Shown here in pieces: positions 1-64,000 of a stretch of 64,000 bases of DNA. The stretch spans positions 1-64,000 of the forward strand of contig CAXKVR010000130.1 in assembly GCA_964058845.1 (NCBI GenBank). Reading direction: 5' to 3'. Position 1 is the first letter of the stretch. The number at the start of each line of letters is the position of its first letter. Both the position numbers and the translations under genes were made by a program. The notes beneath the pieces were generated by a model that ran no database searches, was not told where the DNA came from, and saw only the letters and a program-made list of their open reading frames with translations. Source of the stretch: Carex sylvatica (taxonomy: Eukaryota; Streptophyta; Magnoliopsida; Poales; Cyperaceae).

Positions 1-420
1 GATTGAAATGTATCAGCTCTCATTATTTTTTAGACATTATATGTGAATAATATAAATCACATCTATAATCTTAAATTTCCAATTTAAACATTAATATAAT
101 TTAAATATTGTTCTAGTAAAAACTATATATAAATCATTGTCAAATGAGTTAAAAGACTAAATAAAAATTCAACATGGAATGCCCAGAAATAGAGAGTGTA
201 TTGTAGATTTGGATGAAAATTAAGACAAAATTCATGATTTGATGAGTGAAAAAAACAACCAATTACACAACACAGAAAAAAACTCCTAGCTGGCTAGCTA
301 GTGTATTGATTATTGAATCATCGAAATGCTGACCTAGCATGTATTAAAATTGTTTCGTTATACTTATATATATTCTTTGGGCCTTACAATTGTTTTCGTG
401 GATTGAAGAACTCCCGGAAC
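1..420. other. Upstream flank, no gene seen
   Basis: AT-rich sequence without a supportable gene. The last 40 bases or so (from about 385) match the sequence just upstream of the second caleosin gene (from about 19576), so this is where the duplicated segment becomes recognisable before a transposon interrupts it. Confidence 0.5.
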
Positions 421-2575
421 TAATGTTATCAGAATCGGACCGGACGTCGACCCGGTAACCTTCGAGTCAACGATTCACTGGTCGGACCAATAGGTCAATT
501 AGCTCAACCGTTAGTTTCTTAAAATACATATAACTTATTATTCAAAAACTAAAATAGCTATTCACTTTTACGTCTATGTATGTATTTGGTTGAATAAAAC
601 ATATTATATACAACTCTAACAAAGAATAACATCTCTAAAACAATAGAAAAAATTAACATAATAGAAGTTTAATTTCTGATAACACTTGATTTGAACAATT
701 GACACATTCCATGTCACAAGGTAGCCTCACTGACACATTCTAAGTAAATCTCATACAACAAAATAAATGCTTAATATAACCAGTAACAAAATTAAATGAC
801 CAAAAATTAGAATTCTAAGGCTGACTAGCTAAAATGCCACTCGGTAACCAGCAACTAAGATTGACATTTGGAGATGAGCAATGACCTTCACATTTTTATT
901 CTTCACAACAATAATGCGTTTAACGCAATGTCCTCAAGTTGGATCTGCATTTCCTCTTATGGCAGCTTTAGGAGAAGAAGGCGGTACAGATCAATTTTCC
1001 TCAAGATTAATTGCTGGCATAGTTCCTGTAAAACAATAATAATTAGATTATTCAAAAATCAACTTGAAACAGAGGAGAATAAAAAATATCTTAAGGAGAG
1101 CACTAGCCTCAACTATAAAAAGAAATTCATAATTAATTATTCTATTGATGAGCAAAAGGAATTCACAATTCATTCTTACATAACCGAGTACTTGTGTATT
1201 TTAAGTTTCCTAAGCATAAAATGATAGTAAAACAAGGTAGCTGTTACTAATCAATTTTAACCATATAGAATGAAATCAGGTTGTTGTTACTCATTATTCA
1301 TTTTTAACATTGTTGCTTTATTTAAATTAATTACAAAAATCAATAATAAATGAAAACAATATTGCTAACTAAGAAAGTACTATCAATTTCCAACATTTTA
1401 GATCTATGACAGAATCATGTCGGAGTGTATGATTTTCTGAACAGGTCCAATGCATCAGCAAAGACAGTTGTCCAGGAAAGTAGTTGTTGATTATCAGGTA
1501 CCAATTATATTCATGTACCTCAATACACTGGTTGGTACTTGGTACAGTGTCTGCATGTATAGTTCTTGAAACCAGCTTGTACATCTATATATGTACTTAA
1601 TTGGTCAGGGTTGAACTATGAGGGACCAATACCAGTATGAACCTGGCCGGTATGAAAATCCTTGTATATTCTTGAGAGTATTTCGTGCTTTTGGAGTTAT
1701 TTATTTATAAGAAGATAATTTTCATTTGACAGCACACTAGAGAAACCAAATTTATATTCAAATTTGTATAGCTATTCATCCGATGAATCAATGACCGATC
1801 ACTACTCAATAGACCATCACATGACAAATTTTTTGTTTCCATGAAGTACTTATTTTTTATTTCTCATCCAAATTTACCAAACTAACACCTTCATTACCCT
1901 TATCTCTATCCAATCTGCTATCAAGTTCTCAAATTAGTTTGGTACTTATTTTAGAACTTATATAACTTCAAAAATAGTTGAGTTTCTGGTTTTCTTTACC
2001 ATAAAGCTTTGGTAGGGAACTAGACCAAAATGCTCTTTGGTTTGAGCATTTCATCAAACACCTCATATGCATGGATCTATTCAATAAAATTAACTCAAAA
2101 GTTTCATAAAGTTACTTAAATTTCTTGATCCTAGTAGCTTCTTTTGTGATTTGGATTTAAAAGAGGTCTAGAAAAACAAGATTGAGCCACAACTAGTACC
2201 GTTTCAAGGAGGCACTGTACCAAACGTTGTGGTAGCCATCATCAATTGTAGAAGGAGATTTCATAAAAGACAGCTTTCCATCTTTACCACCGAAGAATAG
2301 GGAAGAAATTGCAATCGCAGGAGAAGAGATTTGAGAAAGGAGAAAATAAACAAATGATATCGGAGGAGGAGGAGGAGATTGACATGAATCTGTTTTGAAC
2401 CGGGTTTTACGCCGGTTTAAATCAGCGATTGTTTACGAAAAATCGGGAGGTTAAACCATTTACAAGCGGTTCATTCCCTGAATCGATCCAACTAATGAAC
2501 CGAACCGGACAGTAATCGGGTCCGGTTTATTCCGGTTGAACCACCCGGTCCGGTCCGGTTCTGATAACACTGCCT
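421..2575. mobile_element. 2.16-kb non-autonomous TIR element inserted upstream of caleosin 1
   Basis: The two ends are inverted repeats: TGTTATCAGAATCGGACCGG near 424 and, on the other strand near 2570, TGTTATCAGAACCGGACCGG (one mismatch). GGAAC lies directly outside both ends (416-420 and 2576-2580) and may be a 5-bp target duplication. The paralogous promoter near 19.6 kb lacks the insertion: its sequence is continuous where this copy is interrupted. No transposase frame was seen inside; the longest open frame (868-1224) has no recognisable features. The superfamily is unclear. A truncated right end of the same family lies at 25151-25165. Confidence 0.75.
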
Positions 2576-2631
2576 GGAACCAAACAACCAATAAATCAGG
2601 AACTAAGTGGTGCGTTGTGCGTTGGCGGTAG

Positions 2632-2675
2632 ACACGTCACACGCACGTTGCTTTTGCTTTGCTTTCCCTATATAA
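2632..2675 (+). promoter_or_regulatory. Caleosin 1 core promoter: ACGT box and TATA box
   Basis: ACACGTC at 2632-2638 has the ACGT core of ABA-response/G-box-like elements, and TATATAA lies at 2669-2675, about 130 bp before the ATG. Both have counterparts at matching positions in the paralog (ACACGTC at 19668, TATAAAT at 19711). Conservation between duplicates that have otherwise diverged suggests function. Caleosins are often ABA- or stress-induced; that this box mediates it is inference. Confidence 0.5.
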
Positions 2676-2802
2676 TTCGCTCAGGTTTTACCCTTTCTAG
2701 TCGCCTCTCTCACTCCTCTCTCTTGATTTTAAGCCTTAATTTATTTACGTTCAATATTCTCAAACTTTTCTCTGCACTTCGTCTCCGAAGAGATTCACTG
2801 AC

Positions 2803-5127
2803 ATGGCGTCTTCTTCTCAAAGTGGTGCATGGATTTCTTTTTTCCTTTTATCGTTTCGATTATTTTTCCGTTCTGTACTGTGTGCAAAGTATCGTTCCTT
2901 TTAACCCTCATATTCATATCTATAATGAAAACATTGGAGAAATTTTATATGGTTTCCGTGCGTACCATTTGGTTTTATCACTCTTCACGATCTAGCATGA
3001 AAATGGTTCTGCAATTTACTGTTGCTTTTTGTTTAAAGTTTATACCGTGTGTAATTTTTCTTTATTCGTTTCAATAGAATTGAATAATCCATTGCAAAAA
3101 CATGAGGAAAATTTGAAGTATGAAGATATGACGCCATTGCAAAAGCATGTAGCATTTTTTGACAGGAACAAGGATGGTCTCATCTACCCATGGGAGACCT
3201 TTCAAGGTATATTTTGATATATCTATCTTCTTCAATTCGACCATGCACTGCTATTACTTTGTTGGAAGTTCAATTTTATATTTAAGTGTGTGTGTGTGTG
3301 TGTACTTTTTGGGTTTGTGATTACAATAATTTCATGCTTAATTGAGGTTTAATTGTCGTTCTCAGGCTTTCGTGCTATTGGTGCTGGTATTGGCTTGTCC
3401 ATAGCGGCCTCATTGTTCATCAATTTCAAACTCGGCCTTAAAACACGCCCTGTACTTTCTCTCACATGTGCTCTTTAGTTTGCATTATTAGAAATTATGA
3501 GATGTTTTTCTGAACCCCAAGCATTTGTAAAAATGTAGGGAAAATTTCCATCACTACTTTTCCCTATTCATATCAAGAACATCAACAAAGGGAAGCATGG
3601 TAGCGATACTGATGCATTTGATTCAGAGGGAAGGTAGGTGCAATTTTTTTTATGAATATTAATTGCTGATATACTTTTGGGACAAAGAAGTGAAAGAACT
3701 TTGACAGATCATTTCTTTCAAAAACATTGAAAAATCATTGGTTCAAATAGAAACGGTTTAGTAATTTTGTTTGCTGTTTCCGTTAATCATGAGAGTTTAC
3801 TCAAATAGGGTTTTCGTAATATTGATAATTAGGAAGATATTTTGTTCTTTTAATTAGAATCCATGGCTTGTGTTATGGTTGTAAGAGCTATGATTCATGC
3901 TGGAATTGGTATAATTTGAAACATATATACATCTAGTCTTTTCTTTAATTTGTTTTTTGAGCTAAATTTAAAAAATTTAGTCCTTATTATGATCAGAATA
4001 GAGAAAATTAAGGGTAAAAGAGAAACAGGAGGACAGAAAGGAGAAAACTGCATTAACTATGGTTGTCCTTTATCTAGCTCTTGGTAGAAGCATCATTATT
4101 TGCAGAACTTGTGATTTGGCACGATGAACAGATAATTAATTTCATTTTGTTTGTTTTTTAATCTGTTTTCTGATTGAATGTACGTAGTTTTTTTAAGTGT
4201 AGTCAGCTGTGTCACCACTGCCTAGTGCAATTTGGTAAGACACCCCACTCTCCCAAGAGAGATGTGGGTTCGATACTGGCCAAAGACAGAAAAATGTGTG
4301 AGTGTGTGGGACATATGGACAATTCTCAAAAAAAAAAAAAAGTGTAGCCAGCTGTTAAAATAAAATATGCCTGCTTACTCTTGACTAATGTTCATACAAA
4401 TTAACTCTTATGTATAATAGCAATAATAAGCTCCTGAGGAATCTGACAATATGATCCTAGAGAGTGGATTTCTGAAATTTGTTAGCAAGTTCTTCTAGCG
4501 TACTTAACCTAATTGTGATATTTTAGGTTTGTTCCTGAAAAATTTGAAGAGATATTTAAGAAATATGCAAAAACAAAACCAGATGCACTCTCATCAAAGG
4601 AGTTGGATGACTTGCTTAAAGGAAACAAAGAATCAAATGGGCAGTAAGTTTTTCTCTTAAATAGATTCCACCGTAGAATTTGTATATATCAGTATAGGTT
4701 TAATTTTTGTATTTAGAGTTGTAATGTTTTGATCAGGTTATTTAATTAGTCTCGACCATAAATAGTGGTAATAGAACATTCTATAAAATATTGGTAAGCC
4801 ACTCAATTATTTAATAACCTTGTTATTACAATAAAAAAAATTTCTTATCTGAGTTTTGAATTTATTATCTTTCACACAAGTAATCACCTGCTTTTGCCAC
4901 TAGATAGACCAAAGGATAGATAAGAAATTTTTGTTTCGCCATTTACTTATTTTATTGTTTTTTGCAGTTTTGCTGCCAAGACTGAGTGGAAAATTCTGCA
5001 CCTGCTGGCGAAGGATAAAGATGGTTTTGTTACAAAGGACACCATAATGGGTATATATGATGGCACTCTCTTTCCAAAATTGGAACAGGAGAGATCCTCT
5101 TCCAAAAAGAAATCATCTAAAAAATAG
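2803..5127 (+). CDS. Caleosin / peroxygenase, copy 1 (6 exons, 201 aa)
   Basis: Exons: 2803-2821, 3078-3206, 3366-3451, 3539-3633, 4527-4643, 4968-5127; all introns are GT..AG and frames join cleanly into 201 codons. Caleosins are Ca2+-binding haem peroxygenases of lipid bodies and ER that use fatty-acid hydroperoxides in oxylipin and cutin metabolism. Visible features: one EF-hand (about residues 35-46, [16 protein letters not shown]), His30 and His98 at the positions of the two conserved haem-ligand histidines, a hydrophobic segment at about 53-70, a proline-rich turn PSLLFP (82-87) where the family has its proline knot, and a second acidic loop DKDG at 165-168. The short N-terminus resembles Arabidopsis CLO4/PXG4-type caleosins. 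The C-terminus ends in a Ser/Lys-rich tail. The 19-nt first exon makes automated annotation error-prone. It is a tandem paralog of the gene at 19845. Confidence 0.9.
4196..4355 (+). mobile_element. tRNA-derived SINE in intron 4 of caleosin 1
   Basis: The body is 4211-4340. It has a tRNA-like head with an A-box-like stretch (CTAGTGCAATTTGGT, near 4222) and a B-box-like GGGTTCGATACTGG (near 4268), and ends in an A-run. It is flanked by a 15-bp direct repeat, AGTGTAGYCAGCTGT (4196-4210 and 4341-4355). The paralogous intron in caleosin 2 has only one copy of the target sequence (near 21100), directly followed by the same downstream sequence, so it is a natural empty site. Confidence 0.85.
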
Positions 5128-6040
5128 TCCTGATATTATAATTAATGGGTGCATGTGTACTTGGCTTTGTTGTTACAGAAATTTCATTTGTACGATTGAT
5201 TTTATATTTGTTGTCGTGTTGTGAAGAAATAAGTTTTTGTATAGTCTATTAAAGGGGTTTTTAAGTTGATTTGTTGCCAAAAAAAATAAGTTGATTTGTA
5301 ATGTAGTTTTTCATATTTGAATGAATTGATTGATCTTTGTATTGAATAATTATTCATATGAATAATTATTCATATCGTTACAATATAGAATTGCTTTCTT
5401 TATATTTTTACATGGCTTAGTAGCCGTTAGAAATACGAGTAAAGATGGAAATAAAATAGGACTTTTTTTTTTTTTGAGGATAGAATAGGATGCATTTTTA
5501 ACTTTTCTGGTATGCATCGGAAAAACCAAAATAATAAGAGAAATGAGGAAAGGGGTTAAATGTGCAAATATCCAATGGATGTGCTATGTGTACCCAAGTA
5601 GAAAACACTAAGTATCTTCATCACACAACGTTTTCATCCATTAATTGGCATTTGAACCATCATCAGTAATTAATCAGTCTTTTGTCAATCTTGTTGTTAC
5701 ATATTTCCAATAAAAGAATGAGCGGATAAGGTGTTGTCGGATCTAATTAATCCAGTAATTAAACTAAGCATATAGGGGAACAAATTTTGTTGTTCACTAT
5801 TAATTTGACAGCCGTACAGTTACCGATTCTATATATATTATATCTATCATTCATATAATTCATACATTTACAATCCATATTTAATTAGTTAATTAGTTGA
5901 TTATTAGCAGCCAACTGCCACAGATGGATTAACAGGCGGGTTTCTGAGCAGTCTGTATCAGCATATATAATCTTGAAGTAGATGGACCAGTACGTGTGAT
6001 TCGTAAGGAGATGATTTTGATTTTTGACTGACATGAAAGA
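5128..6040. other. 3' flank of caleosin 1, part of the segmental duplication
   Basis: No gene. Blocks here match the 3' flank of caleosin 2 in the same order: the 3' UTR up to about 5260, the block near 5650-5700, the block near 5770-5820 and the one at about 5885-5950 pair with about 22030-22160, 22205-22265, 22316-22430 and 22480-22545. This defines the extent of the ancestral duplication. Confidence 0.6.
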
Positions 6041-6226
6041 AGTGGCGGAATCCGAATTTGAATTTGGGAGGGCCGAGCCACCAAAAGACAAAAAAACAAC
6101 CGCATAGGGAGTGCCAATCGGTATGCATCTATAAAACACCATATGAAAATAACCACTCCAATAAGCAACTTTCGATAAGTTGGAGGGTGCCTGGCCCCCC
6201 CTTTGCTTGTACCTAGTTCTGCCACT
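6041..6226. repeat. Short TIR element (AGTGGCRGAA ends)
   Basis: AGTGGCGGAATCC at the left and, inverted, AGTGGCAGAAC at the right enclose 186 bp with no coding capacity. Ends of the form (C)AGTGGCGGA are common in plant miniature elements. No clean target duplication was found, so boundaries are approximate. Confidence 0.45.
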
Positions 6227-6548
6227 GTCTGAAAGCACGGCAATATGGTTCTATTATAAATGATTTTAATATTTTTTTTTCCGTACCGAGCTGTTATTAG
6301 TTGTTACGCCGAAATTTAGATTAAGTGTCATGCGTGATCAATTTTGGAGGAACGATTATAGACGTGTGTCACGTCAAGACCACATATGTTGTGTCTCAAT
6401 GTTTGGTCATGTTTTGTTTATTCAAAATTCATCTTACTCAACTATGACAAAATGAATCGAATTTCTCAGTTTTATTTTTTATTTTGCACGACCTCGACGT
6501 GACATGAGGACGAAAGATGTTCATGAATCCATTTTCTTTTTATAAAGA

Positions 6549-6809
6549 CTAAAAATGAATCATTTTTTTTTTGCTTTTTGATCTCATAGATTCCTCATAT
6601 TCTATTGATTCTTTTGATTTTATTGATTTTTTTTTATTTTGATTAGCATCTTCATCAATAGCAAGGTTTTTTTCTTTTTCCTTTAATTTTGTTTTTGTTT
6701 CTATTTCTGCGAGAATAAATAGTTGATCATGAATTAGACTATGATTCAAATATAGCTCCTTTTTTTTAATTTCTTTTTCGTTATAGAGAAAAATATCATT
6801 TTGATTCAT
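6549..6809 (-). other. Lysine-rich open frame, possibly a plastid-derived fragment
   Basis: An 86-codon open frame made of charged, Lys/Glu/Ile-rich sequence (for example KTKLKEKEKN, KSKESIEYEESMRSKSKKK). Just upstream on the same strand a different frame gives RDKINKRVYKNFFINIFF. The style recalls the plastid ycf1 protein, which would make this an old nuclear insertion of plastid DNA. This is only a resemblance of composition and phrasing; it may equally be chance in A/T-rich DNA. It is unlikely to be a functional gene. Confidence 0.25.
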
Positions 6810-6995
6810 GACTCAAGTTAAATAATTTTGAGAAAGTTCAAAAAAAAATATTTATGAAGAAATTTTTATAAACTCTTTTGTTTATCTTATCTCTAAAAAA
6901 GATATTTAGATTAAAATAATTCAATTATATTGTTGAGATAATTCCAACGAAATATTTTTTTTCCCTAGAATTCTTTATATATATAGAGAGAGAGA

Positions 6996-7857
6996 GAGGA
7001 GTTCAAATGCATTATCATTTTGGTGCTCCAATATGCTCTACATGGACTACATCCTTTATCTCAATTTTCAAAGTCCGAACAGTCGATCCGAACTATTCAA
7101 CATGATCTTCATAATAAAATATGCTTGGAGACCAAATTTTATATTTTTTAGAATTTTTTTTACTATTTTTTAAGATATACACAAAATCAATTTTTTAAGG
7201 AGATTCTGGACCATCCGATAAAGACATTGTACCTATCTAAAAAAACAGTAAAAAAATTCTAAAAAATATAAAATTTGGTCTCCAATCATATTTTATTATG
7301 AAGATCATGTTGAGTGGTTCGGATCGACTATTCGGACTTTGAAAATGGAGATAAAATACATGGAGCATATTGGAGCTAGAGGTGGCAAGAAAGCTCGTAG
7401 CTCGTGGACCGTTCGTGACTCGCATCTAACTCGCTTGCTAATAACTCGTTCGTTAGTAGACCGAGCTATTAACGAGCCAGCTCATCACTAGCTCGATCTA
7501 AAATTAACAAGCTTGAGCTGGGGCCAACTCGGTCCAAGTATGAATTTATGTGAATTTAGTATTTTAGTACGTATGAATTTAATTACAAACTTAATTTATG
7601 GTAGTTCACTTTATATTACATTATCTAATAAATTTGGGCTTTTGGCCCACGAGCTTTCACGAGCTGGCTCGGCTCTCTCGTTATCAAAACAAGCAAGCCA
7701 CGAGCCACTTTTTCAGCTCAGATCTGAATATTAGCTCGCTCATGAGTCGCTCGTTGCTAAAATGAGCGAGCCATGAGCTTGGTCTAGCTCGGACAGAGCT
7801 AGCTCATTGCCAGCCCTAATTGGAGCACCAAAATGATGGTGCATATGAACCCTCCTC
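6996..7857. mobile_element. Long-TIR miniature element, interrupted by a hAT element
   Basis: Foldback element with GAGGAGTTCAAATGCA at the left and the inverse (TGCATATGAACCCTCCTC) at the right; the arms of nearly 190 bp are inverted copies of each other with the family hallmark TTTGGTCTCCAA. The right arm is split by the hAT element at 7377-7818. Other members are at 13928, 19040, 38461 and 62964. The member at 38461 has a 9-bp target duplication, which points to the Mutator superfamily. Confidence 0.8.
7369..7826. mobile_element. hAT-type miniature element (TSD ATTGGAGC)
   Basis: The element is 7377-7818 (442 bp) with ends TAGAGGTGGCAA and, inverted, TAGGGCTGGCAA. It is flanked by a perfect 8-bp duplication ATTGGAGC (7369-7376, 7819-7826), diagnostic of the hAT superfamily. 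The interior is rich in GCTCGT-type words and has no transposase. It is nested in the arm of an older miniature element. Confidence 0.9.
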
Positions 7858-7872
7858 ATATATATATAGAGA

Positions 7873-8287
7873 GATGGACTTGGGTGAGCCATGGCTCACC
7901 AAGCGTTTGTACTCCACGCTGTATTTTTATTTTGAAAGTCCAAATGATCGATCCGAATAGTTAGATGTGATCTCTATATTGAAATGTGCTTGGAGACCAA
8001 ATTTTACATTTTTTGGAAATTTTTTAATATTTATTAAGCATTTTTTAAAATTGTTGTTTTGCTGTGAACAGTAAAAAAATAGTAAAATTTTCTGGACCAT
8101 CGGATCAGTAATTTTCAAAAATGCTTAATAAATAGTAAACAAATTCCAAAAATTATAAAATTTGGTCTCCAATCACATTTCAATATGGAGAACAAGATGA
8201 ACGGTTCGGATCGGTTGTTTGAATTTTCAAAATTGCTAAAATGATCTATGGCTCACCAACGCGAAATAAGCCATTTTAGCCCAACTC
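7873..8287. mobile_element. Long-TIR miniature element, second subfamily
   Basis: Inverted arms with TTTGGTCTCCAA and a central palindrome. The ends differ from the GAGGAGGG subfamily: GGGTGAGCCATGGCTCACC near 7880 and a decayed inverse near 8250-8285. The copy at 8795 starts identically. Confidence 0.65.
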
Positions 8288-8299
8288 TCTCTCTCTCTC

Positions 8300-8354
<55 letters not shown>
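8285..8354. repeat. Compound microsatellite (CT)n(AT)n(GT)n
   Basis: Simple dinucleotide runs between two miniature elements; the GT part is longer than 40 bp. Confidence 0.95.
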
Positions 8355-8355
<1 letters not shown>

Positions 8356-8357
<2 letters not shown>

Positions 8358-8764
8358 GGAACCTGCTAGCATGTTATGCGTATGATAGATGGCCACCGTG
8401 CAACGGCTCAATATTCGACTTTTCAAAAACCTAACGGTCGATCCAATCCGTTCATCTTGTTCTCCATATTAATATGTGTTTGGAGACCAAATTTTACATT
8501 TTTTGAATTTTTTTTACTATTTGTTTAGATTTATTGAAAATCGCTGTTTTTTTTATGGTCCAGATTTGCTGAAAACAGTAATTTTCAATAAATCTAAAAA
8601 AATAGTAAACAAATTCTTAAAAATATAAAATTTGGTCTCCAAACACATATTAATATGGAGAACAAGATGAACGGTTCGGATCGACCGTTAGTATTTTGAA
8701 AAGTTGAATATTGAGCCGTTGCACGGAGGCCCTCTATGCTACGCATAGCATATTAGTATATTCC

Positions 8765-8766
<2 letters not shown>
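8356..8766. mobile_element. Long-TIR miniature element, third subfamily
   Basis: GGAACCTGCTAGCATGTTAT at the left and a diverged inverse at the right (TATGCTACGCATAGCATATT, then ATATTCC). The arms carry CAACGGCTCAATATTC and its inverse, the TTTGGTCTCCAA hallmark twice, and a central hairpin. There is no coding capacity. Confidence 0.7.
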
Positions 8767-8794
<28 letters not shown>

Positions 8795-8796
<2 letters not shown>

Positions 8797-11152
8797 TGGA
8801 CTTGGGTGAGCCATGGTGTTGGGGTTTTGACAGTTCAAACCCATTGATTTGATTAAGTGCGGAAAGAACGTAAAACAAAAATTTTACTTCTAATCTTAAT
8901 CCAAGGATTAAACGGGGTATGTCAGGAAACATTCCAAGGGGTCCACTTTCCGTATTCCTTTGACATCAGAACCCTATTTAATCCTTTTACAGATCTACTC
9001 CATAATTGATTTCTAAAACATTAATCTACTTACCAGTTAAATAGATTAATATAACTTGTATATACCTTGTTTCCAAATTCTGATTGGAAAGCAGACCGAG
9101 CGAGAAGAGCTACACCAGGGAATGACTCGTCTCGGAGTATCACACGTGTGATACCTCTATCAGTTATCCACCAGGACTAACTAGAGAGCGGTTTATTTCT
9201 TATTGCCAGAAATATCGTAAACCGTGGTTTTCTGCAAAAACACTATTCACCGAGAAAAGGACGAAATAACACTATTCACGACCCGCAGTTATTCAGATTC
9301 ACTAATAAGCAAAAAATAGAAATACCGCGACTTTCGCAAATCTATTATTTCCGAATTCCGAATCCCGTAAACTACCATAACCGAGAAAGAGAGAAAATAG
9401 AAACTCGAAACGATCTGACAATCTGATACGATGTGAATTAGCAAGTTTCTCTCTTACCCTCACCCCTCTATTTATAGGCATTTGAGGAGGTTTGGGAATT
9501 ACCAAAATGCCATTTACCAAAATGTCATTTACGGAAATGCTATTGAATGGATAAGGATGATGACATGTCATGTGGATAAGGATGATGACATGTCATGTGT
9601 AAAAAGACCAAAATGCCCTTGGCTCAAATTTAATTTAACATCCATATAATTATTCTGAACAATTATATTTCTTGCAGTTTGTTGTTTCGGTAACTTTTAT
9701 ACAGCGTAACGGGTACGTTTATAAATTAACCTTTTGTTTTTGCTTTGCCAATTTATATGACATTTATAATTTAATTATATCATGTATAATTAATTATAAC
9801 CATCTTAATATTAATTATAATCAATTTATATTTAATCAATAAGATTCTCCGATTAGCTCCTATACGGTGTGACCCAATAGGATCTGTGTTATGTTGGTAA
9901 ATAGAATTAAAACTGTTTTAACTTCTATAATCATGAGAGGCATCTGGCATAACGCGTCATGACCATCCAATTACACAGATGATGCTGTACTGTACAATAT
10001 CACGATCCAGTAAACTATTTTACTCGTGTCAGTTCTTTCGTCTCATAGCTATCAGATCAGTTTCAAGGTAGGTGTGTGTCATCCTTGCAAACTTAATCTT
10101 TTCTTGATCTTGAGCAGATTATCAAATATAATTACTCTTGTAATTATACCGCTAACAGATAATCTTACTCTATCAAGGGGCCCAGTGATGTTATAGCTCG
10201 TATAGAGATACGAGGGACAATAGTACTTTTGGTAAACCATCACTACCTCAGCTAAGCTATGTGTACCGAAAAGCTACCGTTATAACTGCGTTTTACCGAC
10301 AGCGTTAGATAACAATCACACATACACATTTCTTAGTAGGAAAGATGAATACCTCATACTTTAGAACTTAACACTGAATGAAAACATTAATGACACGTAC
10401 ACAATTCTATTTAATGTTTCATTCGGGGTCTGTCAAATACCATGTTCCTAGAACATGTATCTATGTGATTAAAATGACATCTCTTGTCAGTGGTCTGTAA
10501 AACTTGACCATCTTTTAATCCACATACTAACCTTGTAACGGTTAATTAGTGTTCCTGCTAATTACCTCAGTTAGTGACTTTTTAAGAATATATAACATCT
10601 ATATTATGAAGTTTCACAATTCCAGTTATTGACTCTAGTCAAATAAAGGAATGATTCATAAATGTAATAATATTCAAGGCAACAAAATGACAGTTTATTT
10701 AATCACTCAATTCATGAACAAAGCTTTATGATAATTTATCGTATTGTTGACTTCTAGATTATTACAAACTAACACATGGCTCACCAAGCATTTATACTCC
10801 ACGCCGTATTTTTATTTTGAAAGTCCAAACGACCGATCCGAACCGTTAGATATGATCTCTATATTGAAATGTGCTTGGAGACCAAATTTTATATTTTTTG
10901 GAATTTTTTTATTATTTATTAAGCATTTTTTAAAATTGCTGTTTTGCTGTGAACAGTAAAAACAGTAAAATTTTCTGGACCATCGGATCAGCAATTTTAA
11001 AAAATATTTAATAAATAGTAAAACAATTCCAAAAAATATAAAATTTGGTCTCCAAGCACATTTCAATATAGAGATCATATCTAACGGTTCGGATCGGTCG
11101 TTTGGACTTTCCAAATGGCTAAAATGAGCCATGACTCATTTTAGCCCAATTC
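8795..11152. mobile_element. Miniature element split by a solo LTR
   Basis: The left fragment is 8795-8816 (starting like the element at 7873) and the right part 10775-11152, which has the inverted arms with TTTGGTCTCCAA. The two pieces rejoin at CATGG once the intervening solo LTR is removed. Confidence 0.75.
8812..10779 (-). mobile_element. Solo LTR, 1.96 kb (TSD CATGG)
   Basis: The element is 8817-10774, starting TGTTGGGG and ending CTAACA (TG..CA ends), with a perfect 5-bp duplication CATGG at 8812-8816 and 10775-10779. No gag or pol sequence lies inside, as expected after LTR-LTR recombination. A strong TATA-like sequence, CCTATAAATAGAGGGG, reads on the minus strand near 9480, and the minus-strand end reads ACCCCAACA, so the LTR is probably oriented leftwards. 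The parent family is not identified. Confidence 0.85.
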
Positions 11153-11833
11153 TATATATATATATATTTGTAATATTTAGGTTTATACATTACTTTGGAG
11201 ATCTTTATTCCTTGTCAAAGGGAAAGCAACACCCCTTTTTTAATTCCTATTTAATTTATAAGCATTGCTGGAAAAATTAGTAATTTTTTTTTCAGTAAAA
11301 TAACCACATCTCTGCTAAGCAATGTGTGGAATGGCCAAGAGCGGATCAAATGGATGTATAATCCAAGTCAAGAGTGGAGTTACGTCAAAAACCGCTCGAT
11401 GGAAAAAAAAAAAAAAAAACTTTCACGTTTGATTTATCGAGCACTTTTTTCGTCGAAAAAAACTCCTTCCGTTTTGTGTTCATTCCGCAGTGGATTTGAT
11501 TGAGATTTAATGATCTAATCACGCGTGACTACATACTTTGTCGTGATCAGACCATTTCATATATCATTATAATTTTTCGAAAGATTATCACATCATACGA
11601 ATGATCACAACACAGAACACAAGAGCCACACACAAGTATCATGCTGTGGTGTCTGACTTATTTACAATATCTCGTCTCGAATTTTATGAATTTTAACAAT
11701 AACTTCGTATAACATAATTTATACTTGAATTATATATTATTCATCTAATTAAAAAAAATATGCTTGAATTATACACATTATCAAATTGACAAATTTTAAT
11801 GCGTGAAGTCTACGTTCTAGTCAATTTTACAGA

Positions 11834-11980
11834 GAATTCTTTTTTTTTTTAATACGGAAAGGTGGTCTAGCTTTCATTTTATTTAATGTCTATAAAAAAC
11901 TTTTTATTCGGATTTTAAACTACTCACGATCTCTCACATGGAGACCACTAGATCAAAATTTGGTTCTTACATGGAATTCT
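11834..11980 (-). mobile_element. Possible SINE, copy A
   Basis: On the minus strand: a head with CTAGTGGTCTCC (A-box-like) and AGTTTAAAATCC (degenerate B-box), then an A-run (T-run 11841-11850 on the plus strand). GAATTCT flanks it at 11834-11840 and 11974-11980. A second diverged copy lies about 540 bp downstream. Confidence 0.45.
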
Positions 11981-12376
11981 GTTCGTGACACCAATTTCAA
12001 TATATATGTTTGAATTATACAAATATTTTTTTTATTTTAAAAAAGTGGAATTCCACTTGTTTCATTACAAAACAATAAAGGTCATACAAATAATTAATTA
12101 TTCTGAACTAGTGGAACAACTACCAACTAATATCAGTAATCACAAAATAAAATAGTATACCAGCAAATAGAATCAAACTAACATCACTAAAAATATCAAA
12201 ATCTCTAAAATCAATCACTAAAAACAATCACATCAGAATCTCTAAAATCAATCACTAAGAACAATCATATCAGAAGAGCTAGATCTTGCAAAAAAAATTT
12301 CAAGTTCGAAAATTATTGTTTTGCCTGACAAAATATGAAATGCGAAATGTCTACGTTCTAGACAACTTTTCAGAGA

Positions 12377-12520
12377 TTTTTTTTTTTTTTTTAATATAGA
12401 GAGATGGTCAATCCTACCAATTTTCATTTAATATCTATAAAAAATTTTTTATTTGAATTTCAAACTCATAATCTCTCACACAAAAGTCACAAGATTAAAG
12501 TCTGATTCTTGGTTCTTACA
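12377..12520 (-). mobile_element. Possible SINE, copy B
   Basis: Diverged copy of the unit at 11834 with the same order: T-run at the left, then inverse of GAGTTTGAAAT and of AATCTTGTGACTTTTGTG. The flanks of both copies are also similar (GTCTACGTTCTAG near 11811 and 12348), so this may be a local duplication rather than two insertions. Confidence 0.4.
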
Positions 12521-12854
12521 GAGAATTATTTTTATGACACAAATTTAAATATATAAGGGTGATTCCAACTTATATTTAAACTTGTATATTACATCCAACT
12601 GTGATGATACACACATAGTTAAATAAAATCATTTTAATTTAAAAAATAAATTGTAAAAAATATATATGCTCAATATTTAGATAGGGTGGTGTGCACTAAA
12701 TTCGAGTCAATTATCATATTGATTGGTCATTCAGCTTTAAAGCAAATAAAACTCCATCAGTAAAATCTGGAATAAATCTTAAAATATTTGATGGAACGCT
12801 AAACATCTTTGAATTGGTCGATTCAAATTTAATGTGTTTCCTGTATAAATAATT

Positions 12855-13279
12855 CAAATTTAATGTGTTCCGTATTCTATTTTTATCCATTATAGTTGTC
12901 GAATAACTAAACGGTAACAAATAAATACGAATAATGCTAATATTAATTATTTATATTATATACTTAATAAAACATTAAAACACATTTATTTTACACATGT
13001 ATACATGTGATTAATTAAGTGTAATAAAACTATCAACAGTAGTTAGAAAATGAATATTCATTGCTCATTAATATATATAACATATATAATTTTTTATATA
13101 ATTATCTGATCGGATAACAAGTACGGAATATACTTTATCCGTACCCTTATTCGTCTAGATAATGAAAAATAAAAATAAAAATACCCGTACCTGGTTAGTT
13201 TGTGGAAAAAAAATCTTACTCATATCCGTCTTATCGAATACGATATGGATCAAGTAAAAGGGTGTCATTGACACCCCTA
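12855..13279 (-). mobile_element. hAT element remnant related to the one at 55666
   Basis: Read on the minus strand from 13279 it begins TAGGGGTGTCAATG and follows the 55666-56309 element through TATTCGATAAGACGGATAT and further blocks. Its far end is lost, so there is no target duplication to confirm it. Confidence 0.65.
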
Positions 13280-13760
13280 CACATCAATAATTTAATTTTT
13301 AATTTGATTAATATTTTTTAAATATATGTACCGTAAGTATTGATGTGTCATAAAGTTAAATGTATGCTAAAAATTATATTTTCTCAGTGTCAATACAAAT
13401 ATAGCGTAAGTACTTAAATATATAGTTTTATTTTTTATCTAATAATATTTTCAATTATATTATACTATAATAAAAAATCTTTTGTCCAATATATTTTCTC
13501 AGTTTCAGGCATGATAAGAATTCAACTTGTATACCTCACCTAAAATTCAGATTTTGAAAACGATGATGAAATCAAAACTGTCCTTCTTTTGGAGGCATAA
13601 TTAATTAATTAATTACAGTAGGCCCTTGTTCGATATATGACCAACCAGATATTATTTGCTTCTCAAGGTGCAAAAGCTGCATGCGTGACGCGAAGTTGGT
13701 TGGTTCTTCAAAGGCGTGAAAGAAGAATTAATTTGATTTTGGTTGATTTTGGGTCATAAA
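13280..13760. other. Distal part of duplicated segment, copy 1
   Basis: No gene. AATTCAGATTTTGAAAA near 13541 and GCATGCGTGAC near 13679 match copy 2 near 23711 and 24070, in the same order, marking the far edge of the segmental duplication. Confidence 0.55.
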
Positions 13761-13927
13761 TTATTATTGAAGATATGTGACAGCTTTATGTAAATTGTAA
13801 TGCTCCTTACGTGGTTCGAGAGTCTCGAGACAAACTTCAAAAACCAGCTGTATTACTAAAAATAATGAGGACAAATCACAAATATTGCGTCGGTTGCGTT
13901 TGTTATTATATATTTATATTTCTGTAA

Positions 13928-14350
13928 GAGGAGTGTTCAAATGCACTCAAATTTTTGTACATTCAAATACATTCTATATTTCATATATTTTATCTCTATT
14001 TTTAAAGTCAAAACAGTCAATCTGAACCATTAGATGCGATTTATATATTAAGATGTGCTTGGAGACCAAATTTTATATTTTTTGAACTTTTTGTATTATT
14101 TATTAAATCACTTTGAAAATTACTGATCCAATGGTCCAGAAAATGTAAAATCAGCGATTTTCAAAGTGGCTCAATAAATAGTAAAAAAAAATTCAAAAAA
14201 TGTAAAATTTGGTCTCCAAGCACATCTTAATATATAGATCGCATCTAATGGTTCGGATTGACTGTTTTGACTTTAAAAATAGAGATAAAATATATGAAAT
14301 ATAGGGTGTATTTGAATGTACAAAAATTTGAGTGCATTTGAACTCTCCTC
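13928..14350. mobile_element. Long-TIR miniature element (GAGGAG ends)
   Basis: Starts GAGGAGTGTTCAAATGCAC and ends with the inverse GTGCATTTGAACTCTCCTC; the arms include TTTGGTCTCCAAGCACATC and its inverse. It is close kin of the copy at 38461. There is no clean target duplication. Confidence 0.8.
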
Positions 14351-17013
14351 GGAATTAGGAACCTATAATTATATAATTAGTATAAGCTTTTACTTCCTAA
14401 GAGGGTCACTGAGCTGCTCCTTTTTTTTAAAGAGGGTCCGCAATTTAAAAAAATTCTCTTGTTCATTTGTAAGGAATATTTAGTTTTGCAAAAATGATTT
14501 TTGTGGAAAATATATATTGCAAAAAAAAAAGAGTAATTTGTCATGCTCATTTCCGAAGGAAAAATATACATTTTTACAAGTTTACAACCTTTACAACTTT
14601 GATGGTATCTTGGATGCAAAAAGGATGTTTGCTAAATTTAGTAACAAGATAGAATAAAGGGAGAGGATAGAGTAGCTAGGTATTTCCTACAATTTTAAAA
14701 AAATCTTATATTTTTCAAGTACAAATAACTTTTAGCTTCTATCATAAAATTAGAATCAAACTACACTATATTATATGTTTAGCCTTACAATTATGTTTAA
14801 TTTTACTTCTAACATAACATCTATTTTTTCATTTTTTTTTTTATAAAAGTGGATATCCCCCACCTATTTTATATAGAAATCATAAGTTTGTTACAAAATT
14901 ACAATGAGTAATAATCTCATTGTCGCAGTTTATATCCATACAATTACATTTTAACAAAAGCATAAACAAAAGCATAGCTACTACTGAGACAGTTTTGAGC
15001 AGAAGCATATTATAAAACATCGATAGAAAAGCTTGTAAGTTTCAATAGTCTTAAGAAAGCATAAAATCAGAAAACATAACGTCTATCTTAGACAAGTCCA
15101 ATGTGTTAACTTCTAATTAACTCGGTATTTTCGATAAATGTCTGATTTCCTTCTGCAGAATTAATTATGGACTAATTAATGGTATTTTGAACAGGACATT
15201 ATGTCTACGAAGGATATAGAAATATAACATGAAAGAAAGACAATTGTTGCATATGCAACTAAAGAAATTTAATGCATAGATATATAATGAAATCTCTTTG
15301 TGTAGAACATGGCAAGTTTGAAATTCAAATAAAAATTCTATGTGGATATATAATTAATTGAATAGCTTCAGCTTCCAACTTTGCAACAACAACAAAAAAT
15401 ATATATATTGGAAATCAGATAATTGAATATGAATAATTAATTATTGATTTCATCACACTAAATATTGTTCCTTAAGTTGGGTCAACTGAGTGACCGTTAA
15501 GAAAGTAAACTGCTGCATCAAGCATGTGATGAAGATCTTCAAAGCGGTTTCTAAGATATTACTCTGTATAAGAGACTAATTATTCATTTTTAATTCAGCA
15601 CATGTTACTGAAGTTCATTTTAAAAAATTTAGTTCTTATCTCATGCTAAAAGAAATAAAAACTCAGAAAAATACAAGCCTTAATTTGCACATAATAATCC
15701 ATAAAGTCTCTAAATATATAGCTCCAACATTAACAAGTTCAAGCTTTCAAGAAAACTGTTAGTGAAAATAACTCCAGCTTTAAAAGTCCATTTTGCGAAG
15801 AAAAATAATTGTGAAATTAGCTACTACATTAAAATACAAATTATATCAAAATTAGCTGTTAATTGAGTAATTAAACATAATACTTTTTTGTATGGAAAGA
15901 TACGATTTTAAAATTATGTCTTCTGTGAATATATATTTAAAGATAAATTATTTTATTAAAAATTGAATGATTTACCTGAACAAATGAATCATATATCGAC
16001 ACTAACGAAACTGGCCAAGACAAATTTTTAATTTTATGAGCTAGTGTCAATATGCGAACCGTAATAATTACCATTCAGTTTTACTATTCCAATTACTTGA
16101 GCTCAAAATAGCAGAATGTTACGCTATTTTAATTCAAAATAGTATGTCAAACCCAAAAAAAAAAAAAAAAATTGCTAAATATTGTTTGAATATATTATTT
16201 TGCTATTTACTAAACAAATTGGAATAACAAAATATATGGAAGGAAAGTATAAATTATTATTATGTTATTTTAGTGATAAAAACAATTAATTTCTTATATA
16301 TATGGAAGGTCACATGTTCGATATCCACACTTGACATATTTGTGATAAATTAGCTTGCTCCCCAACTTAATCTCGAATTATTGTATTATTATAAATAACA
16401 TTTTTTCTCACAATTTCGAAAAATATTTTTTTTTTTTTTACTTAATTTCAGCTTAGGTAGGAGCTTCTCCGCGTTTTTTTTCCCACAATTTTTTTTAAAA
16501 AAATTGACAGAAAAAACCTGATAAATATATCAATTTAATTGGAATCACAAATTAGAACTTTTATGTAATACAAACTATAACTATGATTTCTTCTCCTAGT
16601 TTTATTTGTTTCTAAGTAAAATAAATTGTGTTTTAATCATAAATATATATACACATATATGTACAAATCGCAATATATGCAACACAAAAGCTATCTGATT
16701 TAAGTAATTAACAAATCGCAATGTAACACAGCAGCTATCTAATTTAAGCAATTAACAAATCGCAAAGGAACACAAAATATATCTAATTTAATTAATTAAC
16801 TTATGATCTCTAACTAGTGAGAGGCATTTGTAAATGTTTATTTCAATACTGCGCATACTTAATGAAATTTGGTGTTCCATTAAAATGCTATTGAAAGCTC
16901 ACCTTGAAAATACAAAAAATATGACAAAACTTTTTTAAAGCACAGTGCATGGTAGTATGGTACGCCCGAAATGTTTATTCATATCCTCCGTTAAATAATA
17001 AATTACACAAATA
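14351..17013. other. Gene-free AT-rich region
   Basis: No gene or intact element seen. Several long A or T runs (14427, 16157, 16427) suggest decayed retroposon ends. A local tandem repeat lies at 16664-16799. Confidence 0.5.
16664..16799. repeat. Three tandem units of about 44-48 bp
   Basis: Each unit begins CAAATCGCAA and ends in an AATTAA-type sequence; the shared middle is AACACA..GCTATCTRATTTAAG. The units differ at several positions, so the array is not recent. Confidence 0.7.
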
Positions 17014-17152
17014 CCCATAATCTTTTTTTTTTTTTTAAATCTTCGCAGAAGCTACGAAGTCGTGAGAGAGAATCGAACTCTCGATCTTTGGGTACAACAA
17101 CTCTATGACTTTTTCCTAACCAATTATACTACCTTCCCTTCTTCCCATAATC
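17014..17152 (-). mobile_element. tRNA-derived SINE (TSD CCCATAATC)
   Basis: The body is 17023-17143. On the minus strand the head shows TAGTATAATTGGTTAGG (A-box) and GAGAGTTCGATTCTC (B-box), ending in an A-run (plus-strand T-run from 17023). CCCATAATC flanks both sides (17014-17022, 17144-17152). The tRNA resemblance is limited to the two promoter boxes, so it is not a functional tRNA gene. It differs in sequence from the SINE at 4211. Confidence 0.8.
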
Positions 17153-18157
17153 TTTTTTTTTTATTAATACCCCAACTGCCTAGAATCTGAGTAATTTTAT
17201 TTTTAAAGTTCTCCAAAATAACATATAGAATAGTATCAGGGTTCTCAAACAAATTCTCAAATAATATTAGAGGATTAATTGAGAAGTAAAATTATTCATC
17301 AATTAATTTAATAATTAATATCAACCTCACAATGTATAATTCTGACTAAATGACAAAATAAAACAGAAACATTGTATTAGTTCAATTAAGAAAATGAGGA
17401 GCATCATTCTTTCGAACAGGTGTATATATATGAATGCTCCAATAATTGTACATGATTTTACTATATAATCAGTGAGTGATAAAAGAAATACAAATTTTTC
17501 AACGTCATTGATCAGTGTCTTCCAATTATAATGCACAATTATCTATTTTTTCTAAGTTATTTTAAAGCATCTTTTTTCTGTATACGTATTTTTCTAAGAC
17601 ATCTCTTCTAAACATGTAAGACTATAGCGAGGGATAAGGCAAGAGAGGTGAAGGAGACCTCTGACGAAAAAATTTCAAACGGGCGTAGCTCAGCGCCCAA
17701 CAGTCTAACTTCAGCATATAAACAATTTTCAGAAAGTTTACGATGAGATCTACAACAGTTACCGCACTTTTTAAGCCCCAAAAACAAAAGGAAGAGCCTT
17801 AAAACTTGAGTTTAAGTTTTTTTCTTTCTAATTTTCTAGTTTTTTGTCCATTACTATTATTTTTTTTAAACATTGTTCAAGTAAATGTATGAAGTTTTAT
17901 ATCGAGGGTTTTTTTATTATATTTTTATTTTATTTTAGTTCAAATCTTAATCATATAATGTTTTTATTTTGAAATTTTCTTTTGCGTTTGAGTATTCAGA
18001 TCTAAGTATACTATGAAAAAAGACAAGTAAGATTTAATTTAGCATTTTCATTTTGAGAATTATAAAAAAAGAAAAAACGCTAAGATTTTGGACAATTGTC
18101 TAGAAAGTGAACCGTGTATAATTTTTTATTTACTGGCAGATATCAATAAAAATTTCG
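17153..18157. other. Gene-free spacer
   Basis: AT-rich sequence with no gene or element that I can delimit. Confidence 0.5.
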
Positions 18158-18818
18158 GATGGGACTAGTGTATTGAAAAAATCTAGGCGGGTCAAATCTG
18201 ACCCGGCTGAACTGGGGACCGCACCTGACCCGGACTGACCCTAGCTAGATCTCTGGATCGGTCCGGACCAACTCTAGTGTCGAGTCTAGCAAGGATTTGA
18301 TCCCGTTTTTTGATATTATACTCCCTAAAATCTGACTCGAGGGAACCCCCGACCCAGCCTCTCTAAATCCGATCTAACCCGGACCCGGACAGGCTGTTTA
18401 GGCCTCTATTTATGGATGAAACATGCCGAAATATATCAAAACAAGTGAAAAACTTAACAGTTTCGGCATCTTTTTCTGGACGAAACAGGTTGTTTCGACT
18501 TTAGCTGAAAATACAGCTTTTCTGCAAAGGTTAAAACAGCATGTTTCGGCCAGAAACAGAGGCCAAAACTGCACAGTTTTTTTAAAAAGAAAAAAGAAAG
18601 AAAGAACCGGATCCGGACCCGACTCCCACCCAATCCGGACCGACCTGTACTAATTTTGGACCAATAATCTAGCACAAGTTTGATCCAATTCCCTCAAACA
18701 GAACCCGCCGAACCCGATCTGTAAATCCGTCGGACCCCCGGACTGTGGGAACTTTGGCACGGATGGGTTAGACCCGACGGGACCCAATCCGACCCGTTTG
18801 ATATACACTAGATGGGAC
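18158..18818. mobile_element. hAT-type miniature element (TSD GATGGGAC)
   Basis: The element is 18166-18810 (645 bp), with TAGTGTAT at both ends in inverted orientation and a perfect 8-bp duplication GATGGGAC (18158-18165, 18811-18818). The outer part is rich in GACCCGG/CCGGACC words in both orientations; the centre holds a palindrome built on GTTTCGG. Two open frames inside are by-products of this foldback structure. Confidence 0.9.
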
Positions 18819-19039
18819 GCCATATATTGGAATCATGGAGGATATGAAAAAGGTTACGTACAGATCACCATATCTATAATTAATAAATAGCTAGTACAGA
18901 AATTGATTAGAAATAAGTTAGCATACGCAACGTTTATAACTATGAATCAATAAAATATATATTTTGTCAACCATACTTTTACAAAAACCTATTTCGAGCC
19001 GCAAATCATTCAGGAATTATTTTAAAAATAACTTAATAA

Positions 19040-19437
19040 GAGGAGGATTTAATGCATCATAATTTTGTGCTCCAATATACTTCATATTTTTTATCTTTGT
19101 TTTCAAAATTCTAACAGTTAATTCGAACCACTCAATATGATATTTATAATAAAATATATTTGAATACCAAATTTTATATTTTTAAAATATTTTTACTATT
19201 TTTTTTAAATAAGTATAAAATTACTGTTTTAAGGAGATTCTAAACTATCTGATAAAGTGATATTATATCTATATATTAGTAAAAAAAATTTAACAAATAT
19301 AAAATTTAGTCTTTAAAAATGTTTTATTATGAAGATCATATTAAGTGGTTCATATTAACTATTCGAACTTTCAAAATAAAAATAAAAAATATAAAACGTA
19401 TTGGACCACAAAACCATAGTGTTTGAAACCCTTTTAA
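19040..19437. mobile_element. Decayed long-TIR miniature element
   Basis: Starts GAGGAGGATTTAATGCATC; the arms match the 6996 and 62964 copies (GTGCTCCAATA, AATATGATATTTATAATAAA) but are strongly eroded. Confidence 0.65.
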
Positions 19438-19667
19438 TCTAATTTTCAGAATCTCATGTGGACGGTCATAAGACCCGACCTGGCCGAAATGTAGTCTTTG
19501 GTTTCCTAAATGTTTGAATGGGATTTCGGGATAAGTTTTTGTGATATTATAAAATTATTTTTGTATATACATTCTTGCAATTGTTTTCGTGGTCGGATTG
19601 ATGAACTCAAGGCGGAAGCAACCAACAAAGCAGAAAAAGAGCGGTGCGTTGTCGCTTTGGGGATAGT

Positions 19668-19717
19668 ACACGTCGCACGCTCGTTTTTCTTTTTGCTTTG
19701 CTTGCTCTTTTATAAAT
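19668..19717 (+). promoter_or_regulatory. Caleosin 2 core promoter: ACGT box and TATA box
   Basis: ACACGTC at 19668-19674 and TATAAAT at 19711-19717, in the same order and nearly the same spacing as in caleosin 1. Sequence around both boxes is conserved between the paralogs. Confidence 0.5.
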
Positions 19718-19844
19718 CCTTCCCGATTTTTTTTTTTTTTCTAGTTGCCATTCTCTCACTCTCTTCTTTCTCTATTGTAAGCCTTTATTTACGTTTGATA
19801 TACTCGAACCTTTCTCGGCGCTTCGTCTCCGAAGGGACTCTGAC

Positions 19845-22001
19845 ATGGCGTCTTCTTCTAAAGGTGGTGCATGGTTGTTTCCTTTTTTTCGCTTCGATTC
19901 TTTTTGGTTCTGTACTGTGTGTAAAATGTCGTCCTTTTAACTGTCATATCCATAATGGAATTAAACTGGGAAGAAATGGTTTCTGAGTGTACGGTTTGTT
20001 TGTACTACTCTTCAGCAGTGCAATTTAACCGTATATATGTAATTGTTCTTTATTTGTAGAAGTAGAAAAGCGTGAGGGAAATTTGAAGTATGAAGATATG
20101 ACGCCATTGCAAAAGCATGTAGCATTCTTTGACAGGAACAAGGATGGACTCATCTACCCATGGGAAACCTTCCGAGGTATATTTTTTTATCTATCTCCTT
20201 TAATTTGATCACACTCTAGGCTTAAAAGTATATATACTTTTTGGGTTCATGATTACAAATTTACAATAATTTCAAGCTTAATTGAGGTTTAATTGTCTGT
20301 CTCAGGTATGCGTGCAATTGGTTCTGGTATTGTCTTGTCCATAGCAGCCTCATTGTTCATCAATGGCACTCTCGGCCCCAAAACACGCCCTGTACTTTCT
20401 CTCACACACGCTCTTTAGTTAATTTATATGATTAGATATTGATGAAATATTTTCTGATCCAAAGCATTTGTAAAAAATTAATGCAGGGCAAATTTCCATC
20501 ACTACTTTTCCCTATTTATGTGAAGAACATCAGCAAAGGGAAGCATGATAGCGATACTGATGCCTATGATTCTGAGGGAAGGTACGTACATTATTTTTAT
20601 TATTGCTTATATTTTGGGACAAAAAAAATGAAAAATCATTGGTTCGAATGGAAACGGTTTAGTAATTTTGTTTTCAGTTTCCATTAATCATGAGTGTTCA
20701 CTCCAATTGGATTTTCATAATAATTAGAAAAATATTTTGTTTTTCTTATTAGAATCCATGGTTGTGTTATGCTTGTAAGAGCTAAATTTTAGGTTGGACT
20801 TTGTATAATTTAAAACATCTAGTCTTGCCTTTTTCTTTTTCTTTTTCTTTTTGAGCTAAATTTAAAATATCTAGTAACTTATTGTGATCAGAAAGAGGGA
20901 AGAGGATAAAAGAGAAAAAGGGGACAGAAAGGCAAAAACTCCATTAAGTATGGTTGGCTTTTATCTAGCTCTATGATAGAAGAACAAAGAAGCAGACATT
21001 ATTTCCAGAACTTGTGATTTAACATGATGAAGAAATAATTAATTTCATTTTGTTTGTTTCTTCTAATCTGTTTTCCAATTCAATTTAGTTTTTTTTAATG
21101 TCACCAGCTGTTAAAATAAAATATGCCTGCTTACTCTTGTCTAATGTTCATTCAAACTCTTATACATGTATATATAATTGCAATTTCCCCCATAGGAATC
21201 TGACAATATGATCATAAAAAGTGCATTTCTGAACTTTGTTAGCAAGTTCTTCTAGCCTAACCTAATTGTGAAATTATAGGTTTGTTCCTGAAAAATTTGA
21301 GGAAATATTTAAGAAATATGCAAAAACAAAGCCGGATGCACTCACATCAAAGGAGTTGGATGACATGCTTCAAGGAAACAAAGAATCAAAAGGACAGTAA
21401 GTTTTTGCCTCTAAAACAGATTCAACCGTAGAATTTGTATCCTATCAGTATAGGCTTAATTTTCTTTTTTCTGGTCGAGCAGCATAGCTATTAGCTGCTG
21501 ACAAATATGTGGATAAAAAAAAGAACAAAGTATATTTACAAGGTGCAGGGTAATTGACTCCTCTACATATTTAACGCCGGTATCCATCACGGATAGCCGA
21601 CAGTTACACGTTACCCTAATTCAAAATAATGTAATTAACTTGCGCTAATTGCCGCCAGAAGATTTAATTAATTTCAGTCTTTTGTGTTGAAATATTTGGA
21701 TCAGGTTATTTAGCAGTTCTCTGAGGTTTAATCATAAATAGCGGTAATGACACATCCAAAAATGTTAGTGGTAAACTGGTAATGATGTATATATATATAA
21801 GAATTTTAAATTGTTTCCCCCATTTACTTGTGTGGCAGATTTGGTGCCATGGTGGAGTGGAAAGTTCTTTTACTGCTGGCTAAGGATAAAGATGGTTTTC
21901 TCAGTAAGGACACCATAATGGGTGTTTATGATGGCACTCTCTTTCCGAAATTGGAACAGGCGAGGAGAGATCCTCTTCCCGGAAGAAATAATCATATATA
22001 A
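19845..22001 (+). CDS. Caleosin / peroxygenase, copy 2 (6 exons, 198 aa)
   Basis: Exons: 19845-19863, 20060-20176, 20306-20391, 20487-20581, 21280-21396, 21839-22001; they join in frame into 198 codons. Same architecture as copy 1: EF-hand at about 31-42 ([12 protein letters not shown]), haem-ligand-type histidines His26 and His94, hydrophobic segment about 49-66, proline turn PSLLFP (78-83), second acidic loop DKDG (161-164). Exon 2 is 12 nt shorter than in copy 1, giving a shorter N-terminus. The last 13 residues are unrelated to those of copy 1 because five extra bases (GCGAG) after the codons for LEQ shift the frame; the Ser/Lys tail becomes [13 protein letters not shown]. The start and all splice sites are supported by the paralog. 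The key residues are kept, so the protein is probably functional. Confidence 0.9.
21468..21676. mobile_element. About 200-bp insertion in intron 5 of caleosin 2
   Basis: Compared with intron 5 of caleosin 1, about 200 bp are added between TTAATTTTC and the shared TTTGGATCAGG block. The extra segment starts TTTTTTCTGG and ends CCAGAAGATTTAATT, giving short inverted ends, and TTAATTT occurs on both sides. The element type is undecided (small TIR element or minus-strand retroposon). Confidence 0.5.
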
Positions 22002-23354
22002 ATTAAGAATAGTCCTGATACTAAAATTAATGTGTGGATGTTTACTATTGGCTTGGTTGTTAATTATAGAAATTTCTTTTATATGATTTGATTATATATG
22101 TTGTCTTGTTGTGAAGAATTAAGTTAAAGATTGTATAGTCTATTTAAGTGATTTTAAGTTGATTTGTGATATATATATGTAACTTTTCATGCACACAGCG
22201 TTTTGATGGCATTTGAACCATCATCAATAATCAGTCTTTTGTCGATCTTATTGTTACATATTTGTTAGGGACAATAGATGCATGGGTACTTTTGCATTAT
22301 TTATTTCTTATTGTACCTAGGGGAACATCAACAAATTTTGATGTTCATTCTTCACAATTAATTCAACCCATTACATGCTTGTTAGCCATTTCTCTCTGCT
22401 GTTACTCATCAACTTTCAGCCGTACATCTAGCGAGCCTGTAAATATTTTATATTCATTCATAAAATTCACATTTCCAAGCAATATTTGATTAGTTGGTTT
22501 ATGGCAGTCAACTGCCATAGAGGGATTGACAGGTGGGTCTCACTGAAAATAATAAAAAATTGTAAAATTTGTAATTTATACTCGAATTATTCGTGCTTTA
22601 ATTAAGAATTTTTCATTTACTTGATGAAAATATATATTAACATTTCAATGTATTATTTTAAATAAATCATGTCTGGATTATACATGCATGTATAATTAAA
22701 ATAACAAATTTTAAATCTCGCCTAAATTAGTACTTTGCCTGATAGAATTAATGCAAGAAGTCTACATCCTAGACTAGACTAGACCAGACAGCTTTCTTCT
22801 TTGAACTGGAGATTTCTTTTCTTTTTTCATACATATATTTATTTAAAGATATTATTGAGCTGGAGCTTGTCTTTCAGCTTTTTATGATACGTCCAACTCT
22901 TATATATGATACATATATTGAAATATACTATTTAAATTTAAATATTTAAAATTGAAAAAAAAAAATTGTTCTCAATTATATATTTAGATAGGACATGTAA
23001 TAAATTGAGTCATTTTTTAGTATCGATTGATCATTCATCACGATAAAGCCATTGAAACTCCATCGTTAAATATTTTCATAAATCTTAAATTATTTGATGG
23101 AACGCCAAGGATATATATTTTGAATCGATTCAAATTTGGTGTGTCATATATAAATAATTCAGAACACACATAGAATTTATTTTTGTAAAACGAATAAATA
23201 TTTTTAAAATGTACATCTCATGCATGGGTACTGAATATACTATAAAAGTTGAATATAGATACCATAAGTATTGAATATGTACTATAAGAGTTGGATGTAT
23301 ATTAAAAACAACAAATTATATTTTCTGTGTCAATGTCAATTCATCTCATACCTG
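22002..23354. other. 3' flank of caleosin 2, duplicated segment copy 2
   Basis: No gene. It is collinear with blocks near 5150-5950 and 12660-12860 of copy 1, for example ATTTGATGGAACGC near 23090 and 12786. Confidence 0.6.
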
Positions 23355-23685
23355 TAAGGGTGAAAACGGATAGGATACGGAGGAGCAGATAAAACTATAT
23401 CTATATCTGTCTTTATTTTCTAAATATATATATGGACCAGATATTAGACCGATACAGATCATACGTACAGATCGAAAATAAATTAAAAAAATACAAAAGC
23501 TCACAATATTTATTTAATTATAATAATGAATAATATAATTTTTTCATAATATATATTAACATGATATATATTTATAATTCGAATACGGATAATTAAAAAC
23601 GTAAAATTATATTCAAACAAATGTTCGGATATTAGATATATGTTTAATTTTTAAAATACTATTATCCTCCGTTTATCCACCCCTA
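23355..23685. mobile_element. Probable hAT-type miniature element, degraded
   Basis: The ends TAAGGGTG and, inverted, TAGGGGTG enclose about 330 bp with inverted GGATACGGAGGA / ATCCTCCGTTTATCC. The target duplication is not clean (CATACCTG versus CATATATA, the latter possibly altered by a TA repeat). Confidence 0.55.
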
Positions 23686-23737
23686 CATATATATACACCT
23701 GACTCAAATAAATTCAGATTTTGAAAAAGATGATGAG

Positions 23738-23968
23738 GAACGTGAATCCGTATCCTCTGCATTAACGCAAAAAGGAATCTTTTGAGTTAATATATCTGTA
23801 CCGTTCAATCAACTTTAAGATTCGTACAAATTAAATCCGCACTAATATTGAAGACTCCTATAGTTTAGATAAGAGTCCGATGGACTTCGTTTACAATCGG
23901 ACAGCCCATGTCTATTAACTCAAAATATTCTCTTTTGCATTAATGCAGACGATGTGGACTCGGGAACG
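23738..23968. mobile_element. Miniature TIR element (CTGCATTAAYGC ends)
   Basis: TGAATCCGTATCCTCTGCAT at the left and, inverted, GAGTCCACATCGTCTGCATT at the right; GAACG flanks it (23738-23742, 23964-23968). It is absent from the paralogous segment near 13560. A relative lies at 45995. Confidence 0.65.
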
Positions 23969-24489
23969 CTATGCATAAATCAAACTTGCCCTTATGGAAC
24001 AGAAGTACAGTAGGCAGCGCGTCTTATTCCATATATAGCCATCCAGCCGAATAGTGTTTTCTAAACGTTGCATGCGTGACAAAAAGTTGTTTGGATCTTC
24101 AAAAAGCATGAAATAATAAAGAGGGATTCCCTTGTAATATTTGTAAGTTACTATTTGATAATAATTTGATTTTATCATTTTTAAAGTATAAATATTCTAT
24201 TCAGACTGTACAGATGAATGTAGATTCAGGGGCGGATTTACAAAGTTGTCTATTTATTAAGCATTTTATGAAACGATTGTTTTTCAATGGCTCAGATTTG
24301 TATAAAAGCAACAGTTTTGTAAAATACTTAATAGATAGTTAATAAAAAATTTTAAAAAAAATTGATATCCAGGGGCAGATCTACATTCACACGTACGGGT
24401 GCTAAGCTATCCTATGATTTTAAAAAATTTAGTTATGTATATTGAAATTTAATTAAATTTTATTTTTTTAGAACTTTTTATATAGTCTA

Positions 24490-25165
24490 GCCTCCCTCAT
24501 AAAATATCACATGTATACTTATAGTCTAGTGGTTAGAGCTTATTTTGTAGCTGCACAAAAAGTTCATAGTTCATGATTCGATTTGAGCTTGATTCGGAAA
24601 AAGTTTGTAATCAATTCGATTCAAAATTAGTTCGTTTTGAAACAAATCAAACCAATTCGGTTTGAATCTTAAATTCAAACTCAAACTCAAAATGAGTATA
24701 GTTCGCTCGAAATTGGTTCATCATAAAATGTATTTTTCTTTAAATAATTATGTATTATTCATTTGATTATCTTAATCTTTTAGCATTAAAATAATGTTAT
24801 GCATAGTTCTATAAACAAAAATTAAGGAGAAAAACACTATAAACTTCACATTTTGATTATAAAGTGGCAATTTGTTCAATCTTAGAATTACAACTTTTAA
24901 CCTTTCAGCCTTGTTGCTAGTTAATTTTATTAACGATTAGAAAAAATAAATTTTGATTGCATGTATTAGTACGAGGATATACATTTTTACCTTTTGCACT
25001 TAGTTAAAATTAATCAAAAATTAATACTTTTATTTGGATTATAACCTCTATTATAAATTATGTTATAAAAAAATCAGCAGTCGAACCGATTAACCCACCA
25101 GTTCGACCAATAAACCATTAATCCGAAATATCGTCGGATTGATTTTCAGTCCGGTTCTGATAACA
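24490..25165. repeat. Mixed repeat remnants
   Basis: At 24520-24590 a tRNA-like string (TAGTCTAGTGGTTAGAGC, then CATGATTCGATTTG) suggests a truncated SINE head. It is followed by GGTTTGAATC/AATTCAAAC-rich sequence and a right terminus CCGGTTCTGATAACA (25151-25165) matching the ends of the 421-2575 element. No matching left terminus was found. Confidence 0.4.
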
Positions 25166-25678
25166 TTGGGCTCACCGATTTATCGAGGCTGATAAAGACG
25201 AAATGCAGGGAAGATCTCTAGAAAAAACATAAATAGCCCTACTTGCTAATTGGGCCATCCTGTTGGGCTGGAGAGGATTGGTTTTAGCCTGCCTTTCTTC
25301 TATAGCTGAGATCTCGGTTTGTCACAAGAAAAATGAGGCTTTTCTCTGGGCCGGGTTTAAGCTGGCTAAAGAGTTAAAAATGTTTTGATTTGATGCAATG
25401 TGTCTCGTTTCTTAAGTCAGCACAACAAAGTGCCTATCATGAAATTTGACGCGGTAACACATGAAAAGTTAAAAAAAAAAAAAAAAAATACAAAATAATT
25501 ACTTAGGCAACTAAATTTGACAATGGTGTTATCACATTATATGCTTTAACTTATTTAAAAAGGTAAAACCCATCATTGCATGCTCCCATCTCCACCGCTC
25601 CACTATCTCTAGTTCTCCACACTCACTCACACCCACCCACAAGGCCACAACTCGAAAGAACTCATCTGAAAACACACC
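25166..25678. other. Upstream region of the PDLP-like gene
   Basis: No gene. The last 100 bp or so are C/A/T-rich (CACTCACTCACACCCACCCA), typical of a 5' UTR, and end at the ATG of the PDLP-like gene. Confidence 0.4.
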
Positions 25679-28576
25679 ATGTCCAATCCCAACTTTACTC
25701 TCCTCTCTCTCTTCATAATCATCTCTATCTTCACTTTACCTGTCAGAGCCGATGAAGACTTCAACGGGTTCGTCTACGCCGGTTGCTCTCAGCCACACTA
25801 CGACCCGGGTTCTTCTTACGAATCATCTGTCAATTCAGTTCTCACATCCCTCACCAATGCTGCTGGCTCCACAACATACACCAATATCACCTCCCCTGCC
25901 TCCACCTTCGTTTGCGGCCTGTTCCAGTGCCGCTCCGACCTACCCGTATCATATTGTGACTCATGTATCCATGATGCTGTATCAAGGCTCTCTACACTTT
26001 GTCCCTTAGCAGCAGGTGCAGCTGTGCAGTTGCGCTCGTGTTTTCTGAGGTACGGGAACGATTCATTCCTGGGAAATCCTGATAATAACGTGTTGTACAA
26101 GGATTGCGGAGCGCCACCACCCAACGGAGGGTATAATGATGCCGAATTGCCGGGGATCCGTGATGCGGCTTTAGGTGCACTGGTTGCTGCAGCAGCACCT
26201 CCATCTGGAGGAGCCTACCGTATTGGTGGCGCCGGCTATGTTCAGGTATATCTAACTTTAGTCTTTCCAGTGGCAATTTTTTTATTCATTAAAATTTTCC
26301 ATGCAAGTATTTTATTGACACGCATGCTGCATGTGGACTCATCAATTTCTCAAGAAACCAAATTATGATGCTGGACAAGTAGATTCATGATCTAACAAAG
26401 TTACTGTCACTTTATAAATCAGATAAGAAATTAAGAACTTTGCAAGTGTATTTTACTTTCACCCTACCTGTTATATATAAATAAATCCATCACGAATTAT
26501 GTGTTGCTGAGATCAATTGGGATTAATATTCGTTCCTATGAATGACAATATGTAAATCTTTGCCAGTAAAAATTTATCAACCAGTCTTTCCCAATAATAT
26601 GAATTCTTGAAATAATTGTAGAATGTCCTTATTTATGCTCTAGTTTATCTAATACTTTAATCCATATTTTAGGCCATGTCACAATGCGTAGGTGACCTCA
26701 GTGCAAATGAATGCACTACCTGTGTCGGTGTGGCGGTAGCAGAGCTGAAGACCGAGTGCAACTACGCATCAGCCGGCCAGGTTTACCTTGGAAAGTGTTA
26801 TGCAAGGTTCTGGTCGACAAACACAAATTCAAATTCGGCATATACACCATCTATTTTCCCATCCAGCAACACATCACACGGTATGCTACTGCTTGTGTTC
26901 ATATGGCTCAATTTTTTTATTTGATTTAACTTCTTGGTTGGTTTTGACTTGATGGTAGTGTATTCTGCGTGATACTTGGATTTCCATTTTTATTCAATGT
27001 ACTAATTGTAAAATAATGAAAATATTTTCAGTAATTAATTATGTAAAATGTTTGATACAATTATTTCCTTGTGTTATATAGAAAACACACATCATATTCA
27101 GTACTCGTACAGTGCAATGCTGATTTAGGATATCTAATGACAGCCGGTATATGTAATTCAATGCTAGCTCATAACACTACCTCAATTTCTCAACAATTTG
27201 TTCTCCTTTATTGACTGAGAACATTCCTGTGAGATTCATTCCAGTGTAAATATAGCGCAGAACTAAGAAAATTAATGGGCCCAGACAAAACTCAGAACTA
27301 AAAAATATTATAGTAATGAGTGCTCAATATAAGATGAAGGCAATTGAAAAGGCTGACTTCCATTGCTCCTAGTGTTTTGCTGCTCTGGACTATATTTTTT
27401 TTTTCTCTATAAGATTTTTTTTTTCCTTTATTGGTAAGCAATGCAGTATAGCCCTCTTATGTATCAGAAGCTAGTACATGCAGAGATAGTTTGTACACGG
27501 TTTAGCTCTAGTCAGATTTGGTCCATTGAATGCACATGCAAATTGTTGAAAAATAAAACATAAAAGAAAAAAATGAAACAGACATATCTTGATCTTTCGT
27601 AAAGAAAGAAATAGATTGTTCATAATTTGTACTGTACCATTATATATTACTATTTTTTATCAATTAGGCTTTTTCATACCCAGATAACATACATGTAGTT
27701 ATTTTGCTTAAATTAGGTGTTTGGCTGAATAATTGCATCTATTTAATTTCAGACAATAAATTCTTAGGAGCAAAAAAGTTTAAAAAGAATCTAATCAGGA
27801 TAATGCAATCCCTGTAATTCCATTGTTAAATTCTGAGGAATATGCAAAAAAAAAAAAAAAAAAAGCTTTGCTGTCCAACCAAATTTTCATTATTCCCTCA
27901 AGCATAAGAATATCCTAGATTTCCCAAGGCTCTACAAAACAGACAGCTTTCCCTTTGTTGGTCCTTAAAGGCTTTTTATGATAAAAGACCCCAAAAAGCA
28001 AAAAGAAAAAAAAAAGTCTTTTATATTTACAGTTTTGCCCATAATCTCACCATTGAAGCCACTTTTATTCCATGTATATTCTTGCCATGGCTTGCATTTA
28101 CTTTGTATGTTCGCAAGGTGTATAAGTCTTTTATTAATGCTTCTCATTGTAGTTCTCTTTAATTTATTTATACTTTTGAAAAACAATGCAACGTTGTTAG
28201 GTTTGGACTGCTTCAGAAAAAAAAAATGGGAATTTTTTTTTTCTTTTGCTTGGCTTTGGGAAGTTCTTTTCAGTTATATACTACTGAGCACAAGACACAT
28301 GAAATAAAATAAGTGAGCGTTATAATTATGGTTTTGCAGGAGGTGAATCCGGTAAAAAGCTAGCAATTATTATAGGGGTCTTCATAGCTCTAGCTATAAT
28401 AATCGTCGCCTGCTCCTTCCTCAGAAGAAATGCAGTTGGTGCGTGTATTTCTTTGTTTTTTGTTTTTTTTTTTAAAATCAATGCGCAATAAACTCCTAAA
28501 ATTGAATAATAATTAGATGATTCCTTCTCCTTCATAAGTCGTAACTTTCTTTTTAAAAATATTTGCAGGTAAATGA
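25679..28576 (+). CDS. Plasmodesmata-located protein-like, double DUF26 (4 exons, 293 aa)
   Basis: Exons: 25679-26245, 26673-26880, 28340-28438, 28569-28576; they join in frame to 293 codons. Layout: signal peptide (about 1-24), first DUF26 with the C-x8-C-x2-C signature at Cys84/93/96, second DUF26 with the same signature at Cys194/203/206, a Ser/Asn-rich linker, one transmembrane helix (about 266-286) and a short basic tail RRNAVGK. This is the order and length of PDLPs, type I membrane proteins that sit at plasmodesmata and regulate callose and cell-to-cell movement. There is no kinase domain, so it is not a cysteine-rich receptor kinase. The last exon supplies two codons and the stop; a transcript retaining intron 3 would extend the tail briefly. 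The particular PDLP subgroup was not assigned. Which splice form dominates is inference. Confidence 0.88.
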
Positions 28577-30240
28577 GCCTATAGGACGGTGGTATCTTTT
28601 GCTTTTAGTGCTTTTGGGTTCAAGTGTAAGCTTTTACTTTTTTCTCACTTTTTTCTCCTTGGAGTTTTCTTTATTAAACCAAAAAGAAGAGGGGCCTTTT
28701 CTTAAAGGAGGAAAGGATTGAAAGGAGAACATTTTATAAATGAATTGAAGATTCAGGTTGCTTGGCCGGGTGGATATCACTTATCATTGTAAAATTTGGT
28801 TAAATACATACAAGCTATATTAATTCCTTACAATATGTGCATCTGTGCATGGTTCTATTTTTTTGTCATCATCAATTGAGGTAAACTAATGTAATCTTAA
28901 ATTTATTTTTTCATTTCTCTTTCTTTCTTTTTTTTGAAACCTTCCATGCATCAGAATTGTACCTCAATTTGTCCTACGTTCAGATATGATCCAACGACCG
29001 TACAGCTATCTAGCACTAGAACCAAATTTAATAACAAAAATCAACTCAATCTTGATCCTCGAATATGCTCGTTTATCTCTGGAGAAATCCAACGAATTTT
29101 GTACAACTGGAGAGGGATTTTGATCCATAATTTTTTTCTATCTCAAATCAGATTGGGTCCCGGTAATATTATGTCTAAGGATCCTTCGATTATAATGGAT
29201 AGGATCTAAATAAATTAATATCCATAATTTGTTTGTGAATTATCAGCTCCTGATGCTTTCATAATGGATCATTACCAGTGGATGAACTTTTTTTATTAAA
29301 AATTATAATTCTCATGACCTTCTTTGTTTAAACATTCCGCATCAAATATTTTATAATGAAGTTTGATTATAATAATAACAACACAACACATGAACACAAT
29401 AATTAAATTAAAAATAGAAACTCTAAATTTTATTGTAATATGATGATCTTTAGATCAAGTGTAAAACAGTCTGAACGGATCGTCACTTTTTGTTCATTCT
29501 TAGATACTATGTAAACTTTTTCATAAATATTTTTTTTCCATATTTTATACATATTAATTCATAAGAAATTATGTCACAATTACCTCCTCTGTTTACATGG
29601 GCATCGTGTCTAGTTCATTTTAGGTTGGATAAGTAAAAAATCATACCCTAACCCATTATAATAATGTCGGTTTGAGGTATGATTCAGATTGTACATAAGA
29701 AAAACACTAATATTATAACAGTAAAATCATATCCTACTTAATTTGTTTGGGCCTGGATAAGTGTCGGTTGGAATCCAATTTGAGACCAGATCGAAATCAT
29801 ATAATCCGATAAAAATAGCACATCTAGCTACAGAATAATCCTACCTCTAGTAGTTATGCTTTAATTGGGTTGACATTATAAATCTCATATCAAAAGCCCA
29901 CATAGACAAAGGCATAAAAGGTTGTTAATTGAAGCGAAATTCAGTTGCTTCTATGTTTCAATATTAAAATGATTTATTAGTCTAAGATATAATTTATTGT
30001 CAAAACTCAAAAGATTGTTATCCTTGTGGATCCGACTCCGCTGCTCTCTAAATAAGACTGTTATTTAAAATTGAACCGTTAAATTTTTCATGCACGGATC
30101 TCAACAGAGATGAACGGTTCGATCGCTACTTTTATTGCCTTAAAAAGCAGCCTACGCTACGCCTAAGGGCTTTTTCTCCCATCTAGTGCGTCCAATGTAA
30201 AATAAACGGACCAGATCCATAACAGCGTGCTTCTTACTAA
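28577..30240. other. Gene-free spacer
   Basis: Probably starts with the 3' UTR of the PDLP-like gene. A 91-codon open frame at 28934-29209 has no recognisable features. Near 30075-30115 GAACCGTT and its inverse AACGGTTC suggest a decayed miniature element. Confidence 0.45.
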
Positions 30241-30248
30241 CTGATACC

Positions 30249-30261
30249 TTCTTGAACCTTC
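30249..30261 (+). promoter_or_regulatory. Perfect three-unit heat-shock element, now distal
   Basis: TTCTTGAACCTTC fits nTTCnnGAAnnTTCn exactly. It lies 14 bp before the left end of the Copia insertion (30276). Without the 6.3-kb insertion it would lie about 240 bp upstream of the ATG of the small heat-shock protein gene at 36815. Heat-shock factors bind such trimers. That it drove this gene is inference from position. Confidence 0.65.
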
Positions 30262-30275
30262 TATTAACAGCCTTC

Positions 30276-30337
30276 TGTTGGATTTATTACCAACCTCATT
30301 GGATTTAATGCCAACATTGAGCATATATGTAATCTAA
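30276..30337 (+). repeat. First 62 bp of a 5' LTR
   Basis: Matches positions 1-62 of the 3' LTR at 35791 with one difference (CTCATTGG versus CTCGTTGG), then breaks into inverted leader sequence. Confidence 0.9.
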
Positions 30338-30870
30338 ATGTGCAATCAAACTAACGCAAAAGAAAATTTTAATTGCTTCACAATAATTTGCAGTTTTCAA
30401 AATTTAGCTTTACCCTAATCAAATTATTGCATACTCTGTTGTGGTCTAAAAAATAGCAGCGGAATACTTAAAAAAAAATTTGTTTAACAAAATCACTTTA
30501 ATATGTTATAATCAAAATAGAAATTTCAACATAATTTGATCCGAATATAATTCCAAAACTTTGATAATAAGCATTGAACATATAATCCAGCCGAATCAAT
30601 AAATTCAGAATATGCATTAGTAATCAACAAATTAGAATATCCAGCCGAATCAAATAAATCAATAAATCCATAATTATTGCATATTCTGATTTAGTAATAA
30701 AATTACCCAAATTATTAATTATAACATAGTAAAATATATATTTATTTTTTTATTATTGCTCGGATAGCATAGTAATAAAAATAAATAATTTCAAAGCAAT
30801 TGAAAAATCAACAATCAATTTTTATTCTATAGATCAATTCTAAACAAACAATTCAAATTGGCATAGGAGT

Positions 30871-30883
30871 GGCTCTGATACCA
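30871..30883 (-). other. Inverted primer-binding site
   Basis: The minus strand reads TGGTATCAGAGCC directly after the end of the inverted LTR (two bases between). This is the usual plant Copia site complementary to initiator tRNA-Met. The sequence left of it (to 30338) is the untranslated leader in inverted orientation. Confidence 0.9.
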
Positions 30884-30885
30884 CT

Positions 30886-31685
30886 TGTTGGAACTTTATT
30901 GTTACACTAAAACAATTCGACTACATAAACAGTTCAATTCAATATGCCACTATTGATCTACCTATGCCAAAATGGCCATCATGCAAAATTCATCAATTCT
31001 TATGGAGCAGACGCAATACCTGATTCCATTAGTGTGTTTGCGTTAAGCTTCTCTCAAAAGCGGTTGATAAACTTGTGTGAGATAGCGGCAAGAAAACATT
31101 CCTACCGATGTAGTGGTTGAAGCGTCGGCGGCCTCCTTAGTGATATGATGAAGCCTTCCAAAGCTACAAGACTGCCCTTTTGAGATCGTGTTCACAATTC
31201 CTTAATGATCTCACCTCTCTATTCTTTAATGGGGAGAAGTAGAGAAGGCCACAGAATTGACTAGATGACGGCTAGAAAATTCTGCAACTTTTCGTATATC
31301 CTTGTGCTTTGGGGACCAACCTATTTATAGAGATGAGGAGTAGGCATATTGCCAAACCGTAACCCTAAACTGATTTTCTGGCCACATGCCAACTTTAAAA
31401 AAAATGTGCATCAAAAAACGTGCCACTGCATCAAAATCCGTGCAGCAGCTAGAGAATCGATTTTCCTTAATTGCAAATTTCAGAATCAGTCCATCAATGA
31501 TTTGATCTTTGCCTAAATTGTTCTACACATTTGTGGACCATATCCTAATGAATATATTGATTGTCTATTTCCTTATTTGATCACTTTAATTGACAACCAT
31601 ATGTGACAGTAAATAATACATAATTAGATTACATATATGCTCAATGTTGGCATTAAATCCAACGAGGTTGGTAATAAATCCAACA
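30886..31685 (-). repeat. Complete LTR in inverted orientation (800 bp)
   Basis: Reverse complement of the 3' LTR (35791-36590), same 800-bp length, a few percent different by eye. It starts exactly at TGTTGGATTT (31685) and ends at TTCCAACA (30886). Its outer terminus abuts gag sequence at 31686. Confidence 0.92.
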
Positions 31686-32498
31686 ATTATGTCTATGTTG
31701 TGTGGACAAATGGACAATAAATGGATAATAAATGAGCTGATTTCACAGTGTGTGGAGGAAGAGGAGAGGATGAAACGGGATAAGACTGAAAATGTCTATG
31801 TTGCTACTACCTCTAAGACTAAGAGTGGAGTCAAGCGCAAGAAATCGGACAAGTCTAAGGATACTAAAGCTGCAGTCTCTACATAGCAGAACAAACCGGA
31901 TAAGGGCAAGTCAGTTGTAAAATATGATGAGTCGGTTTGCTTCTTCTGCAATGGAGCAGGACACAAGAAGAAATACTGTCAGGCTTACCACGCATGGCGT
32001 GCTAAGAAAGGTATATCTCTTGCTTTGGTTTGTACAGAAGTTAATTTGATTTCTGTATCTAGATACACTTGGTGGATAGATTCAGGAGTAACTACTTACA
32101 TAAGTGTATCTTTGCAGGGCTGCCAAAATTATCGGAAGCCAAGTGATGATGAAAGATTCATTTTTGTGGGCGATGGTGGCAAGGTGGAAGTGCAAGCTAT
32201 TGGAGTGTTTAGATTATTATTAAAATCAAGTTTTTATTTGGATTTGTATGAAACTTTTGTTGTTCCGTCTTTTAGACGAAATTTAATTTTTGTATCATCT
32301 TTGGACAAGCATGGTTTTGCTTGTAATTTTGGTAATAGAAAATTTAATTTGTTTCATGATTCAAAGTGTGTTGGCTCTGGTTTTATTTCTGTTTATGATA
32401 ATCTATACACATTAGATATAAATAGCTCGTAAATTGAGGCTTTGCAAACAGATACAAGAAAAAAAAAATTAACAAATGAGAACTCAGCCACATTATGA
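31686..32498 (+). pseudogene. Copia gag C-terminal part and protease, stop codons
   Basis: Gag is entered in its middle (first recognisable stretch NELISQCVEEEERMKRD). A CCHC zinc knuckle CFFCNGAGHKKKYC lies at about 31940-31981. The protease follows with WWIDSGVTTYIS; the family normally has DSGAT/DSGTT, so the third active-site position is substituted by Val. In-frame stops at 31884 (TAG), 32430 (TAA) and 32496 (TGA; the context suggests a former Trp in the LWHxRLGH motif). There are no frameshifts. Not able to make an intact polyprotein. Confidence 0.85.
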
Positions 32499-33326
32499 CA
32501 CAAGCGATTAGGTCATATTTCTATAAAAAGAATTAAACGCCTTGTGTCAAATGAAATTCTCCAACCCTTAAATTACTCGGATCTTAATGATTGTGTAAAT
32601 TGTATAAAAGGGAAACAAACCAACTTAAGAAAATATCAAGCCAGAAAGTGTTTGAAAGTCTTAGAATTTATACATACGGATATCTGTGGTCCGTTTCCAA
32701 CGGCCACAAGAAATGGACACCGTTATTTCATTTCTTTCATAGATGACCATTCGAGATATGGCTATGTATATTTGATTAAAGAAAAGGCTCAAGCCCTTGA
32801 CATGTTCAAAAGTTTCAAGGCGGAAGTTGAGCTACAACTCAACAGACGCATTAAGGCCATCAGATCTGACCGTGGTGGAGAATACTATGGCAGATATGAT
32901 GGATCAGGTGAACAACGTCGAGGGCCTTTTGCTCAGTTCATAGATGAATGCGGAATTATTCCTCAGTATACATTGCCTGGTTCGCCAGCAATGAATGGAG
33001 TATCTGAGAGGCGAAATAGAATGCTTAAGGACATGGTAAGGAGTATGATTAGTCGTACTACTTTACCAGATAATCTATGGGGTGAGGCCTTAAAGTCTGC
33101 AGCTTATATACTTAACAGAGTACCCACTAAAGCAACTAACAAAACCCCATATGAGATTTGGACCAGGCGTAAGCCAAATTTAGGTCATTTGCGAGTATGG
33201 GGATGTCCAGCTGAGGCAAGGCCTTACAAACCTGCCGAAAAAAAACTGGATGAAAGGACAGTTAGTTGTTATTTTATTGGATATGCCGAGCGCTCAAGGG
33301 GTTATAAATTTTATAATCCTACATAA
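32499..33326 (+). pseudogene. Copia integrase
   Basis: GAG-pre-integrase motif HKRLGH, then the integrase core with Asp of HTDICGPF, Asp of IRSDRGGEYYG and Glu of GVSERRNRMLKDM (the DDE triad), followed by the conserved PYEIWTRRKPNLGHLRVWGC segment. It ends at a TAA (33324) that interrupts the frame before the region leading to reverse transcriptase. The triad is present, so this domain itself looks undamaged. Confidence 0.88.
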
Positions 33327-35345
33327 CATAATGTATTTGAGACGGGAAATGCAAAATTTTTTGAGGATGTTGAGTTTGTGAGGGGTGAGAAAATAATTGA
33401 TTTCGAAGAAGAATATGCAAATATTGAAGAGGAATATGCAAATATTCCATTAGGTGTTACGAGTTTTGTTGATATAAATCCGAGTTTTACTCAAAACACC
33501 ATTACGGAAGAAATCATTATTGAAACTCAAACTCAACAAGATGAAACAGCACAAAATGAAAATACAAAGACTGGTGCAGGCCACTCAGAAGGTTTGGAAG
33601 ATGCTGTTGTAGGCCAGATTGTTTCAAGCAATGCTGAAAATTCTCAGGAAAATTTAGAAGAGCCAATTAGGAGGTCCACTAGAGAGAGAAGGCTTGCAAT
33701 ATCTTCGGATTATGTAGTATACCTTCAAGAGCATGAGTTTGATGTTGGCATGTTAGACAATGACCCCATTAATGTCAAACAAGCCATGGAAAGCTCTAAC
33801 TCTCACAAGTGGACCGTTGCCATGAATGAGAAAATAAAATCTATGGTAGACAATGACGTTTGGGAAATTATCTCATTACCAGCAGGAAAGAGAACCATTG
33901 GTTGCAAATGGATATTTAAGACCAAATGGGACTCAAAGGGTAATGTAGAGAAATATAAGGCACGTCTTGTCGCTAAAGGTTTTACTCAAAAAGAAGGCAT
34001 TGATTATAAAGAGACTTTCTCTCCGGTTTCACTGAAAGACTCTTTAAGAATCATATTGGCATTAGTGGCACATTTCAATTTGGAACTTCATCAGATGGAT
34101 GTTAAAACTGCTTTTCTCAATGGTAACATTGAAGAAACAATTTATATAGTGCAACCAGAAAACTATGTATCAGAAGATGCAAAGTCTATGGTGTGCAAAC
34201 TTAAAAAATCCATCTATGGACTAAAGCAGACGTCTCGTCAGTGGTATTATAAATTTCAAAATGTGATTGTCTCATTTGGTTTCGAGTCTAACATTGTGGA
34301 TGAATGTATATATCTCAAGTTCTATGGGAGTAAATTTGTATTTCTGGTTTTATATGTCGATGACATTTTGCTTGCCAGTAATGATATAAGTATGTTGCAA
34401 CAAACTAAGAACTTTCTGATGAAGAATTTTGAGATGAAAGATCTTGGTGATGCATCATTTGTCCTAGGGATAGAAATACTGAGGAATAGAACCCAAGGTA
34501 TATTAGGATTATCCCAAATGAATTATATCGATAAGGTTTTGGCAAGATATGGCATGCAGAACTGTAAACCAGGAAATACCCCTGTGGCAAAGGGAGACAA
34601 GTTCAGTCTAAACCAATGCCCGAAAAATAATTCAGAAAAGGAAGTAATGCTACAGTATCCATATGCCTCAGTCGTTGGGAGCATCATGTATGCGCAAGTG
34701 TGTACGCGTCCGGATATTGCGTTCATCACTGGCATACTAGGGAGATACTTGTCAAATCCAGGTCCAGATCATTGGAAAGCTGCCAAGCGAGTCTTGAGGT
34801 ACCTGAAGCGAACAAAAGACCATATACTCACGTATTGGAAATCGGAGAAGCTAGAGGTCATTGGCTATACCGACTCTGATTTTGGAGGATGTCAGGATAG
34901 CATGAAATCGACATCCGGCTACATTTACATGTTAGCCGGAGGAGCTGTTTCATGGAAGAGTGCAAAACAATCCCTTGTTGCATCTTTCACCATGGCAGCA
35001 GAATTTGTGGCATGCTATGAGGCATCAAATCATGGTGTTTGGCTACGAAATTTTGTCACTAGACTTCGAGTGGTGGATTATATTGAGAGACCACTACAAT
35101 TGTTCTATGACAACAATTCGGCTGTGCTGTACGCAAATAACAACCGAAGTTCATCGAAGTCCAAGTACATCGACATCAAGTTCTTAGTTGTAAAGGAAAG
35201 AGTACAGAATGGTGAATTGAAAATAGAACATGTAGAAACAGACTCTATGTTAGCAGATCCTCTTACTAAAGAATTGACACCGGCTAAATTTGTAGAGCAT
35301 GTTGCTCATATGGGTGTAATCTCTATTGAGGATATTCAGTTTTAG
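33327..35345 (+). pseudogene. Copia reverse transcriptase and RNase H
   Basis: Continues in the frame of the integrase after the stop at 33324. An acidic linker is followed by RT with WIFKTKWDSKGNVEKYKARL, DVKTAFLNGNIEE and the catalytic YVDDILLAS, then RNase H with YTDSDFGGCQDSMKSTSGY and AAEFVACYEA. It ends at a TAG (35343), 445 bp before the 3' LTR. This 655-codon stretch is open throughout. Confidence 0.92.
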
Positions 35346-35777
35346 TGGGAGTCTATAATTTATAATGTTCTATTTTTCATTGCAATTTTGGATATGTAAC
35401 TTGTGACATGTAACAAGTGTTATATATATTATGAAGTTTTTTGACATTCTGTTTCTCGTTTATGTTTGACTTCTAATTAAGTTAATGAAATTCAGTTTCA
35501 AGATTTAAGTAGGAGACCAAGTTAGAAATAGGCATGTAAGATCACAATTGCATGTAATTTCTATGCTACACATCCACATCATGATTCATGTCATTCAGCT
35601 GTATTAGTGATGTTATTATTGAGGATTTAGTTGCGAATAAATGCGACGAATGCCACTTTAGTCCTTTGCTGATATAGTTGATGGACTGAATTGGTTTGGG
35701 AATATATAAGGAAGACAGTAAAGAAATGTGCGCACATAAGGAACACAATGCATAATTAAAAAGTCATAACATATTGC

Positions 35778-35790
35778 TCAAGTGGGAGAT
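35778..35790 (+). other. Polypurine tract
   Basis: CTCAAGTGGGAGAT directly precedes the 3' LTR; the AGTGGGAGAT core is typical of the plus-strand primer of plant Copia elements. Confidence 0.8.
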
Positions 35791-36590
35791 TGTTGGATTT
35801 ATTACCAACCTCGTTGGATTTAATGCCAACATTGAGCATATATGTAATCTAATTATGTATTATTTACTGTCATATATGGTTGTCAATTAAAGTGATCAAA
35901 TAAGAAAATAGACAATCAATATATTCATTAGGATATGGTCCACAAATGTGTAGAACAATTTAGGCAAAGATCAAATCATTGATGGGCTGATTCTGAAATT
36001 TGCAATTAAAGAAAACCGATTCTCTAGCTGCTACACGGATTTTGATGCAGTGGCACGTCTTTTGATGCACATTTTTTTTAAAGTTGGCATGTGGCCAGAA
36101 AATCGATTTAGGATTAGGGTTTGGCAATATGCCTACTCCTCATCTCTATAAATAGGTTGGTCCCCAAAGCACAAGGATATACGAAAAGTTGCAGAATTTT
36201 CTAGCCGTCATCTAGTCAATTCTGTGGCCTTCTCTACTTCTCCCCATTAAAGAATAGAGATGTGAGATCATTAAGGAATTGTAAACACGATCTCAAAAGG
36301 GCAGTCTTGTAGCTTTGGAAGGATTCATCATATCATTAAGGAGGCCGCCGACGCTTCAACCTCTACATCGGTAGGAAGGTTTTCTTGCCGCTGTCTCACA
36401 TAAGTTCATCAACAACTTTTGAGAGAAGCTTAACGCAAATACACTAATGGAATCAGGTATTGCGTCTGCTCCCTAAGAATTGATGAATTTTGCATGATGG
36501 CCATTTTAACATAGATAAATCAATAGTAGTATATTGAATTGAACTATTTATGTGGTGAAATTATTTTAGTGTAACAATAAAGTTCCAACA
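35791..36590 (+). repeat. 3' LTR (800 bp)
   Basis: TGTTGGATTT..AAGTTCCAACA. It contains CTCTATAAATAGG near 36144, a plausible TATA box. The LTR ends 224 bp upstream of the ATG of the small heat-shock protein gene and points toward it, so LTR-initiated transcription could reach it. Confidence 0.92.
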
Positions 36591-36814
36591 CCTTCATCTT
36601 ATCACTCTTTTCTTCTCCACCATCTCTGATCCCTCTCGTGCACTATCTAGAACCATCCTTCTCGATTTGTCCGGGAAAGGTGGGTGCCTCTAAACAACTC
36701 TCATTTATTACAACCAATCAACACCGGCCCCTCCTTTCTCCTACCGCAACTCGTGCTATTAAAATCCCAGCAGCTCCCAAATCCAATTCATCTTTTGGAA
36801 AGCAACAAGGCTCC

Positions 36815-37376
36815 ATGGCTGATCTGTTTCTTGGTAGCCCCTTCAGGCGATTTCTGTGGGGCCCAACAGTGCTCCGAGAATGGCAGGGATCATCGGCCGG
36901 TGCCATGGACTGGATCGAGACCCCTTCTTCCCATCTCCTCAAATTCAATGTTCCTGGTAGCTATATATATCCTTTCTTTTGTCCTTTGAATTAATATATA
37001 TCATTTTTACTATTTTGTACTTGAATTTTGGTAGTGCTGGAGTGCTGAATCCTGATTGCGCAATGGAATTTTGATAAATAAAACAGGGTATGGAAAGGAT
37101 CAGATCAAAATTCAGCTGGAGGAGGACAATGTGCTGAGCATCAGGGGCGAGGGTTTAAGTTTAAGTGCGAAAGAAGAGGCACCGAAGGATTCAGTGTGGC
37201 ATGTCAGTGAGAGAGGCAAGGGGGAATTTGCAAGGAATGTCGTGTTGCCAGAGAGCGTCAGAGCCGATCAGATCAAGGCGCAAGTGGAGAATGGTGTTCT
37301 TACTATTGTATTGCCCAAAGAGCCAGCACCGGCCAAACCGAAAACTAGACCCATTCCGGTCTCAAGCAAGCTTTGA
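36815..37376 (+). CDS. HSP15.7: Peroxisomal small heat-shock protein, HSP15.7-like (2 exons, 143 aa)
   Basis: Exons: 36815-36956 and 37087-37376, joined in frame through VPG-YGKDQ. Small heat-shock proteins are ATP-independent chaperones that hold unfolding proteins. The alpha-crystallin domain covers about residues 30-130: SSHLLKFNVPG, NVLSIRGEG, a beta-strand FARNVVLPESV, and the closing GVLTIVLPK. The protein ends in SKL, the canonical type-1 peroxisomal import signal, as in Arabidopsis HSP15.7. No I-x-I/V oligomerisation motif followed by extra domains is added beyond RPIPVSSKL. The start MADLF was chosen because it gives the family's usual N-terminus and length (about 137-145 aa). A Copia element sits 224 bp upstream; see the heat-shock element at 30249. 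Confidence 0.9.
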
Positions 37377-37750
37377 GAGGTGTAGGTATACTTTGGTGTG
37401 AAAATGTAAAAAAAAAAAAAGAATGTGACGCCGAGACTAGAGAGAGAATAATAAGAAAGGAAATGATACTAGTGGTGAAAAACTGGAAATAAGAATCGAT
37501 GATGCATCAGAAGGAACTGATGGGTTTAATCAGCTGAATTTTTTATTATAAAAGTTTGTTATATATATTATTTATCTGCTCCCCTATTTCTTACTGCCTC
37601 TGATTAATTAGTGTTCTTATTAATATCCTTTTCGTTGTATTAAAGTGTGGACTTATGAAGAGTAAATAAGTGAAACTCTGATAATAATGCAATAATTAGG
37701 AAATTCTAAACATATATATTTTGGTTTTTGTTACGCACTGGCTATTATGA
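37377..37750. other. 3' flank of the heat-shock protein gene
   Basis: No gene. Probably contains the 3' UTR; an A-run at 37409 is internal to it. Confidence 0.5.
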
Positions 37751-38184
37751 GATAGCAGTAGTGTGGAAAAAATGTGTCGTGACTAACACGCTGTGATTTT
37801 GGTCACGTGCCGTGATCAAGTTAATTTTTCACGTGTCGTGCCGTGTCGTGATCAAAATTATGAGGGGTGGTCACGGCACGCGAATGGTCACGACACGTGA
37901 GTCACGCCGTGACTCGCATGCTGTGACCAAGTCGTGCCGTGACTTGCGTTCTGTGATCAAGTCATGCCGTGACCAAATCGGTGCTCCTAGTCTCCTATCT
38001 TCTCTCGTGCCGTGTTTCGTGCCGTGTTCCGTGCCGTGCCGTGTCTTCTTTGCTAACAATTAGTCACGACACGAGACACGTGAGGCACGGCATATATCTG
38101 ACATCCGTGCCGTGCCGTGCCGTGCCGTGCCGTTCCGTGACGGAACCGGCTCCGGCATTCCATTTTTCCCACTCTAGATAGCAG
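37751..38184. mobile_element. hAT-type miniature element (TSD GATAGCAG), CGTGC-repeat-rich
   Basis: The element is 37759-38176 (418 bp) with ends TAGTGTGGAAAAA and, inverted, TAGAGTGGGAAAAA; the 8-bp duplication GATAGCAG is perfect (37751-37758, 38177-38184). The interior is built of GTCACG/CGTGAC and CGTGCCGTG words in both orientations, with a (CGTGC)n run near 38106. This explains the strongly biased open frames there. Confidence 0.92.
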
Positions 38185-38451
38185 GTTAATTATTTAAACA
38201 AAGAGATGGTTCCACTGACAACTGCATCAAATTCGATCCATAAAAAGTTCAATTTGGATAATAATTAACTTGTTAACATAGGGAAGCTCCTAGTCGGACT
38301 CGAATGACAATATTTATATACTTTTTTTTCGATGAAAGCCCGTAGATAATGAAGCATTATAATGGCGGAGGCATACTAATGAATACTAATGAGTTGATTT
38401 CACTATTTTTTTTAAATAATAATAAAATAAATTTTTGTTTTATAATTTATA

Positions 38452-38846
38452 ATAAAATATGAGGAGGGTTCAAATGCATTCAAATTTTTGTGCACCCAAA
38501 TGCATCCTATCTTTCAAATCATTTTTCTCTATTTTCAAAGTCCAAATAGTCAATCCGAACCGTTAGATGCGATCTATATATTAAGATGTACTTAGAGACT
38601 TTGAAAATCACTGATTTTATATTTTCTGAACCATTGGATCAGCGATTTTCAAAGTGGTTTAATAAATAGTAAAAAAATTTCAAAAAATGTAAAATTTGGT
38701 CTCCAAGCACATCTTAATATATAAATCGCATCTAACGGTTCGGATTGACTGTTTTGACTTTGAAAACGGAGATAAAAGATATGAAAGATAGGTTGCATTT
38801 GGGTGCACAAAAATTTGGGTGCATTTGAACCCTCCTCATAAAATAT
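38452..38846. mobile_element. Mutator-type miniature element (9-bp TSD ATAAAATAT)
   Basis: The element is 38461-38837. Starts GAGGAGGGTTCAAATGCA and ends with the inverse; the arms carry TTTGGTCTCCAAGCACATC. ATAAAATAT flanks both ends (38452-38460, 38838-38846). The 9-bp duplication assigns this whole family of long-TIR elements in the window to the Mutator superfamily. Confidence 0.85.
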
Positions 38847-38989
38847 TACATGTATAAAAAATTGATTCCTATATTTTTTTTAAATTTAATATATTAATTT
38901 TCATTCTTTTGGACAAGAATATTAAATATAATTTAAGAGGTTTCTAGTGTTTTAAAATTATTTTTAATTAAAAAAATTAAAAACTCATA

Positions 38990-39230
38990 TATAATACTAC
39001 TTATTAAATATGATCTGTCTTACTTGCTACTTTTTTTATTAAAAAAAAATTGATCTCTATTCAATAAATATAATACTACTTATTAAATATGATCTGTCTT
39101 ACTTGCTACTTTTTTTATTAAAAAAAAAAAATTGATCTCTATTCAATAAATATAATACTACTTATTAAATATGATCTGTCTTACTTGCTACTTTTTTTAT
39201 TAAAAAAAAAATTGATCTCTATTCAATAAA
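38990..39230. repeat. Three tandem units of about 80 bp
   Basis: Units start at 38990, 39069 and 39151 with TATAATACTACTTATTAAAT and end TTGATCTCTATTCAATAAA. They differ almost only in the length of an internal A-run, so the array arose recently. Confidence 0.95.
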
Positions 39231-39470
39231 TTTTTACCTCCGTCCTGCCTCCACTGACTGCATACAACATTCTGTTCCTCTTCAAATTCATTCTGGTTAA
39301 TTTGTATAAGCACATTAGAAAATATGCTTATAATCAATTATTAGTTTTCAAATTTTAAATGATAAATTCAAACTCATCAAATTTTCTTCTTGAGACTTCG
39401 TATACATAAAAAAATTTAAAATTTTCAAATTTAAGCATCTTTTTCAATCAATTTTGAGAATTATTTTTTG

Positions 39471-40007
39471 GAGAGCACTAGAGGTGTTCAAACGGTTGGT
39501 TACCGAACTAAAATAATCAAATCAAAATTTTCTCCGATTTTTAAAAATAGAACCGAACCGAATCGATTAAACTTATAAATCAATTAATAACTGAACCGAA
39601 CAAACTGAAGTAAATTTATGTTTGTTCGGTTCAAACCGAAGTAAACATATTGATGCTGTTATTAACGAAAATTACATATGTTCATACACATTGTTCAATT
39701 CCATACAAAATATGTAAATGTTCTAAAATATTTAAACTAAAATGAAAAGAAGGAATAAAATGAAAGAAATGAAGCAATAATTGAACCGAACAAAATATAA
39801 ACTATACTTGAACCAATATAATTCGGTCGGTTCGGTTTAGTCGGTATTGAAAAGTATAAATCAAACCGATCAATTTGAACCAAGATAATTCAAAAATTCA
39901 ACTGAACCGATCCATTTAAACCAAAAAATCAAACCTTTTAAATCAAAATTTTTTTGTTCGGTTGAAAACTGAACAAACCGAACCGTTTGACCACCCCTAG
40001 AGAGCAC
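39471..40007. mobile_element. hAT-type miniature element (TSD GAGAGCAC)
   Basis: The element is 39479-39999 (521 bp) with ends TAGAGGTGTTCAAACGGTT and, inverted, TAGGGGTGGTCAAACGGTT; perfect 8-bp duplication GAGAGCAC (39471-39478, 40000-40007). The interior is rich in GAACCGAAC/GTTCGGTT words. Confidence 0.92.
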
Positions 40008-40554
40008 AGTACAATGAAAGTTGTAAGCTATGTTCGGAGAGGAGTTATTGTCTATCGTCGGTCTCTATGGTAAATAATTTGGGGAGGCTTCAGAGACAGT
40101 GGTTTACCCTCCTGCAGATGTCAGCAGTTTGAGTCTGTTTATCTCCAGTTTGTGAAATTAATTAATACTATGATAACGATAGCACCGAATTTTGTTATTT
40201 AATATCAAGTCAAGTGGTCAAAAAGTAAAAAATAATTGTGTGCATCTTAATACATTATTTTTATGAAAAATATTTATTTTCAAACATTCTAAAAAAATAG
40301 TAAAAAATATCTAAAAAATATAAATTTTTGTCATCAGATATATTTTTATATGAAAATTATGTTGGGCGGTTTAAATTTATAATTTAAACTTTAAATATAT
40401 ATATATATTATAAATATATATTGTGTAAATATATATCTCTATATGTTTAATAGGTACATAGGTAACGTAGTCGGACTTTGGTTAATGTATATATAAGTTG
40501 CCTATTTTTTTTCTTTGAAAACAAAACAAGTTGTCCATTTTAGATGGGACATCC
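40008..40554. other. Spacer with degraded miniature element
   Basis: No gene. 40215-40400 resembles a highly eroded long-TIR miniature element (GTGTGCATC, then AAAAATATAAATTTTTGTCATCAGA). Confidence 0.4.
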
Positions 40555-43095
40555 GAGATTTGGCGGCTATTTTATTATTACCCTCAAATAAAAAGAAAAT
40601 TTTAAAAATATCTTTGTTATTTTTTTTTTTTTCAAAACTGTTCCGACTGCCAGGTCCACGAGGGGCCTGACCGCCTTCATCACGGGCGGATCAGACCCCT
40701 AGCAGACCGCCCCTGCAGGGGGCGGTCCTCTATTTTTTTTTTTTTTAGAGATATTAATATTTTGATTTCAATTATTTTGTGAAGAAAAAGTTTTCTTGTT
40801 TAGAGTGTATGCCAAAAAATAAGACATTTGATATATTTATGAAGTGATGTCGTAACTCTTTATAACTTTGATTTGGTTTGTCAGTTGGATATTACAAGTT
40901 TTAAAAAATTTCAAGCGCTGACAACTTGTTGATCTTCTTCTCTTTATTTCTGATACTAAAACAGTAGTTTAGAGCTACTAAAATATGTACAAACCTCAAA
41001 GTAGATCTATGTTCATGCACAAAGCACCATAGACTGACCTCTGGTATGGTACCAAGTCCAAACTCAGCAGCCAAGCACTAGGCTGTTGGTTGTAGCAATA
41101 ATCTTTTTCGTCTATTTGACTAATTTGCAAAACAAACAATTATTGAATTTCACGATTTCTACTATTTTTAGAGTTATACAGATTTAAGCTAATTGAAATT
41201 GCAAGATAGAATGCTTGAACTAAAGAAATCATGAAGACACTTATCAAGATTTTAAATTGTAATATTTTAAACTTGGTAAAGTGCGTTTGATGTTGTTTCA
41301 ACAGTATACAAACGTTGGTGACGTTTGTAAAATGTTGTAACGATTTATCTAGTAGGAAAATACTGAAAAACTTAATCAAACAAACATGATTTTAACGTCA
41401 AACGTTACAGACGATTATAAAACGTTGTAACGTTTTAATTAAAAAAAATTTCAAAAAATTCTGTTTTTGATCAAGTTTTTATAGTGTTAAATCGTTGATA
41501 ACGTTTTATAAATGTTTATAACGTTTTGATCGATTAACTGAGGTGTCAGAAAATTAAAACATAAATCGCATTTTGAACTAAAATGTTGGTAATGTTTTAG
41601 ATCAAACAACTCATTTTTTAGCTGACACTATAAATATGACTTTGGAGTTTCTTCCCAAAGCATCTTAGCCGACCCTAAACTTCTAAAATGCGATTTTCTG
41701 AGAGCTTTAGTTACTTCATTGTTGTGAGAGCTTAAAACTTCAAAATTCCTCAAACAACCTCAAACCCACTTCACTAATCTCAAATTAGTTTAGATTAAAG
41801 TGATCTATTGAGCGTTTCTCTTGAGTAGCTTAAAGTTAGAGACCTTGTTCTCATCCCTAGGAGGCCGTGTGACTTCCCTTTGTTGTAAGGGCTCTCCGGA
41901 TCTCATTTCTAGTTGACCGATTGACTTTTCTCTTGGATTGTAAGGGCCCAACGGTTCACAAGTTGTAATCCTTTCGTATTGGATAATAGAAAGCGCACCT
42001 AGAAAAGGTTGCGAAGCTCCGAAGACGTAGGCCTTTGTTTTGCCGAACTCCGTTATCATACTGCGTGTCAAATTTCACTAAACTCTTTTATTTACTTTTA
42101 ATTGTAATTATTTTCTATTTTTAGAGCAATTAGTTGTGCCCCTAATTCAACATAGGCAAATGCCACTGGTATAGTGCAATTTATTTGGTACAGGGACCAA
42201 ACTGTAAAAGTGATTACACCAGCATGTAAAAGTGATTACACCAGCATGTAGAGCATAGAGAAATACACAAAATTGACACAAATATCAATTTATTTGAATT
42301 TTTTTATAATTAGTTATGAATTTTCAAAGTTCAGCTTTCGAAAAAACTTTAAATATCCATAACTTTGGTTACGAAAGTCAGATTTGTGCGTATGACCACT
42401 TTTCGGAAAGGGGGGAACCCCCGGGCATCGTGAGAGGCATCCGGAGCGTCAGAATTTCAAAAACACGTCGTTTAGTGCCTAAAAAATTCAGTTTAAGTTT
42501 TCGTATGGAGATTTTGTATGAAACTTTGCAGTCATGTTCTATGATGTCAAGACTGCATGTCAGTCAATTTTCATGATTGTTAAAGATATTTTGCTATGTT
42601 AAACAGAGGTGCAAAGTTGAACTCAAAATGAAACTGTAACTTGTCAACACATACAAATAAACTTTATACAAAGCTCAAAATAAAAATTATTCACAAAATA
42701 AAGTTCATCTAATTAAATAAGCTATCAACACATTGAAATAGTTCGCACAAATGGTCAAGTCCTTCATTAGTGTTATCTTTAGACTTGTGATATCCAACTG
42801 ACAAAATCAAAATTATAAAGAGTTACGACATCAATTTTTTTTGGCATACACTCTGAACAAGAAAAAAATTTCTTCATAAAAATATTAAGATCTCTAAAAT
42901 AAATAAAAAAGAGAGAGGACTGTCCGGCCCCAGTTGGTCTGGTCTCTAGTGGACCGCCTGTTGGAGAGCGGTTTGCTATTGAGAATGGGTCGCCCGTGAA
43001 TTCAGCGGTCGGGGTATTTAAAAAAAAAATCATAGTACGGGGGTATTTTAAATTTTTTTTTTTAAAGGTATTAATAAAAATGGCCGGAGATTTGG
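40555..43095. mobile_element. Long-TIR MULE, non-autonomous (9-bp TSD GAGATTTGG)
   Basis: The element is 40564-43086 (2.52 kb). Its ends are CGGCTATTTTATTATTACC and, inverted, CGGCCATTTTTATTAATACC, inside a perfect 9-bp duplication GAGATTTGG (40555-40563, 43087-43095). The inverted arms extend about 250 bp inward (40564-40815 and 42849-43086) and include matching GC-rich blocks around GCGGTCC, then TTTTTTTAGAGAT and TTCTTGTTTAGAGTGTATGCC-like sequence. No transposase was seen; most of the interior is a solo LTR inserted later. Confidence 0.85.
41079..42157 (+). mobile_element. Solo LTR, 1.07 kb, nested in the MULE (TSD TAGGC)
   Basis: The element is 41084-42152: TGTTGGTTGTAGC..AATTCAACA, with the 5-bp duplication TAGGC at 41079-41083 and 42153-42157. 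CACTATAAATATGAC near 41627 is a likely TATA box on the plus strand, and the following R-U5-like part (GACGTAGGCCTTTG..TTGCCGAAC, near 42024) is typical of plant LTRs. No internal region remains. Confidence 0.85.
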
Positions 43096-43573
43096 TGAAT
43101 GTATATCTAAATCGTCCATTTCATGTGACGTCTGAATCAGATTCGACTCGTTCTTCACAATCCAGGTATTTTGGCCAAATTCGATTTTTTAACCGTCTGA
43201 TTTTTTTTTTTTTAAGAAATGTGGGAGTCATTTCATTAAAACCGAAGAATGGGATTATAAATTTATAATGTCTCGTTCTGGACCATTCGAGAGGAACCGA
43301 TGATGTAGACTGTAGACAGTGTAGAGGCAACTTTGAGCGAATCCAAAGGCAAGTTCTGTTTTTTTTTTTTACCTCAAAGAGACAAAAATCCAATCGTTGC
43401 ACATCAGTACCTACGTGTCTGTTATGCATCTCACCAGCGACACGCGTCTCTCACTTTTAACACATTAGGCCACCTCCCCTCTGCTATAAGGACTCTTTCT
43501 CTCTCTCTCAAAGATAAACAAACAGGAAAAATAGAGGAAACGAAGGAGCAATTTCTGAAAGAAAAAATTGTAA
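43096..43573. other. Spacer before the processed pseudogene
   Basis: No gene. The last 100-150 bp (CTCTCTCTCTC, then purine-rich AGAGGAAACGAAGGAG) may be the 5' UTR of the retrocopied mRNA. Confidence 0.4.
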
Positions 43574-44223
43574 ATAGCATTAGAGTGGATAGTCTTGGGC
43601 ACAGTGCAGAGGCAGTCATGCTTCTCCTCCTAACCCTTCTTTACCTAGACGGGCTCTGGTACGGCCCTTGTTAGCGGTCATTCCATTTTGTTTCCTTCTC
43701 CTGATGGATATCTACTGGAAGTACGAGACCAGGCCAAAATGTGAGCACGGTTCCCATGCTTGCACGGTTCCCATGCTTGCACGGTTGCTGAACAAATGCG
43801 GCACCAGAAATCCATCATGAAGAGCCGAAGGAATGCACTATTGATTGCGGCGACACTGCCATTTTACTGGCTGCTGTTTGCTGTTATGTCTCTGGTTGCC
43901 CGGCTCGATCAGCTTAGTAAGCGTGCCAGTAAGGTCGATCACGAGGATTAGTGTAGTTATAGTGGGATTGAATGGGGTTTGTCTTTCTTAACTTGGTTTT
44001 CCTTTCTGGTTTTCAAAAATGTATGAAACGTTTGTAGCCTCATGAATCTGTTGGTCAATCCTTGGTTATGTTTATTTGACTGTGTGTGTGTGACAAACAG
44101 AGTGTGATATAGACTGTAATTTGTTGGACATTTGTCATGTGACAGGCAATTAGCGTGCTTATTCCAATAAAGAGTATTTCTCTTGTCTGTGCTCACAAAT
44201 GGAAACGGAATTAAAAAAAAAAA
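43574..44223 (+). pseudogene. Processed pseudogene of a BAP31-like ER membrane protein
   Basis: An intronless, broken copy. Fragments in three frames line up with the plant B-cell-receptor-associated-31-like family: ALEWIVLG from 43577 (its start codon is ATA, 43574), then SAEAVM and LLLTLLYLDGL after a 1-bp frameshift, then PFCFLLLMDIYWKYETRP from about 43680, then MRHQKSIMKSRRNALLIAA and a last transmembrane segment ending at 43951. Breaks: lost ATG, early frameshift, an internal deletion with frameshift near 43655, and a 17-bp tandem duplication (GGTTCCCATGCTTGCAC at 43749 and 43766) that shifts frame again. AATAAA at 44166 and an 11-A run ending at 44223 mark the 3' end of the retrocopied transcript. 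Functional relatives are ER proteins of secretory quality control. Family assignment is from memory of its motifs. Confidence 0.78.
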
Positions 44224-45200
44224 TCCTTGGACAGTAAACAATTCGATGCTTGTAGTTGGAGTGAGAATCCATTTTACTTTGAGCTACATTATAAGAGCGT
44301 ATATTCTGAATTGTGCAATAGATGTAGCGACAAATTATACTTTGTTCATCCCAACCTTGTAGTTACTATAAGGGGGCCCTGCGCCTTATAACAAGTCCCT
44401 GACTTATATACTAATTAAAACTGATCTTGTAACTTCCTAAAATCAACACAAATTAATCCTTGATAGTCTTCACAATCCCACAGTTTTAAATTGAGCAACG
44501 CAACCAGAAGCCGACTGAGAATTCTCTGTTACTGATTTCGTTGGCCTATGAAGATCAAATTAGGCCTCCATTAGTGCCTTGTATTCTAATTAGCATCTAA
44601 TTACCGAATCAACTGGTAGAAGATGTTGAATTGGTTCATACAGTACTGACCCCTGACATGTCCTCTTGCAAAATTATGCGTTCAGACATTATATCATAAT
44701 TAATTAGATGACTCTGCTGCGTTAATAATTAAAGCAGAGATGAATGTTTCTTATGAATCACTTCGAGGCACAAACCAGTAGCCTATCACCAAAATTTGCA
44801 GAGAATTAACATAGCCATTTGCCCCATGTACAGAACTATTATTGGCACCAGGAACTAAAAATTTAATATAAGTTTAGGCAAATATGTCACAAAATAGCAT
44901 TTTAGCAAGTTAAAACTGCGACTTCAATCAGGTTTTAAAACAATAAACCTAACTCTGACCAAAATAGTGCCCACCCATTTCTTGTTGAAATATATACACT
45001 GACAAGCGTGTCAGATAGGCAAAAGACAAGCTTTAAGGACATTGCAGAAAATCTTTTAGTAGACAGCACAAGATAGCAGTATCTTAACAGACAAATATAA
45101 AGCTCAAATGCAAATGCTTAGATCAAATAACCAACTTGTCACTTGAGAAAGCAATTAAAATTTCTTCAAGCTTTTCTCAGCAATGACCTAATGTTACCAT
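44224..45200. other. Gene-free spacer
   Basis: No gene or delimited element seen. Confidence 0.45.
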
Positions 45201-48010
45201 TTATAAAGGTATTCTTGATGTTATGAGGTTTTTCAGGGATTGCCATCAATATGCTTCCAATGAACATCAGAGTGAGATCATTAACACATTAGCACTTCAG
45301 AGATTCATGACAACAAATCTAACCACAAACAAACCTCTGGTAAAATCGTTAACACATTAGCACTTCAGAGATTCGTGGCACCAAAATCTAACCACAAGGG
45401 TACTGAAGCAGAAGGGATCTAAAAAAAATAATCGTAGATGAATCTGAGCCTCATCTTTAGCAATACGTTCTCAATTCTAATTCAGTTACTATAATTTTTT
45501 ATAGAAAATAAGTTGCGCCCATTTTCCTCAACCAACATTTCAATCTGTGTTTTCTTATTTGTCATTCACAACACCTCATCCCCAGTACATGTGCCACATT
45601 AGACAAAAAAGACCTCCAATCTGGCTAGGCCTTGGAACAGAAAACAGATGTTCTGAAAAGTTCCATATCCTCGGTAAGTTTCAAAGGATAAGGATCTGCA
45701 TCAGCCCAGCACAAGCTCCAAATTTGATCTTAAACAGCAAACAAGAATATAAACGCAGGTGTATTGATAAAACGCACCAGATCTAAAGCTTAAACAGCAA
45801 ACAAGACAAGGTTTTGTATGGGGCAATTAAGGGTCAGCTCCCGAAAGGGAAGAGAAAGGGAAGAGAGGTCTAGATTAACCTTGCTCCCTAGTTGAAATAC
45901 ACAAGATGAATAGAGTTGGACGGAGGAAAATGAGGCTGAATTGCTTACACATTTCTCCAACTTCTATTCATCTTCAATTTGAGGTGTAATCAATCGAGTC
46001 TGCATCCTCTGCATTAATGCACCGTTTGAGTTTGACTCCAAACTGCTCGATCAGAATCCGGATCAATCCGGCCCACTCCTCCAATGCACATGGGCCCCCT
46101 TTAAATTCGTTCTGATATGTAACGAATGGATCGGATTTAAACTCAAACAGTGCGTTAGTGCAGGTGATATGAATTCTATTCAATCTAGCATTCAACCCAT
46201 TTCGTTTCCATCGCTTTACTTTCTCTTAAACTCAGGAGCACATCTTATTTACAATCCATTTATTGCCAAATCCATATTCTAGCCATTGCATCTTTTTAGT
46301 ATGGATAACAATAGATGTATGGAAACCCAAAAAACTGGTATAGGTGGACAGAATGAGAGACAAGAATATTGTATGCTCCAGAATGATAACAGAAACTTTC
46401 CAATTAACATTTGCACATTTTTTTTTTTCAAAAAACAATAACCACAGTAAGTGATCCATACTGGACTTAAGAAAACCTAAAAATTTCCTTGCTAGCATTA
46501 TTATTCCAACATGAAAGGCACAGGGTCTGGGAGATCCAAGAGTCAGCAATAGAATACATGTTTAAGAAAAAAAAAAAACGGTAAGCAAGGCAAAAATGGA
46601 ATGAGGATCGGATTGGCCTTTGTTCCATCATGTTTATTAATCTCTTCTTTTCCTTTTCTCACTCAAATCAAATTCATATTTGGGGTTCAGAAACAGCCAG
46701 AGAGGTGAAAGTAACTTTGTATCAGATCCTACTAGCAGGTGAAAGCAATTACATCCAATAAAGAGCTCCTAAAAACCTAATTTGAGCTGAAAACGAGCAA
46801 AGAATGAAAGGCATTGTAGGATTATAGATCACCAAATCATCCCATCATATCTATACTTTCAATCACCATCATTCATCACCTCTCTCCGTTCAAAAATATA
46901 TTAGTCTCGCAAAGCAAGAATAAGTATAAGGTTCTGAAAACAAAGAACCTCAAAATTAGACATCTTTCTTTTTTCAAGAAATGAAGACTGGTAGGCACAA
47001 AATCCATATGCCAAAAATTGGTCTTGCAAAGTTTTTCTCAAACAACATTTCAATCCATGTTTCTTCTCAAAATAAATGCTCTTAAAAAAATTCATAACCT
47101 CAGTTAGTTCTAAGATTGGGATTCATGGCATTGATGAAAAAGCTCCTCCCAAGAATAAGAAAGCAAGTATATATATGACATTTTGATAAATAGCAACAGA
47201 TTTGAGCCCAAAGGACAAACCAGGAGAGGTTTTGTATGGGCAAACAAGAATCGCCCAATTGTCCTGCCAAATCCATATTATTGCCATTGTATCTTTTAGT
47301 GCAGATAACAATAGATGCATGTATGGAAAATAAAAAGGTGACTAGAGAGAGACGAGAATATGGATATATGAGATAAGAATCACAACAATATATCATTCAG
47401 GTATATTTATAACTTCATAATGGAAATTTTCCATGTAGCATTTCCATATTTTACTTATTGTAAAAAAAATCCAGGAGATCAAAATCCATGTAGCATGTCC
47501 ATATGTAAGACAAAAGATCCAGGAGATCAAGAGTTGGCAATATGTTTCAGCAAACAATTTTAATAACTAGTTAGGAAAGGGATGAGGCTCAGATTCGCCT
47601 TTTTTCCGTCATTGCTACTCTCTTTATCTTCTTTTCTCATGTCACTCAAATCAAATTCTTATTTGGTGTCTGGAAACAGCTAGAGAGGTACCCTCTTGCA
47701 AGGCATCCTAACAGCTAGCATGTTCAAGAACCAAATAAAAGAAGCTATTTTACATCAAATCTTACCAGCTCTGAAAGCAATAACATCCGATGAAACAGCT
47801 CCTAAAAAACCTGATTTGAGCTCAAAAACAGCAAAGAAGGAGAGGTGTTGTAGGGTTTATCGAGTATAACCCAATTACCCTGTCAGGTCTTTTAAGTTTT
47901 TGAATCATCATCGCCACTTTCACGCATAACATATAATAGATATATGCAAAAGTTAAAAGATGCAGATACTGAGAAAGGGAAAGAGAAGAGAGAGAGGAGA
48001 GGAGACATTC
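45200..48010. repeat. Degenerate tandem repeats of roughly 0.9-1 kb
   Basis: Blocks recur in the same order: CCAAATCCATAT..GCCATT..ATAACAATAGATG (near 46266 and 47268), ATCAAATTCATATTTGG/ATCAAATTCTTATTTGG (near 46667 and 47649), and AGCAAAGAA..AGGTGTTGTAGG-like strings (near 46796 and 47829; partial near 45790). At least two and possibly three units are present. A smaller tandem copy (AACACATTAGCACTTCAGAG at 45284 and 45352) lies at the left. No coding sequence was seen. Confidence 0.55.
45990..46184. mobile_element. Miniature TIR element (CTGCATTAATGC ends)
   Basis: The element is 45995-46179. GAGTCTGCATCCTCTGCATT at the left and a diverged inverse (CACCTGCACTAACGCAC) at the right; TCAAT flanks it (45990-45994, 46180-46184). 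It belongs to the family of the element at 23743. Confidence 0.6.
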
Positions 48011-50324
48011 TCCTTCAATTCCACCAGATCGTCAGTATCTAGGTTTTTTCTTCGTGTGATTAAATAATTCATTGGAAACCGAATTTTTCAGAAGTAGAAA
48101 AAAACAAAACCAATGAATTAACCCCGAATCTAGAGTTTCTTAAGCGACTACAACGGTTGAACAGCCGCAGTAGCGAATTCAGGGAGAGATAAAAGGGAAA
48201 AGAGAAGAACGCCGATACAGATAATTGCCTCAGAAATAAACAGTTAAAGAGAGATGGAGGCGCAGAAGGGACCTGAAAGAAGCACATAATTCATTGAAAG
48301 TGGCGCGAGTGTGAGAGAGTTGCTATGTAGTCGTCAAAGATAACACAGCAGCATTCTAGGGTTCTTCTCAAGGATTAATTTTCGAGGTTATCCATCTAAT
48401 ATAGCAGAGAAAGTACGGAGATATTAACCGTTTGATTGAGATCCTACGGGTCGAATAGGATAATGACTGGAATTGAATCCCCGTGGCAGACACTGGCAGT
48501 CTGGCAGTAGACTACTGAATACGATTTGTTGTAATTTGTAAACCTGTAATAGATGTAACGAATAAGCAGGGTGAATTCCTTTGCAAGATCCGTACGCAGA
48601 AGTAATAAGTTAGCGGGGGTCATGCAAATTCGAATCGGATTATTCCATTATAAACATTCATTGACGGTCCATATATGACATATTATTTCGTTGATAAGAA
48701 AAAAAAAAGTTTGATAAAACTCGATGAAAGAAAATTAGGGGGACAAGAGGAAAACGAAATTTATATATATAAGATTTTTTGTCAACCAAATAAAATGGAG
48801 AATTTGTGCAAGGGGTTCAAATAGGCCCAGATTACTCGTCACCATGTCAAATAGGCCAGGAGTACTGTAGGTCTGTGGTTCGGTTAATTTTCAAATCGAC
48901 CTGGGCTTCTGTTCAAAATTTAAGCTGAAGTCGGTTAGGCCAGAAATTTTGCTTATTTTGTCTGGATTAAACCTCCTTGTTAAATCCTCTTGCTCCACTT
49001 ATTTTTATTGATCACGTTTGATTGTGATTTGTGAAGTAAAGTTAATAATGAGAATTAAATGATTTATTCCATTTTACTTCACATGTTTTACATCTTATTT
49101 GATAATTTAATTCATAACTTAAATTATTATGTCTAAAGAAGTAAGATATTGAAAAATGAGTCTCTGTCTATGATGGTGGTTTCTATAAGTAGAGTAAGTG
49201 TAGACTGTAGACTGTAGAGTGAGTTAATCTACTTAGAGAGGTTGAGCAACTTTCCGGATTAACTCACTTCTCACTCCACCTTACTCTTTTTCTTATACTC
49301 ATCGTTTGATTTATTAAGTGTGAAGTAAGAAGTTTACTCCATAATCAAATATGTAGTTAGTTTTAATATTAATTCTAATTTTTTTTATTATAAAATATTA
49401 ATTTATTTCTAATGAAGAATTATAAAGTTAAAACTATCACTGTCTATGTTTATTCTGTGACCATCTTTGCATCGTTTTTTTTTTCTTCTCAACCGTATGT
49501 CTTGCTCAACTTTTAGATAATCAAAGATTTTAGAACTTTATTCCTAGATGGACTTGTATCAAATATAAAAATACAATAATTGTAATAGTTTTTATAAAAG
49601 GAAATGTTGTGAGGTTTGACATACATCAGGCGAAGACATATATTCAATTGATTTTTCTCTTGCTGATGATTTCACAGGAGATCAATGAGATTTTACTTGG
49701 TTGGATTGGCTGTAAATTAACCTCTGATTTTATGAAAATAAAATGAGCTTTATTGTCTTTTTTTTTTTAAAAAGACATATATTCAATTACGCATTTATGT
49801 TGAAATTTTCTTTATTATCTATTTTATTTTATAATTTTATATCTAATTAATAAGAATACCTATCCTTTTTTTAAATGAATGGTAAAGATTAATAAATATA
49901 TCATGTCATACAATATATTTAATTTTAAAATTTAGACATATATGTATCTAAATAGAAAATCATTGACGGGTGAACGTCTGATTTTCAGTGGAGAAATGAA
50001 CCAATCATCATAATTTTCGATTGAGAATCAAGGATAATTTTGACTTGTAATTCTTAATAATAAAATATAAATTAAGATTTTTAATGAGTTAACATGAGAT
50101 TAATTACATTATAAATAATAAAATATTGTAAGAGTTGAGAGATGAATAAGATAATTTAAATATTAAATAAGGAACGGAAGTTTTGTCTCAAAATTTCTTT
50201 ACTAATTTTCTATAGCATTAATCCAAAACTTCGGAAGAAAAACTTAGATTTATGTTTAGCTCATTTTCTCCGGCTTATCCGTTCTTAAGCTTTACTTTTT
50301 TATTTTTTTTGTGCATTAAACTTA
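48011..50324. other. Gene-free region with a 5'-UTR-like minus-strand stretch
   Basis: 48050-48330 on the minus strand is pyrimidine-rich with CTTTCAG|GTCCC acceptor-like sequence and resembles a leader exon, but no coding exon follows downstream (lower coordinates). Near 49010-49350, CGTTTGATT and GTGAAGTAA words repeat in direct and inverted orientation, suggesting a small TIR element. Nothing else could be assigned. Confidence 0.35.
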
Positions 50325-52054
50325 GGGGACGTTTGGTTCGCTATAGGTCATTCTAAGAAATAGAAGAATTTAAGAAAATGTAATGTCTGAAAATTGAGAT
50401 GTCAGGGTATGTGCTATTATTATGTTTGGTTCGTGCATGGCTATTACTTCAAGCCTTCAACATTTCCTGGAAGAGTCATTCCCATGTTTGATTCGTGCAT
50501 AGCTATTATATTAGTTATAGACATAACTTCACTATTCATTAATTATTAACTAAATAACGTTACATTTGTTAGAAGATTATGTATATCAAAATTATAAATG
50601 TGCCTACATACTATATGAATAATTATACAATAATCGACACGAGTCAAAATTAAAAATAAATTAAGAATAAAATTAGAATAAATTTTTGGTATTGGAACTA
50701 GTATTTTAGTTGTAGTTACGAACATTCTTATAAGAGTGAATCTATATCTAACGCATTATTGATATTTATATTTGGTCTTTTAAATCTAAGAAAAATACTA
50801 AAATCTCATACCAGATGGCCAATTTCATTTACCAGTAAAATTATACATGAGTAGATCTTACTAATGACACAAGCTTAAGAAAAATACTAATTTCTAAACT
50901 AACATTTTAATGTTTACACACAACAGTATATTATTATTACAGTATACTAACTAACTTTGAGACTTCAAAATCACTCTCTTCATCATCCAGCGGGGATCCA
51001 GGTAGCAAGCTATGTAAGGGTACCAAAGTCGGGGCCTCCTACAAGAAAAAAAGAAAATAAAATCATGATAATAAAGTTAATCAACATACCATGCTTTGTG
51101 TGCTTCAATAGCTTGTGTCGAAACATCTGGTCTCAAAACAAATTTAAGTACAATTATTTCACATGATACTTAACTCGATCTGGCTGGCTTAGATGGCTCA
51201 ATGTGCAGATCTGCTCAATAGATTGATTGTTGGTATTCAGCAGGAATCAAACTAGTGTGAACAAATTCAATGTTATAATAAGTTGAAACTTCTGCAAATC
51301 TAAACAATTAGCATAAGAGGGACATGATCAGAACAGTCCGAATACATGCATATCTTAGAATAGTGCCTAATACATACAAATCTTAGAACAGTACCGAAGC
51401 AGAACAGTCCGAATACCAGAATCACAACAGTCCGAATATCAACTATGTGTCAATGTCCAAACTATAGTCTACAAAATTAGAAATTGATGGACCTTGTGCA
51501 TGCAAATTCAAGCTCATTTAGAGAAACTACAATATCTAATTTTTTGATTGTGTGTGCACAATCAAAATGGACCTTGACTGACGATAAATTGATGAGAGAA
51601 ATAAGTTATATACTGCTAGAGATCGATCAAATATTAGAAATTGAAGGAGCCACTACCATTAAACTGGAACAAAGGGGTGACTTTACCAATACTAGAGAGA
51701 AGAGTTAAGCAGGAGACAGAAAATCAGAGAAGAGAGAGGGAAAACCCGTGAAGTCGGAGAGGAGAGCACAGAGAAGTTGGAGACACAGAGAGGAGGGGAG
51801 AGATGTTGGAGACGGAGAGGAGAGAGTTGTAATAACAGGGAGCGAAGAAAGAGTGCTAACGTGATTTCCTTCTGATGGGAATCAAGAAAATTCACCTTTT
51901 TTTGGCTATCGAGATAGCCATTAAGCAAGGAATCGTGATTACAGAGGGAATCCTATATTACCATTCCTATTCCCAACTGTTTTTGTCAAATGCAGGAATG
52001 AAATTACAATAGCCAGAAATCATCTCCCGAAAACTCAAACCAAACGCCCCCTTA
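50322..52054. mobile_element. PIF/Harbinger-like element, 1.73 kb (TSD TTA)
   Basis: The element is 50325-52051. GGGGACGTTTGGTTCG at the left and, inverted, GGGGGCGTTTGGTTTGAG at the right, flanked by TTA (50322-50324, 52052-52054). These termini and the 3-bp TTA duplication are characteristic of PIF/Harbinger (Tourist-like) elements. No transposase frame was seen; open frames at 50957 and 51484 are short and featureless. It ends about 450 bp upstream of the OMA1 start. Confidence 0.75.
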
Positions 52055-52093
52055 AGCTTTACTTTTAAAGTTCAAACTTTAAACTGACGGAAG

Positions 52094-52271
52094 CAACTCT
52101 GGAGGACCCTCCTATTCTCCAATCCAAACCGTTAAAAATCGATCAAACGGCTTCAATTACTTTTTTATTTTATATCAGTATAATCTATTAAAATGAATCA
52201 GATGTAATTGAAACCGTTTGATCGATTTTGAATGGTTCAGATTGAAAAATAAGAGGATCTGCAGATTCCAT
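52094..52271. repeat. Small foldback element in the OMA1 upstream region
   Basis: AATCGATCAAACGGCTTCAA at the left and GAAACCGTTTGATCGATTTT at the right form a hairpin of about 170 bp; the outer ends are GACCCTCCTATTCTCC and its diverged inverse. It lies about 235 bp upstream of the OMA1 ATG. Confidence 0.7.
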
Positions 52272-52505
52272 TCCTAAACTGACCTGGCTTATGATGTGGG
52301 GGCCACCGATCTTCTTGTCCGAGTTACATATTCTGTGCTTAAAATCTGACCGTTCATCCAACAAGCAAAATAAATTATCATCACAAGTGGAAATTTGATT
52401 AAGAGCGCCAAGCCAAATGCCACCTCCGTCCCTCTCACTGACGGACCCAGTACCCAGTCCCTCCTCGCTCCGATCCTGATCCGACCAACAAAAACCCAAT
52501 CAACG

Positions 52506-55500
52506 ATGAAGTTTTTCAACAGAGCGCGATCGCCTCTCTCCTCCCTCCTCTCTCGCCGCGCCGAGGCCGCTGCCTCCTCCAGTCTCCGCTCCCTTCCCAA
52601 AACCCCCATCCCTCTTCGTTCCCCGCCTATCCCTCCCAGTTTTAATTTCAATCGCACCTACTCCTTCTCTAGATCCCGGCCCCAGACAGAAATATACCAC
52701 TTCCGCCGCCGCAGTGGACCCCGCTGGTACCAGGATCCCCGCAAAGTGGTCATTGCCGTGGTGGTATCCGGCGGTGCCATTGTCGTGATCTATTTCGGCA
52801 ATCTCGAGACGGTGCCGTACACTAAACGAACCCACCTGGTGTTGCTCTCGTCCAGCACGGAGCGCCAGCTTGGCGAGTCGCAGTTCAAGCAGATGAAGGA
52901 GTCGTTGAAGGGAAAGATACTGCCACCATTGCATCCTGACAGTGTGCGTATAAGGCTGATCTCAAATCAAATCATAAAGGCGCTACAGCATGGACTGAAG
53001 CGTGATGAACTGAAGTGGTATGCCTTTGTAGGATGTTGCTTCAGATAATTTGAACATGATTGATTAAAGTAGCCAGTATGTAAGCCTTAAAAGCTTTACC
53101 ATGTAAATGAATAGAAGGTGTTTGATCATGTAGTATTTACAAATATTGAACTGTGAATTGCATAAACCATGACCACTTGTAGTTGTAATAGAGTTGATTT
53201 TTCGACTAACCGATTTATTACCATAGTCATTAGCTCCACTATGCACCAACTGGTATGTATAAGGTGCAGCTTTGAATGAGGTACAAGTTTTGTAACATTG
53301 GTATTAAAGCAGGTCTTTTGTGAAGAAATCAGATGAAATAAGTGTTAAAGAAGAGACAGAAAGCCGTAAAAATCTTTAGTCCAATCACTAGATCCCAGAC
53401 AAGTCTTAAACAAAGCACTGCAAACTACAAAGAGCCAATTTGTTGGTATATCTAACAAACTAACAGCGAAAAAAATTAAATTGTTTATTTTATCTACTCG
53501 AATTTATCAAGCCTAACATGTCAATCTCAGAATCTCAGTCACTGTACCATTTTCAAATTATGTTCAACTTGCATATGTACCATGTCAAATCAAAAGACAC
53601 AACTATTGAGAAGTTCAGTTCAATTTTATCCCTTCCTTTCTTTTCAGGAGCGACAACGAGTACTCCGAGCATGTAATGAGTGAACCATCCTCTGAATCCA
53701 AAGATGAAACAGCTTCTCAACTCCACAGCTCAGTGAAGAAGGAAGTTGACTTAAATGAAGGATGGAAAACAGAGGAGATTTTGGATGACAAGTGGGTCCA
53801 GGAGAGCAGAAAGGCAGCAAAGGGACATGGAAATGAGGTCGCAACAAAGCACCTGGAAGGCCTCAACTGGGAGGTTATAGTTGTGAGGGATGATATGGTA
53901 AATGCGTTCTGTCTTCCGGGTGGCAAAATTGTGGTTTTCACTGGTTTGATTGACAATTTCAAAACTGACCCAGAAATTGCTACCGTGATTGGTCACGAGG
54001 TACTGTTTCTCCTGTATAGTTAATTTTTATTTGATTAACTGAGCCCAATTACTGGACCAATTGATAATTAAGCATCAAATGTGACCGAATAATACCCTGA
54101 AAATCTCCATAATCTATAGATACAATGTCCGAGTATGAGCAAAGATTAGAGAGAGTTTGTCTGAGTTCTTACAAATACTAGTTGCCACTCAAGTAGATAT
54201 ATGTGCCTGGCTGTACTTCACCAAATTGCACTTTGATATTTGTATTGTAAAATACACATGCATAATCTGCAGTTACTGTTTATTTTAACAGTTGACAGAA
54301 ATATGTAAGGAAAAAAGGTATTTTGTCTTATTTGCAACCAAATATTATCGCCAAATATTATCGCCAAATATTAATAGTAGAATTTAGAAAGCAAAATTCA
54401 TTCAAGATAGGTAGGAGTTGTACATTTGGCAATTCCAGGTTGTGTTATACAACAACAAGTATGTATTGATAATTAGGATTATTATGGTCTTCAGTATCTT
54501 GTCTGCTTTTATTTATTTTTTAACTATAATACCAATCAATTTATTGTTGGAGAATTATTGAAATAATTTTTTTTATTTGGTGCAAATCTTTTCAGTATTG
54601 TCTGTATGACGTTCCTTTTTGGTTATTTTATATACTTAATTGAGGTTTATGTGGTAATGAGGACCACAGATCGTACTTAAACATACAGATACCACCTTAT
54701 GGAAAAGAAAAAACCTAATGGCAATAATATACCAGTAATGTCCTTGTACTGAAAAGTAGGGGGGAAATTGAAACCCTTAGTTCATTAAATCCAATTCATT
54801 GAAACTCCATCTATACGCTGTTGGCTCCTTGTGCCCTTAATTGCTTCAAACCTTGAATTGCATTTTTTTTTTCTGTAACAGGTGGGTCATGCCATTGCAA
54901 GGCACAGTGCAGAGATGATTACACGAAACCTTTGGTTTACAGCTCTGCAGTTAATAGTTTTACAGTTTATTTACATGCCAGATCTTGTTGCCGCCTTATC
55001 AAATCTCCTCCTTCACCTTCCTTTTTCGAGAAGGTATGCTTCATGCTCTGGTACCAGAATCTATCAGTGTCAACCATGACTGATATATAGCATGTATACG
55101 GTACAGCCAATGCAAACTACGGTGTAAATCAGTGACTAGAAAAGAATGGTTGTATAAGAAATTTAGCACTGAGTCAATGAAAAGCCAAATAAACTGAAAA
55201 CAAAAAAAGGGGATTCATGTGAACAATCCAGCATCAGTTTAAGCATTTTTTTTCCTACAACTAATACTTGATTAATCCCTAGTTTATATATTTGCCAAAT
55301 TGCTTGATGAGATAGTCAGCTTATTTTCTGAAAATTGATAATAACAGGATGGAGATTGAGGCTGATCACATTGGTATTATGCTTCTTGCGGCAGCAGGAT
55401 ATAACCCACGCATTGCCCCAAAAGTATATGAAAAACTAGGAAAAATAACAGGAGATTCGACTTTGAACAATTACCTTTCTACCCATCCTTCGAGCAAGAA

Positions 55501-55597
55501 AAGAGCAGAGCTGCTATCACAGGCCCGAGTTATGGATGAAGCAATGGATTTGTACAGAGATGCTGTTACTGGCAGTCGGACTGAGGGCTTCCTGTAG
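52506..55597 (+). CDS. OMA1: Mitochondrial inner-membrane metalloprotease OMA1 (M48; 4 exons, 421 aa)
   Basis: Exons: 52506-53017, 53648-53999, 54882-55033, 55348-55597; they join in frame to 421 codons. OMA1 is a zinc protease of the mitochondrial inner membrane involved in stress-induced protein processing and quality control. Seen here: a basic, Ser/Arg-rich N-terminus (about 1-70) suited to mitochondrial import; a transmembrane segment at about 92-108 (VVIAVVVSGGAIVVIYF); the M48 zinc motif HEVGH at residues 287-291, split across the exon 2/3 junction; a second hydrophobic stretch in exon 3 (LWFTALQLIVLQFIYM); and the third-ligand motif E-x3-D in MEIEADHIG (about 341-345), followed by THPSSKKRAELL. 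Length is close to Arabidopsis OMA1 (about 440 aa). The start is the first ATG of a frame open through the presequence. All catalytic residues are intact. Confidence 0.93.
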
Positions 55598-55657
55598 AGA
55601 AAGGAGAAACTGAAGAAATGGAACAACCTTTTGGTGGATGATACTGATCAGGTTTAT

Positions 55658-56317
55658 GTCTGGTTTAGGGGTGTCAATGGCACTCTTTTATCCGTTTACC
55701 CTATCTGTACCGTATTCGATAAGACGGATATAGATAAGATTTTTTTTCGTTAATTTATTGGGTACGGGTAATTTTTTTTTTCCCGTTATCAAAACGGATA
55801 AGGGTACGGATAAAGCCTATTTCGTACCCGTTACCCGATCGGATAATTATATAAAAAAATTATATATATTATATATCTTAATGACCATTGAACTATTATC
55901 CATCTCCAACAGTCCAACTGGCAACTATTCTTTATCTTAGAAAACAAAATTTATTAAATTTTCTATCTTGAACAATTAATCATCTTGCTTTTATTTGCAT
56001 GCCTGTTTTTTTTTCTAATTAAAGAACAAAGATATTTGTGTTTTGAAAAAAAAAATACAATTTAGTTGGAATCAATTTTCATATTAGTATTGTGATTATA
56101 TATGTGACAAATAAATGTGTCTTAGTGTTTTATTTAATAAATAATAAAAAAAAATTATTATACAAGTATTAACTGTTATTTATCTGCTACCGTTTTGTTA
56201 TCCGACAGTTACAACGGGTAAGGGTAGGGTATGAGTAAGGATAATTTGTGACAGGTACAAGTATGAAAATGCTTCCACCCGACTCTTACTGTACTCGTTG
56301 ACACCCCTAGTCTGGTT
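55658..56317. mobile_element. hAT-type miniature element (TSD GTCTGGTT)
   Basis: The element is 55666-56309 (644 bp) with TAGGGGTGTCAA at both ends in inverted orientation and a perfect 8-bp duplication GTCTGGTT (55658-55665, 56310-56317). It lies about 70 bp after the OMA1 stop, so it may be part of its 3' UTR. The interior has inverted GGGTACGG/CCGTACCC words. A truncated relative lies at 12855-13279. Confidence 0.93.
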
Positions 56318-56424
56318 TAATTGACTTAGTTTTTGATTAATTTTCTTCTTCTTTATACATGCATTCTGAATGTTTAGTCTATTAAAGGCTGTGAAGTTGT
56401 TAAAATATAGAAATAGGAATTAAG

Positions 56425-56642
56425 TATTATAAAACAAAACATAATAAAACTAGGGAGATGCTAAATCTTATTTCTAGATTATATCTCCATCTCAATATAT
56501 ATTTAAACCTCTTACAAAATTCTTATTTATAGGCTAGAGAAAACAAATAAAAATCCATACAATTAATAAGAGAGTTAATACAAAAATTAAATCTAGGAGA
56601 AGGTGAAGAAGGTGAAATGTCTACTATTATTATTTCATAACA
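56425..56642 (-). repeat. 3' LTR of the minus-strand Copia
   Basis: 218 bp, matching 62377-62593 with scattered differences. On the minus strand it starts TGTTATGAAATAATAATAG. Confidence 0.88.
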
Positions 56643-56999
56643 CTCCTCAGATATTTCTCTTTATAGTTATACACTATTAATATTGTACTGCAGGACAAAT
56701 ATTAATTTGATACTTCAGGACCAATTTGAATTAATTGATACTTCATGATCAGTTATGCTATCTCATTAAAAACCTTACTAAGAAAATCTAGTGGGACAAA
56801 ACTTAGTGAAGGGAAAAAGAGTGCAGCGTGTATAATACTCCTCCTCATTTTAATGTATATCTATTTAAGCGATGCATGCTGATCTTCTACGAAAGTTGCT
56901 AAAAAACATTTCTTGGCAATGATTTTCTGAATAAGTCTGCCAAATTGTCGCTTGATTTGATTTGACAAACATATATTAAGCCATCCTTTTGTAGATCAT

Positions 57000-58320
57000 G
57001 AGTTGAGAAGAATTTTGGCGGGATGTGCTTAGTTCTGTCGCCTTTAATATATTATTCTCTGATTTGAGCAATACATGTTGCATTATCTTCATATAGTACT
57101 GTCGGGCCTCCTTTGATTGACTCGAGCCCGTATTCCTCCATGATGTGTTGGATCATTGATCTTAACCAGACACATTCTCGACCAGTATCGTATAGAGTAA
57201 TTAATTCGGCATGATTTGACGATGTTGCCATCAGTGCCTGTTTTGTCGACCGTCATGAAATTGCATTACCGCCATTTGTAAACACATATCCGGATTGTGA
57301 TCGAGCTTTATGCGGATCTAATAAATATCCTGCATCTGCATACCCAACTAATTTGGACTTTGTTTCTTTTTGATAAAATAGTCTCATATCACGTGTCCCG
57401 CAAAGGTAACGAAATACATGTTTAATTCTGTTCCAATGTCAGCGTGTTGGATCAGAACTATATCTTGCTAGTACATTTATAGAAAAAGCAATATCAGGTC
57501 TCGTATTATTAGTAAGATACATCAAAGCCCCAATTACACTTAAGTATGGTATTTCTGGACCAAGAGCTTTTTCATTCTTTTTTCCGGGACGGTAAGGATT
57601 TTTTTTTATATCAAGTGATTGGACAACCATTGATGTACTTAGAGGATGAACTTTGTCCATATTAAAACGTTTCAACATCTTCTGGATATAATTTGATTGA
57701 TGGACAAAAATACTATTATACAAATGCTCGATCTGCAGGCCGAGACATAATTTTGTTATACCAAGATCTTTCATTTCAAATTCTTTCTTTAATAATGTTG
57801 CAGTCTTTTCAATCTCTTCAGGTGACCCTATGATATTTAAATCATCAACATATACTGCAATAATTGTAAAAACTGATATTGATCTTTTAATAAAAACACA
57901 TGGACTAATTACATCAGATTTATATCATTCTTTTAAGAGATATTCACTGAGTCGATTATACCACATTCGACCCGACTGTTTTAGTCCATATAAAGATCTT
58001 TTTAACTTTATAGAATACATTTCTCGAGGTTTTGATTTCAATACTTAAAGCATTTTTAATCCTTCGGGGACTTTCATATAGATATCATTATCAAGTGATC
58101 CATACAAATAAGCCGTGACTACATCCATGAGGCGCATTTGAAGGTTTTCAGTTATTGTGAGACTGATTAAAAATCTAAGAGTTATTGCATCCACTACAGG
58201 TGAATATGTCTCTTCATAATCGACTCTTGGTATTTGTATAAAACCTTGTGCCGCAAGCCTTGTTTTATATCTCACAATTTCATTTTTCTCATTCTTTTTA
58301 TTGCAAATACTCATTTGTAA
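57000..58320 (-). pseudogene. Copia reverse transcriptase / RNase H remnants
   Basis: RT is broken into frames: 58314-58045 with YKTRLAAQGF and MDVVTAYLYGSLDNDIYMKV, then the catalytic YVDDLNIIG near 57850, then 57774-57439 with GLQIEH and IPYLSVIGALMYLTNNTRPDIAF. RNase H traces continue toward 57000. Frameshifts and stops prevent a functional enzyme. Confidence 0.85.
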
Positions 58321-58376
58321 CCTACAAGATTAACATTTTTGGGGGTTAAGACTACAGGTCCAAAAATATTGCGCTT

Positions 58377-58814
58377 TTAATGCGAATCTAATTCAGCCTT
58401 CAGGACATCTTTCCATTTTGGCAAATCATTTATGCGCATACACTTTTCAGGAGTTTTTAGCACATAATCTTCCTCATTTAGCACATCAATTGTTATAGCA
58501 TGTGCAAAAATTTCATCAACACATGTTTCATTTTGGTTCCATATTGTACCATTTTGTACATAATTTATTGAAATCTCATAATTACTAGGTTCCTGAGTTT
58601 CTTTTGAAACTTCTTCAACCTCTTCTGGAGTTTTATCAATCTCTTCTGAAATTTTATCAGTAACCTCTTCTGGAGTTACACCAACTGCTTTATTCTGCTC
58701 TTTCTTTTTTCGTGGATTTTTATCTTTGGAACCAGTTGGTCTTCCACGTTTTCTCTGTATAGTAACCTCTACTGGGATTACATCAATTCGAGCAGTTGCA
58801 TTTAAAGCTAGCAC
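58377..58814 (-). pseudogene. Copia integrase-RT linker region
   Basis: Open stretch with RKRGRPTGSKDKNPRKKK followed by short tandem acidic repeats around EEVTDKISEEIDKTPEEVEE, then WKDVLKAELDSH where RT begins. Such a basic GRPxGSKDKNPRK motif and acidic repeat occur between integrase and RT in related plant Copia polyproteins. Confidence 0.7.
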
Positions 58815-59098
58815 ATGTGATTTATCACTCTTTTTGTATCTATAAATGCATCGGGTAACTCATTTGTTATTCTTTGCAAATGTATAATCTTTTGAATTTC
58901 TGATTCACATTGATCACTTCGGAGATCAAGATGAGATATTGATGATGCATTCCAAGTTACTTCTTGTTTTATTAGTTTTTCTTTTTCTCCTCCTAAGATT
59001 GAAAATATTGTCTCATCAAATTGACAGTCAGCAAAAATGCTGTAAAAACATTTCCAGTTAATAGTTCTAAATATTTAATAATTGATGGAGAGTTAAAA

Positions 59099-60346
59099 TC
59101 AACATAAATTCACAATCTTCTTTGTGGTCCCATTTTTTGTATGTTGTGGTGGAGAAATTGGAACATACACAGCACAACCAAAAATTTTAAGATGGGATAA
59201 GTTTGGTTCTATTCCAGAGACCAACTGTAATGGAGAAAATTTATGATATGCAGTTGGTTTTAATCTAATAAGTGCAGCAGCATATAAAATGGCATGTCCC
59301 CATGCAAAAGATAGTAGATTACATTTCATAAGTAATGGTTTAGCAATCAGTTGCAATCTTTTAATTAATGATTCAGCTAAACCATTTTGTGTATGTACAT
59401 GAACCACTGGATTTTCTACCTTAATCTCAATTGACATACAATAATCATTAAATGATTGTGATGTAAACTCTCTTGCATTATCAAGCCGAATTATCTTAAT
59501 TTGATAATCCGAAAAATTTGCTATCAATTGGATTATTTGTGCTAATAGCCTAGCAAATGCAACATTTCTTGTGGCTAATAGGCAAACATGTGACCATCGA
59601 GTTGATGCATCAATTAAAACCATAAAATATCTAAATGGTCCACATGGATGAGAAATAGGCTCACAAATATCTCTTTGAATTCTTTCTATAAATGAAGGAA
59701 ATTCATTTTCAATTTTATTTTTAGATGGCCTAATTATCAGTTTTCTAAGAGAACATGTTGCACATGATAAATCTTTTGATAATATTATTTTCAGGTCCTT
59801 TAGAGGATGTCCATTTGCATTTTCAATTATTTTTCTCATCATAATGTTACCTGGATGACCTAATCTGTCATGCCACAGAGTAAACATCTTTGTATCAAGT
59901 AACTTCTGGTTACTTACCATATTTGATTCTATTGGATTTATGCTTGTACAATATAATCCAAAGGATAAAGCTTCCAGCTTTTCCAATATAATCTTCTGGC
60001 CATATTCAATAGATGTAATTTGGAGATACTCAATATTATTTTTAGTCATGATTTCAAAATGATAACTATTAGGTCGAATATCTTTAAAACTTAGTAAATT
60101 TCTTCTGGATTTACTAGAGTATAATGCATCATTTATAATTAATTTTGTTCCTTCAGGTAACAAGATACAAGCTCTTCCGGAGCCCTCAATTAAATTACTT
60201 ATGCCAAAAATTATATTAACATGTGTCTTTGAAGGAGACAATAGAGAAAAATATTTCTTGCTTTTTAGTATTGTGTTTGTTGTTTCACTGTCTACTAGAC
60301 ATTCATCTCTAATATTTATCATAGCTCTTCTGGAGTCTCCAATCAT
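59099..60346 (-). pseudogene. Copia protease and integrase
   Basis: 415-codon open frame. Protease motif CLVDSETTNTIL (usual DSG/DSA replaced by DSE), GAG-pre-integrase LWHDRLGHPG, zinc-binding CATC, then the integrase core: Asp in RDICEPIS, Asp in IRLDNAREF, Glu in HTQNGLAESLIKR. PR loses its Gly/Ala, so the protease is probably dead. It ends at FGCAVYVPISPPQ; stops follow. Confidence 0.88.
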
Positions 60347-60603
60347 ATTATTTTTCCTTTGAACATAAAAAAAATGTATAAGATTAAATAAAAAGAAACT
60401 AATTTTATTTCATGATAAACATCGACTTACAACATATAAATAAAAACTAAACTTATTATAAAGACTAAAACAAAAGCTATTTGATAATATTAATTTCTTG
60501 ATCAACATTTTCAAAGAAGTCATAACATCTAGGTGTGTATCCATAAGCAAATCATTTGAGTAATTTTCAATGAAATTTGTTTCTACTTCTTTTTTCCTTT
60601 TTC

Positions 60604-61486
60604 TTGATGGATGCTTGGTAGAGTTCGACTAAATGTTTAGGAGTACGACATGTACGAGACCAATGGTTTGCCATACCACATCTATAGCAACTATTTTCAG
60701 ATTTCTTAGAAGATAGTGAGTTATTTCCCTTTTCATATCTCCCCACATTATTTGCATTTGATTTAGGATTATGACAATCACGTCGCCAAACATTATTACG
60801 ACCACGTCCACGACCTCTTCTGGGGCTACGACCACGTCCTCTTCCACGATCTCCTTTAAATGATGTTGTTTTCTCTTCAGGGAATGATGTCGCATTGCTT
60901 CAGGGAATAGACTAGAACCAGTGGGTCTTGATTGATGATTTCTTGTCAGAAGCTCGTTATTTTGTTCCGCAAGAAGAAGACATGATATCAATTCTGAATA
61001 TTTTTTAAAATCACATTCTCGATATTGCTGCTGCAAGAGCAAATTCGAAGCATGAAATGTAGAGAATATTTTCTCTAGCATGTCTTCATCAGTAATCTTT
61101 TGTTCGCATAATTTTAATTTAGAAGTTATGCGAATTGCATAATTATACTCATTCACAGATTTAAAATCTTGTAACCTTAAATGAATCCATTCATAATGAA
61201 ATTTTGGGAGTACTTGTTTTTGATGGTCATATCTTTTTTTTAAATTTCTTCATAGTTCTAACAGATCTTTCACCGTTAAGTATTCAATTTTTAAATCCTC
61301 ATGGAGATGATGACGGAGAAATATCATTGCTTTGGCTTTATCCTGCTGGAAGGTATTATTTTCATCTTTTATTGTTTCTCCAAGATTATTTGCGGTAAGG
61401 TGGATCTCAGCATCGAGAGTCTATGGGAGATAATTCTTGCCCGATATATCAAGGGCAATGAACTCAAGTTTTGTAAGGTTTGCCAT
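60604..61486 (-). pseudogene. Copia gag
   Basis: Starts MANLTKLEFIALDISGKNY at 61486, with in-frame stops soon after (TAG following NYLP; TGA near 61230). Continues with DFKSVNEYNYAIRIT and a CCHC knuckle CYRCGMANHWSRTC near 60690-60649 that is out of frame with the preceding ORF. Typical plant Copia gag, not intact. Confidence 0.82.
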
Positions 61487-62376
61487 AAGGACTACAAAAA
61501 AAAATACTACTATTATTAACTAATTTAATTTTATAATACAATTGTATATTACATATATATAACGTACTGGGTATTAGGGCTATAAAAAAATTAAAAGGTT
61601 TTATATATCAAACACAAATGCAATGTAATTAATTAGCATTTAATTACTAATTAGCATACAAGAACTTCTGGTTCTTTTAGGATGTAATTTCACCTTTGTG
61701 AATCTATTAATGACGTAATTTACAGGTGCATATATTTATTTATTTGAAAAAAAACGATTAAGGACAAAAGAAAATGATTTACAAGTGCATAAAATAAAAA
61801 TAAAAATAAAATGATTGAAGAAAAGAATCTTAATAACTTCAGGTTATTAAGAGAATTAAGTATTGGAGACATTTTATTTATTTAATAACTTCCAGTTATC
61901 ATAAATATAAATAACTTCTAGTTGTTAAGTAAAATAAAAATATTTAGTGGCATACAATATTTTCTAGTTATTATATTTTATATGATAATTTTTGGTTCAT
62001 ATAAGAACTTCTGATTCTTTTTATGTTTTTGGCTACGAACTTCATGTTCTCTTATATAAAAGATTATGATTAAGAACTTCAGGTTCTCTTAGAAAAAGTT
62101 TCTAGCTATAGTATGTACAAAAGCTTCTGGCCATTATCATGTACTTGCTTTATCATTCTCTTCAAGGAATGAAAATATTGCTCTCATTCAATATAAAATA
62201 AGAAAATTTCATCTAAGAAATAAAAATTATTACTAACAGTAAGGTTCTGAAATGTAATCTAAAGAGTACCTTCTTCTTGAGAAAATCGTATTGCTATTTG
62301 ACTATAGCGAACTCGTGCTTCTATTGAAAACGAAATCCCGCCGTAACTTGACTAGAGCAAACTCGTGCTAATAATG

Positions 62377-62593
62377 TATTATAAAACAAAACAGAAAAAA
62401 CTAGAGAGAGGCTAAATCTTATTTCTATATTATATCTCCATCTCAATATATATTTAAACCTCTTACAAAACCCTTATTTATAGTCTAGAGAAAACAAATG
62501 AAAAGCCATACAATTAATAAGAGAGTTAATACAAAAATTAAATCTAGGAGAAGGTGGAGAAAGTGAAATGTCTACTGTTATTATTTCATAACA
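62377..62593 (-). repeat. 5' LTR of the minus-strand Copia
   Basis: 217 bp, partner of 56425-56642. It contains CTATAAATAAGGG on the minus strand (near 62480), a likely TATA box. Confidence 0.88.
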
Positions 62594-62610
62594 TTAAGTT
62601 ATTTATAAAT

Positions 62611-63514
62611 GAGGAGGGTTTAAATGTCTCCATTTTTGTGCCTCCATCATGCCTCCATTTTCTAAATTTTTAATAAAAAATTTAAAACTTAAAAAGGGTT
62701 CAAATGCCTCCATTTTTGTGCTTCCATCATGCCTCCATTTTTAAAAACTTTAATAACTCAAATTTAAAACTTAAAAGTTAAAATAAGACCGTTGGATATG
62801 ATTTATATATCATTTTATTTATGCACGTGTAAAAAATTATAATATTTCGACTTTGTTTTGGTTGTCATCAAGAGCTTGTATAAATGTACTAATGTGGATA
62901 ATTTTTAGACGTTGATTTTTCAAATGATTGATTCACATAAAATCGAAATGTGATATTTTTTTTGAGGGTTCAAATGCACTATTATTTTGATGCTCCAATA
63001 TGCTCCACATAGACTACATCATTTATCTCTATTTTTAAAGTCCGAACAATTGATCCGAACCGCTCAACATGATCTTCATAATAAAATATACTTGGAGACC
63101 AAATTTTAGAATTTTTTAGAATTTTTTACTATTTTTTAAGATAGATACAAAATCATTTTTTAAGGAGATTTTGGACCATCCGATAAAGTCATATTGCACC
63201 TATCTAAAAAAATAGTAAAAAAATTCTAAAAAATATAAAATTTGGTCTCCAAGCATATTTTATTGTGAAGATCATCTTGAGTGGTTCGGATCGACTGTTT
63301 GGACTTTGAAAATAGAGATAAATGACGTGGAGCATATTGGAGCACCAAAATGATGGTGCATTTGAACCCTCCTCTATTTTTTTTATGAGCACATAGAGAA
63401 AATATCATAGATCACATCTAACGGTTTTATTTTGATGTTTATGATTTAAATTTTGATTTATTAACACTTGTAAAAATGGAGGCATAAAAAATAGAGGCAT
63501 TTGAATACCCCTCT
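62611..63514. mobile_element. Miniature TIR element with internal duplication, host of a nested element
   Basis: GAGGAGGGTTTAAATGTCTC at the left and a related inverse (GAGGCATTTGAATACCCCTC) at the right. The left end sequence occurs twice (62611 and about 62694: CTCCATTTTTGTGC..CCATCATGCCTCC). The element at 62964 lies inside it. Confidence 0.6.
62955..63383. mobile_element. Mutator-type miniature element, nested
   Basis: The element is 62964-63374: GAGGGTTCAAATGCAC..GTGCATTTGAACCCTCCTC with arms carrying TTTGGTCTCCAAGCATAT. TATTTTTTT borders both sides, compatible with a 9-bp duplication but low in complexity. It is a close relative of the 6996 copy. Confidence 0.75.
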
Positions 63515-63524
63515 TTATAAATAT

Positions 63525-64000
63525 AGAAAGATAACGGTAACGTGTACCATCATTACTAGAATATAAAATAGTACCAACGGCTAGTTTTAAGCCTTGGAGT
63601 TATAAATAAGAAATCTTATAATAAGAAAAACACAACTTTGCAATATATTCTCTCTCCTCATTTTTACTTTACTTTCTCTTAAATTCAACATGGTATTAGA
63701 GCAATAGATCTGAAAAAAAATATCGCACAAGTGCCACATAACCAGCGAAGCTAGTCGGTACCAGTGAGAATCACAACACAAAATTCAGCAAAAAATAAAA
63801 TGACTCAAGAAGGGCAACTCAAGCTAACAAACACCTTGCTCAATGGCCAAAATTATTTGTCATGGGTAAAAGCAGCATCTAGGGCTTTAAGTGGTTGAGA
63901 GTTGTTAGAATACATCACCGGCAAGACTAAAGAGCCAAAAGCAATAGATCCAAAAAATAAGACCGAAATCGAAACAAAGGCAGCAAAAAATTGGAGAACA
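63525..64000 (+). mobile_element. 5' end of a third Copia element (continues past the window)
   Basis: TATAAATAAG near 63601, then a sequence ending AAATTCAACA at 63690 immediately followed by TGGTATTAGAGC (63691-63702), one base off the initiator-Met primer site: an LTR end plus PBS. A gag start follows at 63800 (MTQEGQLKLTNTLLNGQNYL) with the conserved LNGQNYLSW motif and an in-frame TGA at 63897 replacing what is usually Trp. The left limit of the LTR was not determined. It reads toward the window end. Confidence 0.75.

What the first reader, a model, noticed from the sequence alone, without database searches (positions are those of the whole stretch)
30271..36595. Copia element whose 5' LTR and leader are inverted inside otherwise intact outer ends
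Both outer termini are proper LTR ends inside one CCTTC duplication, yet the interior runs LTR(1-62) +, leader -, PBS -, whole LTR -, then gag-pol + and 3' LTR +. The inverted LTR joins gag exactly at its terminal base (31685/31686), the point where integrase would join it. Two explanations: (a) self-integration of the cDNA before or during insertion, which is expected to invert an LTR plus leader; (b) a second copy of the same family inserted into gag in opposite orientation, then a deletion fused its leader to the first 62 bp of the host LTR. Under (b) the insertion should have had a 5-bp duplication of gag sequence ATTAT. The breakpoint at 30337/30338 shares only TAA. A genomic fossil of retrotransposon autointegration would be unusual.
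Basis: partly seen in the sequence, partly recalled or inferred. Interest (0 to 1): 0.85.

Follow-up and report, generated by a model that had tools for sequence, protein, structure and literature searches.

The report
Copia retrotransposon with inverted 5' LTR
A dead retrotransposon copy carries its own front end upside down inside normal outer ends, most likely because the copying enzyme jumped between templates while the DNA copy was being made; it is a rare variant of a known kind of accident rather than a new system.

Summary
The anatomy is real. One CCTTC duplication encloses LTR(1-62)+, leader-, PBS-, a full LTR-, gag-pol+ and the 3' LTR+. Three details differ from the finding. (1) The left breakpoint shares 8 nt (TAATCTAA), not 3. 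(2) The inverted LTR is followed by AT and then, probably, the start of gag, with a 485-nt deletion and an 11-nt duplication. (3) ATTAT is not native gag: the three closest gag-bearing copies read GATAT or AATAT. Among 37 LTRs the inverted and 3' LTRs are sisters (97/95), as in most resolved 5'/3' pairs, so an unrelated second copy is unlikely; a sibling is not excluded. Their private changes are uneven (11 against 23, p 0.058), unlike the seven control pairs. Autointegration of one cDNA cannot by itself give this locus, which has three U3 starts where a cDNA has two. My preferred reading is RT template switching during cDNA synthesis, then ordinary integration (0.45). Nested insertion of a sibling plus deletion is next (0.25). 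A second locus, C696, has a 5' LTR plus 10 nt joined exactly to an inverted sister LTR and resembles integrase-made self-insertion more closely. New variant of a known kind.

The parts
30271..30275 (.). target-site duplication CCTTC, left
   Evidence: 5-bp duplications are read beside other copies of the family
30276..30337 (+). LTR positions 1-62, left outer end
   Evidence: one G to A difference from both window LTRs
30330..30337 (.). 8-nt overlap TAATCTAA shared by LTR and native leader at the left breakpoint
   Evidence: junction unique in the genome
30338..30885 (-). leader, inverted
   Evidence: 94-95% identical over at least 546 of 548 nt at 13 other places
30872..30883 (-). primer binding site motif TGGTATCAGAGC, inverted, two nt from the LTR
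   Evidence: match to initiator tRNA-Met recalled, not tested
30886..31685 (-). complete inverted LTR, 800 bp
   Evidence: sister of the 3' LTR
31686..31687 (.). two nt AT between LTR end and gag; the same two nt precede the 3' LTR
   Evidence: possible unprocessed cDNA end, inference
31688..31706 (+). probable start of gag, 16 of 19 to C419, in frame
31704..31706 (.). GGA at which 485 nt of gag are missing
   Evidence: 485 nt between the two GGA in C419 and C181
31712..31733 (+). 11-nt tandem duplication GGACAATAAAT GGATAATAAAT
   Evidence: not doubled in the ten relatives aligned
31707..35345 (+). rest of gag-pol, with in-frame stops at 31884, 32430, 32496 and 33324; Copia order integrase before reverse transcriptase
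   Evidence: domains Pol_BBD, gag_pre-integrs, rve, SH3_retrovirus, RVT_2
35780..35790 (+). polypurine tract AAGTGGGAG and AT
   Evidence: tract named by position and composition
35791..36590 (+). 3' LTR, right outer end
36591..36595 (.). target-site duplication CCTTC, right

Best explanation
A single aberrant cDNA was made by template switching during reverse transcription and then inserted normally. One possible order: a nascent plus strand began at the polypurine tract, copied LTR 1-62, and switched through the 8-nt TAATCTAA match onto the plus strand of the same or a sister cDNA. It copied leader, PBS and LTR backwards until it ran off at that strand's end, then jumped to the start of gag and continued to the end of the 3' LTR. 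The mirror-image order on the minus strand gives the same product. The molecule had a proper U3 start and a proper U5 end, so integrase inserted it with a 5-bp duplication. Shown: the anatomy, the shared letters, the LTR kinship, the single duplication. Inferred: the polymerase, the order, and that both steps came before integration.
For: One TSD with two correct LTR termini fits one integration of the composite. The inverted LTR and 3' LTR are sisters, 97/95, with two shared substitutions seen in none of 36 other LTRs. Run-off explains why the inner junction lies at the LTR terminus, and AT fits an unprocessed end. The 8-nt microhomology fits a template jump. The two LTRs differ by K 0.045; other pairs range from 0 to 0.064, the four nearest being 0.038 (C34), 0.046 (C284), 0.048 (C155) and 0.054 (C202 3807/8031). 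Changes other than C to T and G to A are even, 6 against 4 (split made after seeing the data). Precedent: TSD-flanked template-switch complexes in grasses (PMC1950507, main text read).
Against: Two switches are needed in one cDNA. The 3' LTR has 23 private changes against 11 in the inverted LTR (p 0.058); the seven control pairs in the same call are even (p 0.51 to 1.0), so the window pair is the most uneven of eight. Private changes are 8 of 1342 on the inverted side and 30 of 2566 on the forward side (p 0.088). Both lean towards a younger inverted part, although the LTR excess is deamination-type (5 against 19). The precedents found are direct, not inverted. No empty site or second haplotype was found, and no reads are held.
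Confidence: 0.45

Rival explanations
1. A sibling copy inserted in reverse into the gag start of the first element, and a later deletion between LTR position 62 and the second copy's leader, through TAATCTAA, removed the rest.
For: Insertion plus microhomology deletion are both common (general knowledge). It explains the exact LTR end and leans with the 11:23 and 8/1342 vs 30/2566 counts. Independent sister insertions do exist in the family: C140 and C66 (99/97), with different flanks.
Against: The next five letters are ATTAT where native gag reads GATAT or AATAT. With 30-40 insertions (assumed) spread at random, 0.03-0.06 opposite-facing pairs within 5 kb are expected and two are seen, P 0.0006-0.002; with 5-fold clustering P is 0.013-0.038, and with 20-fold clustering 0.15-0.34, no longer surprising (computed after seeing the two). 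It needs the second copy to be the closest kin of the first among the LTRs sampled.
Confidence: 0.25
2. Integrase joined the LTR end of a sister cDNA into gag of another cDNA before chromosomal integration (autointegration in the wide sense), with later loss of the piece between.
For: LTR terminus at the inner junction; sister LTRs; C696 shows an exact inverted LTR end 10 nt after a sister LTR; autointegration is an established fate of cDNA (PMC2644782, passages; PMC9694575, passages).
Against: A single cDNA has two U3 starts and the locus has three. AT lies between LTR and gag and the target letters are not native. Products described in the passages read are circles.
Confidence: 0.15
3. A normally inserted element broke later, and repair copied or captured an inverted LTR-leader piece from a sister chromatid or an unintegrated cDNA.
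For: 8-nt microhomology on one side; on the other either a gag deletion with an 11-nt duplication or a patchwork filler (12 of 12 nt from gag 100 nt downstream, p 0.0004).
Against: Repair copying would not stop at the LTR terminus except by chance; continuation into the flank (GAAGG) is not seen. Capture of a linear cDNA would explain the terminus, so this form is not excluded.
Confidence: 0.15

Closest known systems
Template-switching complexes of Copia elements in Triticeae, rice and maize (Sabot and Schulman 2007, PMC1950507, main text read)
   Same: Extra LTR inside one 5-bp TSD; LTR similarity pointing to one reverse-transcription cycle
   Different: Theirs have two full cores and three LTRs in direct order; here the LTR and leader are inverted, the left LTR is 62 bp and gag is cut
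Autointegration of Ty1 and retroviral cDNA (passages of PMC2644782 and PMC4751563; the Ty1 paper of Garfinkel and others 2006 is not held and was not read)
   Same: An LTR end joined to an internal site, with inversion
   Different: Products described are circles; one cDNA cannot supply three U3 starts; the join here carries AT and non-native target letters
Defective HIV-1 proviruses with internal inversions (PMC9278108, passages)
   Same: Inversion inside an integrated provirus
   Different: No inverted whole LTR was described in the passages read; retrovirus, not Copia

Membership tests
Ty1/Copia LTR retrotransposon | integrase domain before reverse transcriptase | tested here: met
   rve in 32499-33323, RVT_2 in 33327-35342
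Ty1/Copia LTR retrotransposon | 5-bp TSD, TG..CA LTRs, PBS next to an LTR, polypurine tract before the 3' LTR | tested here: met
   here the PBS lies beside the inverted LTR
Template-switching complex (Sabot and Schulman) | single TSD around the composite | tested here: met
   CCTTC on both sides
Template-switching complex (Sabot and Schulman) | highly similar outermost LTRs | tested here: inconclusive
   left outer LTR is 62 bp, one mismatch
Template-switching complex (Sabot and Schulman) | two complete cores around an internal LTR in direct order | tested here: not met
   one partial core, inverted internal LTR
Autointegration product | processed CA end joined to native internal sequence | tested here: not met
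   ATTAT against native GATAT or AATAT; later substitutions cannot be excluded (one would do against AATAT, two against GATAT)
Autointegration product | all parts derivable from one linear cDNA | tested here: not met
   three U3 starts in the locus
Nested insertion with deletion | TSD of native target beside the inner LTR | tested here: inconclusive
   the other flank is lost; the near flank is not native

The most novel reading that the evidence does not exclude
The family leaves chromosomal fossils of failed cDNA processing. The window records a cDNA rebuilt inside the particle by strand switching or inter-cDNA integration and still able to integrate, and C696 records integrase joining a 3' LTR end into the same element's PBS region. 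Two of the 16 contigs with at least two LTR starts are of this inverted form.
Probability: 0.25. Interest if true: 0.6.

Novelty: new variant of a known kind. Interest (0 to 1): 0.4.

Why it matters
Autointegration and strand-switch accidents are usually seen as extrachromosomal dead ends. If such molecules can still integrate, genome assemblies hold a record from which their rate, junction letters and microhomology can be measured without active elements. The sister-LTR test used here helps to separate self-derived inverted LTRs from chance nesting.

Tried and rejected
A filler reading of 31686-31716 (templated patches from nearby gag: 12 of 12 nt ATGTCTATGTTG, p 0.0004 against 300 nt downstream, p 0.02 against 2000 nt) was held first. 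I dropped it as the leading reading because the same stretch matches the missing gag start colinearly and in frame at 16 of 19 (p 0.004). Three mismatches in 19 nt is high for this family, so filler is not excluded. The claim that the inverted LTR is clearly younger was tested and is not significant. No leader tree was built. The 62-bp piece is too short to date. One scan of viral contigs with the reverse transcriptase part gave no relative. No allele or empty site was found in the assembly: each 1-kb flank has one full-length match, itself.

Literature: eight searches (two searches returned nothing) listed no title or abstract start on an inverted whole LTR inside one TSD in a plant. Two papers hold the words 'inverted LTR' (Dictyostelium, locust) and were not opened. 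The library lacks most subscription journals.

The LTR tree used 37 of the 38 LTRs assembled; the 471-nt C521_17648 was left out. Three further LTR matches of 78-79% identity (C36, C56, C446) were not fetched, nor were the starts found only. One search scored 40 of 158 candidates, so copy counts are lower bounds; one search gave 53 LTR starts at up to 3 mismatches. C181's two LTRs are not sisters in the tree, although the data do not reject it (AU p 0.41). Site 772, where both window LTRs differ from the majority and from each other, was left out of the 11:23 count.

Full report
What is there. The window lies in an unnamed 64-Mb assembly (950 contigs), probably a plant (inference from the element type and the HSP20 neighbour). 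The element runs from 30276 to 36590 between two CCTTC copies. Reading left to right: LTR 1-62 (+), leader (-), PBS (-), a complete 800-bp LTR (-), gag-pol (+), polypurine tract, 3' LTR (+). Domain order is Copia, and the frame is broken by stops at 31884, 32430, 32496 and 33324.

Relatives. The LTR search gave 41 matches, 40 of 158 candidates being scored. Most two-LTR copies are short, with LTR starts about 4.25 kb apart; 5-bp duplications are read at C23 ATTAA, C915 AATAC, C1 ATATA, C34 GAAAG, C284 CGTAT and C155 ATAGA. Three copies with gag, C419 (partial), C155 and C181, show the native leader and gag.

Left breakpoint. The native leader of C419, reversed, reads ATATAATCTAAATGTGC and the LTR reads ATGTAATCTAATTATG, so TAATCTAA is shared, 8 nt. 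The finding's 'only TAA' is corrected.

Right junction. In the gag search, 44 of 44 other rows start at query position 22 or later. In ten relatives aligned, the sequence upstream of the common motif differs from the window's. The 31 nt after the LTR occur nowhere else in the assembly with up to 3 mismatches. The window reads AT, then 19 nt that match the gag start at 16 of 19 (MSMLCG against MPMLNG, in the gag frame), and then jumps 485 nt at a GGA shared by both sides. An 11-nt unit is doubled just after; the net loss of 474 keeps the frame. Native letters before the gag match are GGA in C419 and C181 and GAA in C155, so an integrase join would have left GATAT or AATAT rather than ATTAT. The AT equals the two letters between polypurine tract and 3' LTR and mirrors the two letters AG between LTR and PBS, which suggests an unprocessed cDNA end; by chance this has odds of 1 in 16. 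A templated-filler reading of the same letters remains possible.

Kinship of the LTRs. In a tree of 37 LTRs the inverted and 3' LTRs are sisters, 97/95. So are the pairs of C34 (87/85), C155 (85/91), C284 (99/89), both C202 elements (99/96, 100/99) and C23 (identical); C181's is not, and pairs in the young burst are unresolved. Two substitutions are shared by the window's pair and absent from 36 others. Moving the inverted LTR to the young group gives AU p 0.028, and moving the 3' LTR there gives 0.032. Independent insertions can also be sisters (C140 and C66, 99/97), so this favours but does not prove one origin.

Dating. The LTRs differ at K 0.045. Private changes are 11 (inverted) and 23 (3' LTR), p 0.058, whereas seven control pairs are even, p 0.51 to 1.0. 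Without C to T and G to A they are 6 and 4. Over wider regions they are 8 of 1342 and 30 of 2566, p 0.088. Equal age is not rejected; a younger inverted part is not excluded. In that comparison one of five control elements (C34) also differed between sides (p 0.003, from its leader, 21 of 510), so the measure is noisy.

Why not simple autointegration. Joining the ends of one cDNA to its own interior is described as giving circles (PMC2644782 and PMC4751563, passages read), and it leaves the number of U3 starts at two. The locus has three. A second cDNA, or copying, is required. Template switching supplies the third start, keeps both outer ends correct, and predicts run-off at an LTR terminus. 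Sabot and Schulman (main text read) used one TSD plus LTR similarity to argue for template switching in direct complexes; the inverted form here is my extension.

How often. Of 16 contigs with at least two LTR starts, 14 hold them in one orientation and two do not: the window contig and C696. If 30-40 insertions (an assumed range) were placed at random, 0.03-0.06 opposite pairs within 5 kb are expected; two or more has P 0.0006-0.002, 0.013-0.038 with 5-fold clustering and 0.15-0.34 with 20-fold clustering.

C696. Here an LTR (+) at 9520-10302 is followed by AATGGTATCA, the start of the PBS region, then exactly by the U5 end of an inverted LTR (10313-11113) and its interior, which stops in the leader about 728 nt after the LTR with no matching duplication on that side. 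The two LTRs are sisters, 100/99, K 0.027, with even private changes 10 and 11. No extra letters lie at this join, as integrase would give. One cDNA whose left end entered the chromosome and whose right end entered its own leader would explain it; nested insertion of a sibling would also do so.

Verdict. I put template switching at 0.45, nested sibling plus deletion at 0.25, inter-cDNA integration at 0.15 and later repair at 0.15. These weights are judgement.

Noticed in passing
L027 and L077 (G000 C696:9520-13829): LTR plus 10 nt of PBS region joined exactly to an inverted sister 3' LTR and interior; right end cut in the leader, no matching TSD there. Candidate self-insertion.
   Followed up: partly
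L007-L010 (G000 C109:393554-407131): Three tandem short elements sharing LTRs, outermost LTRs identical, GTTTC on both outer sides; concatemer or unequal exchange.
   Followed up: partly
window 35791-36590: Private changes of the 3' LTR are strand-biased: 15 G to A against 4 C to T (p 0.019).
   Followed up: partly
L042 and other short copies: Short copies (LTR starts about 4.25 kb apart) show no match to window interior positions 1-1507 (gag and part of pol) and outnumber the gag-bearing ones of this subfamily.
   Followed up: partly
window 30023-30123: A roughly 100-bp repeat in the left flank: 39 of the 41 rows (a capped list) match it; perhaps a MITE.
   Followed up: no
L011, L012, L018, L019: C915 shares 24 nt of left flank with C466 and 24 nt of right flank with C521, so the assembly may hold haplotype duplicates.
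   Followed up: no
window 37056-37376: HSP20 small heat-shock protein reading frame about 0.5 kb from the element.
   Followed up: no
L054 (G000 C155): About 1.47 kb of extra sequence lies in gag of this copy (1952 against 485 nt).
   Followed up: no
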